Shown here: positions 1 through 64,000 of the stretch, piece by piece
Layout: every line of letters starts with the position of its first letter
How positions within the stretch are numbered: position 1 is the first letter of the stretch
Source: Fibrobacter sp. UWB4
Lineage (GTDB): Bacteria > Fibrobacterota > Fibrobacteria > Fibrobacterales > Fibrobacteraceae
DNA length: 64,000 bases
Direction of reading: 5' to 3'
Assembly (NCBI RefSeq): GCF_002210345.1
Contig: NZ_MWQI01000001.1
Location: 434,001-498,000, forward strand
The notes under the pieces: generated by a model
Seen by the model: the letters and a program-made list of their open reading frames with translations, nothing else
Databases searched by the model: none
What the model was told of the DNA's origin: nothing
Made by a program: the position numbers and the translations under genes

Positions 1-2
1 AT

Positions 3-185
3 GACCAGATCCAGATTCGCGGGCTTCGCGTGATGGATGGTGAAAACGGAATGTTTGTGGGGTATCCGATCGATACTTTCTATAAAGGGGAGGACTATCG
101 CACCGTTTGTTTGCCTATAACTCGCCAGTTGAGAGAACATATTGAAAGCTGTGTGCTTGAAAAGTATCAGGCTGCAGTAGCATAA
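3..185 (+). CDS. spoVG: SpoVG family protein, C-terminal part
   Basis: This is a 60-residue C-terminal fragment; the gene begins before the window. The visible protein contains IRGLRVMDGENGMFVGYP followed by a Y-RTVCLPITRQLREHIE stretch. This matches the SpoVG fold, in which an IR-L--VEGENGLFV-MP core is followed by DI-HPI--E-RE-IE. SpoVG proteins are small site-specific nucleic-acid-binding regulators. They were first known from sporulating Firmicutes but are widespread, including in non-sporulating bacteria. Its stop lies 13 nt before the comM start, so the two genes are probably co-transcribed. The regulatory target in this organism cannot be read from the sequence. The family call is fairly secure; the missing N-terminus prevents a length check. 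Confidence 0.8.
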   Translation, partial: DQIQIRGLRVMDGENGMFVGYPIDTFYKGEDYRTVCLPITRQLREHIESCVLEKYQAAVA

Positions 186-197
186 GGCAGGTGCAAA

Positions 198-1727
198 TTG
201 TTTCGCAGAATCCGTTCTTATTGCTTGTTTGGAATAAAGGCTGTTCCTGTCAGTGTGGAAGTCGATGCCGCTCAGGGACTGCCTGGGTTTACTCTTGTCG
301 GACTCCCGGACAATGCGGTAAGGGAATCTCGAGAACGTGTTGTTTCGGCGATACGCTCCATCGGGAAAGTGGTGACAGGTTTTCGTACAACGGTGAACTT
401 GTCGCCTGCGGATTTGCGAAAGGAGGGGAGTGCATTAGACCTTCCGCTTGCGATTGGCTTGCTTGTTTCGACTGGGGAGATAGAAGTTCCGCAGTTGGAA
501 CGCTATGTCTTTGTAGGCGAACTCTCATTGGATGGTTTGTTGAAGCCTGTCCGTGGTGTGTTATCCATTGCAATGAATTTGTCTACAGCACGTGACTGTA
601 TTCTCGTGATTCCGCGCGGGAATGAGCAGGAAGCTTCGCTGGTGGAAGGTCTTCGTTTTATTTGTGCGGATTCGCTTGGGGAGTGCGTTGAAATCCTAGA
701 ACGCAATTCTAGTCAGGGTGTAAAAATTGCAAAAGGCATTTCTTCGTGTCATGTAAGCGTTAGTAATGAAATTCCCGATTTCAAGAATGTAGTGGGAATG
801 GATGGTGTAAAACGGGCGCTTGAAATTGCTGCTGCGGGAGCGCATAATTTCTTGTTGGTGGGGTCGCCCGGTGCTGGTAAGACACTTTGTGCGAAATGCT
901 TGCCGGGAATCCTCCCGGAGATGACTGAACAGGAAATTTTAGAAACGACGCGTATCCATTCTTGTGCGTTGCGAGCCGGTGATTCTGATGCGTTTAAACC
1001 CGTGCTTACGCGCCCGTTCCGTTCACCGCATCATTCTGCATCGATGGTGTCGCTTGTGGGCGGCGGAACCCGTCTTTTGCCAGGGGAGGCGAGCCTTGCG
1101 CATAATGGAGTTCTTTTTTTGGATGAATTGCCGGAGTTTAACCGCAGTGTGTTGGAAGCTCTGCGCGAGCCAATGGAAGAAGGCGAAATCTCGGTTAGCC
1201 GTGCGAGTGGAACTGTTATATGGCCAGCGAGATTTATGATGGGGGCTGCAATGAATCCATGCCCTTGTGGATATTCAATGGATCCTAAGCGTGAGTGCAC
1301 CTGCTTGCCTGAGGCTCGTAAGCGCTACCGTGAAAAAATATCGGGACCGTTATTGGACCGCATCGATATCCAGGTGAGCGTCCCTCCTGTTGATGCTGCT
1401 ATGTTTGTGATAAAAGGACGAGGTGAGTCGTCTGCTGATATTCGCAGACGCGTGTGCGCTGCACGATCTGTTCAGCGCGAACGCTTCCGAAATTTGCCTT
1501 TTAAATCCAATGCCGAAATGTCGTCGGAGTATGCAAGAAAATTTGCAGAGATGACTCCTGCCGTAGAACGTTTTGCTGTCAATGCCGCAGCCAAGATGGA
1601 CTTGAGTGCGCGTGGGTACTTTAGGTTGTTAAAAGTTGCGCGTACGATTGCCGACTTGCGAGGCACTTCCGCCGTTGATATTATGGATCTCTCTGAGGCT
1701 TTGCGTTACCGCGCCTTTAGAGGATAG
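198..1727 (+). CDS. comM: YifB/ComM family Mg-chelatase-like AAA+ ATPase
   Basis: This 509-residue protein has the usual length for the family. The N-terminal domain carries the signature GLPGFTLVGLPDNAVRESRERV (split across residues ~28-50), typical of the Lon-protease-like domain of YifB/ComM. The AAA+ core has Walker A GSPGAGKT at residues 222-229 and Walker B FLDELPEF, followed by the C-terminal Mg-chelatase helical region. Family knowledge: ComM is a hexameric helicase that promotes branch migration during integration of transformed DNA, though many carriers are not known to be competent. The start is TTG at 198, preceded by AAGGCAGG about 7 nt upstream; no in-frame ATG fits better. It follows the spoVG-like gene closely and is followed by a heptamer-repeat tract. 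Confidence 0.93.
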   Translation: MFRRIRSYCLFGIKAVPVSVEVDAAQGLPGFTLVGLPDNAVRESRERVVSAIRSIGKVVTGFRTTVNLSPADLRKEGSALDLPLAIGLLVSTGEIEVPQLERYVFVGELSLDGLLKPVRGVLSIAMNLSTARDCILVIPRGNEQEASLVEGLRFICADSLGECVEILERNSSQGVKIAKGISSCHVSVSNEIPDFKNVVGMDGVKRALEIAAAGAHNFLLVGSPGAGKTLCAKCLPGILPEMTEQEILETTRIHSCALRAGDSDAFKPVLTRPFRSPHHSASMVSLVGGGTRLLPGEASLAHNGVLFLDELPEFNRSVLEALREPMEEGEISVSRASGTVIWPARFMMGAAMNPCPCGYSMDPKRECTCLPEARKRYREKISGPLLDRIDIQVSVPPVDAAMFVIKGRGESSADIRRRVCAARSVQRERFRNLPFKSNAEMSSEYARKFAEMTPAVERFAVNAAAKMDLSARGYFRLLKVARTIADLRGTSAVDIMDLSEALRYRAFRG

Positions 1728-1741
1728 AGCGGCTTTGCTGC

Positions 1742-1871
1742 AGTTACTAGAACTTAGTTACTAGTTAATAGTCTTTGGTCATTAGTTATTGATCAAAAGA
1801 AGATGTTGATTTAAAATTCTCTAGTAACTAGTAACTCGAAACTAGTAACTTTTGTTTCCTACTGTCTACTA
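1742..1871. repeat. Degenerate heptanucleotide tandem-repeat tract
   Basis: Reading 1742-1797 in 7-nt steps gives AGTTACT, AGAACTT, AGTTACT, AGTTAAT, AGTCTTT, GGTCATT, AGTTATT, GATCAAA. After a short AT-rich gap, 1820-1871 continues with TCTAGTA, ACTAGTA, ACTCGAA, ACTAGTA and then a TTCCTACTGTCTACT segment. The period is seven throughout. The last units run into the 3' end of folB on the minus strand and encode its final residues (Ser-Arg-Gln) and its stop. It fills the whole gap between comM and folB. Confidence 0.85.
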
Positions 1872-2227
1872 ATCTTCACGCTGGCTTCGGCGCCTAGGCA
1901 GCCGGGAACGGCTTTAGGTTTTACGACGGAGACTTCGACGGCTGAGGCTTTAGAATAATGCTCTAGGACGTATTCAGCTGTTTTTACGACAAGAGTTTCG
2001 ACAAGCTTGAAACAAGAAAGGCGGATGAACCCTTTTAGTTCTTCCGCCAGCTTTGCATAGTCGATAGATTCGTTTAAATCTTCTGTTTCTGCAGCTTTTG
2101 CGAAGTCCAACCAAAGAGTGAGGTTCAAGATGATTGGTTGTTCGTTTATGCGTTCGTAGGGAAGAACACCAACGATGCAATCAAATTGAACGTCTTTGAG
2201 CCGGATTCGCCCTTGTTCCATTACCAT
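1859..2227 (-). CDS. folB: Dihydroneopterin aldolase (FolB family)
   Basis: This is a 122-residue protein of normal family length. It shows the FolB pattern: LKDVQFDCIVGVLPYERINEQ near the N-terminus, SIDYAKLAEELKGFI in the middle, and LVETLVVKTAEYVLEHY with VEVSVVKPKAVPG near the end. FolB converts dihydroneopterin to 6-hydroxymethyl-dihydropterin plus glycolaldehyde in folate biosynthesis; some members also epimerise. Two starts are possible: ATG at 2227, or ATG at 2221, which overlaps the upstream stop as TAATG. The second implies tight translational coupling to the unknown secreted protein upstream. The last codons and the stop lie inside an intergenic heptamer repeat, so the C-terminal tail is probably acquired and not conserved. 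Confidence 0.9.
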   Translation of the reverse strand: MVMEQGRIRLKDVQFDCIVGVLPYERINEQPIILNLTLWLDFAKAAETEDLNESIDYAKLAEELKGFIRLSCFKLVETLVVKTAEYVLEHYSKASAVEVSVVKPKAVPGCLGAEASVKISRQ

Positions 2228-3261
2228 GCGAACAAAACGATAGCTGTGGTCAAGGACACTGCCGATACGCCGAACCAGATGTTGCGGGCCATAGCGTAGG
2301 AATCCTTTGTATCCTTGTTGATTTTCATTCTACTCTTGAGATCTGCGTAAGTCCAGCCGGCTGTGGTGAATGCTGCTGAATCATTTGTTTTCTTATAGTA
2401 GTCTATGCAGGCTTGCTGGTCCGTTACGCCTTTGATTTTTGCACATCCCACAGAGATCTTTTCTTCTGCGGTATTGGCGATATTTTCAAGCTTCTTGTAA
2501 GCGTCGTTTGCTTCGCTGGACTTCATTTGCTGGAGAACGCCAAGCACGGCGCTGCCTGCTGCGACAGCCGAGAGAGCAACTGCACTCCAGAAGCGAACTT
2601 CGTCAGCAATACCGAAACGATCCTTAACGTCCTGTGCTGCTGCGGATGCAGAATAATCGCGAGCGTCGGCACGTGAATTTGTGTTGTTCAGGTCGCCAGA
2701 AACGTCGTAGCTGCTGCTGTTCTTTGCGGCAATGATGTCTTCGTCACAGGAAACATCAAATTCGTCACATTCTTGCTTCGGTGCGGTACTTGTTGCGGCC
2801 GGGGCTTCGTTTTTGAGGTCAATCTGAGTTCCGTTTACAAATGCGACTGCAGATGTTGCTCCTGGGATATAGACGAACTTACCGTCGAAGTATACCTTTT
2901 CGGCATCGTCGCCCGGCTTCATACCGCGGCGTTCATAAAGCTTGGCTTTGATGATATCGCTGTAGGAAATGTTCGAGGGGACGCTCAATGCTGTCATGGA
3001 TGAAATATCACCGACTTGACCGATGTAAAGCTGATAGGCATTAAGGCCAGATTCCTGAGCAAACTTCTGACGGAGGACAATTTTTCCAGAAGGAACAGAT
3101 GCGGCTTCGTCAACAGAAGCGGTGCTCAGTTCGCCGTAAGAGGCAAAAACCTGGTTGTCAGACGAGACGGCATCTTTAGCCGTGAAATCAGCAATATCAT
3201 AAACTCCAGCGAATGCTGCTGCAGCGGAAAGGCAGAGGGCCAATAAGAAAGAACGCTTCAT
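2221..3261 (-). CDS. Hypothetical exported membrane protein
   Basis: This 346-residue protein is not recognised. It starts with a clear signal peptide (MKRSFLLALCLSAAAAFA, cleavage near residue 18). A region around residues 160-215 is Asp/Ser/Asn-rich with two Cys in a CDEFDVSCDED motif. Two hydrophobic segments follow at about residues 223-243 and 326-345, separated by a charged loop with two further Cys (VGCAKIKG, QQACIDYY). The paired Cys suggest periplasmic disulfides. The stop overlaps folB, so the two probably share a transcript. The upstream region to 3450 is very AT-rich and would hold the promoter. No function is proposed. Confidence 0.75.
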   Translation of the reverse strand: MKRSFLLALCLSAAAAFAGVYDIADFTAKDAVSSDNQVFASYGELSTASVDEAASVPSGKIVLRQKFAQESGLNAYQLYIGQVGDISSMTALSVPSNISYSDIIKAKLYERRGMKPGDDAEKVYFDGKFVYIPGATSAVAFVNGTQIDLKNEAPAATSTAPKQECDEFDVSCDEDIIAAKNSSSYDVSGDLNNTNSRADARDYSASAAAQDVKDRFGIADEVRFWSAVALSAVAAGSAVLGVLQQMKSSEANDAYKKLENIANTAEEKISVGCAKIKGVTDQQACIDYYKKTNDSAAFTTAGWTYADLKSRMKINKDTKDSYAMARNIWFGVSAVSLTTAIVLFAW

Positions 3262-3453
3262 CGTATCTACTCCGAATAATCCAATTTTTTTGGAAAAATA
3301 TATAAAAAAAACACCAATAGTGAATTATATAATTTTTTTTCACGACTAGAATCGCGATTTAGGCGAATAAATTATAAGTGTGATGAAAATGTCACGTAAT
3401 TATATTGTTTGGCCGACTGCTTGTAAAAGTCTGGTTACAAACTTCCGTTTTTT

Positions 3454-3502
3454 CTAATGACTAATAACTAACGACTAATAACGGTCATTTCTATTTACTA
3501 TA
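3454..3502. repeat. Heptanucleotide repeat tract upstream of pgk
   Basis: Units CTAATGA, CTAATAA, CTAACGA, CTAATAA, CGGTCAT and TTCTATT follow each other with a 7-nt period. This is the same degenerate family as at 1742 and elsewhere. It lies in the divergent gap between the unknown secreted protein and pgk. Confidence 0.75.
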
Positions 3503-3504
3503 TG

Positions 3505-3623
3505 GCACTCCTTCGGAGTGCATCTAGTACGGCTCGGCTATGCCAAAAAACAAAAATGTTTTTTGCCTTTCTAGCTTTGCACACTTTTGTCGCAGCTCTC
3601 GCCTTTGACGCTCTTTGAGCGTC
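3505..3623. other. Cluster of three inverted repeats in the pgk upstream region
   Basis: Three near-perfect hairpins occur in 120 bases: GCACTCCTTCGGAGTGC (3505-3521); a 9-bp arm CAAAAAACA pairing with TGTTTTTTG around an AAAA loop (3544-3565); and GACGCTCTTTGAGCGTC (3607-3623). A short ORF can be drawn across them on the minus strand, but its composition follows the hairpins and it is not called as a gene. The stretch may be a dispersed repeat or a terminator/attenuator cluster. It lies upstream of the proposed pgk promoter, so it is probably not in the pgk leader. Confidence 0.5.
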
Positions 3624-3663
3624 TTTTGCTGGGCTCAAAAATGAATCTGCAAGCAGCTTCGCT

Positions 3664-3693
3664 TTGTTCGCCCTACGCAAAAGTTACTATATT
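3664..3693 (+). promoter_or_regulatory. Candidate pgk promoter
   Basis: TTGTTC (3664-3669) is separated by 18 bases from TATATT (3688-3693). Transcription would start near 3700, leaving a leader of about 35 nt that contains a GAAGGTG ribosome-binding site before the pgk ATG. The -10 is good and the -35 is weak, so this is tentative. Confidence 0.4.
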
Positions 3694-3734
3694 TTCCTGC
3701 GTAAAATTTTAACCCTAAAAAAGAAGGTGCTATA

Positions 3735-4991
3735 ATGGCAAAGCTTTCTATCGAAGATCTCGAACTCGCCGGCAAGCGCGTGTTCATCCGTGTTGACTTC
3801 AACGTTCCGCAGGACAAGGTGACTGGCGAAATCACCAACACCAAGCGTATCGAAGCCGCTCTCCCGACTATCCAGTACGCTCTCGACAAGGGTGCAGCAG
3901 TCGTGCTCGCTTCCCACCTCGGCCGTCCGAATGGCGAAAAGAACATGAAGTACACGCTCGCCCCGGTTGCCAAGAAGCTCGAAGAACTCATCAAGAAGCC
4001 GGTGAAGTTCCTCTCCGACTGCGTGGGTCCTGAAGTTGAAGCAGCCTGCGCCGCTATCAAGCCGGGTGAAATCATCCTCCTCGAAAACCTCCGCTTCCAC
4101 ATTGAAGAAGAAGGCAAGAGGAAGATCAAGAACGCTGATGGCACCGAAACTAAGGAAAAGGCCGACAAGGAAGCCGTCAAGGCATTCCGCGCAAGCCTCA
4201 CCAAGCTCGCTGACGTCTACGTGAACGACGCTTTCGGTACCGCTCACCGCGATCACTCTTCCATGACTGGTGTTGAACTCCCGCAGCGTGCCGCTGGTTT
4301 CCTCATGAACAAGGAACTCAAGGCATTCGACCAGGTCCTCAACAATCCTCCGCGTCCGTTCCTCGCCATCCTCGGCGGTGCAAAGGTCGCTGACAAGATC
4401 CAGCTCATCAACAACCTCCTCGACAAGGCCGACAAGATCATCATCGGCGGTGGCATGGCTTTCACCTTCAAGAAGGTTCTCAACAACATCGAAATCGGTT
4501 CTTCTTTGTTTGACGAAGAAGGTGCCAAGCTCGTTCCGGATCTCATGGCTAAGGCTAAGGCTGCTGGCAAGGAAATCATCCTCCCGGTGGACTACATTGC
4601 TGCTGACAAGTTTGCTGCCGACGCTGCTACTAAGGCTGTCTCTGACGCTGAAGGCATTCCGGCTGGCTGGATGGGCCTCGATGTGGGCGCTGAATCCACC
4701 AAGCTCTTCGTGAACGCTATCAAGTCCGCCAAGACCATCGTCTGGAACGGCCCTGCAGGCGTGTTCGAATTCGAAGCCTTCGAAAAGGCTACCAAGGCTA
4801 TGGCAGACGCTATCGTCGAAGCTACCGCTGCTGGCGCAATCACCGTGATCGGTGGTGGCGATACCGCTACGGCAGCCAAGAAGTACGGTGCAGACAAGAA
4901 GGTGACCCACACCTCTACGGGTGGTGGCGCATCTTTGGAACTCTTGGAAGGTAAAGTCCTCCCGGGTGTTGCAGTGCTTACTGACAAGTAA
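3735..4991 (+). CDS. pgk: Phosphoglycerate kinase
   Basis: This 418-residue cytoplasmic glycolytic enzyme transfers phosphate from 1,3-bisphosphoglycerate to ADP. The N-domain shows VDFNVP (residues 20-25) and SHLGRP (60-65), with ENLRFH at 117-122. The ATP side shows the [10 protein letters not shown] region and the glycine-rich GGGDTATA near the C-terminus. A Lys/Glu-rich insertion (about residues 127-150) lies after the ENLRF motif and is longer than in many bacterial enzymes. Codon use is extremely biased (AAG, CTC, GAA, GTC), as expected for a highly expressed gene. The start is supported by GAAGGTG upstream. A strong terminator follows, so it is probably a single-gene unit. Confidence 0.97.
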
Positions 4992-5015
4992 TTCAAAATA
5001 AAATTTTGGATTTTA

Positions 5016-5046
5016 AAAGCTCCGCATTTTTGTGCGGAGTTTTTTA
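5016..5046 (+). terminator. Rho-independent terminator of pgk
   Basis: A CTCCGCA arm (5020-5026) pairs with TGCGGAG (5033-5039) and is followed by a run of T residues (5040-5045). It lies 25 nt after the pgk stop. Confidence 0.9.
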
Positions 5047-5057
5047 TATTAATTCGC

Positions 5058-5567
5058 ATGAAAATTATTTTGTTGTGTATTGCGTTGTTGATGATGCCTT
5101 GCTTGGCTAATGAACCGGCTGTGGTTACGCCAGTTGATTCAGCGGCGTATTATGACAGTTTAGCCAATTATAATTACCAAAGGTTTCGTGCGAATGAGAC
5201 AATGTCCGAAGTGTTTTATTGGACGAGTGTTGGATTGTCTATTGCCACCCCGATTCTGGTGTTTGCCGCTAGAGGCGCTGCAGATTGTTATGGTCCCGAA
5301 GGATGCCGTGGGGGAAATGTTGTTTTGGACGCTGCTGCGCTTACTGCTGCAATTTTGGTCTTGCCTTCTTGGATTGCTTATGGAGGTTTTAGTATCGCGA
5401 AAATCAGACGTCAGCGGGATTTCTATAATTACAATCGAAAAAAAGAGGCGCTTTTAGAGCAACGAAAACTGAATGACGCTGAATCCGTCAATTTGCAAGT
5501 GCAAATTTCTCCCTTGCTAAATCCTCTAGATGGGCGTTACGGCGCCGTTTTGGCTTTCTCGTTTTAG
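5058..5567 (+). CDS. Hypothetical exported membrane protein
   Basis: This 169-residue protein has a signal peptide (MKIILLCIALLMMPCLA) and two further hydrophobic stretches, at about residues 52-72 and 92-115. Between them is a small Gly-rich loop with two Cys (DCYGPEGCRGG), which could form a periplasmic disulfide. The C-terminal half is basic and ends in a hydrophobic AVLAFSF. No ribosome-binding site is visible; TATATT lies 7 nt before the ATG, fitting the leaderless pattern seen at many genes here. The 3' end overlaps a small minus-strand gene by 4 nt. Family unknown. Confidence 0.7.
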   Translation: MKIILLCIALLMMPCLANEPAVVTPVDSAAYYDSLANYNYQRFRANETMSEVFYWTSVGLSIATPILVFAARGAADCYGPEGCRGGNVVLDAAALTAAILVLPSWIAYGGFSIAKIRRQRDFYNYNRKKEALLEQRKLNDAESVNLQVQISPLLNPLDGRYGAVLAFSF

Positions 5568-5719
5568 CCTTGTTCGTCTTGCTTTGGCTCGGCGGTTTCG
5601 TCGTGTTCCTCGATTTTACTGACTTTGGTGAACCAGTAGTCTTCGCTGTTGATGGAACTCATGTTGCCGATGAGCTGGTCGAGGTCGAGATTTTGAATGT
5701 CGTTGTTTTCGTTAGGCAT
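5564..5719 (-). CDS. Small hypothetical protein, 51 aa
   Basis: This is an uncharacterised small acidic, hydrophilic protein. It begins MPNENNDIQNLDLDQLIGNM and contains INSEDYWFTKV, then an acidic/Gln-rich tail. There is no signal peptide or membrane segment. Codon use (CTCGACCTCGACCAG, ATCGGCAAC) matches the coding style of neighbouring genes, which argues for a real gene; the ribosome-binding site is weak. It is convergent with the preceding plus-strand gene and overlaps its stop by 4 nt. Function unknown; conservation in related genomes would decide it. Confidence 0.5.
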   Translation of the reverse strand: MPNENNDIQNLDLDQLIGNMSSINSEDYWFTKVSKIEEHDETAEPKQDEQG

Positions 5720-5751
5720 GTCTTGAATATAAAAATCATTTGAAAAGGAGG

Positions 5752-5776
5752 TTCCCGCTCGGGGGCGGGAATGACA
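5752..5776. repeat. REP-like hairpin repeat
   Basis: TTCCCGC pairs with GCGGGAA around a short C/G loop, followed by TGACA. The same arm sequence (TTCCCG...CGGGAATGACA, or its complement TGTCATTCCCG) recurs near 13825 and 47070, so it is a dispersed intergenic element. Confidence 0.7.
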
Positions 5777-5839
5777 TTTAAAATGATCGTTTTTACATGA
5801 TTTTTGTAGATTTATAATGTCTTTGTCAAAGGAGTTTTT

Positions 5840-6187
5840 ATGTCGATTGCCGAATTTTCAAAGAAATTCCATGCGGATAAGCGCGGTAACTGTGCCATGG
5901 CTGTAGCTTATGGCTATGCAAAAGCAACGGGCAAGTCCGAAGAAGAGGCGGTGAAGGCCGCTGAAATGTTCCGTACTTTTGGCGGAGGCAAGGCTCCGGA
6001 TGGCTTGTGCGGTGCGCTCTATGCTGCGAAGATGATGCAACCCGACCATGCCGAATCGATTGAAGAGGTCTTTAAGCGCGGCGCTCAGGGCTTTACCAAG
6101 TGTAAGGAAATCCGTCCGAACAAGATTATCCCGTGCAATCGCTGTGTGGAACTTGCAGGCGAAGCGCTGGATTTTCTTGAAAAATAA
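5840..6187 (+). CDS. C_GCAxxG_C_C family (putative redox-active) protein
   Basis: This 115-residue soluble protein has spaced Cys in the family pattern: NCAMAVAYGYA (Cys at 18), GGGKAPDGLCGALYAAK (Cys at 60), and C-terminal Cys in TKCKEI and IIPCNRCVELA. The central CGALYAAK corresponds to the CGAL/CGA core of this family, whose members are thought to bind a cofactor or metal or carry redox-active Cys; biochemistry is sparse. A strong AAAGGAG site sits 7-8 nt before the ATG. It is flanked by repeat hairpins on both sides, so it looks monocistronic. No partner gene suggests its substrate. Confidence 0.75.
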   Translation: MSIAEFSKKFHADKRGNCAMAVAYGYAKATGKSEEEAVKAAEMFRTFGGGKAPDGLCGALYAAKMMQPDHAESIEEVFKRGAQGFTKCKEIRPNKIIPCNRCVELAGEALDFLEK

Positions 6188-6189
6188 CT

Positions 6190-6252
6190 GGATGCTTCGG
6201 GCTTTTGCCCTCAGCATGACGAGTTATATGTTGTGGGCTTTAGCCCTCTGCA
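6190..6252. repeat. Two copies of a GGGCTT-type hairpin repeat
   Basis: Two related units, TCGGGCTTTTGCCCTCAGCATGAC and TGGGCTTTAGCCCTCTGCATGAC (given here in outline), follow each other 35 nt apart. Each forms GGGCTT..GCCCT and ends in GCATGAC. They fill the gap after the redox-type gene and can act as a terminator region. Confidence 0.6.
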
Positions 6253-6273
6253 TGACGTTAAGGATTGTAGTCC

Positions 6274-6308
6274 ACTTCCTACTGTCTACTTTCTACTGTC
6301 TACTAATT
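6274..6308. repeat. Heptanucleotide repeat (CTACTGT type)
   Basis: CTTCCTA, CTGTCTA, CTTTCTA, CTGTCTA, CTAATTT follow with period 7. Read on the minus strand the repeat encodes the last residues (Val-Asp-Ser-Arg-Lys) and the stop of the gene that ends at 6286. Confidence 0.8.
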
Positions 6309-6918
6309 TCACGTTCAAGAGGTCTTCTTCCCAAGTTTCTTTTTGCTTGCGGAGAGCTTCGAGAGACTTGTCGTCAGCGCCACTTTCGTCTCGTGTTTGC
6401 ATGAGCTGTTTGTAGCTTTCGGCAAGTTTGCTTGCGTGTGGATATTCCGGGACGAGAATGGCGAGTTCCTCCAAAATGGCTTCGTCTGAGTACAGGCGGG
6501 CGATTCCTTCGAGCGAACGTTCGATATACTTTGTTTTTTCGTTTTCTTGCTTGAACGCTTCTGCTTCTTTAAATTCGAGAGGTGTAATCTTGTCTATCCA
6601 TGCCGTTTCTGCGATGTATAACTCGTTGTCTTCTGCGATCGCATCCTTGCGGCCAAATATTTCCAACTGCGACTTGAGGAACGGTCGATAGCTTTCTACA
6701 TCGATATTTAACGAATTTTTTTCTGCAAAATCAGCGAGATTTCTGAGATTTGCCTCGGATGGATTGTTCAGGAGGCATTCTTTGAGTACTGCAAGCTGAT
6801 CTTTGGGTGGAAGTCGCTTGAAAGATTCTGATCTGGAGCTGTTTGCGCGGATTCTGAGCCGCAGAATGCGTAACAGCAAGAGCATCATGATAGCAAAAAA
6901 TACAATGGACCAACTCAT
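6286..6918 (-). CDS. Hypothetical protein with N-terminal membrane anchor
   Basis: This is a 210-residue protein if started at the ATG at 6918 (MSWSIVFFAIMMLLLLRILRLRI). That start gives one clean N-terminal membrane segment followed by Arg-rich residues, predicting a cytoplasmic remainder. A longer reading frame extends upstream to 7008 but would add an unlikely second hydrophobic leader. The soluble part is helical and charged (KDQLAVLKECLLNNPSEANLRNLADFAE), resembling a TPR-like solenoid, but no family is recognised. The last five residues and the stop come from a heptamer repeat. It is divergent from the fibro-slime gene. Confidence 0.65.
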   Translation of the reverse strand: MSWSIVFFAIMMLLLLRILRLRIRANSSRSESFKRLPPKDQLAVLKECLLNNPSEANLRNLADFAEKNSLNIDVESYRPFLKSQLEIFGRKDAIAEDNELYIAETAWIDKITPLEFKEAEAFKQENEKTKYIERSLEGIARLYSDEAILEELAILVPEYPHASKLAESYKQLMQTRDESGADDKSLEALRKQKETWEEDLLNVKLVDSRK

Positions 6919-7121
6919 GGACGAAAAAATAGATAATCCAGTCTGAATCAGCCGCGAAAAAAAGAATGAATATCTTGATATTATACGGATGGTGTCAAAA
7001 AATCTCAAGAATTTATGTTTTTACATATATTTTGCATTATTACGCGACCTCATTCCTTTTGAATTGGTTTATATTTAGGTGGAATTGTTGTAACCTATTA
7101 TTAGGTGGAGATTGGAATATT

Positions 7122-9905
7122 ATGAAATTAAATAAATGGATTACCCTTAGCGCATTGTTTGGCTGCTCTGTAGCTTTTGCTCAAAACGCTCAGGATGTCC
7201 GTACGCTGGATATTATTGTTCGTGATTTTCAACCGAATCATCCTGACTTCGAAAACTTCTCCGAAGAATCTGTTCAGCATTTGGATCAAATATATAACTA
7301 CCAGGTGGGTAACGCAGCCATGAAGTTCTTTGGCTACGATGAAGACTGGTATATGAGAGCCGATCAATATCACAAAACCTGTGGTAACATGAATACGATT
7401 AACATGGGGTATGGTGCAAAGATTGGTACGGATGGTCTTCCTATGACTCCAAATATGTCTTTGCCGGGGTATTTGCAGGGAACCTCTGTTACGAATCAGA
7501 CCTTGGAATACGGCGAGTGTTCTGATAAAAATAACGGTAATACACTGCGTGGCTACAAAAATGCGCAACCTGGTGTAAGTGGTTACAAGTGTCCGAATGG
7601 CGGCACAAACTGGGCAAATCCGGTGATCTACACGCCTGGTATGGTATATCCTTATTTGGAGTTTACCCCGGCGGCTGGAAGTGACAAAATTGATATGCTC
7701 TATGATGTGCATATCAAGAAACAGACGGAAGCCTGCGATAACCAGTTCTTTGATCAGTGGTTTACCGATGTTCCGGCTGTAAATAAGACTGTTTATGCGA
7801 CCATGGATATCGGGAAGGATCCTCAAGGCTCCAAGTACTACATCTACGACTATAACTATAACAATGGTGGCTATTCTCCGCTTGATAGTATTGATCCTGT
7901 TTCAAGAGAAAGAGTCGGTGATAAGCCTTGTAATGCAAAAATTCAGCCAAATAAAGTATGCGAACAGTTTGGTGCGCAGTCGCTCTCTATTTTCTGTCCT
8001 CCATATGCTTATGAATGGGCTGATAAGCAGTACGACTACATGGGCCAAAATACAGCCCAGCTCTGTAAGGACTGGTTGCTTTTGGGTGGCCCGCGTTCTG
8101 TAAATGCCGATGGTGTTGGACACAGCGCTGCTTATGTGGCTGCGGCAAGAAATGGTTCGCTTGGTATGCAGCATCTTCGCAATTACGCTTTCACTATGAT
8201 GGGGTATGCTAGCTTCAAGTACAAGAATTCAAACCAGTTAAACGCCGCCGGACAGCTTGATCCTGAAGTGTTCGAATTTGCTGGTGACGATGATATGTGG
8301 ATCTTTGTGGATGGCGTACTTGTTGTGGACTTGGGCGGTACCCACCTCTCGGCTCCTGGCAAGGTTAATATTTTCACATTGGCTGCAAATAATCATGGTT
8401 GCCATGTGGGTGAACCTCTTTCGACTTATTCTAACTGCGCGGGCGCCTCTGACGCTACGGGTTGGGCCGATGATACCTGGCATCATTTGCATTTCTTCTA
8501 TGCTGACCGTCAGTCAGATGGTTCTAACATTTACATCCGTACGTCTCTTGCAGAACTTGCTCCGTCTCGCTATGGTCAGCCTACAGTGAATAATGTCGTT
8601 GTGAAGGTGGATGATAAGGGTGTTTCTCATAACAGCATGTACATGAACGTACCCCTTGCAGATTCCAGCTTAAATATGATCTTGACAAATAAAGATTTGG
8701 TGCCCCCGATGGTTGTTATGCGCGATGAACCAGTTCTTGGTCCTGATGGAAAACAGTTAAAAACCCTTGCAGGAACAGATTCAGTAGTCACAATGGTTTA
8801 TGGTTTCTATGTGACATCCTTAACAGGACCGACTGATAAGGGGGCCGATGGTCAAATGTATCAGTTTGAAGGTAAGGTGATGGGAATTGATGCGAATGGG
8901 AATGTGGTGGAAGTGCCTGGTGGTCTCTTGGGTGGCGACCGCATCGCATTCAATGTGCCGTGGAGCCAGGGGCTTGAAGACGACGGCAATAGCGGCTATC
9001 CTAAATATGTATGGGATCAGCTGATGCAGTGGTCTCACAAGGCTACATATTATATTGCATCTGTGTCTGGCAAGCATGTTGAAGGGTTTGATGAACGTGA
9101 AAAGTGGGGACAGATTTCTTATACGGCTCAGGCCATTGTGGCTGTGATTCCGGATGATCCTGCTTATGACCGTCCAGACTTTTCAAATGAAGCTCAGACG
9201 CTTTCTGAGTTGGCCGATAGGAGTGAAGACGGAAAGCTTCCGACTGATATGACGGCTGACCTCGTGTTGACCCCGATCCCCGCTGTTCCTGGTGTTGACC
9301 CGATTAAGTGGGCTAAGGATAATGCGGATAAGCTTACTGGTTCTCCCCGTCAGGGAAATACGGCTTATGCTCCTGGAACTTCTGTTGTGTACGGTGCTGG
9401 ACAGGGAACCAATTCGACACTTTGCTATAGCAATGATGCTTCGACGATTCCGGGTAAAAAGAGTAATGAATCTTGCACCCAGTGGTCTTTCCCGACGACT
9501 CAGCCGTTCCATGTGAATATCCGCGTGTTTGACCACCTGGGCCACTTTGTGAATCAGTACAATAAGCGCGTAACACCAGATGATTTCAAGAAGGCTTTGG
9601 CTGGTAAATCTTCTGCTTATGATAAGATTGAAACTGTTCCGGCAATAGGCTGCACGAACCAGATGTATGGTTCCGATCCTACTTCCGCTACGGGTGCAAT
9701 GCTTGCAACAATCAAGATGTATCCGGTAACTGAAAAGGGTCGCCTGCTTGCTACGGGTCCGTATATTTACCAGATGACCGTCGTGATGGATCAGTTTGAA
9801 TATTGCTACAAGAGCTATGGTAATAAACTTACTGATATGACCATGCCGTTCATGCGTACTACGGAAACGATTAGACGCGGTTACCGCAGAACTCCGAAAA
9901 AGTAA
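7122..9905 (+). CDS. Fibro-slime domain surface protein
   Basis: This is a 927-residue secreted protein. The ATG at 7122 is chosen because MKLNKWITLSALFGCSVAFA is a clear signal peptide and GGTGGAG lies upstream; the frame is open further back but encodes an implausible leader. Around residues 375-475 it carries the fibro-slime signature, with FEFAGDDDMWIFVDGVLVVD, then LGGTHLSAPGKVN and WHHLHFFYADRQSDGSN. This is a PA14-like beta-sandwich fold. Numerous Cys pairs and Tyr/Asn/Gly-rich segments fit an extracellular adhesin. Fibro-slime proteins of Fibrobacter are found among outer-surface, cellulose-binding fractions, so a role in attachment to plant fibre is likely (inference). The C-terminus ends in a basic RRGYRRTPKK tail. 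Confidence 0.9.
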   Translation: MKLNKWITLSALFGCSVAFAQNAQDVRTLDIIVRDFQPNHPDFENFSEESVQHLDQIYNYQVGNAAMKFFGYDEDWYMRADQYHKTCGNMNTINMGYGAKIGTDGLPMTPNMSLPGYLQGTSVTNQTLEYGECSDKNNGNTLRGYKNAQPGVSGYKCPNGGTNWANPVIYTPGMVYPYLEFTPAAGSDKIDMLYDVHIKKQTEACDNQFFDQWFTDVPAVNKTVYATMDIGKDPQGSKYYIYDYNYNNGGYSPLDSIDPVSRERVGDKPCNAKIQPNKVCEQFGAQSLSIFCPPYAYEWADKQYDYMGQNTAQLCKDWLLLGGPRSVNADGVGHSAAYVAAARNGSLGMQHLRNYAFTMMGYASFKYKNSNQLNAAGQLDPEVFEFAGDDDMWIFVDGVLVVDLGGTHLSAPGKVNIFTLAANNHGCHVGEPLSTYSNCAGASDATGWADDTWHHLHFFYADRQSDGSNIYIRTSLAELAPSRYGQPTVNNVVVKVDDKGVSHNSMYMNVPLADSSLNMILTNKDLVPPMVVMRDEPVLGPDGKQLKTLAGTDSVVTMVYGFYVTSLTGPTDKGADGQMYQFEGKVMGIDANGNVVEVPGGLLGGDRIAFNVPWSQGLEDDGNSGYPKYVWDQLMQWSHKATYYIASVSGKHVEGFDEREKWGQISYTAQAIVAVIPDDPAYDRPDFSNEAQTLSELADRSEDGKLPTDMTADLVLTPIPAVPGVDPIKWAKDNADKLTGSPRQGNTAYAPGTSVVYGAGQGTNSTLCYSNDASTIPGKKSNESCTQWSFPTTQPFHVNIRVFDHLGHFVNQYNKRVTPDDFKKALAGKSSAYDKIETVPAIGCTNQMYGSDPTSATGAMLATIKMYPVTEKGRLLATGPYIYQMTVVMDQFEYCYKSYGNKLTDMTMPFMRTTETIRRGYRRTPKK

Positions 9906-9930
9906 TATTAGTTCGTTGAAAGTTTAAAAT

Positions 9931-9963
9931 ACCCTGTGGTGATTGCCACGGGGTGTTTTTTTA
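9931..9963 (+). terminator. Rho-independent terminator of the fibro-slime gene
   Basis: ACCCTGTGG (9931-9939) pairs with CCACGGGGT (9946-9954) around TGATTG, followed by a T-rich tract. Confidence 0.85.
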
Positions 9964-10063
9964 TCAGTAGTGAATGTGGGCTTTGGCTATTAGAAAAAAA
10001 TGCGAGAGAATTGTTGTAGGGATTGCTCGCGGGAGGTGCTTGCGGCGTGTTCCGTTGGTGGGG

Positions 10064-11533
10064 TTAGAGAGGTTTCGCTATAAGTGCGAAGGGTTCGGCA
10101 TCGGTGATGCGGACGCGGAGCGTTTGCCCGGCAGGGAATGAGCCTTGGAGGGCAACGGGGCGGTAGGCTTCGTTGCGGGCGATGGTGGTTCCGGCGCGGT
10201 AGCCTTGCTTTTCGGTGACGACGGTACATTCGTCGCCAATCCATTCGCGGTTGTTCTCGAGGGCTATTTGCTGGAACGCTTCGGCGAGAATCGCGGAACG
10301 CTTGTGCTTGATATCGTCGGGGATTGCAAGGGTTGTGGTGGCGAGATGCGCGCTGTTTTTTGCAGACTCGGGATGCGTTGGTTTGCTTGTTTCGAGATGT
10401 GCGGCGACGGTGCCTGGGCGCGCGACAAAACGCGTGATGTTGCAGACGGTCGGACGAGTTTCTTTCAAAAGCTTTAACGTGTCATTGAAATCTTCGGCGG
10501 TTTCGCCGGGATAGCCAACGATAAGGTCGGTGCTGAGTGTGAACTTGCTGAATCGCTCGGTAAAGGCGTGGGCGAGGGTCGCGTAGTCGCGAGCTGTATG
10601 GCGGCGGTTCATCGCCTTGAGCACGTTTTCACTGCCGCTTTGGACGGGAATGTGGATGAACTTGTAAATGCGATCATCCGTGAAGCAATCCAGGAGCGCT
10701 TCTTGATAGCTGAGGACATGGCGCGGATTGCCCATGCCGAGGCGGATGCGGTAATTGCCGTTCACGTGCGTCAGGATTCTCTGAGTGAGTTCGGCGAGAT
10801 TCGTGCCGATGTCAAAACCGTAGCAGGCGCAATCCTGGCCCGTAAGCTGGATTTCTAGGCAACCGTCATCGACGAGTGCCTGGACTTGATCCACGATGGT
10901 TTGGGGTGCAAAGCTGTGGAGACGTCCTTTGACGAGATGCGTGCTGCAAAAGGCGCAGGCGTCAAGACAGCCTTCTTCGATGTTTACGATGCCGACGAAC
11001 GGGGATTCGCGAAGGACGTTGCGAGAGACTTTATTGCTGTCGGGAGTGCGCGCGTTTATCAGGCTTGAGGGGGATTGCGCAGGGTGGGCTGTTGCTAGAT
11101 TTGAGGGGGATTGCGCCGAGGTTTCAAGTTCTTTCAGGCTTGTAAATTGCACGTTCGGAACGGCACGGAGTGCTTCTTCGCGGAAGTCCTTGGGGGCGCA
11201 ACCCGTGATGTATATGGGAACGCCCGGGAAAGTGCTCGCTGCTTTGCGCAGGAGTTTCATGGCGCCTGCATTGCCTTTGACCGTGCAAACGTTCAAGTAG
11301 AATGCTTCGGGCTTTTCAGTGCTGAAGTCCGCGGGATTCGCGGCGCTTGTGGAATTCTCGGCATTTTCAAGATTCGCGGGCGTCTTGGAAGAAAAACTCT
11401 CGGCACTTGTGGAATGCGCAGCCTTCGCTTCCGGAAACTCGAACGTGACTTCGGATTTTTGGGTGAGAATGCGCGCAATCTTTTCACCGTCACCGAAATT
11501 TGCGGCACAGCCCTGGCTTAAAACGACTATCAT
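10064..11533 (-). CDS. Radical SAM methylthiotransferase, archaeal/eukaryotic e-MtaB (CDKAL1) type
   Basis: This 489-residue protein starts at 11533, where ATGA overlaps the stop of spoIID. The UPF0004 domain has three conserved Cys, in SQGCAANFGDGE, NVCTVKG and ITGCAPKDF. The radical SAM cluster is CLDACAFCSTHLVKGRL (CxxxCxxC), followed by LTGQDCACYGFDIGTNLAEL. A GD-E motif after the first Cys, CTVKG, and LT-QD-A-YG-DIGTNL are closer to the archaeal/eukaryotic tRNA t6A methylthiotransferase group than to bacterial MiaB or MtaB. The predicted reaction is 2-methylthiolation of t6A37 in ANN-decoding tRNAs. Three Ala/Ser/Pro-rich insertions (near residues 40-75, 135-165 and 400-425) are unusual. 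It is last in the yajC-def-spoIID operon. Confidence 0.8.
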   Translation of the reverse strand: MIVVLSQGCAANFGDGEKIARILTQKSEVTFEFPEAKAAHSTSAESFSSKTPANLENAENSTSAANPADFSTEKPEAFYLNVCTVKGNAGAMKLLRKAASTFPGVPIYITGCAPKDFREEALRAVPNVQFTSLKELETSAQSPSNLATAHPAQSPSSLINARTPDSNKVSRNVLRESPFVGIVNIEEGCLDACAFCSTHLVKGRLHSFAPQTIVDQVQALVDDGCLEIQLTGQDCACYGFDIGTNLAELTQRILTHVNGNYRIRLGMGNPRHVLSYQEALLDCFTDDRIYKFIHIPVQSGSENVLKAMNRRHTARDYATLAHAFTERFSKFTLSTDLIVGYPGETAEDFNDTLKLLKETRPTVCNITRFVARPGTVAAHLETSKPTHPESAKNSAHLATTTLAIPDDIKHKRSAILAEAFQQIALENNREWIGDECTVVTEKQGYRAGTTIARNEAYRPVALQGSFPAGQTLRVRITDAEPFALIAKPL

Positions 11534-12777
11534 CTCTTGAATTTTTCCAGCGTGATGCCGGGGTAATAGTGCGTTAAGATCTGGATGTAGCTTTGACCTG
11601 CCTGTGCGCGAGCACGAGCGCCCATTTGGCAAAGCCCAACGCCATGCCCAAATCCCTTGCCTTTGAGAATCCAGTCATTACCGTTCTTGTGGATGCGGAA
11701 AAAGCTGGAGGGGAGGATGGTGCCACCGCGCTTGAACAGCCAGCGGATTTTGTCTGCTTTAGCAGTGAACGAACCGTTGTTCGTTTCGATGACGAGCGTG
11801 TGGATGCGACCGCTCTTGAGCGTGTCTTGAATGTGCATCGACTTGATGCTCGAAAAACTCGGGACGTTTGCTTTCGCTTCTTTTGCGTTTATCTGGAATA
11901 AATCGCGAAGTTCGTCTTCGGTAAATTCACGAGTCCATTCGGTGTAGTTGGATTCGCGGCACCACGGCGTTCCGTCGGGGCGGAGGTCGGGCTTGTTTTT
12001 GAGATAGGGATGGTCTGGGCGTCCCCAGGTGGCAACGCCTTCGGTTTCGCCACCGCAAGTGGAATGGTAATAGGCGGTGATGAATTCTCCGTTGTACGTC
12101 ATCACGACGCCTTCGGTTTCGCGGACGGCTTTGTCTGTAAGCTCGGTGGCGCTGTGGAGGCCTTTATAGACTTGGTCGCGCGTGTCGGCGTAAACGTCAA
12201 AGCCTTGTGCAACGCGGCTCCCGAAGTGTTTGTACGCGTAGGTGCGGGCCGCAACCGCTTGGGCCTTGAGCGCTTCGAACTTGGATTCGTCAAGCTTGCC
12301 GATTTCGTAAGGAACGACGCCACGCAGGTAATCTTCAATGTCGATGACGTTGATAGCGTTTAGCTTGTTGCCATTGGCGGTGACGATAAATTCGCCGTTG
12401 TAGCAGGCTTTATTGAGGCCTGCCTTGTCTGTTGCAATGGCGATGCAGTCGCTAGCAGAAGAACCTGCGGCCTTGAAAACGCGTCGGTCAGCGGTCTGCT
12501 GGCGCTTTGATTTTGTCTTGATTTTGAGTTTGCCTTTAGAGGCCGTGATGTGCAGTTCTTCGTTCTTTTGACGGACGAAGATATTTGGCACACCGACAAA
12601 GACACCCACCTGGATAGGGCGGTTGAGTTCTTTCTTGATTTTTTGAGGAACGATGGTCTGCTCGGATACGCTGTTTGCTTCGATCGGGCTATACTCAGAA
12701 TCGCCGGCCGCAAGAGGTGAGGTCGCCAAGGAGAGTGTCGTCAAAGCAACTGCTGAAAATATCCGGAGCAGGCCCAT
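11530..12777 (-). CDS. SpoIID/LytB domain protein
   Basis: This 415-residue exported protein has an N-terminal signal peptide (MGLLRIFSAVALTTLSLATSPLAA). The SpoIID domain is clear: DYLRGVVPYEIG, then FEALKAQAVAARTYAYKHFG, YYHSTCGGETEG and the C-terminal GFGHGVGLCQMGARARAQAG. SpoIID-type proteins are lytic transglycosylases acting on denuded peptidoglycan glycan strands. In non-sporulating Gram-negatives they are thought to serve in cell-wall turnover or division (family knowledge; the role here is inferred). It starts 5 nt after def and its stop overlaps the methylthiotransferase start, so it sits inside one compact operon. Confidence 0.9.
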   Translation of the reverse strand: MGLLRIFSAVALTTLSLATSPLAAGDSEYSPIEANSVSEQTIVPQKIKKELNRPIQVGVFVGVPNIFVRQKNEELHITASKGKLKIKTKSKRQQTADRRVFKAAGSSASDCIAIATDKAGLNKACYNGEFIVTANGNKLNAINVIDIEDYLRGVVPYEIGKLDESKFEALKAQAVAARTYAYKHFGSRVAQGFDVYADTRDQVYKGLHSATELTDKAVRETEGVVMTYNGEFITAYYHSTCGGETEGVATWGRPDHPYLKNKPDLRPDGTPWCRESNYTEWTREFTEDELRDLFQINAKEAKANVPSFSSIKSMHIQDTLKSGRIHTLVIETNNGSFTAKADKIRWLFKRGGTILPSSFFRIHKNGNDWILKGKGFGHGVGLCQMGARARAQAGQSYIQILTHYYPGITLEKFKR

Positions 12778-12782
12778 GGACC

Positions 12783-13322
12783 TTATTTCTTTTTGAGCTT
12801 CGCCTGGGTTTCTTTTGCCATCTTGCGGAGCTTGGACTGATTCATCGTGCGGTCCGACGTCGAGATCTTATCGACAAAGAGGTCGCCGTTGAGGTGGTCG
12901 CATTCGTGCTGGATGCAGCGGGCGAACAGACCTTCGCAGTTATGAATTTCCTGGGCTTCACCATTGATGTCAAAGAAACGAACTGTCACGCGGTCCGGAC
13001 GGACAACGTTGCAGAAAATTTCCGGGAGGGAGAGGCAGCCTTCGTCATAGTCGACGTTCTTGGCATCCGGTTCAGCTTCCCATTCGGGGTTGAACATGAT
13101 GTACGGACGCGGTTCCTCTTCGTCTGGAATGGCGGTGTCGATGACCACGAGACGGATGTTCTTGCCAATCTGCGGAGCGGCAAGGCCGCAGCCCGGAGCA
13201 TCGTACATGGTTTCGAGCATGTCTTTTGCGAGCTGGCGGAGTTCCGGCGTGATTTCGGTGATGGGTTCGCACTTTTTGCGAAGCACCGGGTCACCGTAAA
13301 TTCTGATGGGGAGAATGGCCAT
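12783..13322 (-). CDS. def: Peptide deformylase
   Basis: This 179-residue metalloenzyme removes the N-formyl group from nascent proteins. All three signature motifs are present: GCGLAAPQIG (residues 44-53), EGCLS (94-98) and HECDH (139-143). The Cys and both His supply the metal ligands and the second motif-3 region Glu is catalytic. Its length is typical. A short Lys-rich tail (KLRKMAKETQAKLKKK) ends the protein. The ATG is 2 nt after the yajC stop, indicating co-transcription and probably coupled translation. No fmt gene is adjacent, which differs from the common def-fmt pairing. Confidence 0.97.
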   Translation of the reverse strand: MAILPIRIYGDPVLRKKCEPITEITPELRQLAKDMLETMYDAPGCGLAAPQIGKNIRLVVIDTAIPDEEEPRPYIMFNPEWEAEPDAKNVDYDEGCLSLPEIFCNVVRPDRVTVRFFDINGEAQEIHNCEGLFARCIQHECDHLNGDLFVDKISTSDRTMNQSKLRKMAKETQAKLKKK

Positions 13323-13324
13323 GA

Positions 13325-13687
13325 TTACTTCTTTTCTTCGACCTTAGCGGAAGTGTCGTTATTGATGACGCGGAGAATGGCAGCCTTTTCGAATTCGATA
13401 GTGGAGGTGCCAGTGCGGAGCGTGATGATGTTTTCTTCCATGCTAGCGATGGTGCCGATGATGCCTGCGGCGGTCATGACCTTGTCGCCCTTCTTGAGCT
13501 GCTTGCGCATTTCGTCCATCTGCTTCATTTCTTTCTGCTTCGGGCGGATGAAGAAGAGCCACATCACCACAAAGAGGAGGATGAGCGGGAGGAAGCTGGC
13601 GAGGGCGCCCGGCTGTTCCGGCTGTGCTGCGTCTTGAGCGAAAGCGGCGATGGAGGAAAGAGTCACGAGAAGTGCAGAGAGTTTCAT
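13325..13687 (-). CDS. yajC: Preprotein translocase accessory subunit YajC
   Basis: This 120-residue protein has a single strong membrane segment (LASFLPLILLFVVMWLFFI) followed by RPKQKEMKQMDEMRKQLKKGDKV and TAAGIIGTIASMEENIITLRTG, the standard YajC pattern. YajC associates with SecDF-YidC at the Sec translocon. An extra N-terminal hydrophobic segment (MKLSALLVTLSSIAAFAQDA) looks like a cleavable signal peptide, as in some other phyla. It is the first gene of the yajC-def-spoIID-methylthiotransferase run. An AT-rich region upstream would contain the promoter. Confidence 0.95.
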   Translation of the reverse strand: MKLSALLVTLSSIAAFAQDAAQPEQPGALASFLPLILLFVVMWLFFIRPKQKEMKQMDEMRKQLKKGDKVMTAAGIIGTIASMEENIITLRTGTSTIEFEKAAILRVINNDTSAKVEEKK

Positions 13688-13742
13688 ATTGAACCTTGTA
13701 AAAGGGTGAATGTGTTACGTAACAAAGATAGTAATTTGGATT

Positions 13743-13892
13743 TTAGAACTTAGAACTAAAAACTTATAATGCTGGCAATAATCGTTAATTGATTGTTTTA
13801 TTTCGTTTTACAAGAAGGCGATTCCCGAACGGAGTCGGGAATGACATTCAGTCTATTGACTAATGATCGATGACTATTGACCAGTAATTAAT
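13743..13892. repeat. Heptamer repeats flanking a REP-like hairpin
   Basis: Units TTAGAAC, TTAGAAC, TAAAAAC occur at 13743-13763. A hairpin ATTCCCGA...TCGGGAATGACATTC lies at 13821-13848. Units TATTGAC, TAATGAT, CGATGAC, TATTGAC, CAGTAAT run at 13854-13888 with period 7. The last block contains the stop and final residues of the gene ending at 13874. Together they fill the gap between the cyclic-nucleotide-binding pair and yajC. Confidence 0.75.
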
Positions 13893-14773
13893 TTTTTATC
13901 CAGCAACGGGTAGATTCGATTGAGTTCGAGCAGGTTTAGGAGCCTGTCGAAGTTGGCGCAATATTTTTCTTTGGGGAGCTCTTTGAGAAGCTGTTTTTGC
14001 AAAAGCGTTTCGAGGTTGCGCGGGGTGAGGCTCATCCCGTGCATGGTGCGCTTGGTCTGTACGGTCAAATCGCTCGAACTTACTGCAACGAGACTGTCGG
14101 ACTGGAGTTCGCCTTTGTCGCAGGCGGCTTTCACGAATGCGGTGAGGATCGCATGATCGGTAAGCGAAAGGATGTTCGGCGATGTGCTCTTGTAAATGGC
14201 GCGATGGCGGAGCGTCTCGTAGAGAATTTTGATCAGAGGCTTGTTCTCGACAGATACGGATTCCGATTGCAAACGGACGAGCTTGAAGTCCTGCAAAATG
14301 ATTAATAGTTTATATGTGCCAAATGCGGAAAGCTTTGAAAATTGTGCAATTTCGTCTTGTAGTGCGACTAAACTAATATCTTTTGCGGGCACTCTCGAAA
14401 GCACGAACAACAGCGATGGAAAAGTTGTAATCAAGTCGCTCTTGCGCTTATTCTCTTGCGCGATGTGGTTGCGCTGCGTGAGGAACGCGAGGATAGACTT
14501 GAGCCAAATCGGTTGCTTGGCCATTGCGTCGTGCAAGGCGCTTTGCGGAATGACCTCAATTTCGCTGTCTTCTTCGGCGTGGACCGTGTATTCCATGGGT
14601 TCGCCCGCGATGAGGCTGAGTTCGCCGAACGTGGAACCGGGACCGAAATTCAGGACCTGAGTACCGTTTTGCTCGTCCTTGGAAGTTGCTGTAAGCGCAC
14701 CGCTTTTGACGATGTAAAATGAATGGGTGAGGTCGCCTTGCAGGCAGAGATTTTCGCCTTCTCTCAAAATCAT
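13874..14773 (-). CDS. Cyclic nucleotide-binding domain protein
   Basis: This 299-residue protein opens directly with a cNMP-binding (Crp-like) beta-barrel: LREGENLCLQGDLTHSFYIVKSGAL and FGPGSTFGELSLIAGEP (phosphate-binding-cassette-like GELSLI). The rest is helical with no recognised DNA-binding helix-turn-helix signature, although two segments (ISLVALQDEIAQFSKLSAFGTYKLLIIL, in outline) resemble winged-helix repeats. Its ATG overlaps the stop of the upstream paralogue by 4 nt, so both are made from one message. The C-terminal ITGQ and stop lie within a heptamer repeat. The ligand and output are unknown; a regulatory role is inferred from the domain alone. Confidence 0.75.
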   Translation of the reverse strand: MILREGENLCLQGDLTHSFYIVKSGALTATSKDEQNGTQVLNFGPGSTFGELSLIAGEPMEYTVHAEEDSEIEVIPQSALHDAMAKQPIWLKSILAFLTQRNHIAQENKRKSDLITTFPSLLFVLSRVPAKDISLVALQDEIAQFSKLSAFGTYKLLIILQDFKLVRLQSESVSVENKPLIKILYETLRHRAIYKSTSPNILSLTDHAILTAFVKAACDKGELQSDSLVAVSSSDLTVQTKRTMHGMSLTPRNLETLLQKQLLKELPKEKYCANFDRLLNLLELNRIYPLLDKKLITGQ

Positions 14774-15678
14774 TTGACCGTCCCCTTGAGATTTGGCTCG
14801 TACTGCAATGATAATAAATAGTAATTTACTTTATCTATATTAAGCGCGAAAAGATGGTTCTCTTTTTCGTTGAACCATTCAAATTGCTGCATCTGGAGCC
14901 AGTCTGTAACGTTAACTTCAAGGTTGTGTTCCTTGAACAAGTTCATCCATGCGGAGCCGTCTATGGTCGTGTCAGGGTCGATTGTCGATAGCCAGACGAG
15001 ACATCTCTTTTGCTGGAGCGTGAGCTTGAACGGGAGCCACGGAAGTTCAAGTTCTTGCGTCTTGAGGTAGTCCGCGAAAATTTCAAGAAGGCGCGGATCA
15101 GGGACGGTAAGCGTCAAGCCATTAGCTTGCGGGATGAGCATCTTGCGACGGATAAGCGTCTTTAGCGCTTCGTTTGCAGCGGGGAACGGCGTCTTGGTGA
15201 GCCACGAGAATTCTTGCAACAGCAACTGCTTTTGCAAAATTTCGTCTTTGCTGTAGAATTTGCAGAAAGAGGCGAGGCTTTCGAGCGGATTTTCCGTCTT
15301 TGCGGCGCGGATGGACTCGTTGATGCGGCGTGTTTTGGCCGAAATCGCCTTGATGGCAGCCAAAAGCCAGACGGGGAGCGATTTTAGCTCGGATTCCATG
15401 CACTCGTCATTGATGATGGTGATGGTGGAATCGGTGGTCGCCTGGAAAATATAGCGTACGGGTTCGCGTTCAAGCAGGGCGCCTACGCCCACGAGATTTC
15501 CGGGATGGATCTTGAAAACGACCTTGTTGTTCGCTTTAGGGTCGAGTGCGACAAGCTCACCTTCGTTCAAAAGGATGATTTTCTTGTCTTCGTCCTGAGG
15601 TGAGGATACAACAAAACCCGCCTTCACGCGGAGTTGCGTGGGCGGGATAAGTCTTGGTTGCGAATTCCCCGTAATCAT
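14770..15678 (-). CDS. Degenerate cyclic nucleotide-binding domain protein (paralogue)
   Basis: This 302-residue protein has the same overall plan as the gene it overlaps downstream. An N-terminal Crp-like barrel (KKIILLNEGELVAL, then FKIHPGNLVGVGALLEREPVRYIFQATTDS, in outline) is followed by a long helical region. The phosphate-binding motif is altered (VGVGALLEREP in place of GELSLI), so nucleotide binding may be lost. LKTLIRRKMLIP and QQKRCLVWLSTIDPDTT segments suggest winged-helix folds. The two genes probably act together, for example as a heterodimer (inference). It begins about 380 nt after the rplS start and ends within an ATGA junction. Confidence 0.65.
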   Translation of the reverse strand: MITGNSQPRLIPPTQLRVKAGFVVSSPQDEDKKIILLNEGELVALDPKANNKVVFKIHPGNLVGVGALLEREPVRYIFQATTDSTITIINDECMESELKSLPVWLLAAIKAISAKTRRINESIRAAKTENPLESLASFCKFYSKDEILQKQLLLQEFSWLTKTPFPAANEALKTLIRRKMLIPQANGLTLTVPDPRLLEIFADYLKTQELELPWLPFKLTLQQKRCLVWLSTIDPDTTIDGSAWMNLFKEHNLEVNVTDWLQMQQFEWFNEKENHLFALNIDKVNYYLLSLQYEPNLKGTVK

Positions 15679-15709
15679 CGGGAAATAACCGCCTTCGAAG
15701 TCCGGCTAA

Positions 15710-16057
15710 TTAAGCCTGGCGTTCTTCGATACGTGCAGCCTTACCGCGGAGGTCGCGCATGTAGTAAATGCGAGCCTGGTGAACCTTACCGGAGCGTTCG
15801 ACAACGATGGAGTCGATGCGCGGGGAGTTGACCGGGAAGATACGTTCGACAGCGACTGCACCGGACATCTTGCGGACCGTGATGGACTTGCCGATGCCAG
15901 AGTTCTTCTGCTGAATAACGACGCCCTTGAACGGCTGGATACGTTCCTTGGTACCTTCGATAACCTTGACGTTAACGGTAACGGTATCGCCAGCACGGAA
16001 TTCCGGAAGGTCGGTCTTCAAATTTTCGTTTTGGATTGCTTCAATGTTCAGGGACAT
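15710..16057 (-). CDS. rplS: 50S ribosomal protein L19
   Basis: This 115-residue protein starts at 16057 ([20 protein letters not shown]), where GAGGT lies about 8 nt upstream; a longer frame exists but lacks support. The L19 hallmarks are present: [58 protein letters not shown] and [17 protein letters not shown]19 lies at the 30S-50S interface. It follows trmD on the same strand with 16 nt between them, the usual rpsP-rimM-trmD-rplS order. Confidence 0.96.
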
Positions 16058-16073
16058 AATGTGTACCTCGTTA

Positions 16074-16778
16074 TTATTTGTCGCCAAATGTAGTATTTAT
16101 TTCAAGATTTTTAAAGATGTCGGGGCGTCTTTCTTGCGTTCTTTTTAACGATTCTTGACGTCTCCACTCTGAAATGTTCTTGTGATGACCGGAAAGTAGC
16201 ACCTCAGGCACCTTTTTTCCTTCGAATTCTTCGGGGCGGGTGTAGACGGGCCAGCCCAAAACACCTTGCGCAAAAGAGTCCGTTTCACCGGATTCCTTGT
16301 GGCCCAGAGCTCCGTCCAGCAGTCGCACTACGGCGTCCGTGACGAGCATCGCCGGAAGTTCGCCTCCGCTCACGACGAAGTCCCCGATGGAAATTTCCAT
16401 ATCGACCTCGGTCTGGCGGATGCGGTCATCGATTCCCTTGTAGTGTCCGCAGACAAGAACAAGGTGGTTTTCTTGAGAGAGTTCTTTGGCAATCTTGTGT
16501 GTGAAGGGGACGCCATCTGCCGTGAGGTAGATGACTTTTCCGCCATCTTCCTTGACTCCCGTGCTGCGAATGGCCTTCGCAAGCGGTTCGGGACGGAGTA
16601 CCATGCCCGGTTCGCCACCGTACGGAACATCGTCCACCTGCCCGTAGGCGTTGATGGCGAAGTCTCGCAGATAGACTGTATTGAACTCAAACAAGCCTTT
16701 TGCCTGTGCGCGGCCCATGATTGAACTTTTCATCGGCGCGAACATTTCGGGGAAGATGGTGATGCAGTCAATCTTCAT
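16074..16778 (-). CDS. trmD: tRNA (guanine-N1)-methyltransferase
   Basis: This 234-residue SPOUT enzyme methylates G37 of tRNAs to prevent frameshifting. It begins [13 protein letters not shown] at 16778, with GGAGGAACG immediately upstream and an ATGA overlap with the rimM stop. The knot motifs are clear: [42 protein letters not shown] and [15 protein letters not shown]. The Asp in the DDRIR region and the SGGELP loop match the catalytic and AdoMet sites. Its length is typical. It is co-transcribed with rimM and probably rplS. Confidence 0.96.
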
Positions 16779-17329
16779 CGTTCCTCCGGGCAAACGGATT
16801 TTAAATAGTCGCTATCACAAACAATGAACTTTTCTTCGTCGTTGATTTCCTTGACGCAATCGTCAATCCAAGGGGCGAGGATGGACTTGCTGCTGAATTC
16901 GGATTGCACGGCAAGGTCGAACTTGATGAGGAACGCATCGACCGTCATCAGTTCTTGCACTTCGATGACTTCACCGACGTCGCGACCGTCTTCGGTGTGG
17001 ACGCGGAAACCTTCCAGGTCGTCAAGATAGTATTCGCCTTCGGGGAGCGGGAGACGTTCGGATTCGGGAATCATGACGTCGCCATTGACGAGCGGGGAGA
17101 GTGCTTCTGGAGTGTCGAAACCCTTGAATTTCAAGAGCCAGAGGTTGTTTGCCTGCTTGGCATCTTCGAGGGTGAGTTCCAAAATTTCGCCATTCCTCTT
17201 TTGAACGCGCACGTCTTTAAGGCTCTTGCAGCGAGTCAGGTCGTGGGTCAGGGGCATCGCTTTGATGTAGCCTTTGACGCCATGCGCACGCATGAGCTGG
17301 CAGACGGTGATGAATTCTTGAGAGTCCAT
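16775..17329 (-). CDS. rimM: Ribosome maturation factor RimM
   Basis: This 184-residue protein binds S19 in 30S assembly. The N-terminal barrel has VCQLMRAHGVKGYIKAMPLTHD, matching the GxVGK/GVKG-type RimM start. The linker contains RLPLPEGEYYLDDLEGFRV, and the C-terminal PRC-barrel has VGEVIEVQELMTVDAFLIKF and APWIDDCVKEIN. It lies directly upstream of trmD with a 4-nt overlap. A rho-independent terminator and heptamer repeats separate it from rpsP, so rimM-trmD-rplS may be transcribed from their own promoter, unlike in most bacteria. Confidence 0.93.
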   Translation of the reverse strand: MDSQEFITVCQLMRAHGVKGYIKAMPLTHDLTRCKSLKDVRVQKRNGEILELTLEDAKQANNLWLLKFKGFDTPEALSPLVNGDVMIPESERLPLPEGEYYLDDLEGFRVHTEDGRDVGEVIEVQELMTVDAFLIKFDLAVQSEFSSKSILAPWIDDCVKEINDEEKFIVCDSDYLKSVCPEER

Positions 17330-17333
17330 ATTA

Positions 17334-17472
17334 GACGAGAGAGGAGAGACGAAAGACGAGAGGTATTGTTTGTGCTTGGTTATTAGTTGTTAGTCATTGG
17401 TCATTAGTTGAAGTTTGACACCTGCGGTGCGTTTTATAACTAAAAGCTAATGACTGTTGACTGCTGACTAGC
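17334..17472. repeat. Heptamer repeats between rpsP and rimM
   Basis: Three period-7 blocks: GACGAGA, GAGGAGA, GACGAAA, GACGAGA (17334-17361); GGTTATT, AGTTGTT, AGTCATT, GGTCATT, AGTTGAA (17378-17412); and ATAACTA, AAAGCTA, ATGACTG, TTGACTG, CTGACTA (17437-17471). They occupy nearly the whole gap inside a normally compact ribosomal operon. Confidence 0.85.
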
Positions 17473-17511
17473 AAGAAAAAAAAGTCCCGTGCGTGCGGCA
17501 CGAGACTCTTT
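17473..17511 (-). terminator. Rho-independent terminator after rpsP
   Basis: On the minus strand GTCTCGTGC pairs with GCACGGGAC and is followed by eight T residues. It lies 14 nt after the rpsP stop and would separate rpsP from rimM-trmD. Confidence 0.9.
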
Positions 17512-17524
17512 ATTAAAGGCGTAA

Positions 17525-17938
17525 TTAAGCCTGTGCTTCTTCAGCGGCCGGAGCTTCAGCAGCAGCCTTGGCAGCCTTTTCGGCTTCGAGGCGAGCCTGA
17601 GCCTTCGGGCTCAACTTGCGCTGCTTGGACTTGATTTCGCGAGCGACCGGAGCCTTGCCTTCGATGGAGCGGTTGGCCTTGAGGTCGTGGAACAAGTCAG
17701 AAATGCCAGTCTTCTTGAGGAGAGACTTGACCGTGTCAGACGGCTGTGCACCGACGGAGAGCCACTTGAGGACCTTTTCCTGTTCGAAGCGGATTTCCGG
17801 CTGCTTGAGGTTCGGGTTGAAGAAACCGACCTGTTCGATAAAGCTATCGTCGCGAGCCTTACGGTTGTCGATGACGACGATGCGGTAGATCGGGTTGTGA
17901 CGCTTGCCGAAGCGGGCGAGACGGATAACAGTTGCCAT
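17525..17938 (-). CDS. rpsP: 30S ribosomal protein S16
   Basis: This 137-residue protein starts at 17938 (MATVIRLARFGKRHNPIYRIVVIDNRKARD), with AGAGGT about 7 nt upstream. The S16 core continues with DSFIEQVGFFNPN and LKWLSVGAQPSDTVKSLLKKTG. A C-terminal Ala/Glu/Lys-rich extension (residues ~110-137, repeating AEKAAKAAAEAPAAEE) goes beyond the core and is probably unstructured; such tails occur in several phyla. S16 is a primary-to-secondary binder in 30S assembly. It is preceded by a consensus-like promoter and followed by a terminator. Confidence 0.96.
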   Translation of the reverse strand: MATVIRLARFGKRHNPIYRIVVIDNRKARDDSFIEQVGFFNPNLKQPEIRFEQEKVLKWLSVGAQPSDTVKSLLKKTGISDLFHDLKANRSIEGKAPVAREIKSKQRKLSPKAQARLEAEKAAKAAAEAPAAEEAQA

Positions 17939-17997
17939 TTTATACCTCTTTATGGGGTTTTTCCCGAAATTTCGGGGTTTTAGTTCTTTTGATGCCA

Positions 17998-18026
17998 AAT
18001 ATAGCAAACTTGCTTTTGTGTGTAAA
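17998..18026 (-). promoter_or_regulatory. rpsP promoter
   Basis: On the minus strand TTTACA (18021-18026) is separated by exactly 17 nt from TATATT (17998-18003). The start would be near 17990, giving a leader of about 50 nt with a small CCCGAAATTTCGGG hairpin (17963-17976) before the ribosome-binding site. Confidence 0.7.
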
Positions 18027-18260
18027 GGACGGCAATGAAAAAAAATCCGTCATTTTCTTATAAATTAATTTATTGAGCAGTGCGAAAATCTATAAAATTG
18101 CCGAAATTCATTCAAAAACGCCAAATTTTGTAATCTTTGAAGGGTTGCGTGTGATATGTTTTAAACATCTTACCCCATAGCAAAAATCCTTCCTTTTTCC
18201 CGTTTATTCCGAAAATAAAGAGTTATATTGTCGCTGTATAACGCTTTGTGGGGCTTTTCT

Positions 18261-19634
18261 ATGGATATGCAATTGACTTTTGAAGATGTTGCATCTGCAC
18301 TTTCGCTTGATTACGAGTGCGTGTTTTTTGTCGATAACGAGACGAATCAGTACGCCATGTTCGCATTCCGTGGCAAGCATACCAAGCTGGAGCTGACCGA
18401 TACGCGAGATTTCTGGGCGGATACGAAGGTCAATATGGAAGCTGTCGTCTATCCCGAAGATAAACAGTCGTTCTCGGAGCATATTAATCGCGAAACGCTT
18501 TTGAAAGCGATCCAAAATGATAACGTTTTTGATTTTAAGTACCGTCTGTTGGTGGAGGGGGAGCCTGTCTGGTTTCAGATGAAGGCTGTCCTTGGACGAT
18601 CGCAGGGGCGTGAGTATTTGATCATCGGTGTGAACAACATCGACGTGCAGGAACGCGAACGCTTGGAACTGGAGCAGAAGGCGTCCAAGAGCAAAATTTA
18701 CGGACAAATTGTGATGGCTCTTGCCGAACGCTACGATGCTCTGTACATGGTGGATTTGGTGACGGACCATTTTGCCCAGTACAAGAGCGAACGATTGTTC
18801 TGCGAGTTGAGTATCACGGCTGAAGGCGACGACTTCTTCAATCAGCTGAAGAAAGATGCCATGCAGGTTATCTATAAAGACGATGTTCCGCTACTTACTG
18901 CGGCCTTGGAGCGCGAAACTTTCTTGCGGGAACTCGATGAGCATGGTGTGTTCTCGTTAACGTACCGACTGAATAGCCCGACGGGTCCGATGTACGTGAA
19001 TTTGGTGGCGGTCTATGCAGACAAGAATCATGTTGTTATCAGCGTGAGCAATGTCGATGCCCAGGTGCGCCGCGAACAGAGAATCAGGGAAGAGGCGAGC
19101 GCCAATTACGAAAAGGCACTTCGCGATGACTTGACTGGAATCAGGAACAAGAACGCTTATGGTGAATTCGAAAAGGAATTGGATCAGCAAATCAAGTGCG
19201 GTAAGGATATCGAATTTGCTATTGCCCTCTGTGATGTAAACGGTCTCAAGACTGTAAACGACACGCATGGCCACAAGACGGGTGATATGTATATCAGGGA
19301 GGCCGCAAAGCTTATTTGCGAAACCTTCAAGCATAGCCCCGTATTCCGAGTGGGCGGTGATGAATTTGTGGTTGTTCTGCGAGGTTCCGATTTCAGTAAC
19401 CGGGAAGAGCTATCACAGAAATTTTATGAAACCGTAAAGCGCAATGCCGAAGATGACAAGGTTGTTGTTGCTTGCGGCATTGCCGTTTACGATAAGGCTC
19501 ACGACAAGAACACTGCTGCCATATTTGAACGCGCCGACGCCATGATGTACAGGAACAAGATGTCCCTCAAAGGCGGGCGCGATGAAATCATCAATACGAT
19601 TATCAGAACTATCGGCGCGAGAATGAATATCTAG
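18261..19634 (+). CDS. GGDEF-domain diguanylate cyclase with PAS-like sensor domains
   Basis: This 457-residue protein (ATG at 18261) has no signal peptide or membrane segment, so it is cytoplasmic. Two PAS-like sensor modules occupy about residues 10-140 and 145-275; each ends with a similar GVNNIDVQERERLELE / SVSNVDAQVRREQRIRE linker helix, a visible internal duplication. The GGDEF domain begins at DDLTGIRNKNAY and has an intact GGDEF active site (365-369). The usual RxxD inhibitory site five residues upstream is not evident. The product would be c-di-GMP from two GTP. It lies between ffh and rpsP on the opposite strand. A TTG start at 18228 is possible but less likely. Confidence 0.88.
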   Translation: MDMQLTFEDVASALSLDYECVFFVDNETNQYAMFAFRGKHTKLELTDTRDFWADTKVNMEAVVYPEDKQSFSEHINRETLLKAIQNDNVFDFKYRLLVEGEPVWFQMKAVLGRSQGREYLIIGVNNIDVQERERLELEQKASKSKIYGQIVMALAERYDALYMVDLVTDHFAQYKSERLFCELSITAEGDDFFNQLKKDAMQVIYKDDVPLLTAALERETFLRELDEHGVFSLTYRLNSPTGPMYVNLVAVYADKNHVVISVSNVDAQVRREQRIREEASANYEKALRDDLTGIRNKNAYGEFEKELDQQIKCGKDIEFAIALCDVNGLKTVNDTHGHKTGDMYIREAAKLICETFKHSPVFRVGGDEFVVVLRGSDFSNREELSQKFYETVKRNAEDDKVVVACGIAVYDKAHDKNTAAIFERADAMMYRNKMSLKGGRDEIINTIIRTIGARMNI

Positions 19635-19648
19635 CGCCGAGCGTTCGA

Positions 19649-21013
19649 TTATCTCTTCTTTTTCTTGTTCTTGTCTTTAGGCGGGGTGTAGTTCGAACCG
19701 ATCGTACCGCCGTTGTTTTGGCGCTTGGCGAAATCGCCGACCTTCTTGAACATTTCCTTCATGCTTTCGTACTGCTTGAGGACTGCGTTCACGCGGGCGG
19801 CATCCGTGCCGGAACCCTTTGCGATACGGGCCTTGCGGCTACCGTCGATAATCTGCGGCTTCTTGCGTTCCTTCGGCGTCATGGAGCTGAGCACCGCTTC
19901 CACATAGACCAACTGCTTTTCGTCAATCTGGTCAAGCGGGAGTTTGTTGAGACCCGGGATGAGGCTCAAAATGTCCTTGATGCGGCCGAGCTTCTTGATC
20001 GTGCGGAGTTGCTTCAAGAAATCGTTCAAGTCGAACGTGTTATTGAGAATCTTTTTCTTGAGGTCCTTCGCGTCCTTTTCGTCGATGACCTGCTGTGCTT
20101 TTTCCACGAGGCTCACCACGTCGCCCATGCCGAGGATTCGGCTTGCCATGCGGTCCGGGTGGAAAAGGTCTATTTCGTTCAGCTTTTCGCCAACACCGAT
20201 AAAGCATATAGGCACACCCGTCATCTTCTTGATGCTGAGGGCAGCACCGCCACGGGTATCGCCATCCATCTTCGAGAGGCAGACGCCCGTGAAGTTCAGA
20301 CGGTTCCAGAACGTTTCGGCGACATTCACCGCTTCCTGACCGATCATGGCATCGGCGACGAACAAAATTTCGTCCGGATGCACGGCATCGCGAGCCTTTT
20401 CGAGTTCCTGCATCAACTCTTCGTCAATCTGCAAACGTCCTGCCGTATCGTAAATCACGAGGTCAAAACCGTTGTCCTTGGCGTACTGGTAACCATGCTT
20501 GATGATTTCGACCGGATTGCCCTGGCCTTCGTCATAAACCGGAACGCCGATGGACTTGCCGAGCACCTGCAACTGCTTGATAGCGGCCGGGCGGTAAACG
20601 TCAGCGGCGACGAGAAGCGGTTTACGCTTCTTCTTGCTGCGCATCCAGAGAGCGATCTTGCCTGCGAAAGTCGTCTTACCTGAACCCTGCAGACCCACCA
20701 TCATGATGCCCACCGGAGATGGTGCGGAGAGGTTGATTTCCTTAGTTTCGCCACCCATGACGGCCACAAGCTCGTCATGGATAATCTTCACAATCTGCTG
20801 ACCCGGGGTCACGGAATTGAGCACCTCGGCGCCCATGGACTTTTCCTTGACGGACTTGACGAAGTCGCGAGTCACGTTGAAGTTCACGTCGGCAGCGAGG
20901 AATGCACGACGCACCTCACGCAGCGATTCCGCCACATTTTCTTCGGTAAGTTTGCCCTGCCCACGCAGGTTCTTGAGAGTATTTTCTAGAGAATCAGTCA
21001 GCTGTGAAAACAT
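19649..21013 (-). CDS. ffh: Signal recognition particle protein Ffh
   Basis: This 454-residue GTPase targets nascent membrane proteins to SecYEG. The N domain is followed by the G domain, with the P-loop GLQGSGKTT (107-115), DTAGRLQIDEELMQEL and TKMDGDTRGGAALSI-type motifs (here LSKMDGDTRGG). The Met-rich M domain follows and includes SMTPKERKKPQIIDGSRKARIAKGSG. It ends in a Lys-rich tail. No ribosome-binding site is visible; TATCTTT lies 8 nt before the ATG, suggesting a leaderless message. The gene is adjacent to rpsP-trmD-rplS as in many bacteria, except for the intervening GGDEF gene. Confidence 0.97.
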   Translation of the reverse strand: MFSQLTDSLENTLKNLRGQGKLTEENVAESLREVRRAFLAADVNFNVTRDFVKSVKEKSMGAEVLNSVTPGQQIVKIIHDELVAVMGGETKEINLSAPSPVGIMMVGLQGSGKTTFAGKIALWMRSKKKRKPLLVAADVYRPAAIKQLQVLGKSIGVPVYDEGQGNPVEIIKHGYQYAKDNGFDLVIYDTAGRLQIDEELMQELEKARDAVHPDEILFVADAMIGQEAVNVAETFWNRLNFTGVCLSKMDGDTRGGAALSIKKMTGVPICFIGVGEKLNEIDLFHPDRMASRILGMGDVVSLVEKAQQVIDEKDAKDLKKKILNNTFDLNDFLKQLRTIKKLGRIKDILSLIPGLNKLPLDQIDEKQLVYVEAVLSSMTPKERKKPQIIDGSRKARIAKGSGTDAARVNAVLKQYESMKEMFKKVGDFAKRQNNGGTIGSNYTPPKDKNKKKKR

Positions 21014-21033
21014 AGTGGGTCAAAGATAGTAAA

Positions 21034-21068
21034 GTCGGAAGTAGGAAGTAGGCGGTAGGAAGAAAATG
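21034..21068. repeat. Heptanucleotide repeat (GTAGGAA type) upstream of ffh
   Basis: Units GTCGGAA, GTAGGAA, GTAGGCG, GTAGGAA and GAAAATG follow at period 7. The block begins 6 nt beyond the ffh -10-like element, so it overlaps the ffh promoter region. Confidence 0.75.
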
Positions 21069-21120
21069 TGAGTGAAAAAGCTTGTAACTGAGTCATTCTG
21101 GAGCGGTCATCCTTGAAGAC

Positions 21121-21154
21121 GTCATCCTGAACGCGAAGCGTGAAGGATCCAGTG
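21121..21154. repeat. GTCATCCTGA...GGATCC dispersed repeat
   Basis: GTCATCCTGAACG, then CGAAGCG, then TGAAGGATCCAGT. The same elements recur at 54900-54987. It is an intergenic repeat of the REP-like class. Confidence 0.65.
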
Positions 21155-21170
21155 ATTTTTTATTGGAAAA

Positions 21171-21240
21171 GGGAGAAGCCTCTCCCTCGCTTCAGCCGGG
21201 GGCTTCCGCTACCCACTCTAGCGGGCTTCAGACGCCAGCC
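21171..21240. repeat. GC-rich repeat shared with the 45.2-kb region
   Basis: The stretch GGGAGAAGCCTCTCCCTCGC, then CAGCC and CTTCCGCTACCC is matched in inverted orientation at 45205-45325 (GGGGAAGCCTCCCCCTCGC, CAGCC, CTTCCGCTACCC on the minus strand). It does not encode a protein and is GC-richer than its surroundings. Confidence 0.6.
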
Positions 21241-21450
21241 CGCAACGCCTGGCTTACCCCGCCCACCCACCCTAAAAATCCTTTAAAAATTTCTCATTTT
21301 TGAAGAAAAATTCACTCTTTTGTAAACTTTTTGTGCGTTTCGCTTTTTTTTAAGTTATCTTTTTTCTTGAAATAGAGTTTTTGCTCTTGTTCTCCAAACG
21401 AAATCTGCAAATTTCAATAGAACGAGGACAAGGCGAACGCTCACGCAGGC

Positions 21451-21631
21451 ATGCCGTTTTAGCGGTATGTTTCAGTTTGCTGTACCGACTTTTAAGTCGG
21501 TCTTTGGTCGTATGGCCAAGGGCAACAGCCCTTTCGGGGCGTGGGTCGTTTGCGTTTATCGTTCTTAGGCTTTGCAGAGCCCCGTTTGGATAAATGCAAC
21601 GATCTGCGCCTTTTTTGTATCCCAAAAGGCG
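21451..21631 (+). ncRNA. Candidate structured RNA or MITE-like stem-loop array
   Basis: Six consecutive helices can be drawn in about 180 nt: ATGCCG/CGGTAT (21451-21468); ACCGACTT/AAGTCGGT (21484-21501); CTTTGGTC/GGCCAAGG with two wobble pairs (21502-21521); GGGC/GCCC (21520-21531); a long stem TCGTTTGCGTTTATC/GATAAATGCAACGA enclosing a small GGCTT/GAGCC hairpin (21546-21602); and CGCCTTTT/AAAAGGCG (21607-21631). The stretch ends about 45 nt before the start of an AT-rich gene and could be its leader, an independent RNA or a mobile repeat. It does not match an RNA class I recognise. A minus-strand frame across it is probably not coding. Confidence 0.4.
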
Positions 21632-21674
21632 ACTTTGTTGAATAAAAAGGGGACACATAAAGGAGTCGCTTTAT

Positions 21675-23417
21675 ATGAAAAAAAATATCTTCTTTATTCT
21701 AATTTTATATATAGCTGCAACAAATTTATTTGCTACAGGATACAATTTTGATCTTATTAAGATACATAAAAGAGCTTTTGAAAAAGACCAAACAAATCCA
21801 TTTGAACCAAAGTACTATGGGTCAATAGATGATCATTCGTTCAAAATAGACACTCTTTTTAATTCTCGAGGTGCCATCGATTCTGTTGTTGTGACATTTT
21901 CGAACGGAAACGATAAATGTAGATACACTTGGATTTATAATTTTTCAGGAAATTACTTAAGATACAAAGAATTAGTTATTTTGATTGAATATGGTGGTTA
22001 CTCGCAAAATATGCCAAGGTTTGCAAAAACAACATTTTACAAATTTAATGATAGTGGATTCTTGAGAGATGATTGGCCGAATAAGGGCGATGTTTGGACT
22101 AGAAATTCTAACAAAGAACCTTGGTCGTTATCTGCGAATATAGATAAAGGCACGCGTTATGCAAAGGATAGTGTTGATAACAAAATCCTATCTGTCTGTC
22201 GTGGTTCAATACTCGACACTATTGCTGTGTCCTTTGGCTTTGAAAAAGGACTGTTTGAAATATTAAAAAAAAGAGACTTTAATTCATATTTAGAAAAGGA
22301 TTCGATTCGCTATATTCGTGGTTTAAAGAAACAGATTTCTGAAAATAAATATGCTTCGATAGAAATGGATGATTGCAATGTTCGCATGATTAGTGTTTAC
22401 GAAATTACTTCTGATGGGAAAAAACATTACATTCGAATCTATGAAAATCGTGGACGGGACAGCTATTTATGCGATTCCGTAGGCTGCTTTAATTTAAATT
22501 CAAATGGTGAAATTGTTGATGGAGCTAAAACTCGTGCAAGAAGAATTAAGTTTTATAATTCGCAGATTAGAGAATTTTGTGATCAAGATTACATAACTGG
22601 ATTAGTAAAATATTCTGGCTTGCCAGATTCCTTGTTTTACAATAGTGATTCTGTTTACACATACAGAGCCAAAGGGAGTAGTCAACGCTATTTAACAAGA
22701 TTGGTAAAAAATTTGGGAAATGGTGAATTTGCCGAAGTAATCTATAACGACATTTCTGATAATCGCTGTAGTCCTCAATTTGTTAATACTTTTGTATGGG
22801 AAAACGGGAAAAAAAGAATTTTAAAATCAAATGGCGTAGATATTTCGGCTCAAGAAGGTTTTTGGGGCGCCTCTTATTGCTATGGAATGAAATGTGTTGA
22901 AATAACAAATAAAAATCCATACGAACATGTCAAAAATGATACATCTATTCCAAAATCATTAAATCACAAATGTCCTTTTGAAAAAAAGATTTCTTCCTTT
23001 GAGAAAAAAATGCATGTTCAAAATGTTTTTTCAAAAAAATCAAAAAACAGAAAGACCTATGTAAATGATGATCAAAATGAAAATATAGAACATGTAATAA
23101 AGTCTTCTCAAAAAACAAAAGATGGTTATATACTACAATACACATATTCTTTTTTTGAAGATTGCAGCATATCTTTCGTAAGTATGGTGAAAAAAGATGC
23201 TAATACGGAGGAGCCTGTTGAAGATAAATCAGCCACATTAAGAAACGATGGTAATAATACGTTATATTATGTTTGTGATGAACAAGGAAAAAAATATGAT
23301 GATAAATGTACTTGTTTTGATAAAAATGGAAAATTTAAGAAAAAAGCCCCAAATAGCTTGCTTTGCTTAGACAAAGAAGATGTTGATGCTATAAGAGGCG
23401 GACATTTATTTTATTAA
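21675..23417 (+). CDS. Hypothetical exported protein in AT-rich island
   Basis: This 580-residue protein is unrecognised. It has a signal peptide (MKKNIFFILILYIAATNLFA). The body is rich in Lys, Asn, Asp, Ser and Tyr, with repeated beta-strand-like segments such as HYIRIYENRGRDSYLCDS and QYTYSFFEDCSISFVSM, and many Cys. YNFDLIKIHKRAFEKDQ near the N-terminus and short DSxx(Y/V) segments suggest an extracellular or periplasmic beta-rich protein. Base composition is very AT-rich and codon use (AAA, ATA, TTA) differs sharply from housekeeping neighbours, which indicates horizontal acquisition. AAAGGAG lies 12 nt before the ATG. A stem-loop array precedes it and a terminator hairpin follows. Confidence 0.7.
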   Translation: MKKNIFFILILYIAATNLFATGYNFDLIKIHKRAFEKDQTNPFEPKYYGSIDDHSFKIDTLFNSRGAIDSVVVTFSNGNDKCRYTWIYNFSGNYLRYKELVILIEYGGYSQNMPRFAKTTFYKFNDSGFLRDDWPNKGDVWTRNSNKEPWSLSANIDKGTRYAKDSVDNKILSVCRGSILDTIAVSFGFEKGLFEILKKRDFNSYLEKDSIRYIRGLKKQISENKYASIEMDDCNVRMISVYEITSDGKKHYIRIYENRGRDSYLCDSVGCFNLNSNGEIVDGAKTRARRIKFYNSQIREFCDQDYITGLVKYSGLPDSLFYNSDSVYTYRAKGSSQRYLTRLVKNLGNGEFAEVIYNDISDNRCSPQFVNTFVWENGKKRILKSNGVDISAQEGFWGASYCYGMKCVEITNKNPYEHVKNDTSIPKSLNHKCPFEKKISSFEKKMHVQNVFSKKSKNRKTYVNDDQNENIEHVIKSSQKTKDGYILQYTYSFFEDCSISFVSMVKKDANTEEPVEDKSATLRNDGNNTLYYVCDEQGKKYDDKCTCFDKNGKFKKKAPNSLLCLDKEDVDAIRGGHLFY

Positions 23418-23430
23418 TTTTTTGGGGGGC

Positions 23431-23460
23431 TGCTCCCGTTTGTCGGGAGTTCTGTTTCCC
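23431..23460. terminator. Terminator-like hairpin between convergent genes
   Basis: CTCCCG (23433-23438) pairs with CGGGAG (23444-23449) around TTTGT, followed by TTCTGTTT. It lies between the convergent unknown exported protein and KAP NTPase genes. Confidence 0.65.
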
Positions 23461-23467
23461 TTAATCT

Positions 23468-25864
23468 TTATTTATTTTGTTTTTTTTGGAAGTAGTCCCA
23501 TATTTCGTTAACCTCGTAGGGCTTATACAAACCTCTTTCATATCCTTCATTAAGTTCTTTTTTTATTTCATCAGAAGACAATTTTTCTTCTTCGAAATAT
23601 TTAATTTGTTTATGGTAATGAGGCTGTTTATCATGCGATGATTGTGTATCGTATGTTTTGTTCTCTGCTTTTTTTGTGCTTTCAATAATCTGAATATTTT
23701 TGTCAATAAAGGCAATCATCAAAATGACTTCATTTTTAGTCCCCTCTATAGGGGTTTTGTTTGCAAAATCAGTTAGTTTCTTTTTTAATTCATCAAAAAC
23801 ATACTTTTTTACAACGTTCCAATCATTATAATCAGCTTGTAGCCATGAAACCTCACGGGTATCAACATATTGTAAAGCTGAAATTGCTGAAAGATATTTG
23901 TCTAAAAATTTTAAATAATTTTTGTCATCTTTTAAATGCCTTATGATTTTTAAATTATTGAATTTATTTAATATATGCAAATATACGCTTTTATTTGATA
24001 TGTTACAGTAGTTGAGAATCCTTATAAAATCAGGAGAAATTTCAGCAATTTCTTCTTGCTGGAAATAAAAATCAATAAGTTTTATCCAATTTACTGGATT
24101 GCTCTCGTATATTTCAAAAGCTTGGAATGTGTCAAATAATTCAGGAATTAGAAATCGATAAATGGTACGATTATCTCTTTCCATGTCTTTCCCGTAATAC
24201 ATTTTTTTGTAAAGTTTTTTAAATTTAGATTTTTGCGATTGTGGTGAAACTCCTAAAACACTTTTGTCCATTTCTATTACAAATTTTTCGTAATTTGTAT
24301 ATTCTGATTTGCCGGCTGCATATAAATTTTTAATCATTCGATTGATCTTGTCGTTGTTTTCTCTTTCATCAACATTTTTGAAAAAATCGTCAATGTTTTT
24401 TTTACGATTCGTATTTTCCTTAATTTCCAAAGAATCTACAAGTGATTTAAAATTATAACCTAGCAAAATAAGAATTTTTAATGCTAGTTTGTTGTTTGAA
24501 TTATTCCAAAGAATTTCTGATTTCTGTTCAATGTTTAAAAATGATTTTAATGAATACATTTTATTGTCGTACTCGAAAATTTCAGCTTCCAAAAAGTTGC
24601 TTGATAGATCAATCTTTTGATATATGGAGTAACAGAAATGTTTAATGTAATAGAATATTATTATAGACTGTTTGGATTTTTTTAAGGACTTAAAAGAGTC
24701 TTTCTTAATAGATGAATTGACTTCTTCTAAGAAAATTTGCATTTTTCTAATGGAAAAAGCGGGGATTTCAAGCTTGTCGAGAGTTTCAATTTGTATTCGT
24801 TTTGAAATTATGTCAGGAATAATTATTGTGTAAGAAAAAAAATTGAAAATGTCTTTTTCTAAATTTGAGTATTTTTCATTTTTACAAAAGAATTGAATGT
24901 TTTTTTCAAAGGAAATGGGGGCTAAAGATGTTGTATAGGGAATGTATTTTTCTAGATAAAGTTTGTTTGTTCCAAGAATTCTAAGCAATTGATTTTCTTC
25001 ATATTGATATACAAATTTTACATAGTCGCAAGAAAGCATATCTACAATGGAAAAAATTTTGAATAGGATTTCTTTGCTTTCTATTCTATCAATATCTTCA
25101 AAAGATATTACAATCGGTTTTCCGATTTTTTGAATATCTTTTTTTATATATTCAAATGACCTTGTATATGAACTTGCTGATAAAAATACATCGCCAACAT
25201 TATATAATGCGGGCTGAGATAATAGCCATTTTATTTTAGAAGATGTGATTGAAAAAATAGATTCGTTTTCTAATTGATAATTGATTTCGTTTAAAATGAA
25301 TTTTTCAACGGAATCTATTGTTACTGAAAGGACTTTGATTGTGAGAAATATGTATTTGTCTTTAAGATCTTTTTCCAATCGTTTAAATAAGAAAGTTTTT
25401 CCATCTCCCCATTGTGCATTTATTCCAATAATATTGTGATTTATGAGCATTATTTTGATTCGTTCTAATTCGTATTTTCGTTCAGAAAAAAGTTTTTCTT
25501 TAGGGATTGTAAATTTGGCATGTTTGAAAAAATGTGATGAAATAAATAAACACAACATTATGAAGTTGAGTGAGGTGTATATAATGAAAATAAAATCAAT
25601 AAAATCAAAGCAAATCCAAAAACCTTTTAGGAATTTTTCAAACAGAAATACTCCTAGATTTGTTAAAGCTATTAAACTAACAAAGCCTCCCCAGTAAATA
25701 TTTCCTTTATAGAAATATTTTGTCAATAGAAATAAAATTAATGGAATGGAAATTCCTAGATATTGAACAAAGTTAATATTTAGAGAAAAAAATATGATAA
25801 AAGATAATGCTGTTGTGAGAAATATTGTGCATGCAATCTTTCTTAAAAGTTTTGATTTCTTCAT
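23468..25864 (-). CDS. Membrane KAP-family P-loop NTPase
   Basis: This is a 798-residue protein. Four hydrophobic segments (about residues 10-30, 33-51, 57-78, 88-110) anchor the N-terminus. They are followed by a P-loop GINAQWGDGKTFLF (147-160; core WGDGKT) and a Walker B region PIVISFEDIDRIES (250-263), the DDLDR-like motif of KAP NTPases. The C-terminal ~450 residues are Lys/Asn/Ile-rich, helical and unrecognised. KAP NTPases are STAND-related ATPases; the founding set includes the phage-exclusion protein PifA, and many members are membrane-tethered. A defence or signalling role is therefore plausible but inferred. The gene is extremely AT-rich compared with its neighbours, a sign of transfer. 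Confidence 0.82.
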   Translation of the reverse strand: MKKSKLLRKIACTIFLTTALSFIIFFSLNINFVQYLGISIPLILFLLTKYFYKGNIYWGGFVSLIALTNLGVFLFEKFLKGFWICFDFIDFIFIIYTSLNFIMLCLFISSHFFKHAKFTIPKEKLFSERKYELERIKIMLINHNIIGINAQWGDGKTFLFKRLEKDLKDKYIFLTIKVLSVTIDSVEKFILNEINYQLENESIFSITSSKIKWLLSQPALYNVGDVFLSASSYTRSFEYIKKDIQKIGKPIVISFEDIDRIESKEILFKIFSIVDMLSCDYVKFVYQYEENQLLRILGTNKLYLEKYIPYTTSLAPISFEKNIQFFCKNEKYSNLEKDIFNFFSYTIIIPDIISKRIQIETLDKLEIPAFSIRKMQIFLEEVNSSIKKDSFKSLKKSKQSIIIFYYIKHFCYSIYQKIDLSSNFLEAEIFEYDNKMYSLKSFLNIEQKSEILWNNSNNKLALKILILLGYNFKSLVDSLEIKENTNRKKNIDDFFKNVDERENNDKINRMIKNLYAAGKSEYTNYEKFVIEMDKSVLGVSPQSQKSKFKKLYKKMYYGKDMERDNRTIYRFLIPELFDTFQAFEIYESNPVNWIKLIDFYFQQEEIAEISPDFIRILNYCNISNKSVYLHILNKFNNLKIIRHLKDDKNYLKFLDKYLSAISALQYVDTREVSWLQADYNDWNVVKKYVFDELKKKLTDFANKTPIEGTKNEVILMIAFIDKNIQIIESTKKAENKTYDTQSSHDKQPHYHKQIKYFEEEKLSSDEIKKELNEGYERGLYKPYEVNEIWDYFQKKQNK

Positions 25865-26543
25865 AGTAATTCATTTTAGAGGATTGTTATTGTTTGCCAA
25901 TAAGGGGTTGTTTATATGTCATTTTTAAATATATACATTATTTAAATGTCGCGTTAGGGATAGTGACCCCTTGGGGCAAAGACTTGCGGACTGTTCTTTT
26001 TTGAAGTTCATAGAAGCAAGGCTTCGTTTTAGGAGGTTGGTAACGAGCGTAGCGAAGGTGGCAACCCCTAAAATATAGTCTGACCCGCATGTATGCGGGG
26101 AACGCCCAAAAGAAAATTATGAATATAGCAGGCCGCGCGAACGACCAGCTTTTTCTATGGAATGCGCGGCCCCTTGCGCGCTCATTTTCGAAATAGTATA
26201 TTCATGGTATAGATAGCACTTCGTCCTGCTGACAGCGTATTCGATTCGGGCAGGTTGTTTCACTATCTGCTTGACGCCGACCTCCCTTTGTTTTGCTTGG
26301 CAGGCGAAAAAATTTGAGGCAGCATACACCCTATGGGGAAACTGGCCCCCTGGCGATCAACGTAGAGCACCGTCTGTCATAAGAAAAATATGGTAGACGT
26401 AAAGCCTTGTCGTTAAAGGTTTGTGAACGATTGTCTTGTGGCGATCGCTGTGTTCTACTGTCGTTATTGAGGTTCTCGTTTGCAGATCACAACTGTTTAA
26501 CCATTCAAAAAGGACATCCCGTTTGGCGGGATGAATCGAAAAT
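25865..26543. other. Long non-coding structured stretch upstream of rpn
   Basis: About 680 bases without a convincing gene. The first 80 nt are AT-rich and hold the KAP promoter. Then composition switches to near 50% GC with hairpins: CCCC/GGGG at ~25969-25978, GAAG...CTTC at ~26010-26023, CCCGCAT/ATGCGGG at ~26082-26099, GCGCGGCC/GCGC at ~26164-26180, and CATCCCG/CGGGATG (~26515-26533) just before the rpn start. A 70-codon minus-strand frame (26117-26329) gives a reasonable-looking peptide containing KQIVKQPARIEYAVSRTKC and may be a gene remnant. No tRNA or known RNA class is recognised. Confidence 0.5.
26127..26154. repeat. Direct repeat copy 1 flanking the rpn unit
   Basis: AGCAGGCCGCGCGAACGACC followed by AGCTTTTT. 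It matches 27557-27584 in the same orientation with two mismatches over about 26 nt. The two copies are 1430 bp apart and bracket the structured stretch plus the rpn gene. Confidence 0.65.
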
Positions 26544-27527
26544 ATGGATTGTTCTCAGCACTATAAAATGCTTAAGGATATGGAAAAGGATCCGAAGAAC
26601 CTTGCCAAGTATCAAAAAATGTACAAATACGCTTATCTTTTGAGTGATGGCGTTTTCAAGATTGTATTCACGGAGGAAAAGTCACATTCGCTTCTCATTT
26701 CGCTGTTGAATGCGATGCTTGACTTGCATGGTGGTGATGCCATCGGGGAAATTTCGCTGGAAATGCAGGAATTCCCGGGTATTTTCAATAAGAAAAATTG
26801 TATTGTCGATATCATTGGCACGACCAATGCTGGCGAAAAGGTTCTTGTTGAAATTCAACAGCAAAAGGACAAGTTTTTCAAGGATCGCGTAGAATACTAT
26901 GTATCTCGTGTTATTGAAAATCAGGTTCATAAGAGCGAAAAATTTGAATTGCCACATATCTATTTTCTTGGACTTCTGGATTTTGAACTTTTCCCAGAAG
27001 AAGAACATGAATACATCCATCATGTCGATGAAATGTGTCATGGCAAGAAGTTCTTCCCAAAGATTCAGAAGGTTTTCGTGGAAATTGAAAAGTTCTTCAA
27101 GCTTGAAAAGTTGGGTTTTACTAAGGATGATGAGTCTGATGCTGCTCAGTGGCTCCGTGCTATCAGGGTTGTTATCAAGGAAGAACCTGCTCCTGAAAAA
27201 ATTATGCAGAATGAAACGTTTAGGCGGTTGCTTGAATCGGTGAAATTGATTAATTTTGCAGAAGAGCTTTTCAACTGCGAGGTAAAGAAAATGACGGATG
27301 TGATGGCTGAACGCGAAAACGCTTTTGCCGAAGGCAAGGAAGAAGGCCGTGTCGCTGGTTTCGCCGAAGGTAGGGCGGAAGGCTTTGCGGAAGGGGCTTC
27401 TACCGAGCGGACGAAAGCGGATCAGGAAAAACGCCAAATGGCGAAAAGTCTCAAGGAACAGAATGTCGATGTTTCTATAATCGCTAAATCGACTGGTTTT
27501 TCTGAAGAGGAAATTCGCAGTTTATAG
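26544..27527 (+). CDS. Rpn family recombination-promoting nuclease / PD-(D/E)XK transposase-like protein
   Basis: This 327-residue protein has the Rpn core: YLLSDGVFKIVFTEE, LLISLLNAMLDL, CIVDIIGTTNAGEKVLVEIQQ and FKDRVEYYVSR. Candidate catalytic residues are D89 (IVDI), E103 and Q105 (VEIQ), matching the D...ExQ variant of the PD-(D/E)XK fold. RpnA of E. coli is a DNA endonuclease that raises RecA-independent recombination. The C-terminus holds EG-repeats (AEGKEEGRVAGFAEGRAEG) and a small helical domain. An in-frame ATG at 27291 has GAGGT 7 nt upstream, so a 78-residue C-terminal product may also be made. Starts at 26568 or 26580 are alternatives. Direct repeats flank the unit. Confidence 0.88.
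   Translation: MDCSQHYKMLKDMEKDPKNLAKYQKMYKYAYLLSDGVFKIVFTEEKSHSLLISLLNAMLDLHGGDAIGEISLEMQEFPGIFNKKNCIVDIIGTTNAGEKVLVEIQQQKDKFFKDRVEYYVSRVIENQVHKSEKFELPHIYFLGLLDFELFPEEEHEYIHHVDEMCHGKKFFPKIQKVFVEIEKFFKLEKLGFTKDDESDAAQWLRAIRVVIKEEPAPEKIMQNETFRRLLESVKLINFAEELFNCEVKKMTDVMAERENAFAEGKEEGRVAGFAEGRAEGFAEGASTERTKADQEKRQMAKSLKEQNVDVSIIAKSTGFSEEEIRSL
27279..27293 (+). promoter_or_regulatory. Internal ribosome-binding site and ATG inside rpn
   Basis: GAGGT (27279-27283) lies 7 nt before ATG (27291-27293), in frame with the rpn gene. Its strength exceeds the site of the full-length start. It would yield the 78-residue C-terminal domain beginning MTDVMAERENAFAEG. Confidence 0.55.
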
Positions 27528-27556
27528 CTAAAATTCAGTTTTTAAGAATGCAAAAA

Positions 27557-27584
27557 AGCAGGCCGCGTGAACGACCTGCTTTTC
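27557..27584. terminator. Bidirectional terminator and direct repeat copy 2
   Basis: AGCAGG (27557-27562) pairs with CCTGCT (27575-27580), with A-rich and T-rich flanks on either side, between the convergent rpn and agcS genes. Its sequence repeats the element at 26127-26154. Confidence 0.8.
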
Positions 27585-27597
27585 TTGTACCGTAATT

Positions 27598-29031
27598 TTA
27601 CAGCTTCTGACCTTCGTTCCAGTAATCGGTGGGTTGCTCGACGCCGCATTCTTTTGCGATGTAGACGGGTTCGAGGCCTTTCTTCTTTTGGTCGGTGTAG
27701 TTCTTGAGTGCCTTGATGGCAATTGGCGAGAGTATCAAGATGACGGGGATGTTCACGAGGACCATGAGGCCTTGGCAAAGGTCTGCGCTGTCCCAGGCGA
27801 ACGATGCGCTGGAGGTGGCGCCTAAGAAGACGATGGCGGTCGCGATGGTCTTGAATACGTTGCGGATTTTCTTGGTGGGGCGTCTGTTCAAGATGAAGCG
27901 GAGGCAGCCTTCGGTGTAGTAGTAGTTCCCGATGAGTGTGGTGTAGCCAAAGAGGCACATGGAGAATGTGATGAAGATGGCGCCGTTGCTGCCGAGGACG
28001 GAGGCGAGAGACTTTTGTACGTAAATGATTCCCGAAATGTCCTTGCTGGGTTCGATGTTGGTCGAGAGGCACATGAGGGCTGTGGCGGAGCAGATGAGAA
28101 GTGTGTCGATGAATACGGAAAGCGATTGCACGAGGCCTTGCTTGACGGGGTGCGAGACGCTTGCGCTTGCGCTCGCGTTCGGGGCGGAACCCATACCTGC
28201 TTCGTTGGAGTAGAGGCCGCGCTTGATGCCGTACATGATGCAGCTTCCGGCGAAGCCGCCGAATCCTGCGTCAAACGAGAATGCGTTCTTGAAAATCGTG
28301 CCGAACATGGCGGGAACATTTGAGATGTTGTATATGATAATGCCGAAGGCGACGATGACGTAGATAGTTCCCATGAAGGGGACGAGGTAACTTGTGATGG
28401 TGGAAATTTTCTTAGCGCCTTCCCAAATGCAAAGAGCGAAGAGGGCGGCTAAAATGAATCCGACGATGAACGGTGTGGATGCCTGATCGTAGAATTTGTA
28501 TCCGGTGAGGGAGTCTTGAATGTTGTATGAGGCGAGCAGGTTGTAGCCCACGATATAGGTGAGGAGCACAAAGCCCGAGAAGAGAACGCCGAGCCAGCGC
28601 TTGCCGAGTGCAGTCTGAATGTAATAGGACGGTCCGCCGTAGGAGTGTCCCGTGACATCGTCGTGGCGCTTGTAAATCTGGGCGAGGGTAGATTCTACGA
28701 ATGCGGAGGCAGCGCCGAGGATGGCAATGACCCACATCCAGAAAATGGCGCCCGGGCCGCCGAGGCAAACGGCCGAAGATACGCCGACGATGTTTCCGGT
28801 GCCGACGCGGGAGGCTGTCGAAACCATCAATGCCGCAAATGACGAAATTCCGTGCTTGTGCAATGGCTTTTCGCGAGTAACGCGGAATGTTTCAATCAGG
28901 TAGCGGACTTGCGGAAATCCCAAGCGAACGGAAAGAAATACCCCGGCTACAATCAAAAATAGCGGGACTATGTAGAAATCGTAAAGGGCGGTGTTAAGCG
29001 CCGAAACAATGGGATGTAAGGGGTTTGACAT
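27598..29031 (-). CDS. Alanine/glycine:cation symporter (AGCS family)
   Basis: This is a 477-residue polytopic inner-membrane protein. Family motifs are clear: ALMVSTASRVGTGNIVGVSSAV, GGPGAIFWMWVIAILGAASAFVE, HSYGGPSYYIQTALG, and SNEAGMGSAPNASASASVSHPVKQG. These correspond to the sodium-coupled transporters that import alanine or glycine. Length and topology are typical. The start at 29031 is ATG (MSNPLHPIVSALNTALYDFY). It is divergent from an aminotransferase, which may share substrate context (amino-acid use), but this is only suggestive. A bidirectional terminator lies 13 nt after the stop. Confidence 0.93.
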   Translation of the reverse strand: MSNPLHPIVSALNTALYDFYIVPLFLIVAGVFLSVRLGFPQVRYLIETFRVTREKPLHKHGISSFAALMVSTASRVGTGNIVGVSSAVCLGGPGAIFWMWVIAILGAASAFVESTLAQIYKRHDDVTGHSYGGPSYYIQTALGKRWLGVLFSGFVLLTYIVGYNLLASYNIQDSLTGYKFYDQASTPFIVGFILAALFALCIWEGAKKISTITSYLVPFMGTIYVIVAFGIIIYNISNVPAMFGTIFKNAFSFDAGFGGFAGSCIMYGIKRGLYSNEAGMGSAPNASASASVSHPVKQGLVQSLSVFIDTLLICSATALMCLSTNIEPSKDISGIIYVQKSLASVLGSNGAIFITFSMCLFGYTTLIGNYYYTEGCLRFILNRRPTKKIRNVFKTIATAIVFLGATSSASFAWDSADLCQGLMVLVNIPVILILSPIAIKALKNYTDQKKKGLEPVYIAKECGVEQPTDYWNEGQKL

Positions 29032-29081
29032 AGAAATCTCCTATTGGATAAATAGTAGAAAAATTTTTAAATTTGCCTGCC

Positions 29082-30245
29082 ATGCAACCGTTAAGTAAAC
29101 GTACTGAAACTTTTACCGATTCCGTTATCCGCCGAATGACCCGTATTGCCAATGCTTGCGGGGCTATTAACCTGTCGCAGGGATTTCCTGATTTTGACCC
29201 GCCTGAGGCGCTCACGAAGCGTCTTTCGGAGGTGGCATTGACGGGTCCGCACCAGTATGCGATTACTTTTGGCGCGCAGAATTTCCGCGAGGCGCTGAGC
29301 GACAAGCAGTTCCATTTTAGCGGGCTGCGTTACGATCCGCAAAAAGAGATAGTGATTACATGCGGCAGTACCGAAGCGATGATGGCTTCGATGATGTCGG
29401 TCTGCAATCCGGGCGATAAGGTGGTTTTGTTCTCGCCGTTTTACGAGAACTATTCCGCGGATACGATTTTGTGCGGGGCGACTCCTGTCTATGTGCCGCT
29501 TTCGCCTGTTGACTTGAGTTTTGATGCGAATGTGCTTGAAAGTGCGATGGCGCAACCTGGCGTGAAGGCGCTAGTGCTTTGCAATCCAGCAAATCCGAGT
29601 GGTAAAGTCTTTACGCACGAAGAGCTTTCGATCATCGCATCGCTTGCAATCAAGTACGACTTGTATGTGATTACGGATGAGGTTTACGAGCATATTGTTT
29701 TTGCTCCGCATCGCCATACTTACATTGCAACGCTCCCGGGAATGTTCGAACGCACGATTGAATGTAGCAGCTTGAGCAAGACTTACTCGATTACGGGCTG
29801 GCGTTTGGGCTACGTACTTGCGGCAGAACCGGTTATGGAACGCATCAAGAAGGTTCATGACTTTTTGACGGTGGGGGCTGCGGCTCCGTTGATGGAAGCG
29901 GCAGTGACGGCGCTCCGTTTTGATGATTCGTATTATACGGGCTTGCAAGCGCATTACACGCACATGAAGGATGTGTTTACAAGCGGACTCCGCAATCTCG
30001 GTTTGCGTTTTACAGAACCGCAGGGCGCTTATTTTGTACTCGTTGATACTAGCGAGTTCGGGTATGAAGGAGATGAACAATTCTGCATTGATATGGCGCA
30101 GAAGGTGGGTGTCGCGGCAGTGCCTGGCTCAAGCTTCTTCCGTGAACCGGTGGACCATCTTGTTCGCCTGCATTTTGCAAAGAAAGACGAAACGCTCTAC
30201 GAAGCGCTCAACCGTTTGGAAAATTTGTACAAACTCAAACGGTAA
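29082..30245 (+). CDS. PLP-dependent aminotransferase, class I/II
   Basis: This 387-residue fold-type I enzyme has INLSQGFPDFDPPEAL near the N-terminus, the glycine-poor cofactor region CGSTEAMMA, the NPANPSGKVFTHEEL substrate loop, ITDEVYEH (Asp contacting the PLP nitrogen) and the Schiff-base lysine K233 in SSLSKTYSITGWRLGY. The C-terminal Arg in DHLVRLHFA would bind substrate carboxylate. The SQGFPDFDPP start is typical of the methionine/kynurenine/aromatic aminotransferase group (YbdL/KAT-like); substrate cannot be fixed from sequence. ATG at 29082 is preferred: TAAATTT lies 7 nt upstream and no ribosome-binding site is present, so it may be leaderless. A terminator follows. Confidence 0.9.
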   Translation: MQPLSKRTETFTDSVIRRMTRIANACGAINLSQGFPDFDPPEALTKRLSEVALTGPHQYAITFGAQNFREALSDKQFHFSGLRYDPQKEIVITCGSTEAMMASMMSVCNPGDKVVLFSPFYENYSADTILCGATPVYVPLSPVDLSFDANVLESAMAQPGVKALVLCNPANPSGKVFTHEELSIIASLAIKYDLYVITDEVYEHIVFAPHRHTYIATLPGMFERTIECSSLSKTYSITGWRLGYVLAAEPVMERIKKVHDFLTVGAAAPLMEAAVTALRFDDSYYTGLQAHYTHMKDVFTSGLRNLGLRFTEPQGAYFVLVDTSEFGYEGDEQFCIDMAQKVGVAAVPGSSFFREPVDHLVRLHFAKKDETLYEALNRLENLYKLKR

Positions 30246-30275
30246 TGCTGTAAGAGATGATTTTACTTTGAAAAT

Positions 30276-30306
30276 TGCGAGGCTCTGTGCTTCGCTTTTT
30301 TTATAC
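30276..30306 (+). terminator. Rho-independent terminator of the aminotransferase gene
   Basis: GCGAG pairs with CTTCGC around GCTCTGTG, followed by seven T residues. The stem is short with one wobble pair. Confidence 0.65.
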
Positions 30307-30434
30307 AAATTTATTTTGAATAGATTTGTTATAAATAAATTGTATCATCAGTAATGAAATAATAGTATTGGACAAAAGCCTCCGCAGAATCTATCATTGT
30401 GCCTACAAAAATCAACTTAACAATGGAGGATTCA

Positions 30435-31829
30435 ATGAATATCTTTAAAAAACGTACGAAACTTTCGACTATTATTTTAGCATCGCTCCTTTCTCTTTCT
30501 GCATGTTCTGATGATGATTCAAATTCTGTCGCTCCATCAACCTCTGAAGAACATGAACATCATGCTACAGATGAACACTCCGGTTCTGGCGAAACGCATT
30601 CCGGTGCTGCCGATGAACATTCTGGTCATGCTACGGAATCTGGTGACCACAAATCTGCATCAAGCGGCTTGACGCTTGGCGAAGAAAATATTAAAGACTG
30701 CATCATCTTCTTGCAAGATACGACGATTGATGGCGTGTTGACGGTGAATGCTTCAACGCCGGGCGCAACAGTGCTTAAAAACGTCAAGGTCACGGGCAAT
30801 TTGCTAATCAAGCGCTCGGGCCGTGTCGATTTTTCGGGCAGTGCCGATGTGGTTCACGTGGGTAGCAGCAATACGGATGTCTACGCTTTTGAAGACAACG
30901 CAAAGGTGAATGGTCATCATTTTATGGGCAAGAACAATACCTTTACGAGCACGAGGTTTTCGGATTATCAAAAAGTTGATTGGACCGAAAAGGCTGCGCA
31001 TTTGTCTACAGGAATCCACTTGGCTTATACGGTTACGGGTGACGAAAAGGGAACTCCTGTCATTTTGATTCATGGGCTTACGGATGGTCGTGTTTCGTGG
31101 TCGCAGGTGGCGCCGGCGCTTGCAAAGAAGGGCTACCGCGTTTATGTTCCGGAACTCCGCGGTAACGGAAAGACGGACAAGCCTATTGAAGAATCCGCTT
31201 ATGCGGTCAAGGAATTGACTCACGATATTGCAGCCTTTATTGACAAACTAGAACTGAAGAAACCGCATATTGTGGGGCATTCTTTTGGTTCGTTTATTGC
31301 TCAGGAATTGGCTGTTTCGCATGCGGATAAAATCGGTTCCATTACATTGATCGGTTCTGCTGCCGCTGTCGATAAGAAAAATTCTACTGTAGATTGGCTT
31401 GTGAACGGCTCGGACGATAAGTCGTTCGATGGCGTTTTCGCTTACGATTCCATACAAAAGCTTCCTGAAACGTTCTTTGAAAAGTGGGGCAACAGCACGA
31501 ATCCGGATAAGGATTTCCAGACGGCTTATTTGGAACATTTAAAACAGGTTCCGTATTACGCATGGAAATTCCTTGTCAAGAGCTTTGTTGCCGTTGACAA
31601 CGCAAAGCGCCTTTCTTCGATTACATCGGATGTCCAGATTATCTGGGGTACAAAGGACGCTATATTCGATAAAAAGTCGCAGGAAGCGTTGCAGAATGGC
31701 CTTTCTAAGGCAAAGAAAGTCGTGTTCCGTGAAGTCAAAGATGCGGACCATAATACACATTGGGGCTCCAAAGCTGCTGTAGAAACTGTGACGGACTACA
31801 TCGACAACTTTATCAAAGGCGACAAGTAA
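30435..31829 (+). CDS. His-rich lipoprotein with alpha/beta-hydrolase domain
   Basis: This 464-residue protein starts at 30435, with GGAGGA 5-6 nt upstream. A lipoprotein signal (LASLLSLSAC) places it at the envelope. Residues ~34-75 form a His/Glu/Ser-rich segment (EEHEHHATDEHSGSGETHSG), a likely metal-binding tract. A short beta-rich segment (~80-185) precedes an alpha/beta-hydrolase domain: HGLTDGR oxyanion region, nucleophile S283 in GHSFGS, acid in WGTKDAIF, and His in DADHNTHWG. The substrate is unknown. The combination of a His-rich linker with a hydrolase is unusual. It heads a run with a Met-rich outer-membrane-type protein and a small exported protein. Confidence 0.85.
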   Translation: MNIFKKRTKLSTIILASLLSLSACSDDDSNSVAPSTSEEHEHHATDEHSGSGETHSGAADEHSGHATESGDHKSASSGLTLGEENIKDCIIFLQDTTIDGVLTVNASTPGATVLKNVKVTGNLLIKRSGRVDFSGSADVVHVGSSNTDVYAFEDNAKVNGHHFMGKNNTFTSTRFSDYQKVDWTEKAAHLSTGIHLAYTVTGDEKGTPVILIHGLTDGRVSWSQVAPALAKKGYRVYVPELRGNGKTDKPIEESAYAVKELTHDIAAFIDKLELKKPHIVGHSFGSFIAQELAVSHADKIGSITLIGSAAAVDKKNSTVDWLVNGSDDKSFDGVFAYDSIQKLPETFFEKWGNSTNPDKDFQTAYLEHLKQVPYYAWKFLVKSFVAVDNAKRLSSITSDVQIIWGTKDAIFDKKSQEALQNGLSKAKKVVFREVKDADHNTHWGSKAAVETVTDYIDNFIKGDK

Positions 31830-31863
31830 TTAATCATTATAGGGAGGAGCGTCTGTAAAAAGG

Positions 31864-33069
31864 ATGCTCCTTTATTTTATGAATAAAAGAATTTTATCAT
31901 GCGTTTTATTGTCTGCGGGTGTTGCTTTTGCTGAGGCTCAGCCTAAATTTGACCTTTCGGGAATGGTGATGGTGCATGCCTATGCCGACTGGAATACTGA
32001 TGAAACGAAGGTGACGCATCGTTTTGAATCCATGCTTGATTTAGATTTTGACTTTCATTACAATGAACGTTGGTCGGCGTGGCTTGAACTCGAAGCGATG
32101 GGGATGGCGATGAATGGAATGGAGGGTATGGAAGGTATGGAGGGAATGGACATGGGCGATGGTTCGACCATGGATCCGGTCAACCCTGCGGTTATTTTTA
32201 ACGGAGCGTATATTCAATACACTCGCTCGGAGCGAACTTTCTTCCGTATCGGTGATTTGAATTTTTACGAAGGCCTGTTCAAGAACTATTATGATTTTGG
32301 AGACCCTCGCGATGATGCGGCAGGTATGTCGCAAAAGACAATTCGCGGTCTAGAGTTTCAATGGAACGGCTTGCAGCTTGATGTTGGCTTTGGCACCGCT
32401 AGCAATGACCAAAGTTGCTTTTACCACTTTATGTTTGGCGAGTACATGGGAATGGATTGTAAGGATGGCTACACGTATGAGGTTCACACCGCCTACAACT
32501 TTGAAATTGCCGAGCAAGTTTTCCATCCTTATTTTGCCTATAAAAGCTACCAGCGCAAGGACTATAACGAACTCTACGCGGGCTTAGATTTATCACTTTC
32601 GTTTGAACCATTCGCCTTCCACGGATTGTACGGATTCCACTCCGTGTTCCTTGCGAGCGACGATGCGGTTTCGTATCATGCTCTTTTGGCGGAACCGTCG
32701 TTCGAAATTTCGAGATTCTGCATTATCGGTTCATTATTTTATGCGTTTATTGATGATCCGGTACGCACTAGCCTTGAAATAACGAGCCGACCGGAATACT
32801 TTTTTGCGGCCATCGAGCCAAGCGTTGCTTTGAATGAATATTGGACGATTGGTGTTCCGCTAGAATTACATACAAATACATTAGATAAAAAAGACGACTT
32901 GGGTTCGGTACGTGTTGGCGGACGATTCTACTTTAATGTTCCTGATTTCAAAATCAACGTAATTTCGATGGTGCTTGCTGATATTCCGTATGGCGATGAT
33001 TGGTCAATCGAAGAGAATAAAGATGATCCTTCCTTTATTTTCGGCGTAGAAGCGATGTTTGATTTCTAG
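31864..33069 (+). CDS. Met-rich outer-membrane-type protein
   Basis: This is a 401-residue exported protein, or 396 if started at the second ATG (31879, MNKRILSCVLLSAGVAFAEA), which gives a cleaner signal peptide. Alternating aromatic/polar strands throughout and a C-terminal FGVEAMFDF ending in Phe suggest an outer-membrane beta-barrel. Residues ~78-104 are Met/Gly-rich (MGMAMNGMEGMEGMEGMDMG), resembling the Met-rich segments of copper-resistance proteins such as CopB/PcoB. Copper or another soft metal is therefore a reasonable guess, not a demonstration. A GGAGC/GCTCC hairpin overlaps the first ATG and could attenuate expression relative to the lipoprotein upstream. Confidence 0.7.
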   Translation: MLLYFMNKRILSCVLLSAGVAFAEAQPKFDLSGMVMVHAYADWNTDETKVTHRFESMLDLDFDFHYNERWSAWLELEAMGMAMNGMEGMEGMEGMDMGDGSTMDPVNPAVIFNGAYIQYTRSERTFFRIGDLNFYEGLFKNYYDFGDPRDDAAGMSQKTIRGLEFQWNGLQLDVGFGTASNDQSCFYHFMFGEYMGMDCKDGYTYEVHTAYNFEIAEQVFHPYFAYKSYQRKDYNELYAGLDLSLSFEPFAFHGLYGFHSVFLASDDAVSYHALLAEPSFEISRFCIIGSLFYAFIDDPVRTSLEITSRPEYFFAAIEPSVALNEYWTIGVPLELHTNTLDKKDDLGSVRVGGRFYFNVPDFKINVISMVLADIPYGDDWSIEENKDDPSFIFGVEAMFDF

Positions 33070-33077
33070 AGGTGCAC

Positions 33078-33422
33078 ATGAAAAAGATTCTATTGCTCTG
33101 TATTTTGCTGAGTTCCTTTGCAATGGCCCGTTTTGACTGCTGTGCGCGAAAGCGTGCAACTATTAAAAAACAAGAAACTTCATTGACTTTTTCGGTGGGA
33201 GTGGTCCGTGATGAAGATGAGTCCCTGCTGAAGAAGGCTTCATCTTCGCTTGCCAAGGAATCTATCACATTACAGATAAAAAAGTGGGATACTCAGGAGC
33301 ATGCCAACGAGGCGCTTGCCAAGGGCTTTGTGGATGGCCTGTATATCGATAGTCTTTGGTTTAACTCGGATTCCGATAAGAAAGAAGTTCTCTTGAGGCT
33401 GAAAAAAGAAATAGGAAAGTAA
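33078..33422 (+). CDS. Small exported hypothetical protein with CC motif
   Basis: This 114-residue protein begins MKKILLLCILLSSFAMA, with GAGGTG 3-4 nt upstream of the ATG. After cleavage the mature protein would start RFDCCARKRATIKK, with a vicinal Cys pair close to the N-terminus that could bind metal or be redox-active. The remainder is a charged alpha/beta region (TLQIKKWDTQEHANEALAKG) without a recognised family. It follows the Met-rich protein by 8 nt, so the three genes from 30435 form one probable operon. The CC pair and neighbours fit an envelope metal-handling theme (inference). Confidence 0.7.
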   Translation: MKKILLLCILLSSFAMARFDCCARKRATIKKQETSLTFSVGVVRDEDESLLKKASSSLAKESITLQIKKWDTQEHANEALAKGFVDGLYIDSLWFNSDSDKKEVLLRLKKEIGK

Positions 33423-33468
33423 AATCGGCTGTCGCGCGGTCTTTGATTTTTTCTATCTTTGCCAAGCT

Positions 33469-34884
33469 ATGGTTGATGCTATTTTAAATAGGTTCTATAA
33501 ACCTTCGAAATTCAAGAAGAACGGGGACGTGAAGGATGTGCTCGTGGTGGCACTCCCGATGCTTCTGTCGATGTCGTTTGATACGTTCATGACGTTCATC
33601 GACCGTTTGTTCCTCTCGAAGCTTGGCCCTGCCGAAATGAATGCGGCGCTTGGGGCGGGGGCGGTGCAGCTTGCACTCACGATGTTTTTTACGGGCGCGA
33701 TTAGCTATACGACGGCAATGGTGGCTCAGCGCTTGGGTGGTAAAAAACGCTGGGATTGCGCCCGCGTGTTCATGCAATCGGTGTACTTGTCGCTGATTTC
33801 TGTGCCGCTTTTGTACCTCACAATTCCGTTGGGACATTTTGCGTTTGGACTGGAGCATTTGCCGGCCGACCAGCTTGAATACCAGAAGACGTATTTCAAT
33901 ATTTTGATGTTTGGCGGCGTGATCAACTTGTTGCGTAACGCGGCTCCGTGTTTCTTTAGCGGTATTGGCGAAACCAAGGTCGTGATGAAGGCTGCTTTCG
34001 CTGGCATGATTGTGAACGTGGCGTGCAACTTTGTGTTGATTTACGGCTACGGTCCGATTCCTGCGATGGGCGTTGCGGGCGCTGCTTATGGCACGCTTAT
34101 TGGCAATGTGGTTTCTACGGTGATTCTGTTTGCGAAGTTCTTTAGCAATAGCTGCCACCGCCGTTTCCGTACGCGTTTTGCGTTTGCGTTTAGCTGGCCG
34201 TTGACTCGCGAACTTTTGCAAAAGGGCATTCCGTCTGGCGTCGAGATGTTCTTGAACATGGCGGCGTTTCAGTCGTTGATTTTGATGTTCCATGCGCTCG
34301 GGCCTGAGGCGGCGACCGCTTCTTCGATTATGTTCAACTGGGACTTGGTGGCGTATGTGCCGCTGATGGGACTGGAGGTCGCGTCGACAAGCTTGGTGGG
34401 GCGTTACGTGGGCGCCAAGAATGCTGCTGCGGCAACACGTTCGACTTATTCCGGGCTTAAGCTTGGCTGGGGCTATTCCTTGGTGATGGGTATATTCTTC
34501 ATCTTCTTGCCGGGAGTGTTGACTGATATCTTTAAGCCGGATGTTGCTGGAGCGACGGATAGTGCGCTTGCGATTTTTAATGCGGCTCGCCCGATGAGCA
34601 TGTTCATGTTGCGGATTGCGACGTTCTACATTTTTGTTGAAGTCTTGCTCGTGATTTATGCGGGTGCGCTTCGCGGTGCGGGCGATACGGTCTGGGTGAT
34701 GTTCGCTTGCGGTATCATGAACTGGTTCGTGGCGATTGCCTTGTACATCGTGGCTTACGTCTTCCATTTGCCGGCCCATTACGCTTGGATTGTGGTAGTT
34801 GCCGTTTATAGCACGGCTCCGCTGATTTTCTGGCGTCGCTGGAAGAGCGGAAAATGGCGCAGACACGTGATGAACGCTAAGTAA
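33469..34884 (+). CDS. MATE family efflux transporter
   Basis: This is a 471-residue inner-membrane protein with about 12 hydrophobic helices in two repeats. It begins KDVLVVALPMLLSMSFDTFMTFIDRLFLSKLGPAEMNAA, typical of NorM/DinF-type exporters; the second half starts LTRELLQKGIPSGVEMFLNMAAFQSLILMF (both given in outline). Such proteins export drugs or metabolites using Na+ or H+ gradients. Substrate unknown. TATCTTT lies 8 nt before the ATG and there is no ribosome-binding site, so the gene probably has its own leaderless transcript despite being 46 nt from the operon upstream. A strong terminator follows. Confidence 0.92.
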   Translation: MVDAILNRFYKPSKFKKNGDVKDVLVVALPMLLSMSFDTFMTFIDRLFLSKLGPAEMNAALGAGAVQLALTMFFTGAISYTTAMVAQRLGGKKRWDCARVFMQSVYLSLISVPLLYLTIPLGHFAFGLEHLPADQLEYQKTYFNILMFGGVINLLRNAAPCFFSGIGETKVVMKAAFAGMIVNVACNFVLIYGYGPIPAMGVAGAAYGTLIGNVVSTVILFAKFFSNSCHRRFRTRFAFAFSWPLTRELLQKGIPSGVEMFLNMAAFQSLILMFHALGPEAATASSIMFNWDLVAYVPLMGLEVASTSLVGRYVGAKNAAAATRSTYSGLKLGWGYSLVMGIFFIFLPGVLTDIFKPDVAGATDSALAIFNAARPMSMFMLRIATFYIFVEVLLVIYAGALRGAGDTVWVMFACGIMNWFVAIALYIVAYVFHLPAHYAWIVVVAVYSTAPLIFWRRWKSGKWRRHVMNAK

Positions 34885-34942
34885 AGCTCGAAAATCGTAG
34901 ATTCGGGGGCTTTTTTACAACTTTTAACTAGGCTTATCGAAG

Positions 34943-34979
34943 TGCTGTAGGTATATTTATAAGACCTGCGGCATTTTTG
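34943..34979 (+). terminator. Rho-independent terminator of the MATE gene
   Basis: TGCTGTAGGT (34943-34952) pairs over 10 bp with ACCTGCGGCA (34964-34973), followed by TTTTTG. A weaker hairpin (AGCTCGAA...GGGGGCTTTTTT) precedes it at about 34884-34917. Confidence 0.85.
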
Positions 34980-35032
34980 TTTTTGGTGTGGGCTATTTTT
35001 GCAGAGGTCGTGGGTGAGGATTGGAATTGGAT

Positions 35033-36418
35033 ATGAAGAAAAATCACGTCATTGCGGGCTTCGTTGCGCTCGCATCTATCGCTTTTGCTGCGCCGCCGTC
35101 TAATTTTAGCGGCTGGGAACTCGTTTTTGAAGATAATTTTGACGGCTCATCTTTGGATAAAAAGAAGTGGAACCCGACTTACAACTGGGGTCCAACGCAC
35201 AACCACCGCGCCTATTGTGCCGAAGAAAACGTAATTGTATCCGATGGTACACTCAAGCTCAAGGGCGAAAAGAAAAAGCATCCAAAGGCTACGGGAGACC
35301 GTTCCAAGGCAAAGTTCAACAACAAGGAAATTCCTGTCGATTACACTTCGGGCGCTATTGACACCAAGGGCCATTTCGAAGTCAAGTACGGCTATATTGA
35401 AGGCCGCTTCAAGGCACCCTCACAAAAGGGAACCTGGCCTGCATTTTGGACTTTGCAAGACGGCTGGCCTCCAGAAATTGACATTTTGGAAATCCCCGCA
35501 TCGCGCAAGCAGCATCATTACTATCTGCATTACACCGACCCGAGTTGGTACAACAGTCATGGCTCGGCGTGGGATCACGAAGCTTCTTTTGGCGGACATA
35601 AGGACGACAATGTGGACCGCTCGGCGGATTTCCACACGTATGCAGTAGAATGGGACGAGTCTACGCTTAGCTTCTATTTTGACGACAAGAAGTTTGCAAG
35701 TTACAACCGCCCGACCGAAATCAAGCAGCTTTCGGCTCAGTACATCATCGTGAATTTGGCGATTGGCGGCTGGGCGGGCGACGATATTGAAATCACGGCG
35801 GACAAGCCTGCATATTTCGAAGCGGACTGGGTGCGCGTGTGGCAGGCGAAACCCGCAAAACCCGATACCGTGCGTATTTTCTCGATGAACTTTGGTACGT
35901 GCATGACGCGAACTGCCGAGAACAAGCTTGCGCTAGGCGACTGTAGTGGCGATAACGCGATTGCGACGATGACTCCGCTTTCATCGACGACTTACCGCAT
36001 CAACTTTGGCGATATCTCGCTTGATACGCCGAATGAATCAACTGAGGCTGGCATAACGATGAGCCTTTACAAGTGGAACGGCGGCGCTCACCAGAAAGTG
36101 GCTATGGAAAAGCAATCGGGTTACGAAGGCAATGTAGTCCGCATGAAAATGCAACACAGCAATATGTACCTCCGTGCAACGACTGACGGTGAACGCGTGG
36201 TGCAAAGCTGGGCTGATGACTGGGAATGGAACCAGATGTGGCGCTTGCTCAAGTCTGGTGATGAAATCCCGACGAAGGACCCGTCTGTTGGAATCCACGA
36301 GACTGCGCGGACGATTGCCCCTGCTTATGGCGCCAAAGTTTTCCGCAAGAACGGGATGCTTTACGTGCAGTTCGGCGAATCCCGCGCCTACGATTTCAAA
36401 GGCCGTATCATTAAATGA
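35033..36418 (+). CDS. Glycoside hydrolase family 16 enzyme with C-terminal accessory domain
   Basis: This 461-residue secreted enzyme has a signal peptide (MKKNHVIAGFVALASIAFAA). The GH16 jelly roll spans about residues 26-275 with the catalytic motif EIDILE (nucleophile E148, Asp150, acid/base E153), preceded by TWPAFWTLQ and followed by FHTYAVEWDESTLSFYFD. GH16 enzymes cleave beta-1,3/1,4-glucans, laminarin or related galactans; subfamily cannot be fixed here. Residues ~285-415 form a beta-trefoil-like accessory region (GTCMTR...LALGDCSGDNA...WNQMWRLLK), possibly carbohydrate-binding. The C-terminal tail (YGAKVFRKNGMLYVQFGE...FKGRIIK) resembles a sorting domain. Start chosen for the signal peptide. 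Confidence 0.9.
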   Translation: MKKNHVIAGFVALASIAFAAPPSNFSGWELVFEDNFDGSSLDKKKWNPTYNWGPTHNHRAYCAEENVIVSDGTLKLKGEKKKHPKATGDRSKAKFNNKEIPVDYTSGAIDTKGHFEVKYGYIEGRFKAPSQKGTWPAFWTLQDGWPPEIDILEIPASRKQHHYYLHYTDPSWYNSHGSAWDHEASFGGHKDDNVDRSADFHTYAVEWDESTLSFYFDDKKFASYNRPTEIKQLSAQYIIVNLAIGGWAGDDIEITADKPAYFEADWVRVWQAKPAKPDTVRIFSMNFGTCMTRTAENKLALGDCSGDNAIATMTPLSSTTYRINFGDISLDTPNESTEAGITMSLYKWNGGAHQKVAMEKQSGYEGNVVRMKMQHSNMYLRATTDGERVVQSWADDWEWNQMWRLLKSGDEIPTKDPSVGIHETARTIAPAYGAKVFRKNGMLYVQFGESRAYDFKGRIIK

Positions 36419-36420
36419 TT

Positions 36421-36473
36421 GTCATGCCCGCCGGAGCCTGAACTGAGCGAAGTCGAAGTAAGCGGGCATCTCC
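36421..36473. repeat. REP-like inverted repeat (GTCATGCCCGCC type)
   Basis: GTCATGCCCGC at the left pairs with GCGGGCAT at the right around a loop containing CTGAACTGAGCGAAGTCGAA. Related units lie at 45258-45285 and 56970-57020. Confidence 0.7.
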
Positions 36474-36487
36474 ATCTTGTATAAAAA

Positions 36488-37258
36488 CTACTCTTTTCTC
36501 TTGTATCCGCTGAGCCCGAGTAAAATCAGGGCCGGCGTGTAGAAATACCATACAAAGTTGTTGGCGACTGTGGCCACGATTTCTTGAACGCTGTGGTCGT
36601 CGCCGGTCGCAAGTGAAATGCCTACGCACACGTCGCAGCAGACGAATAGAATCATGCCGCGCTTGATGTTCCTGGCGTTTTTAGTAGGGAAGTATCCCTT
36701 CTTTGGAACTTGGAGGGCAACGGCGAGCGAACAGAATAGGAATGAAGCATAAGTGGCGATAATTGGAACAGTCGGTCCTTCGAAAATGCGGAACAGGTGA
36801 AGCGCGTTCGTGATGAACATGACCGTAAACGGAATAATTAAAATCCACGGTGAACTTTTGTCCGTATCGCTTGTGCGCGTGTGGCGGTAAATGAACAGCG
36901 CTTGCACCACCATGAAAAAGCAGATGCCGAGAAGCGTGTAATCGCTGCGGTGTTCCAACACGTGAGCGTAGTTGTGCATGATTTTCAAACAGAAATCCGC
37001 GCACAAAGCCATAGCGAAACCCGCCTGCAAAAAGTTACGGTCGCGCTTGCAAAGGCAATTCCCGCCAATGAAAAATACGACAATTGTCATGATGGCGGTA
37101 ACGGCGAACTTGGCAATGTTCTGGTAATTGCTGCTTTCGACGAGGCACTGCTCGACAGCACCGCAGTTGTAAAATACAAGCCAGTCTCTCACGAAGAATG
37201 TAATCATGAGAATCCCGACGATGAAAATAAGCGAAGTTATAAGTGTTTTCTTGTTCAT
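36488..37258 (-). CDS. Polytopic membrane protein, possibly YhhN/TMEM86-like
   Basis: This 256-residue protein (ATG at 37258, MNKKTLITSLIFIVGILMI) has about 8 hydrophobic segments. Segments such as FLQAGFAMALCADFCLKIMHN and GMILFVCCDVCVGISLATGD place acidic residues within helices in a way reminiscent of YhhN/TMEM86 lysoplasmalogenase-like proteins, but the match is weak and Cys content is unusually high. It follows the DUF1653 gene by 20 nt, so they are probably co-transcribed. The signal-like N-terminus plus a Cys-rich periplasmic loop (NCGAVEQCLVESS) is notable. Function uncertain. Confidence 0.6.
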   Translation of the reverse strand: MNKKTLITSLIFIVGILMITFFVRDWLVFYNCGAVEQCLVESSNYQNIAKFAVTAIMTIVVFFIGGNCLCKRDRNFLQAGFAMALCADFCLKIMHNYAHVLEHRSDYTLLGICFFMVVQALFIYRHTRTSDTDKSSPWILIIPFTVMFITNALHLFRIFEGPTVPIIATYASFLFCSLAVALQVPKKGYFPTKNARNIKRGMILFVCCDVCVGISLATGDDHSVQEIVATVANNFVWYFYTPALILLGLSGYKRKE

Positions 37259-37278
37259 AACATATAATATAATCAATT

Positions 37279-37518
37279 TTATCCTAATTCGACTTCTTCA
37301 AAACGGTATTTTTGTTTGACGTCTGGATATTTTTCGTGATCAACTTCACTTAAGAACATGGATTTCTCGCGGAGCCAAGCAGTGTTGTCGCCGTAAAGAG
37401 CGCGGTAGATGACGTATTCTTCTTCGGTCTCGGAATGCTTTGCGATTCCTTCGACAATGTAGTAGCGCTTTTTGAAGTGCTTGTAAATGCCGTGTATTTT
37501 AAGTTCTCTGTTTTCCAT
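37279..37518 (-). CDS. DUF1653 domain protein
   Basis: This 79-residue small protein has the full DUF1653 pattern: [47 protein letters not shown] (given as outline of the domain; key residues are KHFK, HSET-EE, YRALYGD and W-R). The fold is a small beta-barrel of unknown function, often found alone or near DNA-repair or mobile genes. Its ATG lies in an AT-rich region with no clear ribosome-binding site. It precedes a polytopic membrane protein on the same strand. No role is proposed. Confidence 0.85.
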
Positions 37519-37724
37519 AAATTTTATCCCTAGTATTCAATTTTTTTTTCAAGTTTTTGAAACTTGTTACAATTCGTGAAGCCTCTTTTACATCTTACGT
37601 AATATTTTTGAATTGCAAAAAAATATTTGTTTTGCAATTTACCTTATTTCGTGGGAATTCGCAAGAGCTTTTGTTATATTATGACACGTAAAGACGCGAG
37701 TATTTTTGCTTCGGGAGGCGTAAG

Positions 37725-38711
37725 ATGATTTCTTTGAATGACTATCTGTTTTCTGGAAATACGGTGCTGAAAATTTTGCATCAATATTCAAATGATCTCA
37801 GAAACAGCGCTAAGGAAACGCATAATAGCATTGATCTTGCGCATTCGAATTTTTTAATTCAGATTATTGAATTGCTAGAACACAATGACTTCTTGACTTC
37901 GCAATCTCAACGAATAAAAGAATTCTACAAGTACATGACGAGGGAATATCCCTTCTTGGCATTTACGTTCAAAGGACGCATCAAGTCCTTGATTCGTGCT
38001 GAAGAAAAATTCAACGGATATATCCTTGAATATGTTTACGACTATTACAAGAAAAATGGGGTGTTTCCGTCTGAAGCCGAAATTAAAAGTCAGCTAAATT
38101 TTCGTGACCTGATTGCTTATCGAATCGTCATTTCGATGCCTGCTTGCCACATCAAGAAGGGCGAAGACCGCACTGAAGTAGAACGGAAATACCTCTACGA
38201 AATTGCGAATGTAATGCCAGAATTTTTGGAAGAGCGTGGATTTACGCCAGAAATTTCAAGGCATAAGGATGGCGGTCATTGCGACTTGCTAAAAGATGCT
38301 GTCCAGCCGTATTACCATGATTCGGTGGCGACTCCGCGAAGCTCCGGTTACCAATCGTTGCACATAACGATGTATGATAATCTTGCGCGTTGCTATACGG
38401 AAGTGCAACTTAGAACAAAGGATATGGATGACTTTGCTGAAATTGGTGAAGCGAATCACTTCGGTTATGAAAAAACGCAAGAAACGCGTCGTTCCAAGCA
38501 TGACCAAATTCCGAGTGGCGAGTGCGTTTACTTTGACGATGCTTATGAGCGCCTGACGAAATTGCAGGAGCTTGAGCTTTCGAAGCTGGATGTGAACATG
38601 TTCAAGGCCATCAACAACCAACTGATTAACGATGGTTGCGGACTTTTCAGAGGTCGTCAGATTTTGCCGTTCGAACACCTGTCTAGATTCCAAAACGACT
38701 TGATTGATTAG
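37725..38711 (+). CDS. Stand-alone RelA/SpoT-domain nucleotidyltransferase
   Basis: This is a 328-residue soluble protein. The synthetase-type core includes FKGRIKSLIRAEEKF (82-96; substrate-binding basic region), NFRDLIAYRIVI (125-136, with the conserved Asp), SSGYQSLHITMYD (206-218, G-loop region) and EVQLRTKDMDDFAEIGEANHFGYEK (226-250). No HD hydrolase, TGS or ACT domain is present, so it is a small alarmone synthetase-like protein, or one of the related toxins that pyrophosphorylate nucleotides or tRNA. An N-terminal ~75-residue helical region and a C-terminal ~75-residue region are unrecognised. GGGAGG lies upstream of the ATG. The gene stands alone between unrelated genes with no evident antitoxin. 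Confidence 0.85.
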   Translation: MISLNDYLFSGNTVLKILHQYSNDLRNSAKETHNSIDLAHSNFLIQIIELLEHNDFLTSQSQRIKEFYKYMTREYPFLAFTFKGRIKSLIRAEEKFNGYILEYVYDYYKKNGVFPSEAEIKSQLNFRDLIAYRIVISMPACHIKKGEDRTEVERKYLYEIANVMPEFLEERGFTPEISRHKDGGHCDLLKDAVQPYYHDSVATPRSSGYQSLHITMYDNLARCYTEVQLRTKDMDDFAEIGEANHFGYEKTQETRRSKHDQIPSGECVYFDDAYERLTKLQELELSKLDVNMFKAINNQLINDGCGLFRGRQILPFEHLSRFQNDLID

Positions 38712-38757
38712 CGTTCTGGTATGATAGGCTTTCGTTAGTTGTTGCTATAGATAAATT

Positions 38758-40692
38758 CTACTTCACTGTTATTTTTTGCATTTGCGTTCCGCTTGCAGTT
38801 TCTATGCGCACAATGAAATTGCCTTTGCTGAGCACTTCGCTTGCAATGCGGAAGTTTCCGCGGGCGGGCTGCTGTATTTGCAGTACGTTTTGACCTAGAC
38901 TGTTGAACACGCTTATGCAGCGCACGTTGCCCGAGCCGTTATTGATGAACCAGTTGCCGTTTTCATGGTGCAGCAGGTTCCCTGTGAGTGCGCTTCTCGT
39001 GGGGGCTATGGCGTCGATTTGTTTTGGCGTAGTCGTAGTGAGTAGCACCGCGGTGATGGATTTTGCAGGGAGCGTCATCTTGAATCTGTTTATGCTGTAG
39101 CTTGTTGCAGTGGTCGTTCCGCCCTGCGCATTTGCTTCAACTGCGTTCTCTTTCAAGGCGTTGCTTGTGTGCGAAACGAATGTCTCGCCCTTGAGATTCT
39201 GCAAGGTGAGCGTTTTAACCGTTCCGTCGGAGGCAAAGTTCGCAAGATTGAGGTCTATATCTTGTGCGTCTTTTTCGGCTCGGTTTACAAAAATCACTGT
39301 GAGCGAATCGCCCTTGTTACTGATAGAACTGTAGGCGGATACCAGCGAATCATTACTTGAAGTCGACAGCACTCGGTTTGGATGACCATAGCGGCTGAAA
39401 AGGTGCACCGTTTCGTACATGCCGTCGCCCCAGGTCCACGGGGTGAAAATCTCCACACCGTTATCTTGCATGGTGCCAAGGAAAGACGCATAGATGAGCG
39501 CTGTCACCATAGGATCAGAATCGTTCAGGTCGGTTTCGGTAATGCCGAGTGTGATGCCGTGATTCTTGCCGAAGTACTTTTCGAGCCACTGGTTGATGCG
39601 CACGAATATGTATTCCTTGGTAATTTTATTGTCCCAGTTGCCACCGACCATCTTTATGCCGTTTGCGCCGGGATAGTTATAGGTCGTGTCAAACAAGACG
39701 CGGTGCCAATTCATTCGCGATTCGTAATCTTTTTCACTCGGATACCAGTGAATGTCGAAAACATCGAGAAGACGTGTGCCAGAGGACTTTTGCGTCTCGG
39801 CAACTTTCATGATGAAGTATTCTAGCCAGCAGTAATCGCGATCGGGGCCTTTGGGTCTATCCTGTTTGTTGTACGAGGACACGGAGCACCAGAACCATTC
39901 GTTTGCGACCACCGGGCCGGTGAGCTTGATGTCGCCCCAGGCGGCGCGGGCCTTCTTGGCGACATCGATGTAGCGTTCAACGAGAAAGTCTCCCGTGACA
40001 GGCAAATCCAGGTCGGAATGTGTACCGCGCCAGATTTCCATTTCGTTATCCATGCTCCAGTACTTGAATCGGCTCATGTCGAACTTAAGTTCGTCTTTCC
40101 AGTGCGGGATAATCGCTACCGTGGAATCTGCGGGCCATTCCATATTGTAGAGCGAGGCGTCGCCCGCTTTGATGAGCGTCTTGCCGTCTTCTGAGACTTC
40201 GCCGCCGCCCGCAAGGTCGAACGTTTGCGTTGCGTACGTGCCGTGTTCTTGTTTCCAGTTCCAGTCGGGAAAGTTGTAGTCAGTGCTGCTAGCTGCATAG
40301 CCTGTGAGCTGGAAGGCGTACATAGCGTCGACTCCCGGCATCTTGTCGAGTACCTTTTGTGCGGTAATCGCCCAATCGTGCGAGTACACGTTGTTATACC
40401 AGTCGGGGTGAACTGTCATTTTGTGACGCCAATTGTAGCGCGTGGCGTTGTTGCCGTTGTTCGCTCGCAACATGTGGATGCCTGCTTCGAGCATCTGGTT
40501 GATGAAGGCAGACTCTTCTTCGGTCACCTCAGCGTCGCCATCGCTGATTTTGTCGATGTTTCGCCCGTAAAGGTACGGCGAAATTTTCTTGATGCCCGCA
40601 TTTGCATCAACGGTAATGTCGATGGCCAATGTGGGGGAGATAGCAAATAGCGTGCCGAATGCAGCCACTGTGAAAAAATTTGAATATCCCAT
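38758..40692 (-). CDS. Secreted glycoside hydrolase family 44 endoglucanase-like protein
   Basis: This 644-residue protein (ATG at 40692) has a signal peptide (MGYSNFFTVAAFGTLFAISPTLA). The GH44 pattern is visible: KKISPYLYGRNID, MLRANNGNNATRYNW (77-88), acid/base E217 in YWSMDNEMEIW and nucleophile candidate E386 in TLGITETDLND. GH44 enzymes are endo-beta-1,4-glucanases/xyloglucanases of clan-A type TIM-barrels with an added beta-domain; here the beta-domain spans ~440-560. The last ~65 residues (CISVFNSLGQNVLQIQQ...GNFIVRIETASGTQMQKITVK) look like a type IX-style C-terminal sorting domain, supporting surface or secreted location. It is monocistronic. Confidence 0.82.
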   Translation of the reverse strand: MGYSNFFTVAAFGTLFAISPTLAIDITVDANAGIKKISPYLYGRNIDKISDGDAEVTEEESAFINQMLEAGIHMLRANNGNNATRYNWRHKMTVHPDWYNNVYSHDWAITAQKVLDKMPGVDAMYAFQLTGYAASSTDYNFPDWNWKQEHGTYATQTFDLAGGGEVSEDGKTLIKAGDASLYNMEWPADSTVAIIPHWKDELKFDMSRFKYWSMDNEMEIWRGTHSDLDLPVTGDFLVERYIDVAKKARAAWGDIKLTGPVVANEWFWCSVSSYNKQDRPKGPDRDYCWLEYFIMKVAETQKSSGTRLLDVFDIHWYPSEKDYESRMNWHRVLFDTTYNYPGANGIKMVGGNWDNKITKEYIFVRINQWLEKYFGKNHGITLGITETDLNDSDPMVTALIYASFLGTMQDNGVEIFTPWTWGDGMYETVHLFSRYGHPNRVLSTSSNDSLVSAYSSISNKGDSLTVIFVNRAEKDAQDIDLNLANFASDGTVKTLTLQNLKGETFVSHTSNALKENAVEANAQGGTTTATSYSINRFKMTLPAKSITAVLLTTTTPKQIDAIAPTRSALTGNLLHHENGNWFINNGSGNVRCISVFNSLGQNVLQIQQPARGNFRIASEVLSKGNFIVRIETASGTQMQKITVK

Positions 40693-40776
40693 AAACAACG
40701 CCTTTTAAATGGTCCCTGCGGAACGGTTTTCCTGTAAATATATACTCAAAATATAGTTTGGCAAAAATTAAATAAA

Positions 40777-40804
40777 CGCCTGTGGACATTTGTGACTACA
40801 GGCG
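40777..40804 (-). terminator. Terminator of the DoxX-like gene
   Basis: On the minus strand CGCCTGTAG pairs with CCACAGGCG around an 11-nt loop, followed by TTTATTT. It lies 26 nt after the DoxX-like stop. Confidence 0.75.
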
Positions 40805-40829
40805 CATTTTTAGGGATGGGCGTTTTTTT

Positions 40830-41267
40830 TTACGGAGATTCCGCCTTTTTAGGACTTTTGCGCCATTCCTTGAGCTTCTGCACGCCGTCAGTGGACCAGA
40901 GCGCCCAGGCAATCAGCACAGGCTGGAAGAACAGGCGGATAAAACGAGCCTGGTCAGTGTCAAGTCCGAATGCGTTGATGCCGTTCACGTACTGGCTGAT
41001 GTTGCCCGGGAAAATAGCAACGTAGAACAGCGCAAGCAGTACGCCAACCGTACCCTTGTGCTTGTACAAGAATATCATGCTGAGGCCGAGCAAAATCTCG
41101 ACGACGCCCGAGGCCAATACCACGAAATCCAGGAATCCCGGATTCTGCGGAAACCACGATGGGACCTGCGCCAGGAATTCCTGCCTAGCGATGGTCAAGT
41201 GACTGATACCTGCATAGGTCATAAATAACCCTAGCAGCCCCCTACAAAACATTTTTAAGTATTTCAT
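40830..41267 (-). CDS. DoxX-like membrane protein
   Basis: This 145-residue protein has four hydrophobic helices: CRGLLGLFMTYAGISHL, FVVLASGVVEILLGLSMIF, TVGVLLALFYVAIFPGNI and FIRLFFQPVLIAWALW. The GISHLT...FLAQVPSWFPQ, then SGVVEILLGL pattern fits the DoxX/MauE-like superfamily, members of which are linked to quinone or thiol redox roles; function here is unknown. ATG at 41267 is chosen because TATATT lies 6 nt upstream (leaderless pattern) and the protein then starts MKYLKMFCRG. Confidence 0.8.
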   Translation of the reverse strand: MKYLKMFCRGLLGLFMTYAGISHLTIARQEFLAQVPSWFPQNPGFLDFVVLASGVVEILLGLSMIFLYKHKGTVGVLLALFYVAIFPGNISQYVNGINAFGLDTDQARFIRLFFQPVLIAWALWSTDGVQKLKEWRKSPKKAESP

Positions 41268-41342
41268 ACTTTTAATATAGGATAAAAAGGGCGGAAAAGT
41301 CAAAAAATTTTTTTGCCACGAATGAGTGCTAAAAGGCTAACG

Positions 41343-41789
41343 TTAAACTAAAATTTCTATTTCAAACAGTTGGTTCGCAAGCCCGACCGTTGGTTCGAAA
41401 TCAGCAATCTTCTTGAACCCGTATTTTTCGTATAGGCCGTGGTGCTCGCTTTTGAGATAAACTTTTTTGTAGCCGAGCCTTTGGGCGTAATCAAGCGCCG
41501 CGTCAATTAAGCTTTTGGATAGCCGCTCTCCCCGGAATTTTTCGCTAACGTAAACGAGATTTATAAAAGGGCTGCAACTGAATTTCGCAGGGATGTTCCC
41601 GTTCTCCTCGAGAACGCAAAAGCCGACAACATCTTCACCGTGTACAGCAACGAAAACTTTTTCCCAGTCTAGGAAATCGTTCTTTGACATTCGCTCGGCT
41701 AAACGACGCCCCGGCAGCCATGGGCAATCTTTCGCGAAAGCGCGGGTCTTTTCCCACCACGGATCATCTTTGCTAATCGCGATTATCAT
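41343..41789 (-). CDS. GNAT family N-acetyltransferase
   Basis: This 148-residue acetyl-CoA-dependent acetyltransferase begins MIIAISKDDPWWEKTRAFA at 41789, with GGAGG 8 nt upstream. The core strand and acetyl-CoA loop read FINLVYVSEKFRGERLSKSLIDAALDYAQRLGYKKVYL (outlined here; motif A is V-V-EKFRGERLSKSLI, close to the RGxGxG-type loop but with Glu-Arg in place of the Gly positions). The end, HHGLYEKYGFKKI, is typical. Substrate unknown. It lies 37 nt after another GNAT gene on the same strand, so they may be one operon. Confidence 0.85.
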   Translation of the reverse strand: MIIAISKDDPWWEKTRAFAKDCPWLPGRRLAERMSKNDFLDWEKVFVAVHGEDVVGFCVLEENGNIPAKFSCSPFINLVYVSEKFRGERLSKSLIDAALDYAQRLGYKKVYLKSEHHGLYEKYGFKKIADFEPTVGLANQLFEIEILV

Positions 41790-41826
41790 TGCTTTACCTC
41801 CGCTCATAAAGAGCCCTTATAAGATT

Positions 41827-42381
41827 TTACGGGTACTTCGCTCCGGGAATGTCCTTCAGAATTTCTTTCCAAAAATCGCGGAATTCTTTTTCGGTGACGG
41901 AGCCTCCAGCGGAAAGTAGCCGGTAGTGTTCTCCTTGCCAGACGTAATCGACTGGGGAGGCGTCAAAGCCGTTGCGAGTGTAAAATTCGCGCCGGCGGTT
42001 TCTGCGTTTGAGTTCTTCCGCGTTCTTGGAATCTTCTTCGACTTCGATATCGACGACGATGCGTGTGTCGGGGTGTTGCCTGCGAATGACTTGTAAAATT
42101 TGCGAACCGTACCCGTGGCAACGCAATTCAGGCACAACCGCAAAATAGACAATGTTCGTGATGTCGCCGTGTGAAATGGAATTTGAGAACCCGCAGAACT
42201 TGGGAGCCGCGGCGTTCTCGCCATTATCCTTGTTAAAAAATGCCCAAAATTCTCGCTTGATTTTATCGTCGAGCAAATGCTTTATTGGAATGCGTTCGTT
42301 CGCCGGGAACGCCGATTCGTACAGCGCCTTGACCTGCGGAAACCAGGGGGCATCTCTTGTGACATCGAAAAACTGGAGCAT
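41827..42381 (-). CDS. GNAT family N-acetyltransferase
   Basis: This is a 184-residue GNAT protein. VYFAVVPELRCHGYGSQILQVI contains the acetyl-CoA pyrophosphate loop (RCHGYGS, an RxxGxG match), followed by EFYTRNGFDASPVDYVW at the end of the domain. The N-terminal FPQVKALYESAFPANERIPI resembles GNATs acting on small molecules. The middle contains a highly charged segment (DIEVEEDSKNAEELKRRNRRR). TATTCT lies about 8 nt before the ATG and no ribosome-binding site is evident, suggesting a leaderless start for this two-gene unit. It is divergent from the metallo-hydrolase gene. Confidence 0.87.
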   Translation of the reverse strand: MLQFFDVTRDAPWFPQVKALYESAFPANERIPIKHLLDDKIKREFWAFFNKDNGENAAAPKFCGFSNSISHGDITNIVYFAVVPELRCHGYGSQILQVIRRQHPDTRIVVDIEVEEDSKNAEELKRRNRRREFYTRNGFDASPVDYVWQGEHYRLLSAGGSVTEKEFRDFWKEILKDIPGAKYP

Positions 42382-42462
42382 TTGCAGAAAGAATAGGATA
42401 ATGAGTCTTGTGTGTCAAGTTTGCGAATGTAATCCTGCGTCTTTTAGTATATATTTATTCTT

Positions 42463-43389
42463 ATGAAACTGTTTGACAATATTTTTATTCCTTTTATCGC
42501 AGCGCTTGCTTTGACTGTCGTTTGTTGCAACGAATCGAAAAATTCTACGAAAGAATCTGCGGAAAGTAAGTCTGCGGTAAATCTTGAAACTCCTGCGAAA
42601 GTGACGATGCCTTCTGCTGCGGTGAACACGCCTGAAGTCGAGGAAACCAAAACCATTGCGCTTGCGAACGGAGCTTCGGTCACTTGGATTCAAGACAACG
42701 AGGGTAAAAAGTTTATGCCTCGCGAACTGTTCAGCGATGCAAGTGATTCGCTTTATGAAAGCTTGAGTATGCTTGCGGGACTTCCGGCTTCTGTCAGCAC
42801 ATTCTTGGTGAAAACGGATGGCAAGTATATTTTGTTTGATGCAGGTCTTGGCGCGTGGGGTGGGCAGCTTTTAAAGCGTCTTGCGACTTTGAGCGTGAAT
42901 TCGGATTCCATTGGGCTTGTTTACTTGACGCATTTCCATGCAGATCACATTGCGGGACTTGTGAAAAATGGCAGTGCCGGGAAAATGGAAAAGGTCTTTA
43001 AGAATGCCGCCGTTTATGCGGGCAAGGTGGAATATGACGCTTGGATGAACGAAATCCCGAAAAATGATTTGCAAAAGAATATCATGGCGCTTTATAAGGA
43101 TAGCCTTCACTTGTTTGCGTTCGGTGACAGCTTGCCGCATGGTGTGCTTGCGATGGATGCCGTTGGCCACACGCCGGGACACGCTGCCTTCCAAATTTCA
43201 AACCTGCTTATAATCGGAGACTTGATGCATGGCTATGCTTTGCAAAAGGACCATCCCGAAATCAATTCCAATTACGACATGGACAAGGAAAAATCTGCCG
43301 CAAGCCGCAAACGCATTATGCAGTACGCACACGAACATAAACTCCTGATGGCCGGTATGCACTTGCCGCCTCCCGGATTCGCGGAGTAA
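42463..43389 (+). CDS. Metallo-beta-lactamase-fold lipoprotein hydrolase
   Basis: This 308-residue protein has a likely lipoprotein signal (FIPFIAALALTVVCC). The metal-binding signature THFHADH (156-162) is followed by DAVGHTPGHAAF and IIGDLMHG, and a late His in AGMHLPPPG, giving a complete dinuclear zinc site of the MBL fold. The sequence DAGLGAWGGQL before the motif resembles AHL-lactonase and related hydrolase groups, but substrate cannot be assigned. TATATTT lies 6 nt before the ATG (leaderless pattern). The first 25 nt of the gene resemble those of the SDR gene that follows 43 nt downstream. Confidence 0.87.
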   Translation: MKLFDNIFIPFIAALALTVVCCNESKNSTKESAESKSAVNLETPAKVTMPSAAVNTPEVEETKTIALANGASVTWIQDNEGKKFMPRELFSDASDSLYESLSMLAGLPASVSTFLVKTDGKYILFDAGLGAWGGQLLKRLATLSVNSDSIGLVYLTHFHADHIAGLVKNGSAGKMEKVFKNAAVYAGKVEYDAWMNEIPKNDLQKNIMALYKDSLHLFAFGDSLPHGVLAMDAVGHTPGHAAFQISNLLIIGDLMHGYALQKDHPEINSNYDMDKEKSAASRKRIMQYAHEHKLLMAGMHLPPPGFAE

Positions 43390-43431
43390 AGGCTGTTCAC
43401 TTGAAAAGAACAGGAATGTATATTTATCCTT

Positions 43432-44142
43432 ATGAAATTGTTTGAAGATAAAGTGGTCGTGGTGACGGGTGGGGCGCACGGAATAGGTGCTTCCATTGTG
43501 AGTGAATTCGAAAAAGAGGGCGCAAAGGTCGCGTATATCGACATCCGCGAGAATCCTTGCTTTGTGGGGGATCTTTCAAAGAAAGAGACTTTGGAAAAGT
43601 TTGCGCAGTTCGTTATCGAAAAATACGGGCACGTGGATGTGCTGGTGAATAACGCGCTCCCGTTGATGAAGGGAATAGACGAATGTAGCTATGAGGAATT
43701 CAGCTATGCACTCGCTGTCGGCGTGACCGCTCCGTTCTACCTTGCAAAACTTTTCGCGCCGCATTTTGCAAAGGGCGCGAGCATTATAAATATATCGTCA
43801 TCTCGCGACCGTATGAGCCAACCACAAACGGAAAGCTATACGGCGGCGAAGGGCGGGATTGCGGCGCTTACCCATGCGCTGGCCGTGAGTTTTGCGGGCC
43901 GCGTTCGCGTGAATTCCATTTCACCGGGCTGGATCGATACGGATTTCAAAACCTACGAAGGCTCCGATGCCATTCAGCAGCCCGCGGGTCGTGTCGGTAA
44001 CCCGCTGGACATCGCGAACATGGTGCTTTACCTTGCAAGCGGCAAGGCGGGCTTCATCACCGGCGAAAACATCTGTATCGACGGCGGCATGACCCGCCAG
44101 ATGATTTATCACAACGATTGCGGCTGGAAATTTGAAGGTTAA
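43432..44142 (+). CDS. Short-chain dehydrogenase/reductase
   Basis: This is a 236-residue NAD(P)-dependent oxidoreductase. The Rossmann motif TGGAHGIG (residues 12-19), NNAL in place of the common NNAG, and a catalytic pair Y136/K140 in SYTAAKGG with Ser in NISSSRDR are present. The C-terminal SPGWIDTDF and TGENICIDGG are typical of the classical SDR family. The residue after the Rossmann beta-2 strand is Asp (IDIRENP), which favours NAD. Its substrate is unknown. TATATTT lies 6 nt upstream of the ATG, so it has its own likely leaderless start. Confidence 0.9.
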   Translation: MKLFEDKVVVVTGGAHGIGASIVSEFEKEGAKVAYIDIRENPCFVGDLSKKETLEKFAQFVIEKYGHVDVLVNNALPLMKGIDECSYEEFSYALAVGVTAPFYLAKLFAPHFAKGASIINISSSRDRMSQPQTESYTAAKGGIAALTHALAVSFAGRVRVNSISPGWIDTDFKTYEGSDAIQQPAGRVGNPLDIANMVLYLASGKAGFITGENICIDGGMTRQMIYHNDCGWKFEG

Positions 44143-44200
44143 AGTTTCTTTGCTTGATAGGTGGGTGAGTGGATAACGTCGGCGCTAAAGAATCTTAATG

Positions 44201-44338
44201 CTACGACGCGCCAAACAGATGCGATAAGAACGAATATACGGCGCTGCCTATAATGATAAGGGCCAATATTATCAGAATATGCTTCCAATTGAGCAACGCA
44301 AGCAAAAGATCGGTTAGAAAATTAAATAGAAATCCCAT
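44201..44338 (-). CDS. Small membrane protein, 45 aa
   Basis: This previously uncalled small gene encodes MGFLFNFLTDLLLALLNWKH followed by a hydrophobic ILIILALIII segment and a short GSAVYSFLSHLFGAS tail. GGAAGGAG lies 4-5 nt before the ATG, one of the best ribosome-binding sites in the window, which argues strongly for translation. It is in the same direction as, and 46 nt downstream of, the cold-shock/barnase fusion gene, so they may share a message. Whether it protects against, escorts or is unrelated to the nuclease is unknown. Confidence 0.7.
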   Translation of the reverse strand: MGFLFNFLTDLLLALLNWKHILIILALIIIGSAVYSFLSHLFGAS

Positions 44339-44384
44339 GTTTCTCCTTCCTTAAAACTACCCCAATAACAATTGGGATGGACTG

Positions 44385-45137
44385 CTAATTTCCGAATTCT
44401 ATCTTGCTGAATGATTTGTAGTGATCGGTGGTGTAATAAATGTTACAGCCGCTACTATAGACGAGTCGGTTTGTACCGCGATTGTCTCCAAAGTAATCGA
44501 CATCTGCTTCGTAGTAATACGCTGGCGGGAGTTTACCCTCGCGATTGTCAAAGTAGTCGCCGCCAATCATCACGCCGAGCGTTGTGTGCGGATTGAAATT
44601 CCATTTCACAAAAGTTTTGCCAGTCTTTTGTTCGTAAAGCTTTTTACCTTCGCTCTTGGTGACATAATAGACCGGCAGGCGATCGTTGTCGCAGATGTAT
44701 TTTGCAACGTGGAGCCTCGAGGTGTATTCCTTTTCGGCGGGATTTTCTTTTAATAGGCAGACTTTTTTCTTGCGGGGTGCATCATCGGGGGTTGTGTAAA
44801 CTACGTATATGTCGAATGCGAATGCCAACGCGATGCATATTGCGGCTATTATTGCAATCTTGGATTTTTTGGCCTTACGATAATTTTTGTGTGCTGAGGA
44901 GGTTTGGGCTTGCTCTTCTCGTGAGGCAACTCCTTCGAGTAATCCTTTTTCGATTCTTGCACCTTTCTCTGTTTTGCCGAAGCTGCAAATGATGATTGTG
45001 TCGCCGACTTTAGGCGGTCTCACGGGATGCCCTAACGCAGAAATATGGACAAAGTATTTTGTCCCATTTGCGGTTGCAAAACCGAATCCTTTTTCTTCGT
45101 TCCATTGCGTGACGGTCGCTTTATTTGTGATGGGCAT
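44385..45137 (-). CDS. Cold-shock domain, membrane segment and barnase-type ribonuclease fusion
   Basis: This 250-residue three-part protein has residues ~5-68 as a cold-shock domain (ATVTQWNEEKGFGFATA with RNP1 KGFGFA and RNP2-like KYFVHISAL). Residues 84-93 are basic and 94-114 form one membrane helix, so the C-terminus should be outside the cytoplasm. Residues ~138-250 match barnase: K161, E210, R220, R224 and H239 align with barnase K27, E73, R83, R87 and H102, and DNREGKLP matches the guanine-binding loop. From E210 to H239 the alignment has no gaps. It should be a guanine-preferring endoribonuclease in the periplasm or at the surface. Cys at 127, 149 and 231 could form a disulfide. No barstar-like gene is adjacent. 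Confidence 0.9.
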   Translation of the reverse strand: MPITNKATVTQWNEEKGFGFATANGTKYFVHISALGHPVRPPKVGDTIIICSFGKTEKGARIEKGLLEGVASREEQAQTSSAHKNYRKAKKSKIAIIAAICIALAFAFDIYVVYTTPDDAPRKKKVCLLKENPAEKEYTSRLHVAKYICDNDRLPVYYVTKSEGKKLYEQKTGKTFVKWNFNPHTTLGVMIGGDYFDNREGKLPPAYYYEADVDYFGDNRGTNRLVYSSGCNIYYTTDHYKSFSKIEFGN

Positions 45138-45204
45138 GGGGAAACCTTTTGTTGTTGGACTTTTTTAATGTAGCAAAGAATTTTTTTGCTGATGAATCCG
45201 GGGT

Positions 45205-45325
45205 GTTAGGGGTGGAGCCCCTAGGAGTAGGGGTAGCGGAAGACTTGCCCTGGAAGGAGGTGCCTGCTCGGTGGCGGGCATGACAATTGGGCAAGGCTGC
45301 AGCGAGGGGGAGGCTTCCCCCTCCA
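45205..45325. repeat. GC-rich intergenic repeat region with REP-like hairpin
   Basis: It contains GGAGCCCCTAGGAGTAGGGG, a REP-like TGCCTGCTCGGTGGCGGGCATGACA unit (outlined) at 45261-45285, and GAGGGGGAGGCTTCCCCCTCC. Its minus strand matches the repeat at 21171-21240. It fills the gap between the barnase fusion and ilvC. Confidence 0.65.
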
Positions 45326-45345
45326 GTCCCCTTTTTTCTCATTTT

Positions 45346-45375
45346 CTAGTAACTAGTAACTAGTAACTAGTAACT
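45346..45375. repeat. Four perfect CTAGTAA heptamers
   Basis: CTAGTAA is repeated four times exactly (45346-45373). This is the least degenerate heptamer tract in the window and it ends about 20 nt upstream of a TATCTTT -10-like element before ilvC. Confidence 0.9.
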
Positions 45376-45437
45376 TTTTCCACTTTACTTTGCTATCTTT
45401 CCGCTTGGAACATTTTATTTAACAGAGGTTCAAAAAA

Positions 45438-46916
45438 ATGAATTATTTCAACTCTATCCCTATGCGTCGCCAACTCGAAGAAATTGGCCACTGCCGTTTC
45501 ATGGAACATTCTGAATTCAGCCGTGGTGTTGAAGCCCTCAAGGGTAAGAAGATTGTGTTCGTCGGTTGCGGTGCTCAGGGTCTCCATCAGGGTCTCGACC
45601 TTCGCGATAGCGGTTTGGATGTTTCCTACACGCTCCGCAAGGAAGCCATCGAACAGAAGCGCCAGTCCTGGAAGAACGCTACTGAAAACGGCTTCAAGGT
45701 CGGTACTTATGAAGAAATGATTCCGGATGCAGACCTCGTTTGCAACCTCACACCGGATAAGCAGCACCACAACGTGATCCCGGCTATCATGAAGCTCATG
45801 AAGAAGGGCGCAGCTCTCTCTTACAGCCATGGTTTCAACATCGTCGAAGAAGGCCAGGAAATCCGTAAGGACATCACTGTGATCATGGTCGCTCCGAAGG
45901 GACCGGGTTCCGAAGTTCGTTCTGAATACCTCCGTGGTTTCGGTATGCCGTGCCTTATCGCTGTCCACCCGGAAAACGACCCTGAAGGCAAGGGCTGGGA
46001 CTATGCCAAGGCTTACGCTGCTGGTCTCCATGCTGACCGTCCGGGCGTTCTCGAAAGCTCTTTCGTCGCCGAAGTGAAGTCTGACCTCATGGGCGAACAG
46101 ACCATCCTTTGCGGTATGCTCCAGACCGGTACGATCCTTTGCTACGACAAGATGGTGAAGGAATTCGGTATCGACAAGGCTTACGCTGTGAAGCTCCTCC
46201 AGTACGGCTGGGAAACGATTTCCGAAGCCCTCAAGCATGGTGGCATCACGAACATGATGGACCGTCTCTCCAACCCGGCTAAGATCCGCGCAACGGAACT
46301 TGCTGAAAAGATGAAGAAGATCATGAAGCCGCTCTATCAGGAACATCAGGACAACATCATCTCTGGCAAGTTCTCCAGCACGATGATGGTTGACTGGGAA
46401 GCTGGCGACAAGGACCTCCTCAAGTGGCGTGGCGAAACCGGCGAACTCGAATTCGAAAAGGTTGCCGCAACTGACAAGCAGATCACCGAACAGGAATACT
46501 TCGACCGTGGCGTTCTCATGACCGCTATGATCAAGGCCGGTGTGGAACTCGCTTTCGAAACCATGTGCTCTGTGGGCATCAAGCCGATGAGCGCTTACTA
46601 CGAATCCCTCCACGAAACTCCGCTCATTGCAAACCTCATCGCTCGTAAGAAGCTGTTCGAAATGAACCGCGTCATCAGCGATACTGCAGAATACGGCTGC
46701 TACCTCTTTGCTAACAAGTGCGTTCCTCTCCTCGCTGACTTCATGAAGAACGAAGTCAAGAAGGGCGACATTGGCGATATCTTCAACGAAGGCAATACCA
46801 ACGCTGTCGATAACGAAGAACTCATCAAGGTGAACAAGAACATCCGTCAGCATCCGGTGGAAGAAGTCGGTGCTTGGCTCCGTGACCGCATGTCCGGCAT
46901 GACGAAAGTTGTCTAA
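45438..46916 (+). CDS. ilvC: Ketol-acid reductoisomerase, class II
   Basis: This 492-residue enzyme of branched-chain amino-acid synthesis reduces and isomerises acetolactate/acetohydroxybutyrate with NADPH. The length and the doubled C-terminal knotted domain mark it as the long (plant/E. coli) class II form. The N-domain has [12 protein letters not shown] (GCGAQG at 43-48), SYTLRKE with the NADPH-phosphate-binding Arg/Lys, NLTPDKQH and [12 protein letters not shown]; metal-binding acids follow in [11 protein letters not shown]. Codon bias is strong, indicating high expression. CAGAGGTTC lies upstream of the ATG and TATCTTT about 40 nt upstream is a probable -10. No other ilv genes are adjacent. 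Confidence 0.97.
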
Positions 46917-46924
46917 TCTGCGCA

Positions 46925-47090
46925 ATACGGCGTTGCTCGCCCCTTCACGTACGTTTTAGTACGCTACGGGGGCTCGCGCCTTGTCTTGCTTGATTATACG
47001 ACTTTTGATAATCATTCTGCTTGATTAAACTTGCGGGAAGAAGGTTGTGTAATCACACCCTTTGGCTGTCATTCCCGCGCAGGCGGGAAT
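46925..47090. repeat. Intergenic repeats after ilvC
   Basis: A segment CGTTGCTCGCCCCTTCACGT, then ACGTTTTAGTACG (a CGTAC inverted repeat), then GGGGGCTCGCGCCTTG occurs first. A REP-like TGTCATTCCCGC...GCGGGAAT hairpin lies at 47067-47090. No gene is visible in this 250-nt gap. Confidence 0.65.
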
Positions 47091-47100
47091 CTCCCTTTTA

Positions 47101-47137
47101 AAATCTCGTCAGGTAACCCCTGGCGGGATTTTTTTTG
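47101..47137 (+). terminator. Strong rho-independent terminator upstream of the GLUG-repeat gene
   Basis: AATCTCGTCAGG pairs with CCTGGCGGGATT over 12 positions (three wobbles) and is followed by seven further T residues. It ends the ilvC region; TATATT (47138-47143) directly after it is a likely -10 for the next gene. Confidence 0.85.
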
Positions 47138-47169
47138 TATATTAAAGACAAGATAATAAGGAGGAAATA

Positions 47170-48860
47170 ATGAAATTATTTTCAATGTTTGGGGTTTTGG
47201 CTCTTGCTGTCGGTAGTTTTGCCGCAGATCAGGGATCAAAGGACGATCCGCTCACCATCAGTTCCGCAATGCCGTTTTGGATAGCGGTATGTATAAGGGC
47301 GTCAAGTTGAAAAACGGTGGCGAGGGCTTGCATTTCAAGCTGACAGAAGATTTGGACTTGAGTACGGTTTGCGGTCGCGATGTTGGCAACTGGAAGCCGA
47401 TAGGTCCTTTCGAAGGGAGCTTCGATGGCGCAAACCACAAGATTTCGAACTTGTATATGGACGACTCGCTGGGCAGGGTCGGGAATACGGGATTCTTTGG
47501 GCCGGTGTTCAACAACGGCAACGATACGCTCTATTTCAACAATGTCTTTTTCGAAAATGCCTACATCCGCACGTCGGGAATTGCTGGAACGCTTGTTTCC
47601 CAGGTGGTGACGGGCAAGGTCGTCTTGCGGAACAATGTTGTCAATCTGAAATTCGAATCCATTAAAGACGAGAATGCCGACCTCCAGTTTGGCGGCTTGA
47701 TGGGCAATACTGTTGCGGATTGGGTTGGCTTCTATGATAATACAGTGAAGGGTTCCATCAGTGTTTCTTCCGTGAAACAGCTTGCTGTTGGTGGCATCAT
47801 GGGTGTGCTTGTGGATCCGGGTGCGTTTGAACGCAATGTGAACGAGGCTGACATTACTGTCGATGGGAACGGCTATTCTCAGGTGGGTGGCATTGTTGGC
47901 GAAATCATTGCTCCCTACACCTTCAAGGATAACGTGAACAAGGGTAAAGTGACGGTCAGTGTCCCTGCGCAATACGCTTTTGTCGGTGGCCTTGTGGGCG
48001 TGAACCCGTCACTCCCTTCTGAAAAAAATATAGTCGGAAACGTTAATTACGGTAAAGTCGAGGTGTCGGCTTCGTATGCCGCGGTCGGTGGGCTTTATGG
48101 CTATGTTTCGGGAAATACCAATACGGTTCTCGACAGCTGCATCAATAATGGCGATGTCGTTTATCACGGCAAAGAAAAGCAAGAAAATGTTCAGATTGGC
48201 GGTATCGCTGGCATTTGGGAAGTCAAGCAGGCGAGCCGCATGGAGAACAACGGAAAAATTATCATTGATAACGCGGTAAGCCCCAAAGTCGGTGGTATTG
48301 TCGGCTTTGTTCGCCCAGGTGCTGCAAGCCTGGACTTGTTCAAGTCCGTAAATGCGGGTGATATTTCTATCAATAACGACGCTGTTGCCAAGGGGTGGAT
48401 TTCGGGCCTTATCGGGCTGACCGATGTGCTTGAAACTGTGAATCTGGACAGTTGCGTAAATAAAGGGAACATCTTGATCGAAGGTGCTACTGATAACAAG
48501 GTCCTTTTTGTCGCTCCGCTTGCGTTAGTGTCTACGGGTACAAATCTTAATGCCAAAACAAGTTCTAACGAGGGAACTGTTCCTGAAGGCTTTGATAACC
48601 GTGTTTCCCTTAAGAATGTTGCACAGGCTCCTAAAATGCGCTTGCAGAATTTGGGTTCTGGCCGTGCAATCCTTGAAGTTCCTGGCTTGAAACTTTCTGG
48701 CCGTGAACAAGTGGAACTGTGTTCTTACAATGGCAAACGAGTTCCGGTGCAGCAGATGCAATCTGGAAATATCTTTTACCTCGAAGGTGTTCCTGCGGGT
48801 CGCTATATTGTCCGAATCAGGACTCCGCTTGGAATGCGTTCGTTGCATGCAACGTTCTAA
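47170..48860 (+). pseudogene. Frameshifted GLUG-repeat surface protein
   Basis: The true start is ATG at 47170: TAAGGAGGAAATA precedes it and it encodes a signal peptide (MKLFSMFGVLALAVGSFAA) followed by DQGSKDDPLTISSA. That frame stops soon after 47305, while the rest of the protein (NAVLDSGMYKGVKLKNGGEG onward) continues in another frame. One missing base near 47266-47270 (TCCGCAATGCC where GCA AAT GCC is expected) explains it. Downstream, about 520 residues contain GLUG-like beta-helix repeats (GGIVGEI, GGLVGVN, GGLYGYV, GGIAGIW, GGIVGFV) and a C-terminal sorting-like domain (GSGRAILEVPGL...GRYIVRIRTPLG). Either it is a real recent mutation, a sequencing error, or phase-variable expression. 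It is likely an exported adhesin-like protein. Confidence 0.75.
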
Positions 48861-48935
48861 GTTATCTTTCGTTGATGGGGAACGTCGCGAACTCTAGCTG
48901 AAAGACCTTGTTGCAGTTCTGCTCTATTAATAGCA

Positions 48936-48959
48936 AAAGCCCACCGGATGGTGGGCTTT
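48936..48959. terminator. Bidirectional terminator
   Basis: AAAGCCCACC pairs perfectly with GGTGGGCTTT around GGAT. It lies between the convergent GLUG-repeat and YfhO-like genes. Confidence 0.9.
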
Positions 48960-48982
48960 ATGCGTTTGAAAATTGCATTTAG

Positions 48983-51595
48983 CTACTTCGCTTGAACCGT
49001 ATTGCGGTTTTTTACGAAGACGAACGCTCCGAAGGCGATGAGCAGGATCGCGGCGAGTAAGCTGACTTTGAGGCAAGCGTGGAACGGCTTAGAGCGGTAT
49101 TCCATGCGGACTTCGGATTTGCCCTTCGGAATTTCGACAGCGCGGAGGTTTCCGAATGCCTTGTAGACCTTGGCTTTCTTGCCGTTGACGGTTGCTTTCC
49201 AGTAGGGGTGGTAGTTGCCGGCGACGACCATGAAGCCTGCGCGGTCGCTTTCGACCTGGAACACCTGCGTATCCATTTTCGGGCTTGCGACAAGCTTGGC
49301 TTGGCCCTGTGCCACGCCGCCTTCGCCCTTGTTTTGCGGTTCTTCGGAGAGGATGACTTTTTCGCGGTATTCAAATCCGTTCTTGAGCGCGTCGATTGCC
49401 TTGGAATCTTCCATCGTGGTGGATTCTCCGTAGATGTAGGCTTCGCCCATGGCGGTCGGGATCGGCATGTAGGTCGTGCCGCGCTGCGTGTCGAAGATGA
49501 TGGCGTTGATGTTCATCAAGTCGAGGAACGGGTGTGCTGCGCTTTGGTCATTGATGTTCAGGAGGTAGTTCGCATTACCCTGACCACCACGGAATTCGCG
49601 GTAGCTTGCAAGTTCGTTGTCGTGGAATCCGTCTGCATTGCGCATGTGGTACTGCGGGAAAATGTTGCCGCTGAGGGCCTTGCTGCGGGAGAGCGAGAGT
49701 ACACGCGGCTGGTTGATCGGATCTGCTTTGTATGGAGCCTTGAGCGCAGCAACAACGCCGTTATTTGGCTGCAAGTATTCTTTAGCGGGAACATTCTGGA
49801 TGAATGCTCCGTTGATCGTCACAAGTTCGATGCCTGCGACAAGGGCGAGGATGCCGACCTTGGCGGGAGTGCTTCCTTTCCATTTGAACACGGCGAGGCT
49901 TGTGCCGATGACGACGAGAATCAGGATGAAGCTCGGGATGATCTTAGAGGCGGTCATGTTCATCACGACTTCATTCAGCGGCTTGAAGTACGGGGCTGTG
50001 ACCGGGTCGTTCAGGAGTTTCTGACCGCTCATGAGGAAAATGCCGATGACTGCAAATCCGATAACGACGGCGGCCTGGACGCCTCTCGATGTTCCCGGAA
50101 GTTTCGCCTTGAACGCGTCCACAAAGTTCTTGACGTTGATTTCCTTGCCTTGATCATCGAGGCTCATCACGCCGAGGCATGCGGCTGCGTAGATAAGGCA
50201 GACGACAAATCCGAACGGGCTGATAAAGAGAGTCCAGTCGAAACGTGCTATCACGACGAGCAATAGCAGGATGACGAACATAGCGGTCCCGTGCAGGAGT
50301 GCACGACGGTTCTTGGTCGTATTTTCGTTCGGGTCGCTAACGGCGCGAAGCACTGGGCCTGCCATCATCACGAGCAATAGCGGGAGCCAGAAGAGAGCCA
50401 TGCCTGGTGCGCGGAAGTTCTTGACGCCCGGCAGAATATTGTACCAGAGCTTGAAGAGCGGGGAATGGTCGCCCATGCCGTAGCTCAAGGCGACGACGGC
50501 GCCGAGTCCCCAGAAGCTAGCCCAGCGGCGTTTGCCTGGGAGGAACAGGCAGAGGAATCCGAGGAACGTGAGGAGTGCACCCGCATTGTTATGGTCGAGC
50601 TTGAAGCTGTTGTGGCCCCAGTAGAACGGGCTGCCCTGGCTGCCGGCTTCGGCCATCTTGCGGTATTCGTCCATCGAGACATCGACAAAGGAACTGCCCT
50701 TGAACGAATTGGACTTTTCATCTTGTTCATAGACATCGACGCCGATAAATCCCGGAATGAGCATCTGTGCCATTTCTTCCTGGTGGAATGACCAGCTCAC
50801 GGCGTGACCGTAATTGGTATGTTCGCCTTCACCGCGAACGGACTGCGTCGTGGTGTAGAGGTAGGGCGGTACAATCTGGAAACAGCTGAGGGCAAGTCCA
50901 AAGGCGAGTGCTGCAGCTGCAAGCCCGATGCGTTTACCGCGTACGGCAAGTGTGTTGCAATGGAATGCGGCTTCATAGAGCGTGTAAAGCCCGGCGCCCC
51001 ACAAGAAGAGATACGTGAGCTGCAAGTGGCTTCCGAGAATCATCCATGTGATGCTCAGTGCAAAGACGATGAGGTAGGGGAGGCTTCCGTCACGGACAAT
51101 CTTGCGGATGGCAAGGAGAGCGAGCGGGGCAATCGCAAAGACCATCATCTTTCCGTCGTGACCGCCATAAATGTAAGTGAAGTATTCTGGCGAAAATGCG
51201 TAGAGGAATCCGAGAAGCGAACCCCACCACTTGTTGCCGGTCAAGTTCCAGGCGAGGAGCATTGCACTCATGAAGGCGACCCACACGGTCAAGATGAACT
51301 TGAAACCGACGGCACGTGCCGGATCCATGATGAACTGCGTCCACACGAGCGGGTGGTAGGCGTCTGCAAAGAGCGCGTCAATTGTCGGAACACCGCCAAG
51401 GCGGCTATCGTCCCATTCCGTGAGGATGACGTCGAACGTGCGCAAAATGCGGCTGCCGATGCCGTTCAGCTGGTCGCTGTTGAGCATGAGTTGACTGGAA
51501 TCGAAAGCGAAATCGCGGAATACGAACAGCAAAATCGCAAAGAAAACTGTGGCCATTGCCACAAAGAATGCGGGTTTCTTGTTGAGAAAATTCAT
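48983..51595 (-). CDS. YfhO family membrane protein
   Basis: This is an 870-residue inner-membrane protein with about 12-14 helices and a large C-terminal extracytoplasmic domain. Features include the N-terminal DSSQLMLNSDQLNG after the first helix, TEWDDSRLGGVPTIDALFADAYHPL, YIYGGHDGKMMVFAIAPLALLA, and a late beta-rich domain with AGFMVVAGNYHPYWKATVNGKKAKVYKAFGNLRAVEIP, typical of YfhO (outlined). YfhO proteins are GT-C-fold relatives proposed to glycosylate cell-surface polymers. TATATTT lies 6 nt before the ATG (leaderless pattern). No sugar-polymer genes are adjacent to fix its role. Confidence 0.85.
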   Translation of the reverse strand: MNFLNKKPAFFVAMATVFFAILLFVFRDFAFDSSQLMLNSDQLNGIGSRILRTFDVILTEWDDSRLGGVPTIDALFADAYHPLVWTQFIMDPARAVGFKFILTVWVAFMSAMLLAWNLTGNKWWGSLLGFLYAFSPEYFTYIYGGHDGKMMVFAIAPLALLAIRKIVRDGSLPYLIVFALSITWMILGSHLQLTYLFLWGAGLYTLYEAAFHCNTLAVRGKRIGLAAAALAFGLALSCFQIVPPYLYTTTQSVRGEGEHTNYGHAVSWSFHQEEMAQMLIPGFIGVDVYEQDEKSNSFKGSSFVDVSMDEYRKMAEAGSQGSPFYWGHNSFKLDHNNAGALLTFLGFLCLFLPGKRRWASFWGLGAVVALSYGMGDHSPLFKLWYNILPGVKNFRAPGMALFWLPLLLVMMAGPVLRAVSDPNENTTKNRRALLHGTAMFVILLLLVVIARFDWTLFISPFGFVVCLIYAAACLGVMSLDDQGKEINVKNFVDAFKAKLPGTSRGVQAAVVIGFAVIGIFLMSGQKLLNDPVTAPYFKPLNEVVMNMTASKIIPSFILILVVIGTSLAVFKWKGSTPAKVGILALVAGIELVTINGAFIQNVPAKEYLQPNNGVVAALKAPYKADPINQPRVLSLSRSKALSGNIFPQYHMRNADGFHDNELASYREFRGGQGNANYLLNINDQSAAHPFLDLMNINAIIFDTQRGTTYMPIPTAMGEAYIYGESTTMEDSKAIDALKNGFEYREKVILSEEPQNKGEGGVAQGQAKLVASPKMDTQVFQVESDRAGFMVVAGNYHPYWKATVNGKKAKVYKAFGNLRAVEIPKGKSEVRMEYRSKPFHACLKVSLLAAILLIAFGAFVFVKNRNTVQAK

Positions 51596-51679
51596 ATAAG
51601 GAAATATAAAAATACCGCAGAGGTTGCCCGCTACGGTTTGTTAAATTGTTTGCTTTTGAACGAATTTGCGATCGAACCG

Positions 51680-51790
51680 TTATTCGAGCGTATTTTCGTC
51701 GGTCTTAGCCGTCTTGACGAGGCTGTAGATGCCGAATGCAGAAATGATGCAGATGGCAATGAATACGGTATATTTGATCAGTTTGCCCAT
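51680..51790 (-). CDS. Small membrane protein, 36 aa
   Basis: MGKLIKYTVFIAICIISAFG then IYSLVKTAKTDENTLE. A single hydrophobic helix with a positively charged start and an acidic tail predicts an inner-membrane protein with N-in topology. AAGGAG lies 8 nt before the ATG at 51790, a strong site that decides the start; the frame is open further upstream but has no other good start. Its role is unknown. It stands alone between the YfhO-like gene and the ArsR-type gene. Confidence 0.7.
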   Translation of the reverse strand: MGKLIKYTVFIAICIISAFGIYSLVKTAKTDENTLE

Positions 51791-51878
51791 GAGTTTCTCC
51801 TTGAATTTTTTTATAAAAATATTTGATTTTCCCGAAACGGTCAAGTGTTTTTTAGAAGTTAGCTCTGCCAACTAACCA

Positions 51879-51913
51879 CTTCCTACCGCCTACTTCCTAC
51901 TCTTTAGTAATAA
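51879..51913. repeat. Heptanucleotide repeat (CTTCCTA type)
   Basis: CTTCCTA, CCGCCTA, CTTCCTA, CTCTTTA, GTAATAA with period 7. It contains the stop and last codons of the ArsR-methyltransferase gene on the minus strand. Confidence 0.75.
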
Positions 51914-52802
51914 TCATGCAAATCACGGGGAGCTTTTTGTCGACTTCGTTTTCGCTTGGGATGATTTCGCTTTCGACCACCTTGCAGTTGAGTTCCTTCA
52001 CAAAGAATTCGAGCTGACTGCGTTCAAACCCAAGCCAAATGTGGCCATGCGTCGTACGGAACGATTCTTCCTTGTGCTGGGCGAGGTCCAAGAGCGCAAG
52101 CATTCCACCTGGTTTCAGGATGCGGGTCGCTTCCTTGAGGGCGAGGCGCGGGTCCGTGGCGTGGTGCAACACCTGGCTCATCAAGACGAGGTCCGCGTAG
52201 TTGGAGGGGAGGCCCGTCTGCGTCATGTCCGCGACTTTCGGCGTCACGTTTTCGATGCCCTTCTGGTGCAAAATCTGCTGGAGTCCGCTGATGATTTTCG
52301 GATCGTAGTCGAGGGCTGTCACGTTCTTGCAGCGGCTCGCGAGCATGAGCGAGAGGTCGCCGCCTTCGCCGCAACCAATGTCCACGGCATTTTCGAACGG
52401 CACCATGAGCTTGCTGAACAGGCTGATTTGCGCCTTGAGGCTACCGCCTGCTTGGTCTAGCTTATGGATTTGCCCTTTGGTCTTGTCGGTGCGTTCTTCG
52501 AGCGCTTGTGCGGCGCGGCACTTGAGAATATCCTTGTCCTGCAGTTCGTCGTAGGCTTCGCGGATAATCTGCAACAGGCGGCTGCTCATGTAAAGTTCTT
52601 CGCTCAGGCGGTAATAAGCCTTGATGCCGTCGCGGCGGTCTTTCACGAGTCCGCATTGTGAAAGCTTTGCCAAGTGGCGGCTCGCGTTACTCTGGTGGAT
52701 ATCCAGAATGTCCTTGATTTCGTTGACAGTGAATTCGGACTGGTCCAGTAGGAGCAATATCTTGAGGCGCATTTCGTCGGAAATGGCTCCAAAAAGTTCC
52801 AT
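51897..52802 (-). CDS. ArsR-type regulator fused to a SAM methyltransferase
   Basis: This is a 301-residue protein (ATG at 52802). Residues ~1-75 form an ArsR-type winged helix: FGAISDEMRLKILLLLDQSEFTVNEIKDIL then HQSNASRHLAKLSQCGLVKDRRDG (outlined). Residues ~125-300 form a class I methyltransferase with motif I VDIGCGEGGDLS (140-151), then VTALDYDPKII and LMSQVLHHATDP. This fusion type is known in bacteria and is annotated as ArsR/SmtB-family metalloregulator-like, with unclear ligand. No obvious metal-binding Cys pair is seen in the DNA-binding domain (only Cys50). Divergent from the PAP2 gene with about 100 nt between. Its stop lies in a heptamer repeat. Confidence 0.88.
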   Translation of the reverse strand: MELFGAISDEMRLKILLLLDQSEFTVNEIKDILDIHQSNASRHLAKLSQCGLVKDRRDGIKAYYRLSEELYMSSRLLQIIREAYDELQDKDILKCRAAQALEERTDKTKGQIHKLDQAGGSLKAQISLFSKLMVPFENAVDIGCGEGGDLSLMLASRCKNVTALDYDPKIISGLQQILHQKGIENVTPKVADMTQTGLPSNYADLVLMSQVLHHATDPRLALKEATRILKPGGMLALLDLAQHKEESFRTTHGHIWLGFERSQLEFFVKELNCKVVESEIIPSENEVDKKLPVICMIITKE

Positions 52803-52911
52803 GTTCGGGATGATCGGTTCTCGGTTCTGGTTTAAATTCGAATTTGTCACGTGGTCCGCCAATACTTTTGTATGTTTGTGTCTGTGAATATAAATTTTTA
52901 GATGGACTTTG

Positions 52912-53796
52912 ATGTTTTCTGGGCGATTTAAAAGCTTATTTCGAGTGCTTTTTGCGGTGCTGTGCTCGGCAACGCTTGCTTTTGGTACGCCCGGCGCATC
53001 TGGAATTGCATCCGGCGCATCTCGGAACATGCTCGGCGCATCTGGAATGGCGTCAAGCGCTCGCCACTATGAAGTCTCGGTCCGCTTGGATGTTCCGCTC
53101 ACGCTCGGAATTGTCATGACTTCGGTGCTGGGCGTTTATCAGTATTACGGGATGTCGCGCATTTCTTCGAGCAATCTGAAGCCTAAATCGGAGCTTTTGC
53201 CGTGGGATCGCCCTTTTGCGGGGCGTTACAGCGGGTGGGCGACGACCGTGAGCCATTATTCGGGAGCCTTGGCTGTAGCTCCTTTGGCTTTGGCGGGGTA
53301 CTCCTGGTATAAGGGCGATGCCGATGGTCATGACTTTGGAACCTTCACGCTCATGTTTGTGGAAGCGATTGCCTTGCAGAACGCCTTGAACCAGCTGGTG
53401 CGTTCGACGCAGTTATGGCCACGCCCTTACATTTATGCTGAACGTGGTGAAGGTCGCAAAAAGGCGGAGGCCGCACGTGGGGAAGCTTACGGCTCGTTCT
53501 ATTCTGGGCATGCATCGGCGGCGTTCACGGTAGCCGTGTTCACAGGGGAGTGGTTCTCGGAAATTTATCCGAATTCTCAGTACAGAGGTCTCGTGTGGGC
53601 ATCGTCATTGACGCTTGCCGGGGCTGTTGGCGCCTTGCGCGTTGTCGCGGGCAAACATTATCCTACTGATGTTGTAGTTGGGGCGCTAGTGGGAACGGGC
53701 GTAAGCTTTGGTGTGCTTAAATTGCATGAAATTTGTAAAAAGAAAATTTCTTTTTGGGCAATTCCGGGCAATATCGGCGCTATTTTTTACTTTTGA
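52912..53796 (+). CDS. PAP2 superfamily phosphatase
   Basis: This 294-residue protein starts at ATG 52912. An N-terminal signal segment (FSGRFKSLFRVLFAVLCSATLAFG) is followed by a short repetitive GASGIASGASRNMLGASGMAS stretch (in outline). The three PAP2 motifs are visible: QLVRSTQLWPRPYIY (K/R-x6-RP type), YSGHAS (PSGH variant with Tyr before Ser) and RVVAGKHYPTDVVVG (RxxxGxHxxxD), so it is probably catalytically competent. Substrates of this family include undecaprenyl pyrophosphate and phosphatidic acid. About five membrane helices fit an integral envelope enzyme. Divergent from the ArsR-methyltransferase gene. Confidence 0.88.
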   Translation: MFSGRFKSLFRVLFAVLCSATLAFGTPGASGIASGASRNMLGASGMASSARHYEVSVRLDVPLTLGIVMTSVLGVYQYYGMSRISSSNLKPKSELLPWDRPFAGRYSGWATTVSHYSGALAVAPLALAGYSWYKGDADGHDFGTFTLMFVEAIALQNALNQLVRSTQLWPRPYIYAERGEGRKKAEAARGEAYGSFYSGHASAAFTVAVFTGEWFSEIYPNSQYRGLVWASSLTLAGAVGALRVVAGKHYPTDVVVGALVGTGVSFGVLKLHEICKKKISFWAIPGNIGAIFYF

Positions 53797-53882
53797 CAAT
53801 TTTTTATAGCATTTTTTTTGAAAAAGCGTATATATATTGTGTAGGCTTACTTCGTAAGTCTTTTTGCTAGAAGAGGTTTTTG

Positions 53883-54890
53883 ATGTTGGATGAGGTGTGG
53901 CATCGTTTGTGTGCCGTTGCTATTTTGACCGTGTCTGTGGTCAGCCATAATTATGCAGCCGAATTTAAAGATTACAGGGATGGGCGTGTTTATCGCGGAA
54001 TTCCTTCTGGTTCTCTAAACTGGTTCAAACAAAGTCTCAAGTACAGCAAAACCTCTTACTTTACTGACGAAAATGGGATTCCTTTTTATCGCAGCGATAG
54101 CTGGCAAGCATCATGCCCGGAAGGAACGCTGCTCCCGGATGAAACAGACTGGGATGAACTGATTGAAGAAAAATTCTCCGGTCCGGATAAAGTCCAGAGC
54201 ATGAATGATTTTGTTGGACATTCTGCGCTCGGCTTTTACAAGTTTGAATTTGATGAAGTGGTGAATGCCAGAAAAGGCTTTGCCTATTTTGCGGTCCGTG
54301 GCCCTGCCAATCACGCCATAAGGCTTGAAACCAAGCGTGGAACAACGAAGTACGTGGATATCGAAGAAGCCGATGCCATCCAGATCCGTTGCGTTTTTGC
54401 ACGAGACCAGTTTGCCGAAAAGAATATCTCTCCGAAGGATATGATTTTTACGGACAAACGCGACAATAAAAAGTACAAGGTCGATGTCCGTGGCGGCAAA
54501 ATCTGGATGATGAAAAATCTCGCATTTAGCGTAACTTCTGAAAAACAGTGCTATGTGGAAGATAAAACTTATTGCGAAAAGTTTGGACGCTATTACACTT
54601 ACGATGATGCGCTCAAGGCTTGTCCTTCGGGATGGCACCTGCCGGATGACGGCGAATGGCGTGATTTCCAGAAGGACCGCGCCACGCTCGATTGGGATAA
54701 TTTAGGGCAGGGAGGTTGTCAGGACTGGGATAATTTCTGCGACGGGATGAATTCTGGGCATTACTGGTCGAAAACCTCTATTCAGGCGAATACCGCCCGC
54801 TCTTGGGAGTTTAACCGCGCAGACAAGGATATTGAACGCACCGATGCCAGCGTTTACAAAGGACTCTATGTCCGCTGCGTCGCAGATTGA
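53883..54890 (+). CDS. FISUMP-domain exported protein
   Basis: This is a 335-residue protein with a signal peptide (MLDEVWHRLCAVAILTVSVVS). The C-terminal ~155 residues form a FISUMP domain: VDVRGGKIWMMKNLAF, YYTYDDALKACPSGWHLPDDGEW, and the final SVYKGLYVRCVAD. The N-terminal ~90 residues look like a second, shortened copy: FKDYRDGRVYRGIP then FYRSDSWQASCPEGTLLPDETDWDEL. The family is named from Fibrobacter succinogenes, where it is a major paralogous group of secreted proteins; it is related to formylglycine/C-type-lectin-like folds in appearance, but the role is unknown. AGAGG lies 7-8 nt before the ATG at 53883. Confidence 0.9.
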   Translation: MLDEVWHRLCAVAILTVSVVSHNYAAEFKDYRDGRVYRGIPSGSLNWFKQSLKYSKTSYFTDENGIPFYRSDSWQASCPEGTLLPDETDWDELIEEKFSGPDKVQSMNDFVGHSALGFYKFEFDEVVNARKGFAYFAVRGPANHAIRLETKRGTTKYVDIEEADAIQIRCVFARDQFAEKNISPKDMIFTDKRDNKKYKVDVRGGKIWMMKNLAFSVTSEKQCYVEDKTYCEKFGRYYTYDDALKACPSGWHLPDDGEWRDFQKDRATLDWDNLGQGGCQDWDNFCDGMNSGHYWSKTSIQANTARSWEFNRADKDIERTDASVYKGLYVRCVAD

Positions 54891-54899
54891 TGTTTAGAC

Positions 54900-54987
54900 G
54901 TCATCCTGAACGGTCCTTGCAAAACGTCATCCTGAGCAATCGTTGCAACTCGTCATCCTGAACGGCGAAAGCCGTGAAGGATCCAGT
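54900..54987. repeat. Three GTCATCCTGA repeats in tandem
   Basis: CGTCATCCTGAACGG, ACGTCATCCTGAGCAA and CGTCATCCTGAACGGCGAAA follow within 60 nt, the last continuing into a GGCGAAAGCC hairpin and GAAGGATCCAGT. The same unit is at 21121-21154. Confidence 0.75.
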
Positions 54988-54996
54988 TAAATTTTA

Positions 54997-55149
54997 TTAA
55001 TCGGCTATTGCAAAAAAGGCGTACAGTATAGAAAATACTGTCGCAGAGGCATAGCTCCCCGAAAGGTAAACGAAAAGCCCGAAGACGATTACCGTTAATG
55101 AAAGAAGAAATATTTTGCTCGGGCTGAAGGAAAAGTGGATGTTGAACAT
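54997..55149 (-). CDS. Small membrane protein, 50 aa
   Basis: It encodes MFNIHFSFSPSKIFLLSLTV, IVFGLFVYLSGSYASATVFS and ILYAFFAIAD. Two hydrophobic helices with a short SGSYAS turn suggest a hairpin membrane protein. AAAGGT lies about 5 nt before the ATG. It was found by translating the gap after the FISUMP gene. It lies 76 nt downstream of the acidic 81-residue gene on the same strand, so they may be co-transcribed. No family is recognised. Confidence 0.65.
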   Translation of the reverse strand: MFNIHFSFSPSKIFLLSLTVIVFGLFVYLSGSYASATVFSILYAFFAIAD

Positions 55150-55225
55150 GTGCGACCTTTAATGATTATCTTTAACTGTTTATAAAATAGATAAAGAGTG
55201 TGTCATTAAATGTCACTATATGAAT

Positions 55226-55471
55226 TTACAGTTCGTCTTCGCTTTCTGAAACGTCTCCGAAATGGCTCCCGTATTCGTCAAAATTGATTTCTTCGGCGAT
55301 GTCGTCGTTGTCTAGGTCTTCGTTGTCGAGGCCAAGTCCAAGTCGTGCACAGATGCGGTCAAGGAGGATGAGATCTACATCGTCGGTGTCGCCCCCCTCG
55401 CGTTCATAAGCTTCGATGATGAGCTCTTGTTCGTCTGGTTTATATTTATCGACAGCTTCAGTGATTTTCAT
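55226..55471 (-). CDS. Small acidic hypothetical protein
   Basis: This 81-residue protein starts at 55471 (MKITEAVDKYKPDEQELIIE), with AAAGGAG 5-6 nt upstream, which decides the start over a longer open frame. It is very acidic, especially in the second half (LDNEDLDNDDIAEEINFDEYG), has no hydrophobic segment, and ends SESEDEL. The composition resembles small nucleic-acid-mimic or chaperone-like acidic proteins, but nothing more specific can be said. It is divergent from the TPR-protein gene. Confidence 0.7.
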   Translation of the reverse strand: MKITEAVDKYKPDEQELIIEAYEREGGDTDDVDLILLDRICARLGLGLDNEDLDNDDIAEEINFDEYGSHFGDVSESEDEL

Positions 55472-55569
55472 TTTTTCTCCTTTGCAGATAATTAAAATTA
55501 TCCGCGTCTCTGCTTGTAATATCGTCAATCTGTGTCATAAAGTCAATGGTTTTTACTAAATTTTTTACT

Positions 55570-56877
55570 ATGAACAAGAAATTGTCTTTTATCGCACTTG
55601 CGTTGTTGGTTGGAATGTCTCAAACTTGGGCTGTGGACCCCCGTATTGAACAGGGTGCCCGCTTTGAGGCCAAGGGTCAATATGACAAGGCTCTTGGGGA
55701 ATACCGAGCCATGTTGGCTGAAAATAAGAAGAATACTGAAGCCTACATGGCGGCAGGCAAGGTTCGCATGAAGATGAAGGACTATAAGGGCGCTGTTGCA
55801 AACTTCCGCCTCGCTTATGGTTATGATCCTAGCTTGACCGAAGCGTACGAAGGTGCCGCAAAGGCTTACGAAGCCATGGGCCAGCAGGCCAAGGCTGACG
55901 CTGAACGCGCTAAAATCAAGGGCGCTAAGGCTGCTCCTGCTGCTGCAAGTGTGCCGAAGGCCGAAGCTAAGGCTGAACCTGCAAAGGCCGCCCAGCCGGC
56001 GCCTGTTGCTAAAGCTGAACCAGCTAAGCCCGCCGCTCCTGCAAAGGTTGAAGCTCCGAAGGTCGAACCGTCGCCTGCAACGGCTGCTTCTGAAGATCCG
56101 TTTGAAAAGGGCAAGGCATTGCTTGCCGAAGGCCGCTATGCTGAAGCCGCTCCACTCTGGAGAGCTGTTCTCTCGAAGAAGCCTGGCGATGCTGGTGCAT
56201 ACTTCTATGCAGGCTTAACCCGTTATGAGATGGGAGAATACGACAAGGCCGAGTTCAACTTGAAGAAGGGTCTTTCGTACAAGGAACGCGGTAATGACGC
56301 AAACTACTATTTGGCAAAGATCAACCAGAAGAGCAAGCATACCGATCAGGAAAAGAAATATCTCTCCGCGTATTTGAAGAAGGCCGCCCCGGATGCCAAG
56401 TTCCGTAAGGCAGCCGAAGACCGCATGGCTGAAATCAACGCTGTCGCGAGCGCCGCTGCTGAAGAAAAGGCTATGCAGGAAGCCGAAGCTAAAGCTTTGA
56501 AGGATGCCAAGAAGAGCGGGAACGACAAGGCGAAGTCTGTTGAAGCTGTCGCTCCGAAGGAAGAAGTTGCTTCGACGGCAACGAATTCCATTGCCAATGC
56601 CAACGCCTTGTTTGCGGATGGCTATAACGAAGCCGCTCTCCAAATGTACAAGGCTTTGCTTGAAAATGAAATCACTCCGGATGAACGCTATTTCGCCATG
56701 CTCCAGATGGGCAACATCTACCGCGAAATGCGCGACTTCCATAGTGCTGTAACGCGCTACCGTGAAGTTCTTCGTGGATATCCTGATTCGGACTGGGCTG
56801 CTGAAGCCGAACGAGCACTCGAAGATGCTGTATGGCTTGAAAAACACGCCAGCGAACTTCCGCGTAACAAGCGCTAA
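55570..56877 (+). CDS. Exported TPR-repeat protein
   Basis: This is a 435-residue protein with a signal peptide (MNKKLSFIALALLVGMSQTWA). The first TPR block (about 24-110: ARFEAKGQYDKALGEYRAML, AYMAAGKVRMKMKDYKGAV) is followed by an Ala/Lys/Pro/Glu-rich linker (about 118-180, repeats of AKAEPAKP). A second TPR block (180-260) follows, then a charged helical stretch, and a final TorC/YbgF-like TPR pair (350-430: ANALFADGYNEAALQMYKAL, QMGNIYREMRDFHSAVTRYR). It is likely a periplasmic protein-protein interaction scaffold. TAAATTT lies 6 nt before the ATG at 55570, so the transcript may be leaderless. A heptamer tract begins at the stop codon. Confidence 0.87.
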   Translation: MNKKLSFIALALLVGMSQTWAVDPRIEQGARFEAKGQYDKALGEYRAMLAENKKNTEAYMAAGKVRMKMKDYKGAVANFRLAYGYDPSLTEAYEGAAKAYEAMGQQAKADAERAKIKGAKAAPAAASVPKAEAKAEPAKAAQPAPVAKAEPAKPAAPAKVEAPKVEPSPATAASEDPFEKGKALLAEGRYAEAAPLWRAVLSKKPGDAGAYFYAGLTRYEMGEYDKAEFNLKKGLSYKERGNDANYYLAKINQKSKHTDQEKKYLSAYLKKAAPDAKFRKAAEDRMAEINAVASAAAEEKAMQEAEAKALKDAKKSGNDKAKSVEAVAPKEEVASTATNSIANANALFADGYNEAALQMYKALLENEITPDERYFAMLQMGNIYREMRDFHSAVTRYREVLRGYPDSDWAAEAERALEDAVWLEKHASELPRNKR

Positions 56878-57020
56878 TTAGCCATTAGTCAATGGTTTTT
56901 AGTTATTAGTTACAACTGAAAGATTTTGTACAATGTCATGCCGGGCTTGTCCCGGCATTAACTTTATGATGTCATGCCTGCTCAGGTCCCTGAGCTTGTC
57001 GAAGGGCAGGCATCTCCCTT
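56877..57020. repeat. Heptamer tract followed by two REP-like hairpins
   Basis: ATTAGCC, ATTAGTC, AATGGTT, TTTAGTT, ATTAGTT (56877-56911, period 7). Then TGTCATGCCGGG/CCCGGCA (~56934-56957), and GTCATGCCTGC...GCAGGCAT enclosing CCCTGAGCTTGTCGAAGGG (56971-57012). The whole gap between the convergent TPR and FGGY genes is repeat sequence. Confidence 0.8.
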
Positions 57021-57039
57021 TCATCTCTCTAGGGAAAAA

Positions 57040-58572
57040 TTATCCCTTCACAAGCTTTCGATCGCTCCTGACTTTTTCCAGGAACTTCTTATAGAGCTTG
57101 TTGTAAATCTCGTGATTTTCGGAGTCTGGAGTGTATGTGTTCGTGACTTCGATATAGCTATGGATGTCTTCGAATTTCATCTGTCCAAGGCCGATGGCGG
57201 CGACAGCCGCTGCGCCGAGTGCTCCTACGTATTGCGGGTGCTTGACCGTTTCAATTGTATGTCCGGTCACGTCTGCAAGAATCTGGTTTACGATGTTGAT
57301 TCTTGCAAGGCCGCCTGCAAAGCGGATCGTATCCGATATCTTGCACTTCTTGGCCTGGCATTCCAAAAGCCAGCGGAAATGGAAGCAAATGCCTTCGATG
57401 ACGGCGCGGAGTAGGTCCCCACGGCTCGTTTCCAAATCAATGCCCGAGAGGGAACTGCGGATTTCGCCATCTTCAAAGGGGGTCTTGCAACCATTCATGA
57501 ATGGCGTGAACAGAAGCCCATGAGAACCCGGTTCTGCTTTGGAAATAAGCGAGGCGCATTCTTCGTAGCTGTATTGGGAATTGTCTAACTTCCCGATGAG
57601 TTCGCGCGCCCAGGCAAAGCATTTACCAGCCGTTTCCAATTCGCCGTACAGATATTTTTGTGCGGGATTCGGGCCTTTGACGGCGATCATCATGATGTCT
57701 GCAAACTGGATGATGTGATCGACGACCGTGCATACGGAGCCTGAGGTCCCGCAGTAGATGCCGGTGAGATTGCTTTGCGTGTCGCCGCAGCCGATTGCGA
57801 CCATCGCGACGTCTCCACCACCTGCGATGACCGGAGTATCTTTTTCTAACCCCATCTGTTCTGCGGCTGTAGGCGTTACATGACCGACTATATCGGTGCT
57901 CTGCACGATTTCTGGCAAATGATTTTCATTGATGCCATAAGCCTTGGCCATCGTATGGCTCCAGCCAGAATGACCTTTGCGGCAATCGTTAAGCGCTGTG
58001 CAGAATGCGGAATCTTCGGTGCGTACAAATCGACCTGTGGTCTTGAATAGGAGGTAGTCACCGACATCCAGGAACTTGTCGACTTTGGCAAAGTTTTCGG
58101 GTTCATTATTTTGTACCCACTTGTACTTCCATACTGGGCTGTAGCCTCCCACTGGGACCATGCTCGTATGGCGCATGGCCTTGATGAGCTTAAAAATGTT
58201 CAAGCCATGGAAGCGCAACCCGTGGTTGAAGTAGTCTTTGAATTCCTGATCGGCGCGCCTGTCGAGGAACGTCATTGCAGGGCGGACTGGGGTGCCATTT
58301 TCATCGACTAGAACCGTTCCGTTCATTTGTGAACAGAAACTGATCCCCTTGATTTGGTTGCTTGCAATGCCGTAATTTTTGAGCAGTTCCTTTGTGCTGC
58401 GGCAGATGGAATCCCACCATTGTTCGGTATTCTGTTCGACGCCTTTGCCACCTAAGGTTGTGGTGCTGTGTGTGCTGACTACGGTTGCACCTACAAATTC
58501 AATGGAGTTCGCTATTTTTGTGAGTGTTGCTTTTATAAAGGAATTTCCGATATCATAAGTAACTAGATACAT
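57040..58572 (-). CDS. FGGY-family carbohydrate kinase
   Basis: This 510-residue enzyme phosphorylates a sugar or polyol using ATP. The N-terminal phosphate-1 motif is YDIGNSFIKATL, the sugar-binding region includes FCSQMNGTVLVDENGTPVRPAMTFLDRRA (outlined; the Asp in the FLDRRA/D region aligns with the catalytic segment), and the C-domain has IAGGGDVAMVAIGCG and FAGGLARINIVNQILADVTGH. The layout is most like xylulokinase (XylB), which would fit a plant-glycan-associated genome, but substrate specificity is not provable here. GAGGTC lies about 5 nt before the ATG. It is alone, without adjacent isomerase or transporter genes. Confidence 0.88.
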   Translation of the reverse strand: MYLVTYDIGNSFIKATLTKIANSIEFVGATVVSTHSTTTLGGKGVEQNTEQWWDSICRSTKELLKNYGIASNQIKGISFCSQMNGTVLVDENGTPVRPAMTFLDRRADQEFKDYFNHGLRFHGLNIFKLIKAMRHTSMVPVGGYSPVWKYKWVQNNEPENFAKVDKFLDVGDYLLFKTTGRFVRTEDSAFCTALNDCRKGHSGWSHTMAKAYGINENHLPEIVQSTDIVGHVTPTAAEQMGLEKDTPVIAGGGDVAMVAIGCGDTQSNLTGIYCGTSGSVCTVVDHIIQFADIMMIAVKGPNPAQKYLYGELETAGKCFAWARELIGKLDNSQYSYEECASLISKAEPGSHGLLFTPFMNGCKTPFEDGEIRSSLSGIDLETSRGDLLRAVIEGICFHFRWLLECQAKKCKISDTIRFAGGLARINIVNQILADVTGHTIETVKHPQYVGALGAAAVAAIGLGQMKFEDIHSYIEVTNTYTPDSENHEIYNKLYKKFLEKVRSDRKLVKG

Positions 58573-58626
58573 TTCTGACCTCTATAAAACCGTCCACATA
58601 TAATTTTTTTCTTCTACCAAAATTAT

Positions 58627-58657
58627 AAAAAAATAACGCAGGCTTTGTCACCTGCGT
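58627..58657 (-). terminator. Terminator of the RlmI-like gene
   Basis: On the minus strand CGCAGG (58656-58651) pairs with CCTGCG (58642-58637) and is followed by TTATTTTTTT. Confidence 0.8.
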
Positions 58658-58695
58658 AGTAAGTTTTTTGAAAGTTTTTATATCGGCAGAGTCTG

Positions 58696-59898
58696 TTAAA
58701 CGACCTGGACCAGGAGTCCCTTGAGGTATTGCCCTTCGGGGAAGGCTGTGTTTACGGGATGGTCGGCGGGCTGTCCAAAACGCTCGATAATCTGCACACG
58801 ACGGTGAGCGTCGGCTGCGGCGTCGGCGATAATCTTCTGGAACAGGTCCATTTCCATGAGGCCGGAACAGCTGAACGTGGCAAGCATGCCGCCTTCGGCA
58901 AGGAGCTTCATTGCAAGCAAGTTAATATCCTTGTAACCGCGGGCGCCTTTCTGCAAGTTGTCCTTGCTTTCGACGAATTTCGGCGGGTCGAGTACGATGA
59001 AGTCGAACGTCTCGGCCTTGTCTCGGCACTTGCGCAAGTACTGGAACACGTCTGCTTCGACATGCGTTGCATGCGCCGTGCTTAATTTGTTGCGCATGAT
59101 ACCTTCCTTAGCGAGCTTGAGGGCGTCCTTGGAAACATCGACCTGGTAGACTTTTTCGCATCCGCCACGGAGGGCGTAGAGGCCAAAACCTCCAGTATAG
59201 CAGAAGCAGTTGAGCATCTTCTTGCCACGGGCGAGTTCGCCTACTCGGCGTCTGGCATCGCGCTGGTCGAGGTAATAGCCTGTCTTGTGTCCGTTCTTCA
59301 CGTCAATCGGGAACAGAATCCCGTTTTCGTTGATGATGACCGGCTCGTCGGGAACCTCGCCATACACAACGCCCGTGCGGAGCGGAAGCCCTTCTTTTTT
59401 GCGAACTTCGGAATCGCAACGCTCGTAAATGCCTCGGCAACCCGTCTTTTCGGCGAGCAATTCGTAGATAATCTGGCGGTTGACTTCGGCTCCTGCTGCG
59501 AGAATTTCGACGGAGTAGATGTCGGCGTACTTGTCGATGATGCAGCCCGGAATGCCGTCGTTTTCGGCGTTCACGAGGCGGAATGCGCTTTCCTTGTCCT
59601 GAATGTCGAACCCGCGGCTTTTGCGCGAGGCTATTGCGCGGTCCAGGATGTCGCTAAAGAATTCACGGTCTATCTTGACGTTCTTTCCTTCGGTCCCGAA
59701 GGTCCAGAAACGGCCACGAATCTGGGATTTGGGGGAGTAGGCGGCAAGGCCCAAAAAATCGCTGTGGTAGCTGTAAACTTCGACAACGTCACCAAGTGCG
59801 GGGTCGCCAACAACTTCATCAATGGCGCCGCTGAAAATCCAAGGGTGGTAACGGAGGGCGGACTTGTCACGTCCGGCTTTCAATGTAATTGCTTTCAT
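58696..59898 (-). CDS. RlmI-type 23S rRNA cytosine methyltransferase
   Basis: This is a 400-residue protein (ATG at 59898). An N-terminal PUA domain (ITLKAGRDKSALRYHPWIFSGAIDEVVG, in outline) precedes an EEHEE-like linker and a class I methyltransferase. Its catalytic-domain features include KTGYYLDQRDARR, MLNCFCYTGGFGLYALRGG and FIVLDPPKFVESK. This matches RlmI, which makes m5C1962 of 23S rRNA, though family relatives modify other positions. TAAATTT lies 6 nt before the ATG and no ribosome-binding site is seen, so the message may be leaderless. A terminator follows, so it appears monocistronic. Confidence 0.9.
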   Translation of the reverse strand: MKAITLKAGRDKSALRYHPWIFSGAIDEVVGDPALGDVVEVYSYHSDFLGLAAYSPKSQIRGRFWTFGTEGKNVKIDREFFSDILDRAIASRKSRGFDIQDKESAFRLVNAENDGIPGCIIDKYADIYSVEILAAGAEVNRQIIYELLAEKTGCRGIYERCDSEVRKKEGLPLRTGVVYGEVPDEPVIINENGILFPIDVKNGHKTGYYLDQRDARRRVGELARGKKMLNCFCYTGGFGLYALRGGCEKVYQVDVSKDALKLAKEGIMRNKLSTAHATHVEADVFQYLRKCRDKAETFDFIVLDPPKFVESKDNLQKGARGYKDINLLAMKLLAEGGMLATFSCSGLMEMDLFQKIIADAAADAHRRVQIIERFGQPADHPVNTAFPEGQYLKGLLVQVV

Positions 59899-59994
59899 AG
59901 CTAAAAATTTAGAAATTTTTATTATATTTCTTTTAGAGCGCTTTTCTGAGAATGTGACGGAGCGCAAATTCTTGTTTTTAATCGAGGGGGTAAA

Positions 59995-61590
59995 GTGATT
60001 GTAAATTTCTTTTTTGAAATTTTAATTACTAGATTAAAAAACATGGTACATTGCCTTCACACAAAGATTTATCGAGTTGGACTATTGGGGTTAATCCTGG
60101 TTGTTCTGTTTTTGTGTGCCTGTGGCGATTCTGAGACTTCTCGTAAAAATGAGTCTGTACAAACTGCTCCAGAGAATTCTTTTTTTAATGGTATTATACG
60201 CGATATTGTAGGGAGTGCCCGCGTTAAATCTGCTGATGGCGCCGCCAATAAGTTAAACGTTGGTCAGCTGGTCCATGGAAAATCGTCCGTTGTGACAGAA
60301 GCGGGTTCCTCGGTTGTGATTTCTGTGGCGGATGGTTCTGCGCTTAAGATTGATGGCCGCTCGGAAATTGCATTCGGTACGGAAAATGTGGAAAACCTGA
60401 AACGAAAAGCTTCCGTTTCGCTCCGTTATGGAAAATTGCTGTTTGACGTGCAAAAGCAGGCTGTCAAGGACGAGTTTGAAATCCGCACCGAGAATGTGTC
60501 ATCTATAGTCCGTGGAACGGCCGGCTTTATTGAGAATGTTGATGGATTGGAAGTTTCCTCTCTCAAGGACGGGTGCCTGGATGTTGTGGTGAAAATGGAT
60601 ACCGTGCCGTCCTTAAAATCTGGGCAAACCATGATTGCCAATGTAAATGGGGTAAAAGTTCTTTCCCTTTCCAGTTCTGGTTCGTTATTTTTGGCTCGTG
60701 CGATTGATTCGATTGCGACGGAAATGGCTATTGAATCTGGAGTGCATGCTTCAAAGCTGAATCTTGATAAGGTTGAAGCTAAGTTGTTAGAATTTGATGA
60801 TCTATACAAGAAAAAGGCTGAGGATTTTATGGTGCGTTCACAGTTGGCTTTCAAGCCGAAAATGCTGAACGAGTATATCGGAAAACCGAGTGTTACGCTA
60901 GAAGCTCTGTTTGTTCCTGGAACATTTGTCTCGATACAGGGTGTTGTTGATAAAATCCCTGAAAGTGGAACGTATAAGCGTACTTTTGAATGGGGTGATT
61001 CCACGGCGTTTGGTCCGAAGCGTTTTGTTGTAACTTGCAGCAATGGCGAAGTGGAATTCGTTTGCCATACATGGCTTACGAATTTTGTTTCGGCAAAGAT
61101 GGCGGAGGTCTTGACGAAGGCGGATGAACGCAAGTCGAATGTCGCTAAGGATACGGTTCAGCCTAAGAAGCTCAAGCCTTCGATTGTCGTCGAAGGTTCT
61201 GGTCGTGAACGAGTACATGTGCTACCTGAAGAACGCGATATCCCGGCAACGCTCCGTTTTAGTGTCGCAGGCTTGATGGGATCAGGCATGTCGCAAATCA
61301 AGAACATTGTCGTGAAACGTAAAGGCGCAATTGTTAAAACCTATAGCGATGATGAATTAACAACAAATTCTTTTAAACTTCCGATTCGCCTCAAGCAGAA
61401 CAGGATTGCCCATTTTGAAATTATAGCCACGTTTGTGAACGGCAAGAAGATTAAGGCGCGAAAGGTTTACGAGACTTACTGCTTCTTTGAGAATTACGAA
61501 GATGGCAAAAAAAGCAATCGTATTAATGACATGACGGCAGAAGAAGAATATAAAAATGTCGTTTCCAAGCATTTGCTCAAGGATGAATAG
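59995..61590 (+). CDS. FecR-like domain lipoprotein
   Basis: This 531-residue protein starts at GTG 59995, where GAGGGGG lies 5-6 nt upstream; an ATG at 60043 is the alternative and gives a shorter leader. A lipoprotein signal (GLILVVLFLCACGDS) targets it to the envelope. Residues ~70-205 form a FecR-like beta-domain: SSVVTEAGSSVVISVADGSALKIDGRSEI, LRYGKLLFDVQ, FEIRTENVSSIVRGTAGF and SLKDG (in outline). A middle helical segment (~230-290) and a C-terminal beta-rich region with VVVKRKGAIVKTYSDDE follow. FecR-domain proteins bind peptidoglycan or sense surface signals; the role here is unknown. Confidence 0.82.
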   Translation: MIVNFFFEILITRLKNMVHCLHTKIYRVGLLGLILVVLFLCACGDSETSRKNESVQTAPENSFFNGIIRDIVGSARVKSADGAANKLNVGQLVHGKSSVVTEAGSSVVISVADGSALKIDGRSEIAFGTENVENLKRKASVSLRYGKLLFDVQKQAVKDEFEIRTENVSSIVRGTAGFIENVDGLEVSSLKDGCLDVVVKMDTVPSLKSGQTMIANVNGVKVLSLSSSGSLFLARAIDSIATEMAIESGVHASKLNLDKVEAKLLEFDDLYKKKAEDFMVRSQLAFKPKMLNEYIGKPSVTLEALFVPGTFVSIQGVVDKIPESGTYKRTFEWGDSTAFGPKRFVVTCSNGEVEFVCHTWLTNFVSAKMAEVLTKADERKSNVAKDTVQPKKLKPSIVVEGSGRERVHVLPEERDIPATLRFSVAGLMGSGMSQIKNIVVKRKGAIVKTYSDDELTTNSFKLPIRLKQNRIAHFEIIATFVNGKKIKARKVYETYCFFENYEDGKKSNRINDMTAEEEYKNVVSKHLLKDE

Positions 61591-61615
61591 CGTCTAAAAA
61601 GCTAAATTTGGGCGC

Positions 61616-62023
61616 ATGTTTGAATCTTTATTTGACAAGTATCCGTTTTTCAGAAAAGTTCCGGCCATCCTCTGCATGGCAATTATCTTTAAAATTTCTT
61701 CGATGACTTCTGTTGAATTGGAAGGCTTCCCGCATGTGTGGGATAAGCTTGCGCATACTTGCGAATATGCGACTCTGGCGGGATGCTTTTGCATGTGGTG
61801 GGCGCGCGGTCAGTGGTCTATGAAGCCGTGGCTCAAGGTGCTCATTATCATGGCGATTGCGCTTGCCTACGGTTGCACGGACGAATACCACCAGAGCTTT
61901 GTGGAAGGCCGCGACTGTAGCGGTTACGACTTGATTGCCGATGCGCTCGGTGGCATGATCGGCGGTCTGGTCTATTGGCTAATCGTTAAAATCTTGAACA
62001 AGTACGATCCGCTTGTTAAGTAG
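61616..62023 (+). CDS. VanZ-like membrane protein
   Basis: This 135-residue protein has four hydrophobic helices and the VanZ pattern: GFPHVWDKLAHTCEYATLAGCFCMW (with WDKLAH-xxE), then IALAYGCTDEYHQSFVEGRDCSGYDLIADALGGMIGG (the DEYHQ and D--AN/ADALG motifs), both in outline. VanZ-family proteins are small integral membrane proteins; the founder gives low-level teicoplanin resistance, but most members are uncharacterised. TAAATTT lies 6 nt before the ATG (leaderless pattern). The stop is at the edge of a GTAGACAGTAGGAA heptamer. Confidence 0.85.
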   Translation: MFESLFDKYPFFRKVPAILCMAIIFKISSMTSVELEGFPHVWDKLAHTCEYATLAGCFCMWWARGQWSMKPWLKVLIIMAIALAYGCTDEYHQSFVEGRDCSGYDLIADALGGMIGGLVYWLIVKILNKYDPLVK

Positions 62024-62058
62024 ACAGTAGGAATCACCTTCTTGTCGTTTTTTAAATA

Positions 62059-62985
62059 CTAAAATTCTCCGAGCAGAATCACTTCTCTGTGAAGCTGAAT
62101 GCCGAATTTTTCGGCGACAACTTTTTGAACGTATTCGCTGAGTGATTTGATGTCTGCGGCGGTAGCGTGGTCTGCGTTTACGATAAAGTTTGCGTGTACA
62201 CGGCTCACTTCGGCGCCGCCTATGCGGTAGCCTTTTAAACCCGCCTGTTCGATGTAGTAACCTGGTGCGATTTGTGTCGGCGTTTCGGCGGCGCCTGCAT
62301 CTAGACGCTTGAAGGTGCTGCCGGCATTGGGCATGGAAAGCGGCTGCGAATTGCGGCGCTTTGTCATGCATTCCTGCATTTCGCTTTCGAGATCTTTGGC
62401 CGTCTTGTTAAGTTCTGTCGCGGGCGTGAGCTGGAATGTGGCAGAAAGAATTGTTTCTGCATTTTCGCGAGATGCGGCGAGATCCTGGAAAATGCTGTGG
62501 CGGTAGCCGAATTTGCAGTCTGCTGCGGTTCGCGTGTGCAAATTGCCTGCGGAATCGATGCTTTCGACTTCAATGCAAGTCTGCGAAACATCTTGACCGT
62601 AAGCGCCTGCGTTCATGTAAATCGCACCGCCGAGACTCCCGGGAATGCCGGCGAGCTTGTGGATACCGGCAAGGCCTTCGTTAATCGTGTAGCGGGCGAG
62701 GCGGGCGAGCGGTGTGGCGCCTTTGGCGCAAATCTTTCCATTTCCGATGTTCGTGATTTCCGAGAAAAATTTACCGAGCTGGATAATGACGCCTTTGTAT
62801 CCGCTGTCGGAGACGAGCAAGTTCGTGCCCTTGCCAATAACGAAACTCGGAAGCGCATGTTCATTTGCAAATGCAATTGCGTCTTTGATATCGTTTACGG
62901 ATTCAGCTTTGACGAAATATCGTGCGGGACCGCCTACTTTAAAGGACGTGTGCTCGCTCATCGGTACATTTTCTTGAATAATCAT
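62059..62985 (-). CDS. murB: UDP-N-acetylenolpyruvoylglucosamine reductase
   Basis: This 308-residue enzyme catalyses the second committed step of peptidoglycan precursor synthesis, reducing enolpyruvyl-UDP-GlcNAc with NADPH via FAD. The start at 62985 (MIIQENVPMSEHTSFKVGGPARY) is normal; the longer open frame upstream overlaps the divergent primase. FAD-binding motifs include IGKGTNLLVSD and AGIPGSLGGAIYMNAGAYG. The C-terminal domain has NAGSTFKR, EQAGLKGYRIGGAEVSRVHANFIVN and the terminal HREVILLG Glu, so it is the shorter type II form. It shares a 27-nt divergent promoter region with the primase gene. The C-terminal end lies next to a heptamer fragment. Confidence 0.95.
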   Translation of the reverse strand: MIIQENVPMSEHTSFKVGGPARYFVKAESVNDIKDAIAFANEHALPSFVIGKGTNLLVSDSGYKGVIIQLGKFFSEITNIGNGKICAKGATPLARLARYTINEGLAGIHKLAGIPGSLGGAIYMNAGAYGQDVSQTCIEVESIDSAGNLHTRTAADCKFGYRHSIFQDLAASRENAETILSATFQLTPATELNKTAKDLESEMQECMTKRRNSQPLSMPNAGSTFKRLDAGAAETPTQIAPGYYIEQAGLKGYRIGGAEVSRVHANFIVNADHATAADIKSLSEYVQKVVAEKFGIQLHREVILLGEF

Positions 62986-62991
62986 GACGAA

Positions 62992-63003
62992 AATATATAT
63001 ATT
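62992..63003. promoter_or_regulatory. Shared palindromic -10 region between murB and primase
   Basis: AATATATATATT is a perfect 12-nt palindrome in the 27-nt space between the divergent start codons. On the minus strand TATATTT lies 5 nt before the murB ATG; on the plus strand TATATT lies 9 nt before the primase ATG with TTGGAG between. The two promoters must overlap. Confidence 0.55.
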
Positions 63004-63012
63004 CTTGGAGCC

Positions 63013-64000
63013 ATGACAGAAGAGGAACTGAAACAATTTAAGGCGGCGTTGTCGATTACGGCTGTTGCTACAGCGCTTGGTGTGCCTGTGGTGCGTGGAC
63101 GCTGTCGTTGTTTTTTTCCGACGCGCCATTCGCATGGCGATAGAACGCCTTCGGTTTCGTTTTCTGAAGAAAGAGGAACTTTTCGTTGCTGGGTTTGCGA
63201 TGACGTTCGCGGTGATGTGATTTCACTTGTCCAGATTGTGAAAAATTGTTCGTTCCTGGAAGCTCTGAACTGGCTCAAGGAAACGTATGGATTTTTGTTG
63301 CGCGGGGCGCCTGCATCTGCAACTGCGCTGCCGAATGGATCTTCGGCGTCGAATGTGTCAACGGCTCAAAGTGCGACTCTTGTTGCGAAAACAGTGACCC
63401 GTGATGCGGCTCTTGAATATAGCTCTCCAGAACCCGCAAAGGAGCTTGTGAGCGAAGAAGAACGTAAAAAGATTATCCTCTCGTTCTTGAAAATGCTGAG
63501 TCCTGTTGACAAGACGCCTGCGGCATCATACCTGGCGCGTCGCCGCATCTACAAGCCGATTTGGGATAAAATGCTTTTGCGTACGATTACGGATTACGGT
63601 GCGCTTAACAACAAACTAAAGGAAACTTACGATTTGGAAGTCCTCAAGTACGTGGGGCTTTTCAGTGAAAAGGGGAACTTGAGGTATTACAAGCATCCGC
63701 TGTTTTTCCCGTATCTCGATAGCAAACGACGTTCGTTCTATTTCCAGGCGCGAGCGATTGATAGCACGGTTGTTCCAAAGGAACTGAATCTGCGCGGAAC
63801 GGTGCCGTACCCGTATAATGTTTCTGCGCTTGATGAAAAGCCTGGCTGGGTTTACCTGTGCGAAGGCGTGGTCGATACGCTTACGTTCTTGGGCCAACGC
63901 ATTGCGGCGATTGGAATTCCTGGGGTACGTTCGTTCAAGACGGAATGGCTCCCGCTTTTCAAGAACAAGAGTGTTGTGCTTTGTTTGGACAAGGATGAGG
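63013..64000 (+). CDS. CHC2 zinc-finger / TOPRIM primase-like protein, N-terminal part
   Basis: The first 329 codons are present; the gene runs off the window. A zinc-finger region contains C31, C33, H39, C59 and C62 in RCRCFFPTRHSHGDRTP and GTFRCWVCDDVRGDVISLV, matching the CHC2 primase zinc domain though the spacing differs from housekeeping DnaG. A Ser/Ala-rich linker (~95-140) follows. The TOPRIM domain begins at WVYLCEGVVDTLTFLG (catalytic Glu) and reaches VVLCLDKDE (the DxD-like acids) at the window edge. Predicted role: RNA primer synthesis or a related nucleotidyl transfer. It is divergent from murB. Whether it is the main primase or a mobile-element primase cannot be told from this part. 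Confidence 0.8.
   Translation, partial: MTEEELKQFKAALSITAVATALGVPVVRGRCRCFFPTRHSHGDRTPSVSFSEERGTFRCWVCDDVRGDVISLVQIVKNCSFLEALNWLKETYGFLLRGAPASATALPNGSSASNVSTAQSATLVAKTVTRDAALEYSSPEPAKELVSEEERKKIILSFLKMLSPVDKTPAASYLARRRIYKPIWDKMLLRTITDYGALNNKLKETYDLEVLKYVGLFSEKGNLRYYKHPLFFPYLDSKRRSFYFQARAIDSTVVPKELNLRGTVPYPYNVSALDEKPGWVYLCEGVVDTLTFLGQRIAAIGIPGVRSFKTEWLPLFKNKSVVLCLDKDE

Follow-up and report, generated by a model that had tools for sequence, protein, structure and literature searches.

The closest described relatives of the locus considered here are the rpnA-E genes of Escherichia coli K-12 (COG5464, Pfam Transposase_31/PF04754). They encode PD-(D/E)XK nucleases with an E-x-Q motif, and an internal Shine-Dalgarno (SD) sequence lies a few bases 5′ of an ATG at codons 241-245, so placed that the C-terminal domain is encoded. 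A single paper on RpnS and RpnL was found in the literature (PMC10327210), which describes the following features. The small proteins of rpnA-E have been observed experimentally, and an internal promoter and an internal start are both marked for the E. coli rpn genes in the legend of its Fig. 1A. The RpnS proteins block their own RpnL in vivo and in vitro. Repeats of four amino acids are found in the first helix of RpnS, with variation in repeat number in the Rpn of other bacteria. It has also been reported that rpn occurs in 34 bacterial phyla, and that the RpnS of C. difficile is internally started on expression in E. coli, which is abolished by mutation of the SD and start (PMC10327210).

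The first-pass annotation of the Fibrobacter locus had pointed to the E. coli genes and proposed that the same plan is visible in a distant phylum. The precedent is real and close, and the internal promoter is part of it (PMC10327210). The plan itself is supported by the comparisons below, though it is no surprise: with rpn in 34 phyla and an RpnS in C. difficile, likened here by its description, a Fibrobacter case is to be expected (PMC10327210). As the E. coli genes also carry an internal promoter, the arrangement described here is the known plan in a Fibrobacter form.

The window, that is, the whole 64,000-nt stretch of DNA analysed, contains one such gene (Table 1). Its full-length product is an Rpn-family PD-(D/E)XK nuclease, matching Pfam PDDEXK_2 with an E-value of 5e-33 (115 bits, cut-off 27.4), unlike E. 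coli RpnA, which matches Transposase_31. It also passes the curated cut-off of TIGR01784, the Rpn or ‘putative transposase’ family (86.6 bits vs 52.1); the name ‘transposase’ is supported by nothing seen for the Fibrobacter gene. The residues D89, E103 and Q105 are identical in 50/50 aligned sequences and are presumably catalytic. An AF2 model of the full-length protein (pLDDT 85) contains the nuclease, a long helix at residues 253-305 and two short helices. No significant match to this model was returned by Foldseek (best E 0.039), and the leading rows from the structural aligner VIA, none above Z 6.1, were PD-(D/E)XK-type nucleases, consistent with the fold already known from Pfam. The nuclease had no match in PADLOC-DB 2023, a library that may predate the Rpn report. 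The nearest named records, from Fibrobacter succinogenes and Fibrobacter sp. MAGs, are up to 98% identical to the window gene. The Rpn model matches 13 stretches in 11 reading frames of the genome to which the window belongs, and has a match in 139/167 genomes of the phylum. Taken with the nested signals, the window gene is very probably an RpnL/RpnS gene-within-a-gene, a nested toxin-antitoxin.

Table 1. Features of the rpn locus, in window coordinates
Feature	Position	Strand	Basis
Candidate upstream promoter, TTGCGC-N17-TATATT	26174..26202	+	Consensus supported by own-genome calibration
Perfect 7-bp hairpin, CATCCCG-tttgg-CGGGATG	26515..26533	+	Just 5′ of the full-length ATG
rpn, full-length RpnL, 327 aa	26544..27527	+	PD-(D/E)XK nuclease and C-terminal helical domain
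Codons of D89, E103 and Q105 (D...E-x-Q)	26808..26858	+	Three of the eight columns that are invariant in 50 aligned sequences
Putative internal promoter of the nested gene, TTGCTT-N17-TAATTT	27228..27256	+	Conserved TTG-N17/18-TAnnTT pattern (boxes 27228-27233 and 27251-27256)
Breakpoint	27267..27269	+	Start of similarity in three solo rpnS loci; insertion point in G067
Internal Shine-Dalgarno, GAGGT	27279..27283	+	GAG at Glu246 in 121/122 Glu codons
Nested rpnS, 78 aa, proposed antitoxin	27291..27527	+	Start column, stand-alone orthologues, 7TH0 fold match
Four-residue (mostly xxEG) repeats, first RpnS helix	27324..27395	+	4-aa length steps among orthologues
Terminator-like hairpin 3′ of the gene	27558..27583	+	Near-identical copy at 26128-26153

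The proposal of a nested product rested on a GAGGT found 7 nt ahead of an in-frame ATG and opening a 78-residue C-terminal protein. These coordinates are exact in both the sequence and the list of open reading frames: the product begins MTDVMAEREN and is encoded by 27291-27524 plus the stop. The internal site had also been called better than that of the full-length start, and pairing with the 3′ end of 16S rRNA agrees, at -7.3 vs -4.1 kcal/mol. The same order of SD strength is found in 44/50 representatives of the family.

A family comparison was made from 136 loci, 135 of which had a tblastn match. Removal of 11 duplicates and of one broken frame (L041) gave 123 distinct full-length Fibrobacter homologues, mostly from one genus and falling into 51 clusters at 80% identity. 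The SD overlaps the codon of Glu246, which is GAG in 121 homologues and GAA in one, the remaining homologue having Met. In the representatives, GAG makes up 27% of the 1602 other Glu codons, its background level, and among 15 conserved Glu columns the runner-up has 41%. At 80% clustering, GAG is present in 49/50 Glu-bearing representatives against 14.1 expected (p = 6.5e-29). The excess persists with coarser clustering, at 60% (14/15, p = 2.4e-7), 50% (10/11, p = 1.5e-5) and 40% identity (5/6, p = 3e-3). On a 120-tip tree built without the distant paralogues L005-L007, the third base of this codon undergoes no changes, compared with at least 9 (median 15) in the other Glu columns. The start column of the 123 homologues holds ATG in 118, GTG in four and a gap in one; the Val that replaces Met is thus encoded by GTG, itself a start codon.

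Conservation of the GAGGT and ATG among paralogues had been named among the points on which the proposal would stand or fall. Both are kept in the paralogues L002, L003 (38% identity) and L004 (30% identity) of the same genome. A related site is present in L005 and L006, and L007 does not clearly have one.

A single-gene test is far less informative. Of 300 synonymous shuffles, 5.7% attained the score of the top in-frame SD/start within the C-terminal 38% of the window gene (p = 0.057), while the experimentally proven E. coli sites gave p values of 3.7-39% in the same test. Across the family, p<0.05 was obtained for 7/51 representatives vs 2/51 for a control region within these genes. As the test is not significant here and is weak for proven sites, it is not used as evidence. 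The internal site stands only marginally above chance in the window gene alone, and in the family decisively so. Conservation of promoter, SD and start at the codon level, in homologues with identity as low as about 30%, is stronger evidence than any single-gene reading and is independent of wet-lab data.

The promoter emerged from a scan for abnormal synonymous codon choice. Residue 246 ranked first (z 79), followed by residues 235, 229, 234, 236, 233 and 247. Relative to the internal ATG, the constrained columns place a TTG at -63 and a TAnnTT at -40 with a spacer of 17, and a second subfamily has the form TTGACA-N18-TATCTT. TTG-N17/18-TAnnTT is present in 46/50 representatives against 3.3 expected from shuffles, in 115/122 genes, and in 13/15 clusters at 60% identity (expected 1.2); four control regions gave 0, 0, 0 and 1 of 51. 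Since the pattern was derived from the same alignment in which these counts were made, an independent check was carried out on 184 non-coding upstream regions from 464 kb of the same genome (L256-L275 and the window). TTG-N17-TAnnTT occurs there in 17 sense vs 5 antisense regions, the largest excess among nine spacers. A spacer of 18, the form of one subfamily, shows no clear enrichment (4 vs 2 regions). In the 64-kb window alone, the pattern has two upstream matches in 36 genes, and a stricter form none.

The most sense-biased hexamer upstream of genes is TATATT (51 regions vs 20 antisense, of 184), and TTG-N17-TAnnTT, most often with TATATT at -10, is apparently the promoter form of Fibrobacter. 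No published survey of Fibrobacter promoters was recognised among the papers listed by a literature search. The Bacteroidota-type promoter consensus is TAnnTTTG; as an alternative for the conserved block it was dropped in favour of TTG-N17-TAnnTT on account of the spacing and the own-genome enrichment. A search of Rfam with 25900-27700 gave no match. The nested gene appears to have a conserved internal promoter besides its internal start, which goes beyond the first-pass claim.

The short product had been described as EG-repeats followed by a terminal helical domain. Modelled alone from 15 sequences (pLDDT 64), it forms three helices, H4-56, H61-68 and H72-77. The most probable Foldseek match in the PDB is E. 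coli RpnA-S, 7TH0 (probability 0.96, target TM 0.84, E 0.79). VIA also places 7TH0 first, at Z 5.8 and 1.4 Å over 46/46 residues, a match that spans RpnS residues 32-77 only, with the next row at 4.1. An RpnS-type fold is predicted, consisting of three helices of which the long first one bears the repeats. Among six orthologues that share 95-100% identity with the window gene, RpnS differs by whole four-residue blocks, with lengths of 78, 82, 66, 74, 66 and 70 aa.

In its internal promoter, its four-residue repeats (PMC10327210) and its three-helix RpnS fold, the locus resembles the E. coli genes. Separate solo rpnS genes are likewise known in E. coli, where ypaA starts at the same SD. There are also differences. 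RpnS has 49-62 aa in E. coli K-12 and 78 aa here; the SD is GGAG with Glu at -3 in E. coli and GAGGT with Glu at -4 in Fibrobacter; and the nested promoter has the Fibrobacter form. The E. coli solo genes lie downstream of an intact toxin gene, whereas those of Fibrobacter occupy the toxin's own locus, and no close full-length partner was found for them.

The upstream TTGCGC-N17-TATATT probably drives the full-length mRNA, and its counterpart directly precedes solo rpnS in three other genomes. The hairpin just before the full-length ATG, retained in similar form by close orthologues, may limit RpnL translation. The hairpin 3′ of the gene would act as a terminator. Together with its copy it flanks rpn as a direct repeat, and there is no third copy in the window.

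In those three genomes (G052, G046 and G022) the nuclease part is missing at the locus, and the SD, ATG and antitoxin frame are kept behind the upstream promoter. Such retention of precisely the nested gene is a second point that extends the first-pass claim. Similarity to the window gene starts at 27268/27269, ten bases 5′ of GAGGT, and the sequence preceding it matches the window only to about 26203. The stretch from SD to ATG, GAGGTAAAGAAAATG, is kept at 15/15 positions in all three, and the solo frames are intact at 82, 74 and 66 aa, respectively. These loci are without the internal promoter part; instead, the upstream promoter, TTG-N17-TAAATT, stands with its TTG at -66 from the ATG, compared with -63 for the internal one. 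On the downstream side, G046 and G022 continue into the same gene as the window, presumably a sodium/amino-acid symporter, and in G052 that gene is more distant, separated by other DNA. For G046, whose genome is 100% complete, the top full-length relatives show 37% and 32% identity, so no close full-length partner was found there; the G022 and G052 genomes are 71-72% complete. Further stand-alone or truncated copies are found in G054, where the SD is kept with a GTG start behind a different upstream frame, and in G055. A copy in G045 has no clear SD.

The point at which similarity begins in the solo loci is also where 78 nt are inserted in frame, 3′ of the nested promoter and 5′ of the SD (G067 L026:2179-2256; G017:C83:81351-81428). 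Approximately the first 55 bases of this insertion belong to a dispersed repeat with matches in 65/80 Fibrobacter genomes, which looks like a small palindromic repeat.

By analogy with E. coli, RpnL would be a DNA nuclease whose unrestrained activity is probably toxic and which probably serves against phage. It would be translated from the upstream-promoter mRNA through its weak start, behind the hairpin. Within rpn, the putative promoter, a leader of ~25-30 nt, GAGGT and the ATG would form a complete small transcription unit from which the C-terminal domain, RpnS, is made separately. An internal promoter and a stronger SD mean that RpnS should outnumber RpnL. The long repeat-bearing helix of RpnS may then pair with the corresponding domain of RpnL, keeping the nuclease inactive until phage or changed conditions release it. 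Toxin and antidote are encoded by common DNA, so that gain or loss of four-residue repeats alters both at once. Inhibition and phage defence by the Fibrobacter pair are suggested by the E. coli precedent.

The internal start could instead yield a subunit with a structural or activating role in the nuclease complex, as Cas11d, an internally started subunit, has in Cascade. The nucleotide constraint would be the same, and Cas11d is cited as a precedent in the Rpn paper itself (PMC10327210), but this reading is improbable, because E. coli RpnS was found to block RpnL and because the complete G046 genome retains the solo gene beside full-length relatives of low identity, so that serving this nuclease as a subunit cannot be its only use.

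It is very improbable that the block 27228-27293 is a DNA or RNA element for recombination or autoregulation, with the in-frame ATG incidental. The three solo endpoints and the G067 insertion do fall inside the block, at 27267-27269, and a role of RpnL in rearrangements has been the subject of speculation (PMC10327210). However, the constraint falls on the -35, -10, SD and start, with promoter and SD spacing, and the start codon varies solely from ATG to GTG. The solo loci, moreover, lack the promoter part and yet keep the SD, the ATG and an intact frame.

That SD-like bases arose by chance in an ordinary Glu-Val string with no second product is scarcely credible: the shuffle result for the window gene would allow it, as would the SD/start pairs of comparable or better quality that shuffling yields for many homologues, but it is already contradicted by the family comparison, in the GAG frequency at Glu246 and in the unchanged third base on the tree.

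With the nested toxin-antitoxin as the preferred reading, the presence of a solo antitoxin in the place of the toxin is the less expected part of the finding. An antitoxin persisting without a close full-length partner is not required by a plain two-part toxin-antitoxin model. One tentative explanation, rather doubtful at present, is that solo RpnS proteins are standing antidotes that protect the cell from RpnL of corresponding repeat length, whether incoming or from neighbours (‘immunity without toxin’), a state that changes in repeat number then try to escape. As natural deletion experiments, the toxin-less loci allow a direct test of the antidote role.

Nested antitoxins easily escape notice, since annotation assigns a single product to each frame. 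The freezing of the third base at an internal SD, combined with a promoter pattern upstream, provides a test applicable to every Rpn family, and the same test is usable for other suspected genes-within-genes.

Beyond the family, the shuffle test on 30 loci from across the phylum, with frames chosen by a crude rule, gave p<0.05 for 3/30. Under the same crude rule, strong AGGAGG-type internal sites were seen at codons 193-251 in L222-L225, L227, L229 and L230. A distant Fibrobacter Rpn subfamily, with one member in the same genome as the window, likely has a separate internal start: GAGGAACA(A/G)AA(A/G)ATG is present at its own junction in 5/5 sequences (L005, L242, L243, L247 and L248). Among the eight of 92 matching plasmid records used for a cross-phylum check, the internal SD was absent in two Aureibacter genes and Planktothrix, weak in Persicobacter and doubtful in Wolbachia. 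It was moderate in Parabacteroides and Bacteroides faecis, and clearly strong only in Paenibacillus (codon 193). As several other phyla are without a strong internal SD, the nested plan is not universal.

Adjoining rpn on the opposite strand, at 23468-25864, is a KAP-family P-loop NTPase gene (Pfam KAP_NTPase 23.7 bits, cut-off 20). It is a possible defence neighbour, with a weak PifA-like stretch in PADLOC.

Follow-up and report, generated by a model that had tools for sequence, protein, structure and literature searches.

How can a rumen bacterium of the genus Fibrobacter carry a barnase, an RNase expected to be lethal when active in the cytoplasm without its inhibitor, on the same polypeptide as a putative nucleic-acid-binding domain and a membrane helix? 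The question is raised by one gene in a 64,000-nucleotide stretch of the Fibrobacter sp. UWB4 genome (hereafter the window), whose coding codons run from 45137 to 44388 on the minus strand and whose stop codon occupies 44387-44385. An earlier note, made from the DNA letters, had described the product as a single 250-residue protein with a cold-shock domain (CSD), a helix and a barnase in that order, and this order was upheld by Pfam, by matches to solved structures and by hydropathy. In the Pfam search of the whole protein the Ribonuclease match is significant, the CSD match is weak, an ETRAMP match over the helix stays below its cut-off, and nothing further is found.

Table 1. Parts of the fusion gene and its product, in window positions
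Feature	Position	Strand	Basis
Fusion of CSD-like domain, membrane helix and barnase, 250 aa	44388..45137	-	ORF, Pfam, solved-barnase matches, orthologs
CSD-like domain, residues 1-70	44928..45137	-	Weak Pfam match, RNP conservation, model
RNP1, KGFGFA	45075-45092	-	Inside CSD-like domain
RNP2-like, KYFVHIS	45039-45059	-	Inside CSD-like domain
Basic linker, residues 71-93, RKAKKSK immediately ahead of helix	44859..44927	-	Charge table
Membrane helix, residues 94-112	44802..44858	-	Hydropathy and charge table
Linker, residues 113-137, predicted extracytoplasmic, poorly conserved	44727..44801	-	Ortholog comparison
Barnase-family RNase domain, residues 138-248	44394..44726	-	Pfam, solved-structure match, family alignment
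K161, equivalent of barnase K27	44655..44657	-	Alignment
Guanine-recognition loop, residues 194-204, DYFDNREGKLP	44526..44558	-	Alignment
E210, equivalent of catalytic base E73	44508..44510	-	Alignment
R220 to R224, equivalents of R83 and R87	44466..44480	-	Alignment
H239, equivalent of catalytic acid H102	44421..44423	-	Alignment
C149, barnase position 15, co-varies with C231	44691..44693	-	Family alignment
C231, barnase position 94, putative disulfide partner of C149	44445..44447	-	Family alignment

Sequence comparison confirms residues 138-248 as a barnase-family domain with an intact-looking active site. Residues 148-246 match the Pfam Ribonuclease family (PF00545) with an E-value of 3.9e-14 and 53.4 bits, above the gathering cut-off of 24, and residues 144-246 match solved barnases (E 1.3e-15). 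K161, E210, R220, R224 and H239 align with barnase K27, E73, R83, R87 and H102, and DNREGKLP aligns to the barnase guanine loop, in agreement with the earlier claim of an intact active site. In the family alignment, all 63 barnase domains have the catalytic E, R, R and H, and all 24 fusion or TM-type rows have the K161 equivalent; the guanine loop NREG, retained in the window protein, keeps its N in 24, its R in 22 and its E in 21 of those 24 rows. The assignment rests on these alignments because the full-length AlphaFold2 model, built on a shallow alignment of 10 close orthologs, is poor (pLDDT 45.9). Its barnase domain has a pLDDT below 65 throughout and below 50 over much of its length; fold comparison of this model returns CSD and other OB matches at residues 1-67 and does not list barnase, a result that is uninformative against barnase.

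The N-terminal domain is CSD-like, with a match that is real but weak. Residues 6-35 reach 18.8 bits against the Pfam cold-shock domain (PF00313), below the cut-off of 27, and we therefore use the name CSD-like; of the earlier cold-shock assignment, the RNP1 and RNP2 motifs stand and are kept in orthologs, with F18, G19, F20, F29 and H31 invariant across the 10 close ones. In a single comparison, an Aeromonas protein (P0002) whose own CSD clears the Pfam cut-off at 32.2 bits shares 40% identity with the window protein over 47 residues (E 9e-10). Residues 1-77, modelled on their own, give a beta barrel (pLDDT 65). The structures closest to it are those of the Bacillus cold-shock protein CspB (Z 6.6) and CspA (Z 6.4), though Z values of at least 6 are also reached by further OB folds, among them IF-1 and the phage spike protein gpV. 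Compared with solved structures, a profile of the CSD alignment finds ribosomal protein L14 best (E 0.03) and cold-shock proteins next, and is not decisive. A Pfam CSD search of the nearly complete genome that contains the window found no other cold-shock domain and no classical CspA-type protein.

We examined the helix and its flanks for the orientation of the two domains. The best 19-residue hydrophobic window is residues 94-112 (mean hydropathy 2.58), and the poor full-length AlphaFold2 model places the helix, at low confidence, at 93-111. Six Lys/Arg residues precede the helix of the window protein and four follow it; the excess before the helix recurs in every fusion row, typically 4-7 against 1-4, so that by the positive-inside rule the N-terminus is predicted to face the cytoplasm. 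Cysteines at barnase positions 15 and 94 are both present in 54 domains and both absent in 8, the sole exception being a frameshifted copy (L050), and this shared presence and loss suggests a disulfide between C149 and C231 and therefore an oxidising compartment for the barnase domain. The genome encodes a DsbA-family protein; a genome search found no VKOR. As had been noted before, no barstar gene adjoins the fusion gene, and none was found anywhere in its genome. Of 41 Fibrobacter genomes, a single one has a barstar-family gene, and that gene lies in an unrelated context; beside an Aerococcus barnase, barstar is the next gene. From the charge distribution, the co-varying cysteine pair and the near-absence of barstar in the genus, we infer that the nuclease lies outside the cytoplasm and the CSD-like domain inside, as the earlier note proposed. 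Once exported, the nuclease would not need barstar.

Searching for the same domain order elsewhere by co-located CSD and barnase matches, we found that, of about 80 Fibrobacter genomes, 19 encode full-length orthologs; two sister genera contribute one genome apiece (G154 and G167), and the remainder of 168 Fibrobacterota genomes yielded no further fusions. Outside Fibrobacterota, a search that detects close relatives only found no CSD-barnase fusions; viral contigs and phage records held no relatives, and plasmids gave barnase-domain matches only, all without a CSD. No CSD-barnase protein was found in open-access papers, and the barnase version of the CSD-TM proteins is apparently undescribed and was found here only in Fibrobacteraceae. 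A twentieth Fibrobacter genome (G031) contains an in-frame, internally deleted copy of the fusion (L049, 2195-2521, minus strand), in which the CSD is fused straight to the final 36 barnase residues and the helix and catalytic Glu are gone; it is probably a decayed gene.

Close orthologs share one locus, flanked by ilvC and an SDR gene. At eight of the nine close loci, ilvC and the window's SDR or MBL gene flank the fusion on opposite sides; at the ninth (L006) ilvC alone was found, and at L008 the SDR gene was undetected. Among close-ortholog pairs, residues 2-70 and residues 138-248 mostly give dN/dS values of 0.05-0.1, and the linker and helix give higher ones; the most divergent ortholog pairs are saturated. 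The CSD-like and barnase domains are thus both held by strong purifying selection, and the low dN/dS together with the intact frame speaks against a pseudogene. The L003 ortholog has low synonymous divergence from the window in the CSD and a helix segment of another type, a mosaic appearance that suggests recombination. The fusion gene is followed by a hydrophobic ORF of 45 aa (window 44201-44338, minus strand) whose ribosome-binding site is good; this ORF also follows the fusion at L003 and L009 (72% identity) and is missing from the other close loci; it is not a universal partner of the fusion gene. Upstream of the gene, a dispersed repeat (window 45190-45345) recurs in this genome as 40 or more partial matches; three other copies match over 120 bases at 80-89% identity.

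A barnase that is tethered or placed outside the cell proved less of an oddity in this clade than first thought, as most Fibrobacter genomes also encode a barnase lipoprotein (L042 in the window's genome). The N-termini of Fibrobacter barnases without a CSD end, as judged by eye, in lipobox-like motifs, mostly followed by serine-rich linkers, and many of these lipoproteins have an insertion in place of the guanine loop that the fusions retain. One lipoprotein barnase, L050 in genome G027, is split by a frameshift. In a tree of 58 barnase domains, made by a short search with SH-aLRT support only, the fusions group with two TM-only barnases (support 92) and almost all lipoprotein barnases form a separate branch (support 84), with the divergent lipoprotein L112 outside both; on this tree the fusion barnases have a single-clade history. 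The TM-only pair, L018 (1516-2079, plus strand) and L107 (151-780, plus strand), carries a short lysine-rich tail in place of the CSD, and because it is nested inside the fusions (support 97 and 98), the two probably descend from fusions by loss of the CSD. The design element common to all these barnases would be export of the RNase.

Neither is the front end exotic, as the earlier note had it, since both Fibrobacter and many Proteobacteria have CSD-TM joined to an Excalibur domain; of 301 other proteins reported with the CSP-Excalibur architecture, 298 are proteobacterial (PMC4679880). Two Fibrobacter genomes (G005 and G023) encode the same CSD-TM front end followed by Excalibur (38.4 and 36.5 bits, cut-off 22), and a third such protein was recognised by sequence in G146. 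Using tblastn with one Fibrobacter CSD-TM-Excalibur protein, we matched 97 plasmid records, 10 of which cover at least 80% of it (from Aeromonas, Vibrio, Aliivibrio and Thiodictyon); Acinetobacter proteins account for many of the other matches, and the one checked (P0003) is a CSD-TM-Excalibur protein. Other Fibrobacteraceae relatives consist of CSD-TM only, some without RNP1. Short CSD-TM proteins of 114-121 aa that lack an ectodomain are found at L039 (1501-1842, plus strand), L046 (1352-1693, plus strand), L084 and L085; RNP1 has been lost from the L039 and L046 proteins, neither of which matches a Pfam family. The window protein has a CSD-like front end and membrane helix as in CSD-TM-Excalibur; at its C-terminus the Pfam search found no Excalibur, and barnase stands there instead. 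The CSD-TM front end has the look of a module that takes different ectodomains, barnase among them: the CSD-TM-X chassis is already known, and its barnase variant is apparently new.

We consider it probable that the protein is a signal-anchored, periplasm-facing RNase of guanyl type on this chassis, which probably scavenges or clears RNA. The CSD-like domain would remain in the cytoplasm, with the basic stretch and helix 94-112 serving as a Sec signal-anchor that is not cleaved. Exported and probably locked by the C149-C231 disulfide, the barnase domain would work in the periplasm, cleaving single-stranded RNA at G. Barstar would be dispensable with the nuclease translocated while being made. 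The job would be to scavenge RNA, or clear it from the envelope, in the rumen, alongside the lipoprotein barnase that this genome also encodes. Of the three functions suggested in the earlier note (a surface RNase for scavenging, an effector released by proteolysis, and a device linking RNA binding inside to cleavage outside), a surface or periplasmic scavenging RNase would fit best and, by likeness to other exported RNases, would be the most economical; the neighbours of the fusion gene are not nucleotide-uptake genes and lend it no gene-context support. Release of the barnase by proteolysis is possible. RNA, perhaps membrane-proximal mRNA, is the probable ligand of the cytoplasmic domain, which may hold mRNA at the membrane, sense RNA, or be dispensable, the last because two relatives have lost it.

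The fate of the helix separates this reading from an unlikely alternative, in which the N-terminal region would serve as an unusually long signal peptide. Signal peptidase I would then cleave in the later part of the helix, freeing a soluble periplasmic or secreted barnase and leaving a CSD-TM stub in the membrane. Many orthologs do have a small-x-small motif 12-14 residues into the hydrophobic core (AFA in the window protein, AIA, AVS or LIA in others), but the hydrophobic stretch continues beyond it and the motif is unclear in the sister-genus rows L075 and L081. On a broader proposal, which we regard as improbable, CSD-TM proteins as a whole would be RNA-linked trans-membrane proteins whose ectodomains can be swapped, and Fibrobacteraceae would have gained an RNase, so that RNA handling inside is physically tied to RNA cleavage outside. 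A trans-membrane device linking RNA binding by the cytoplasmic CSD to periplasmic cleavage, for example in the control of RNA uptake or export, also strikes us as improbable. The equal purifying selection on both domains of one polypeptide and the repeated pairing of CSD-TM with ectodomains speak for such coupling, but two TM-barnases kept the RNase and lost the CSD, which argues that coupling is not essential; some CSD-TM relatives, moreover, have no ectodomain and have lost RNP1, and no transport gene is adjacent.

The 45-aa membrane ORF, present after the gene here and in two relatives, bears on whether the protein could be an antibacterial effector with an immunity protein other than barstar, and barnase domains do serve as toxins in polymorphic toxin systems, Fibrobacteres included (PMC3482391). 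We hold this to be very improbable, however, as the ORF is present at only 3 of 10 close loci, an export or repeat domain and a conserved neighbour are both absent, and in the close orthologs L001 and L002 an opposite-strand SDR gene lies about 50 bases downstream with no intervening gene. The lack of a conserved neighbour also speaks against a toxin-antitoxin pair, and a defence system was set aside after PADLOC gave no match. A fortuitous or artefactual join of two genes has practically no chance of being correct: the related genomes are mostly metagenome bins, but independent bins and the near-complete 10-contig genome G134 all contain this frame, both end domains have low dN/dS, and the close orthologs occupy one syntenic position. 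The assembly error that the earlier note had allowed for is refuted by the full-length orthologs in other genomes, whose recurring conserved frame rules out an assembly join.

If the periplasm-facing, signal-anchored reading is true, barnase, the textbook secreted RNase with a cytoplasmic inhibitor, also exists in an inhibitor-free form threaded through the membrane from an RNA-binding domain in the cytoplasm. The uncharacterised CSD-TM-X family would thereby gain a member with an assayable enzyme, making the purpose of the tethered CSD directly testable.

Among known systems, the combination of CSD and Excalibur is a published architecture, and a CSP-DUF1264 fusion is listed in the same work (PMC4679880). 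The proteobacterial CSD-Excalibur proteins resemble the window protein in having an N-terminal CSD, a basic linker, one hydrophobic helix and a C-terminal ectodomain, and the Fibrobacter copies (L043, L044 and L098) have a CSD homologous to that of the window. The ectodomains differ, barnase being a catalytic RNase and Excalibur a small calcium-binding motif, and the window CSD is more diverged from CspA. In CSD-DUF1294 membrane proteins, which we take the DUF1264 listing to mean, a CSD is likewise joined to a membrane segment, but that segment is a multi-helix domain and there is no nuclease. Polymorphic toxins differ in their toxin export, repeat and processing domains, which Pfam did not find in the window protein, in line with the empty PADLOC result. 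Barnase and binase, the extracellular guanyl-specific RNases of Bacillus (PF00545), share the domain, the catalytic residues and the guanine loop, whereas the domain described here is tethered through a membrane helix to a CSD, has two extra cysteines and belongs to a genome without barstar. The Fibrobacter barnase lipoproteins, such as L042, have a barnase domain mostly 53-65% identical to it, carry the cysteine pair in most cases and share with the fusions a genus from which barstar is almost absent; they differ in having a lipobox-like signal and serine-rich linker where the fusions have a CSD and helix, and often an insertion at the guanine loop.
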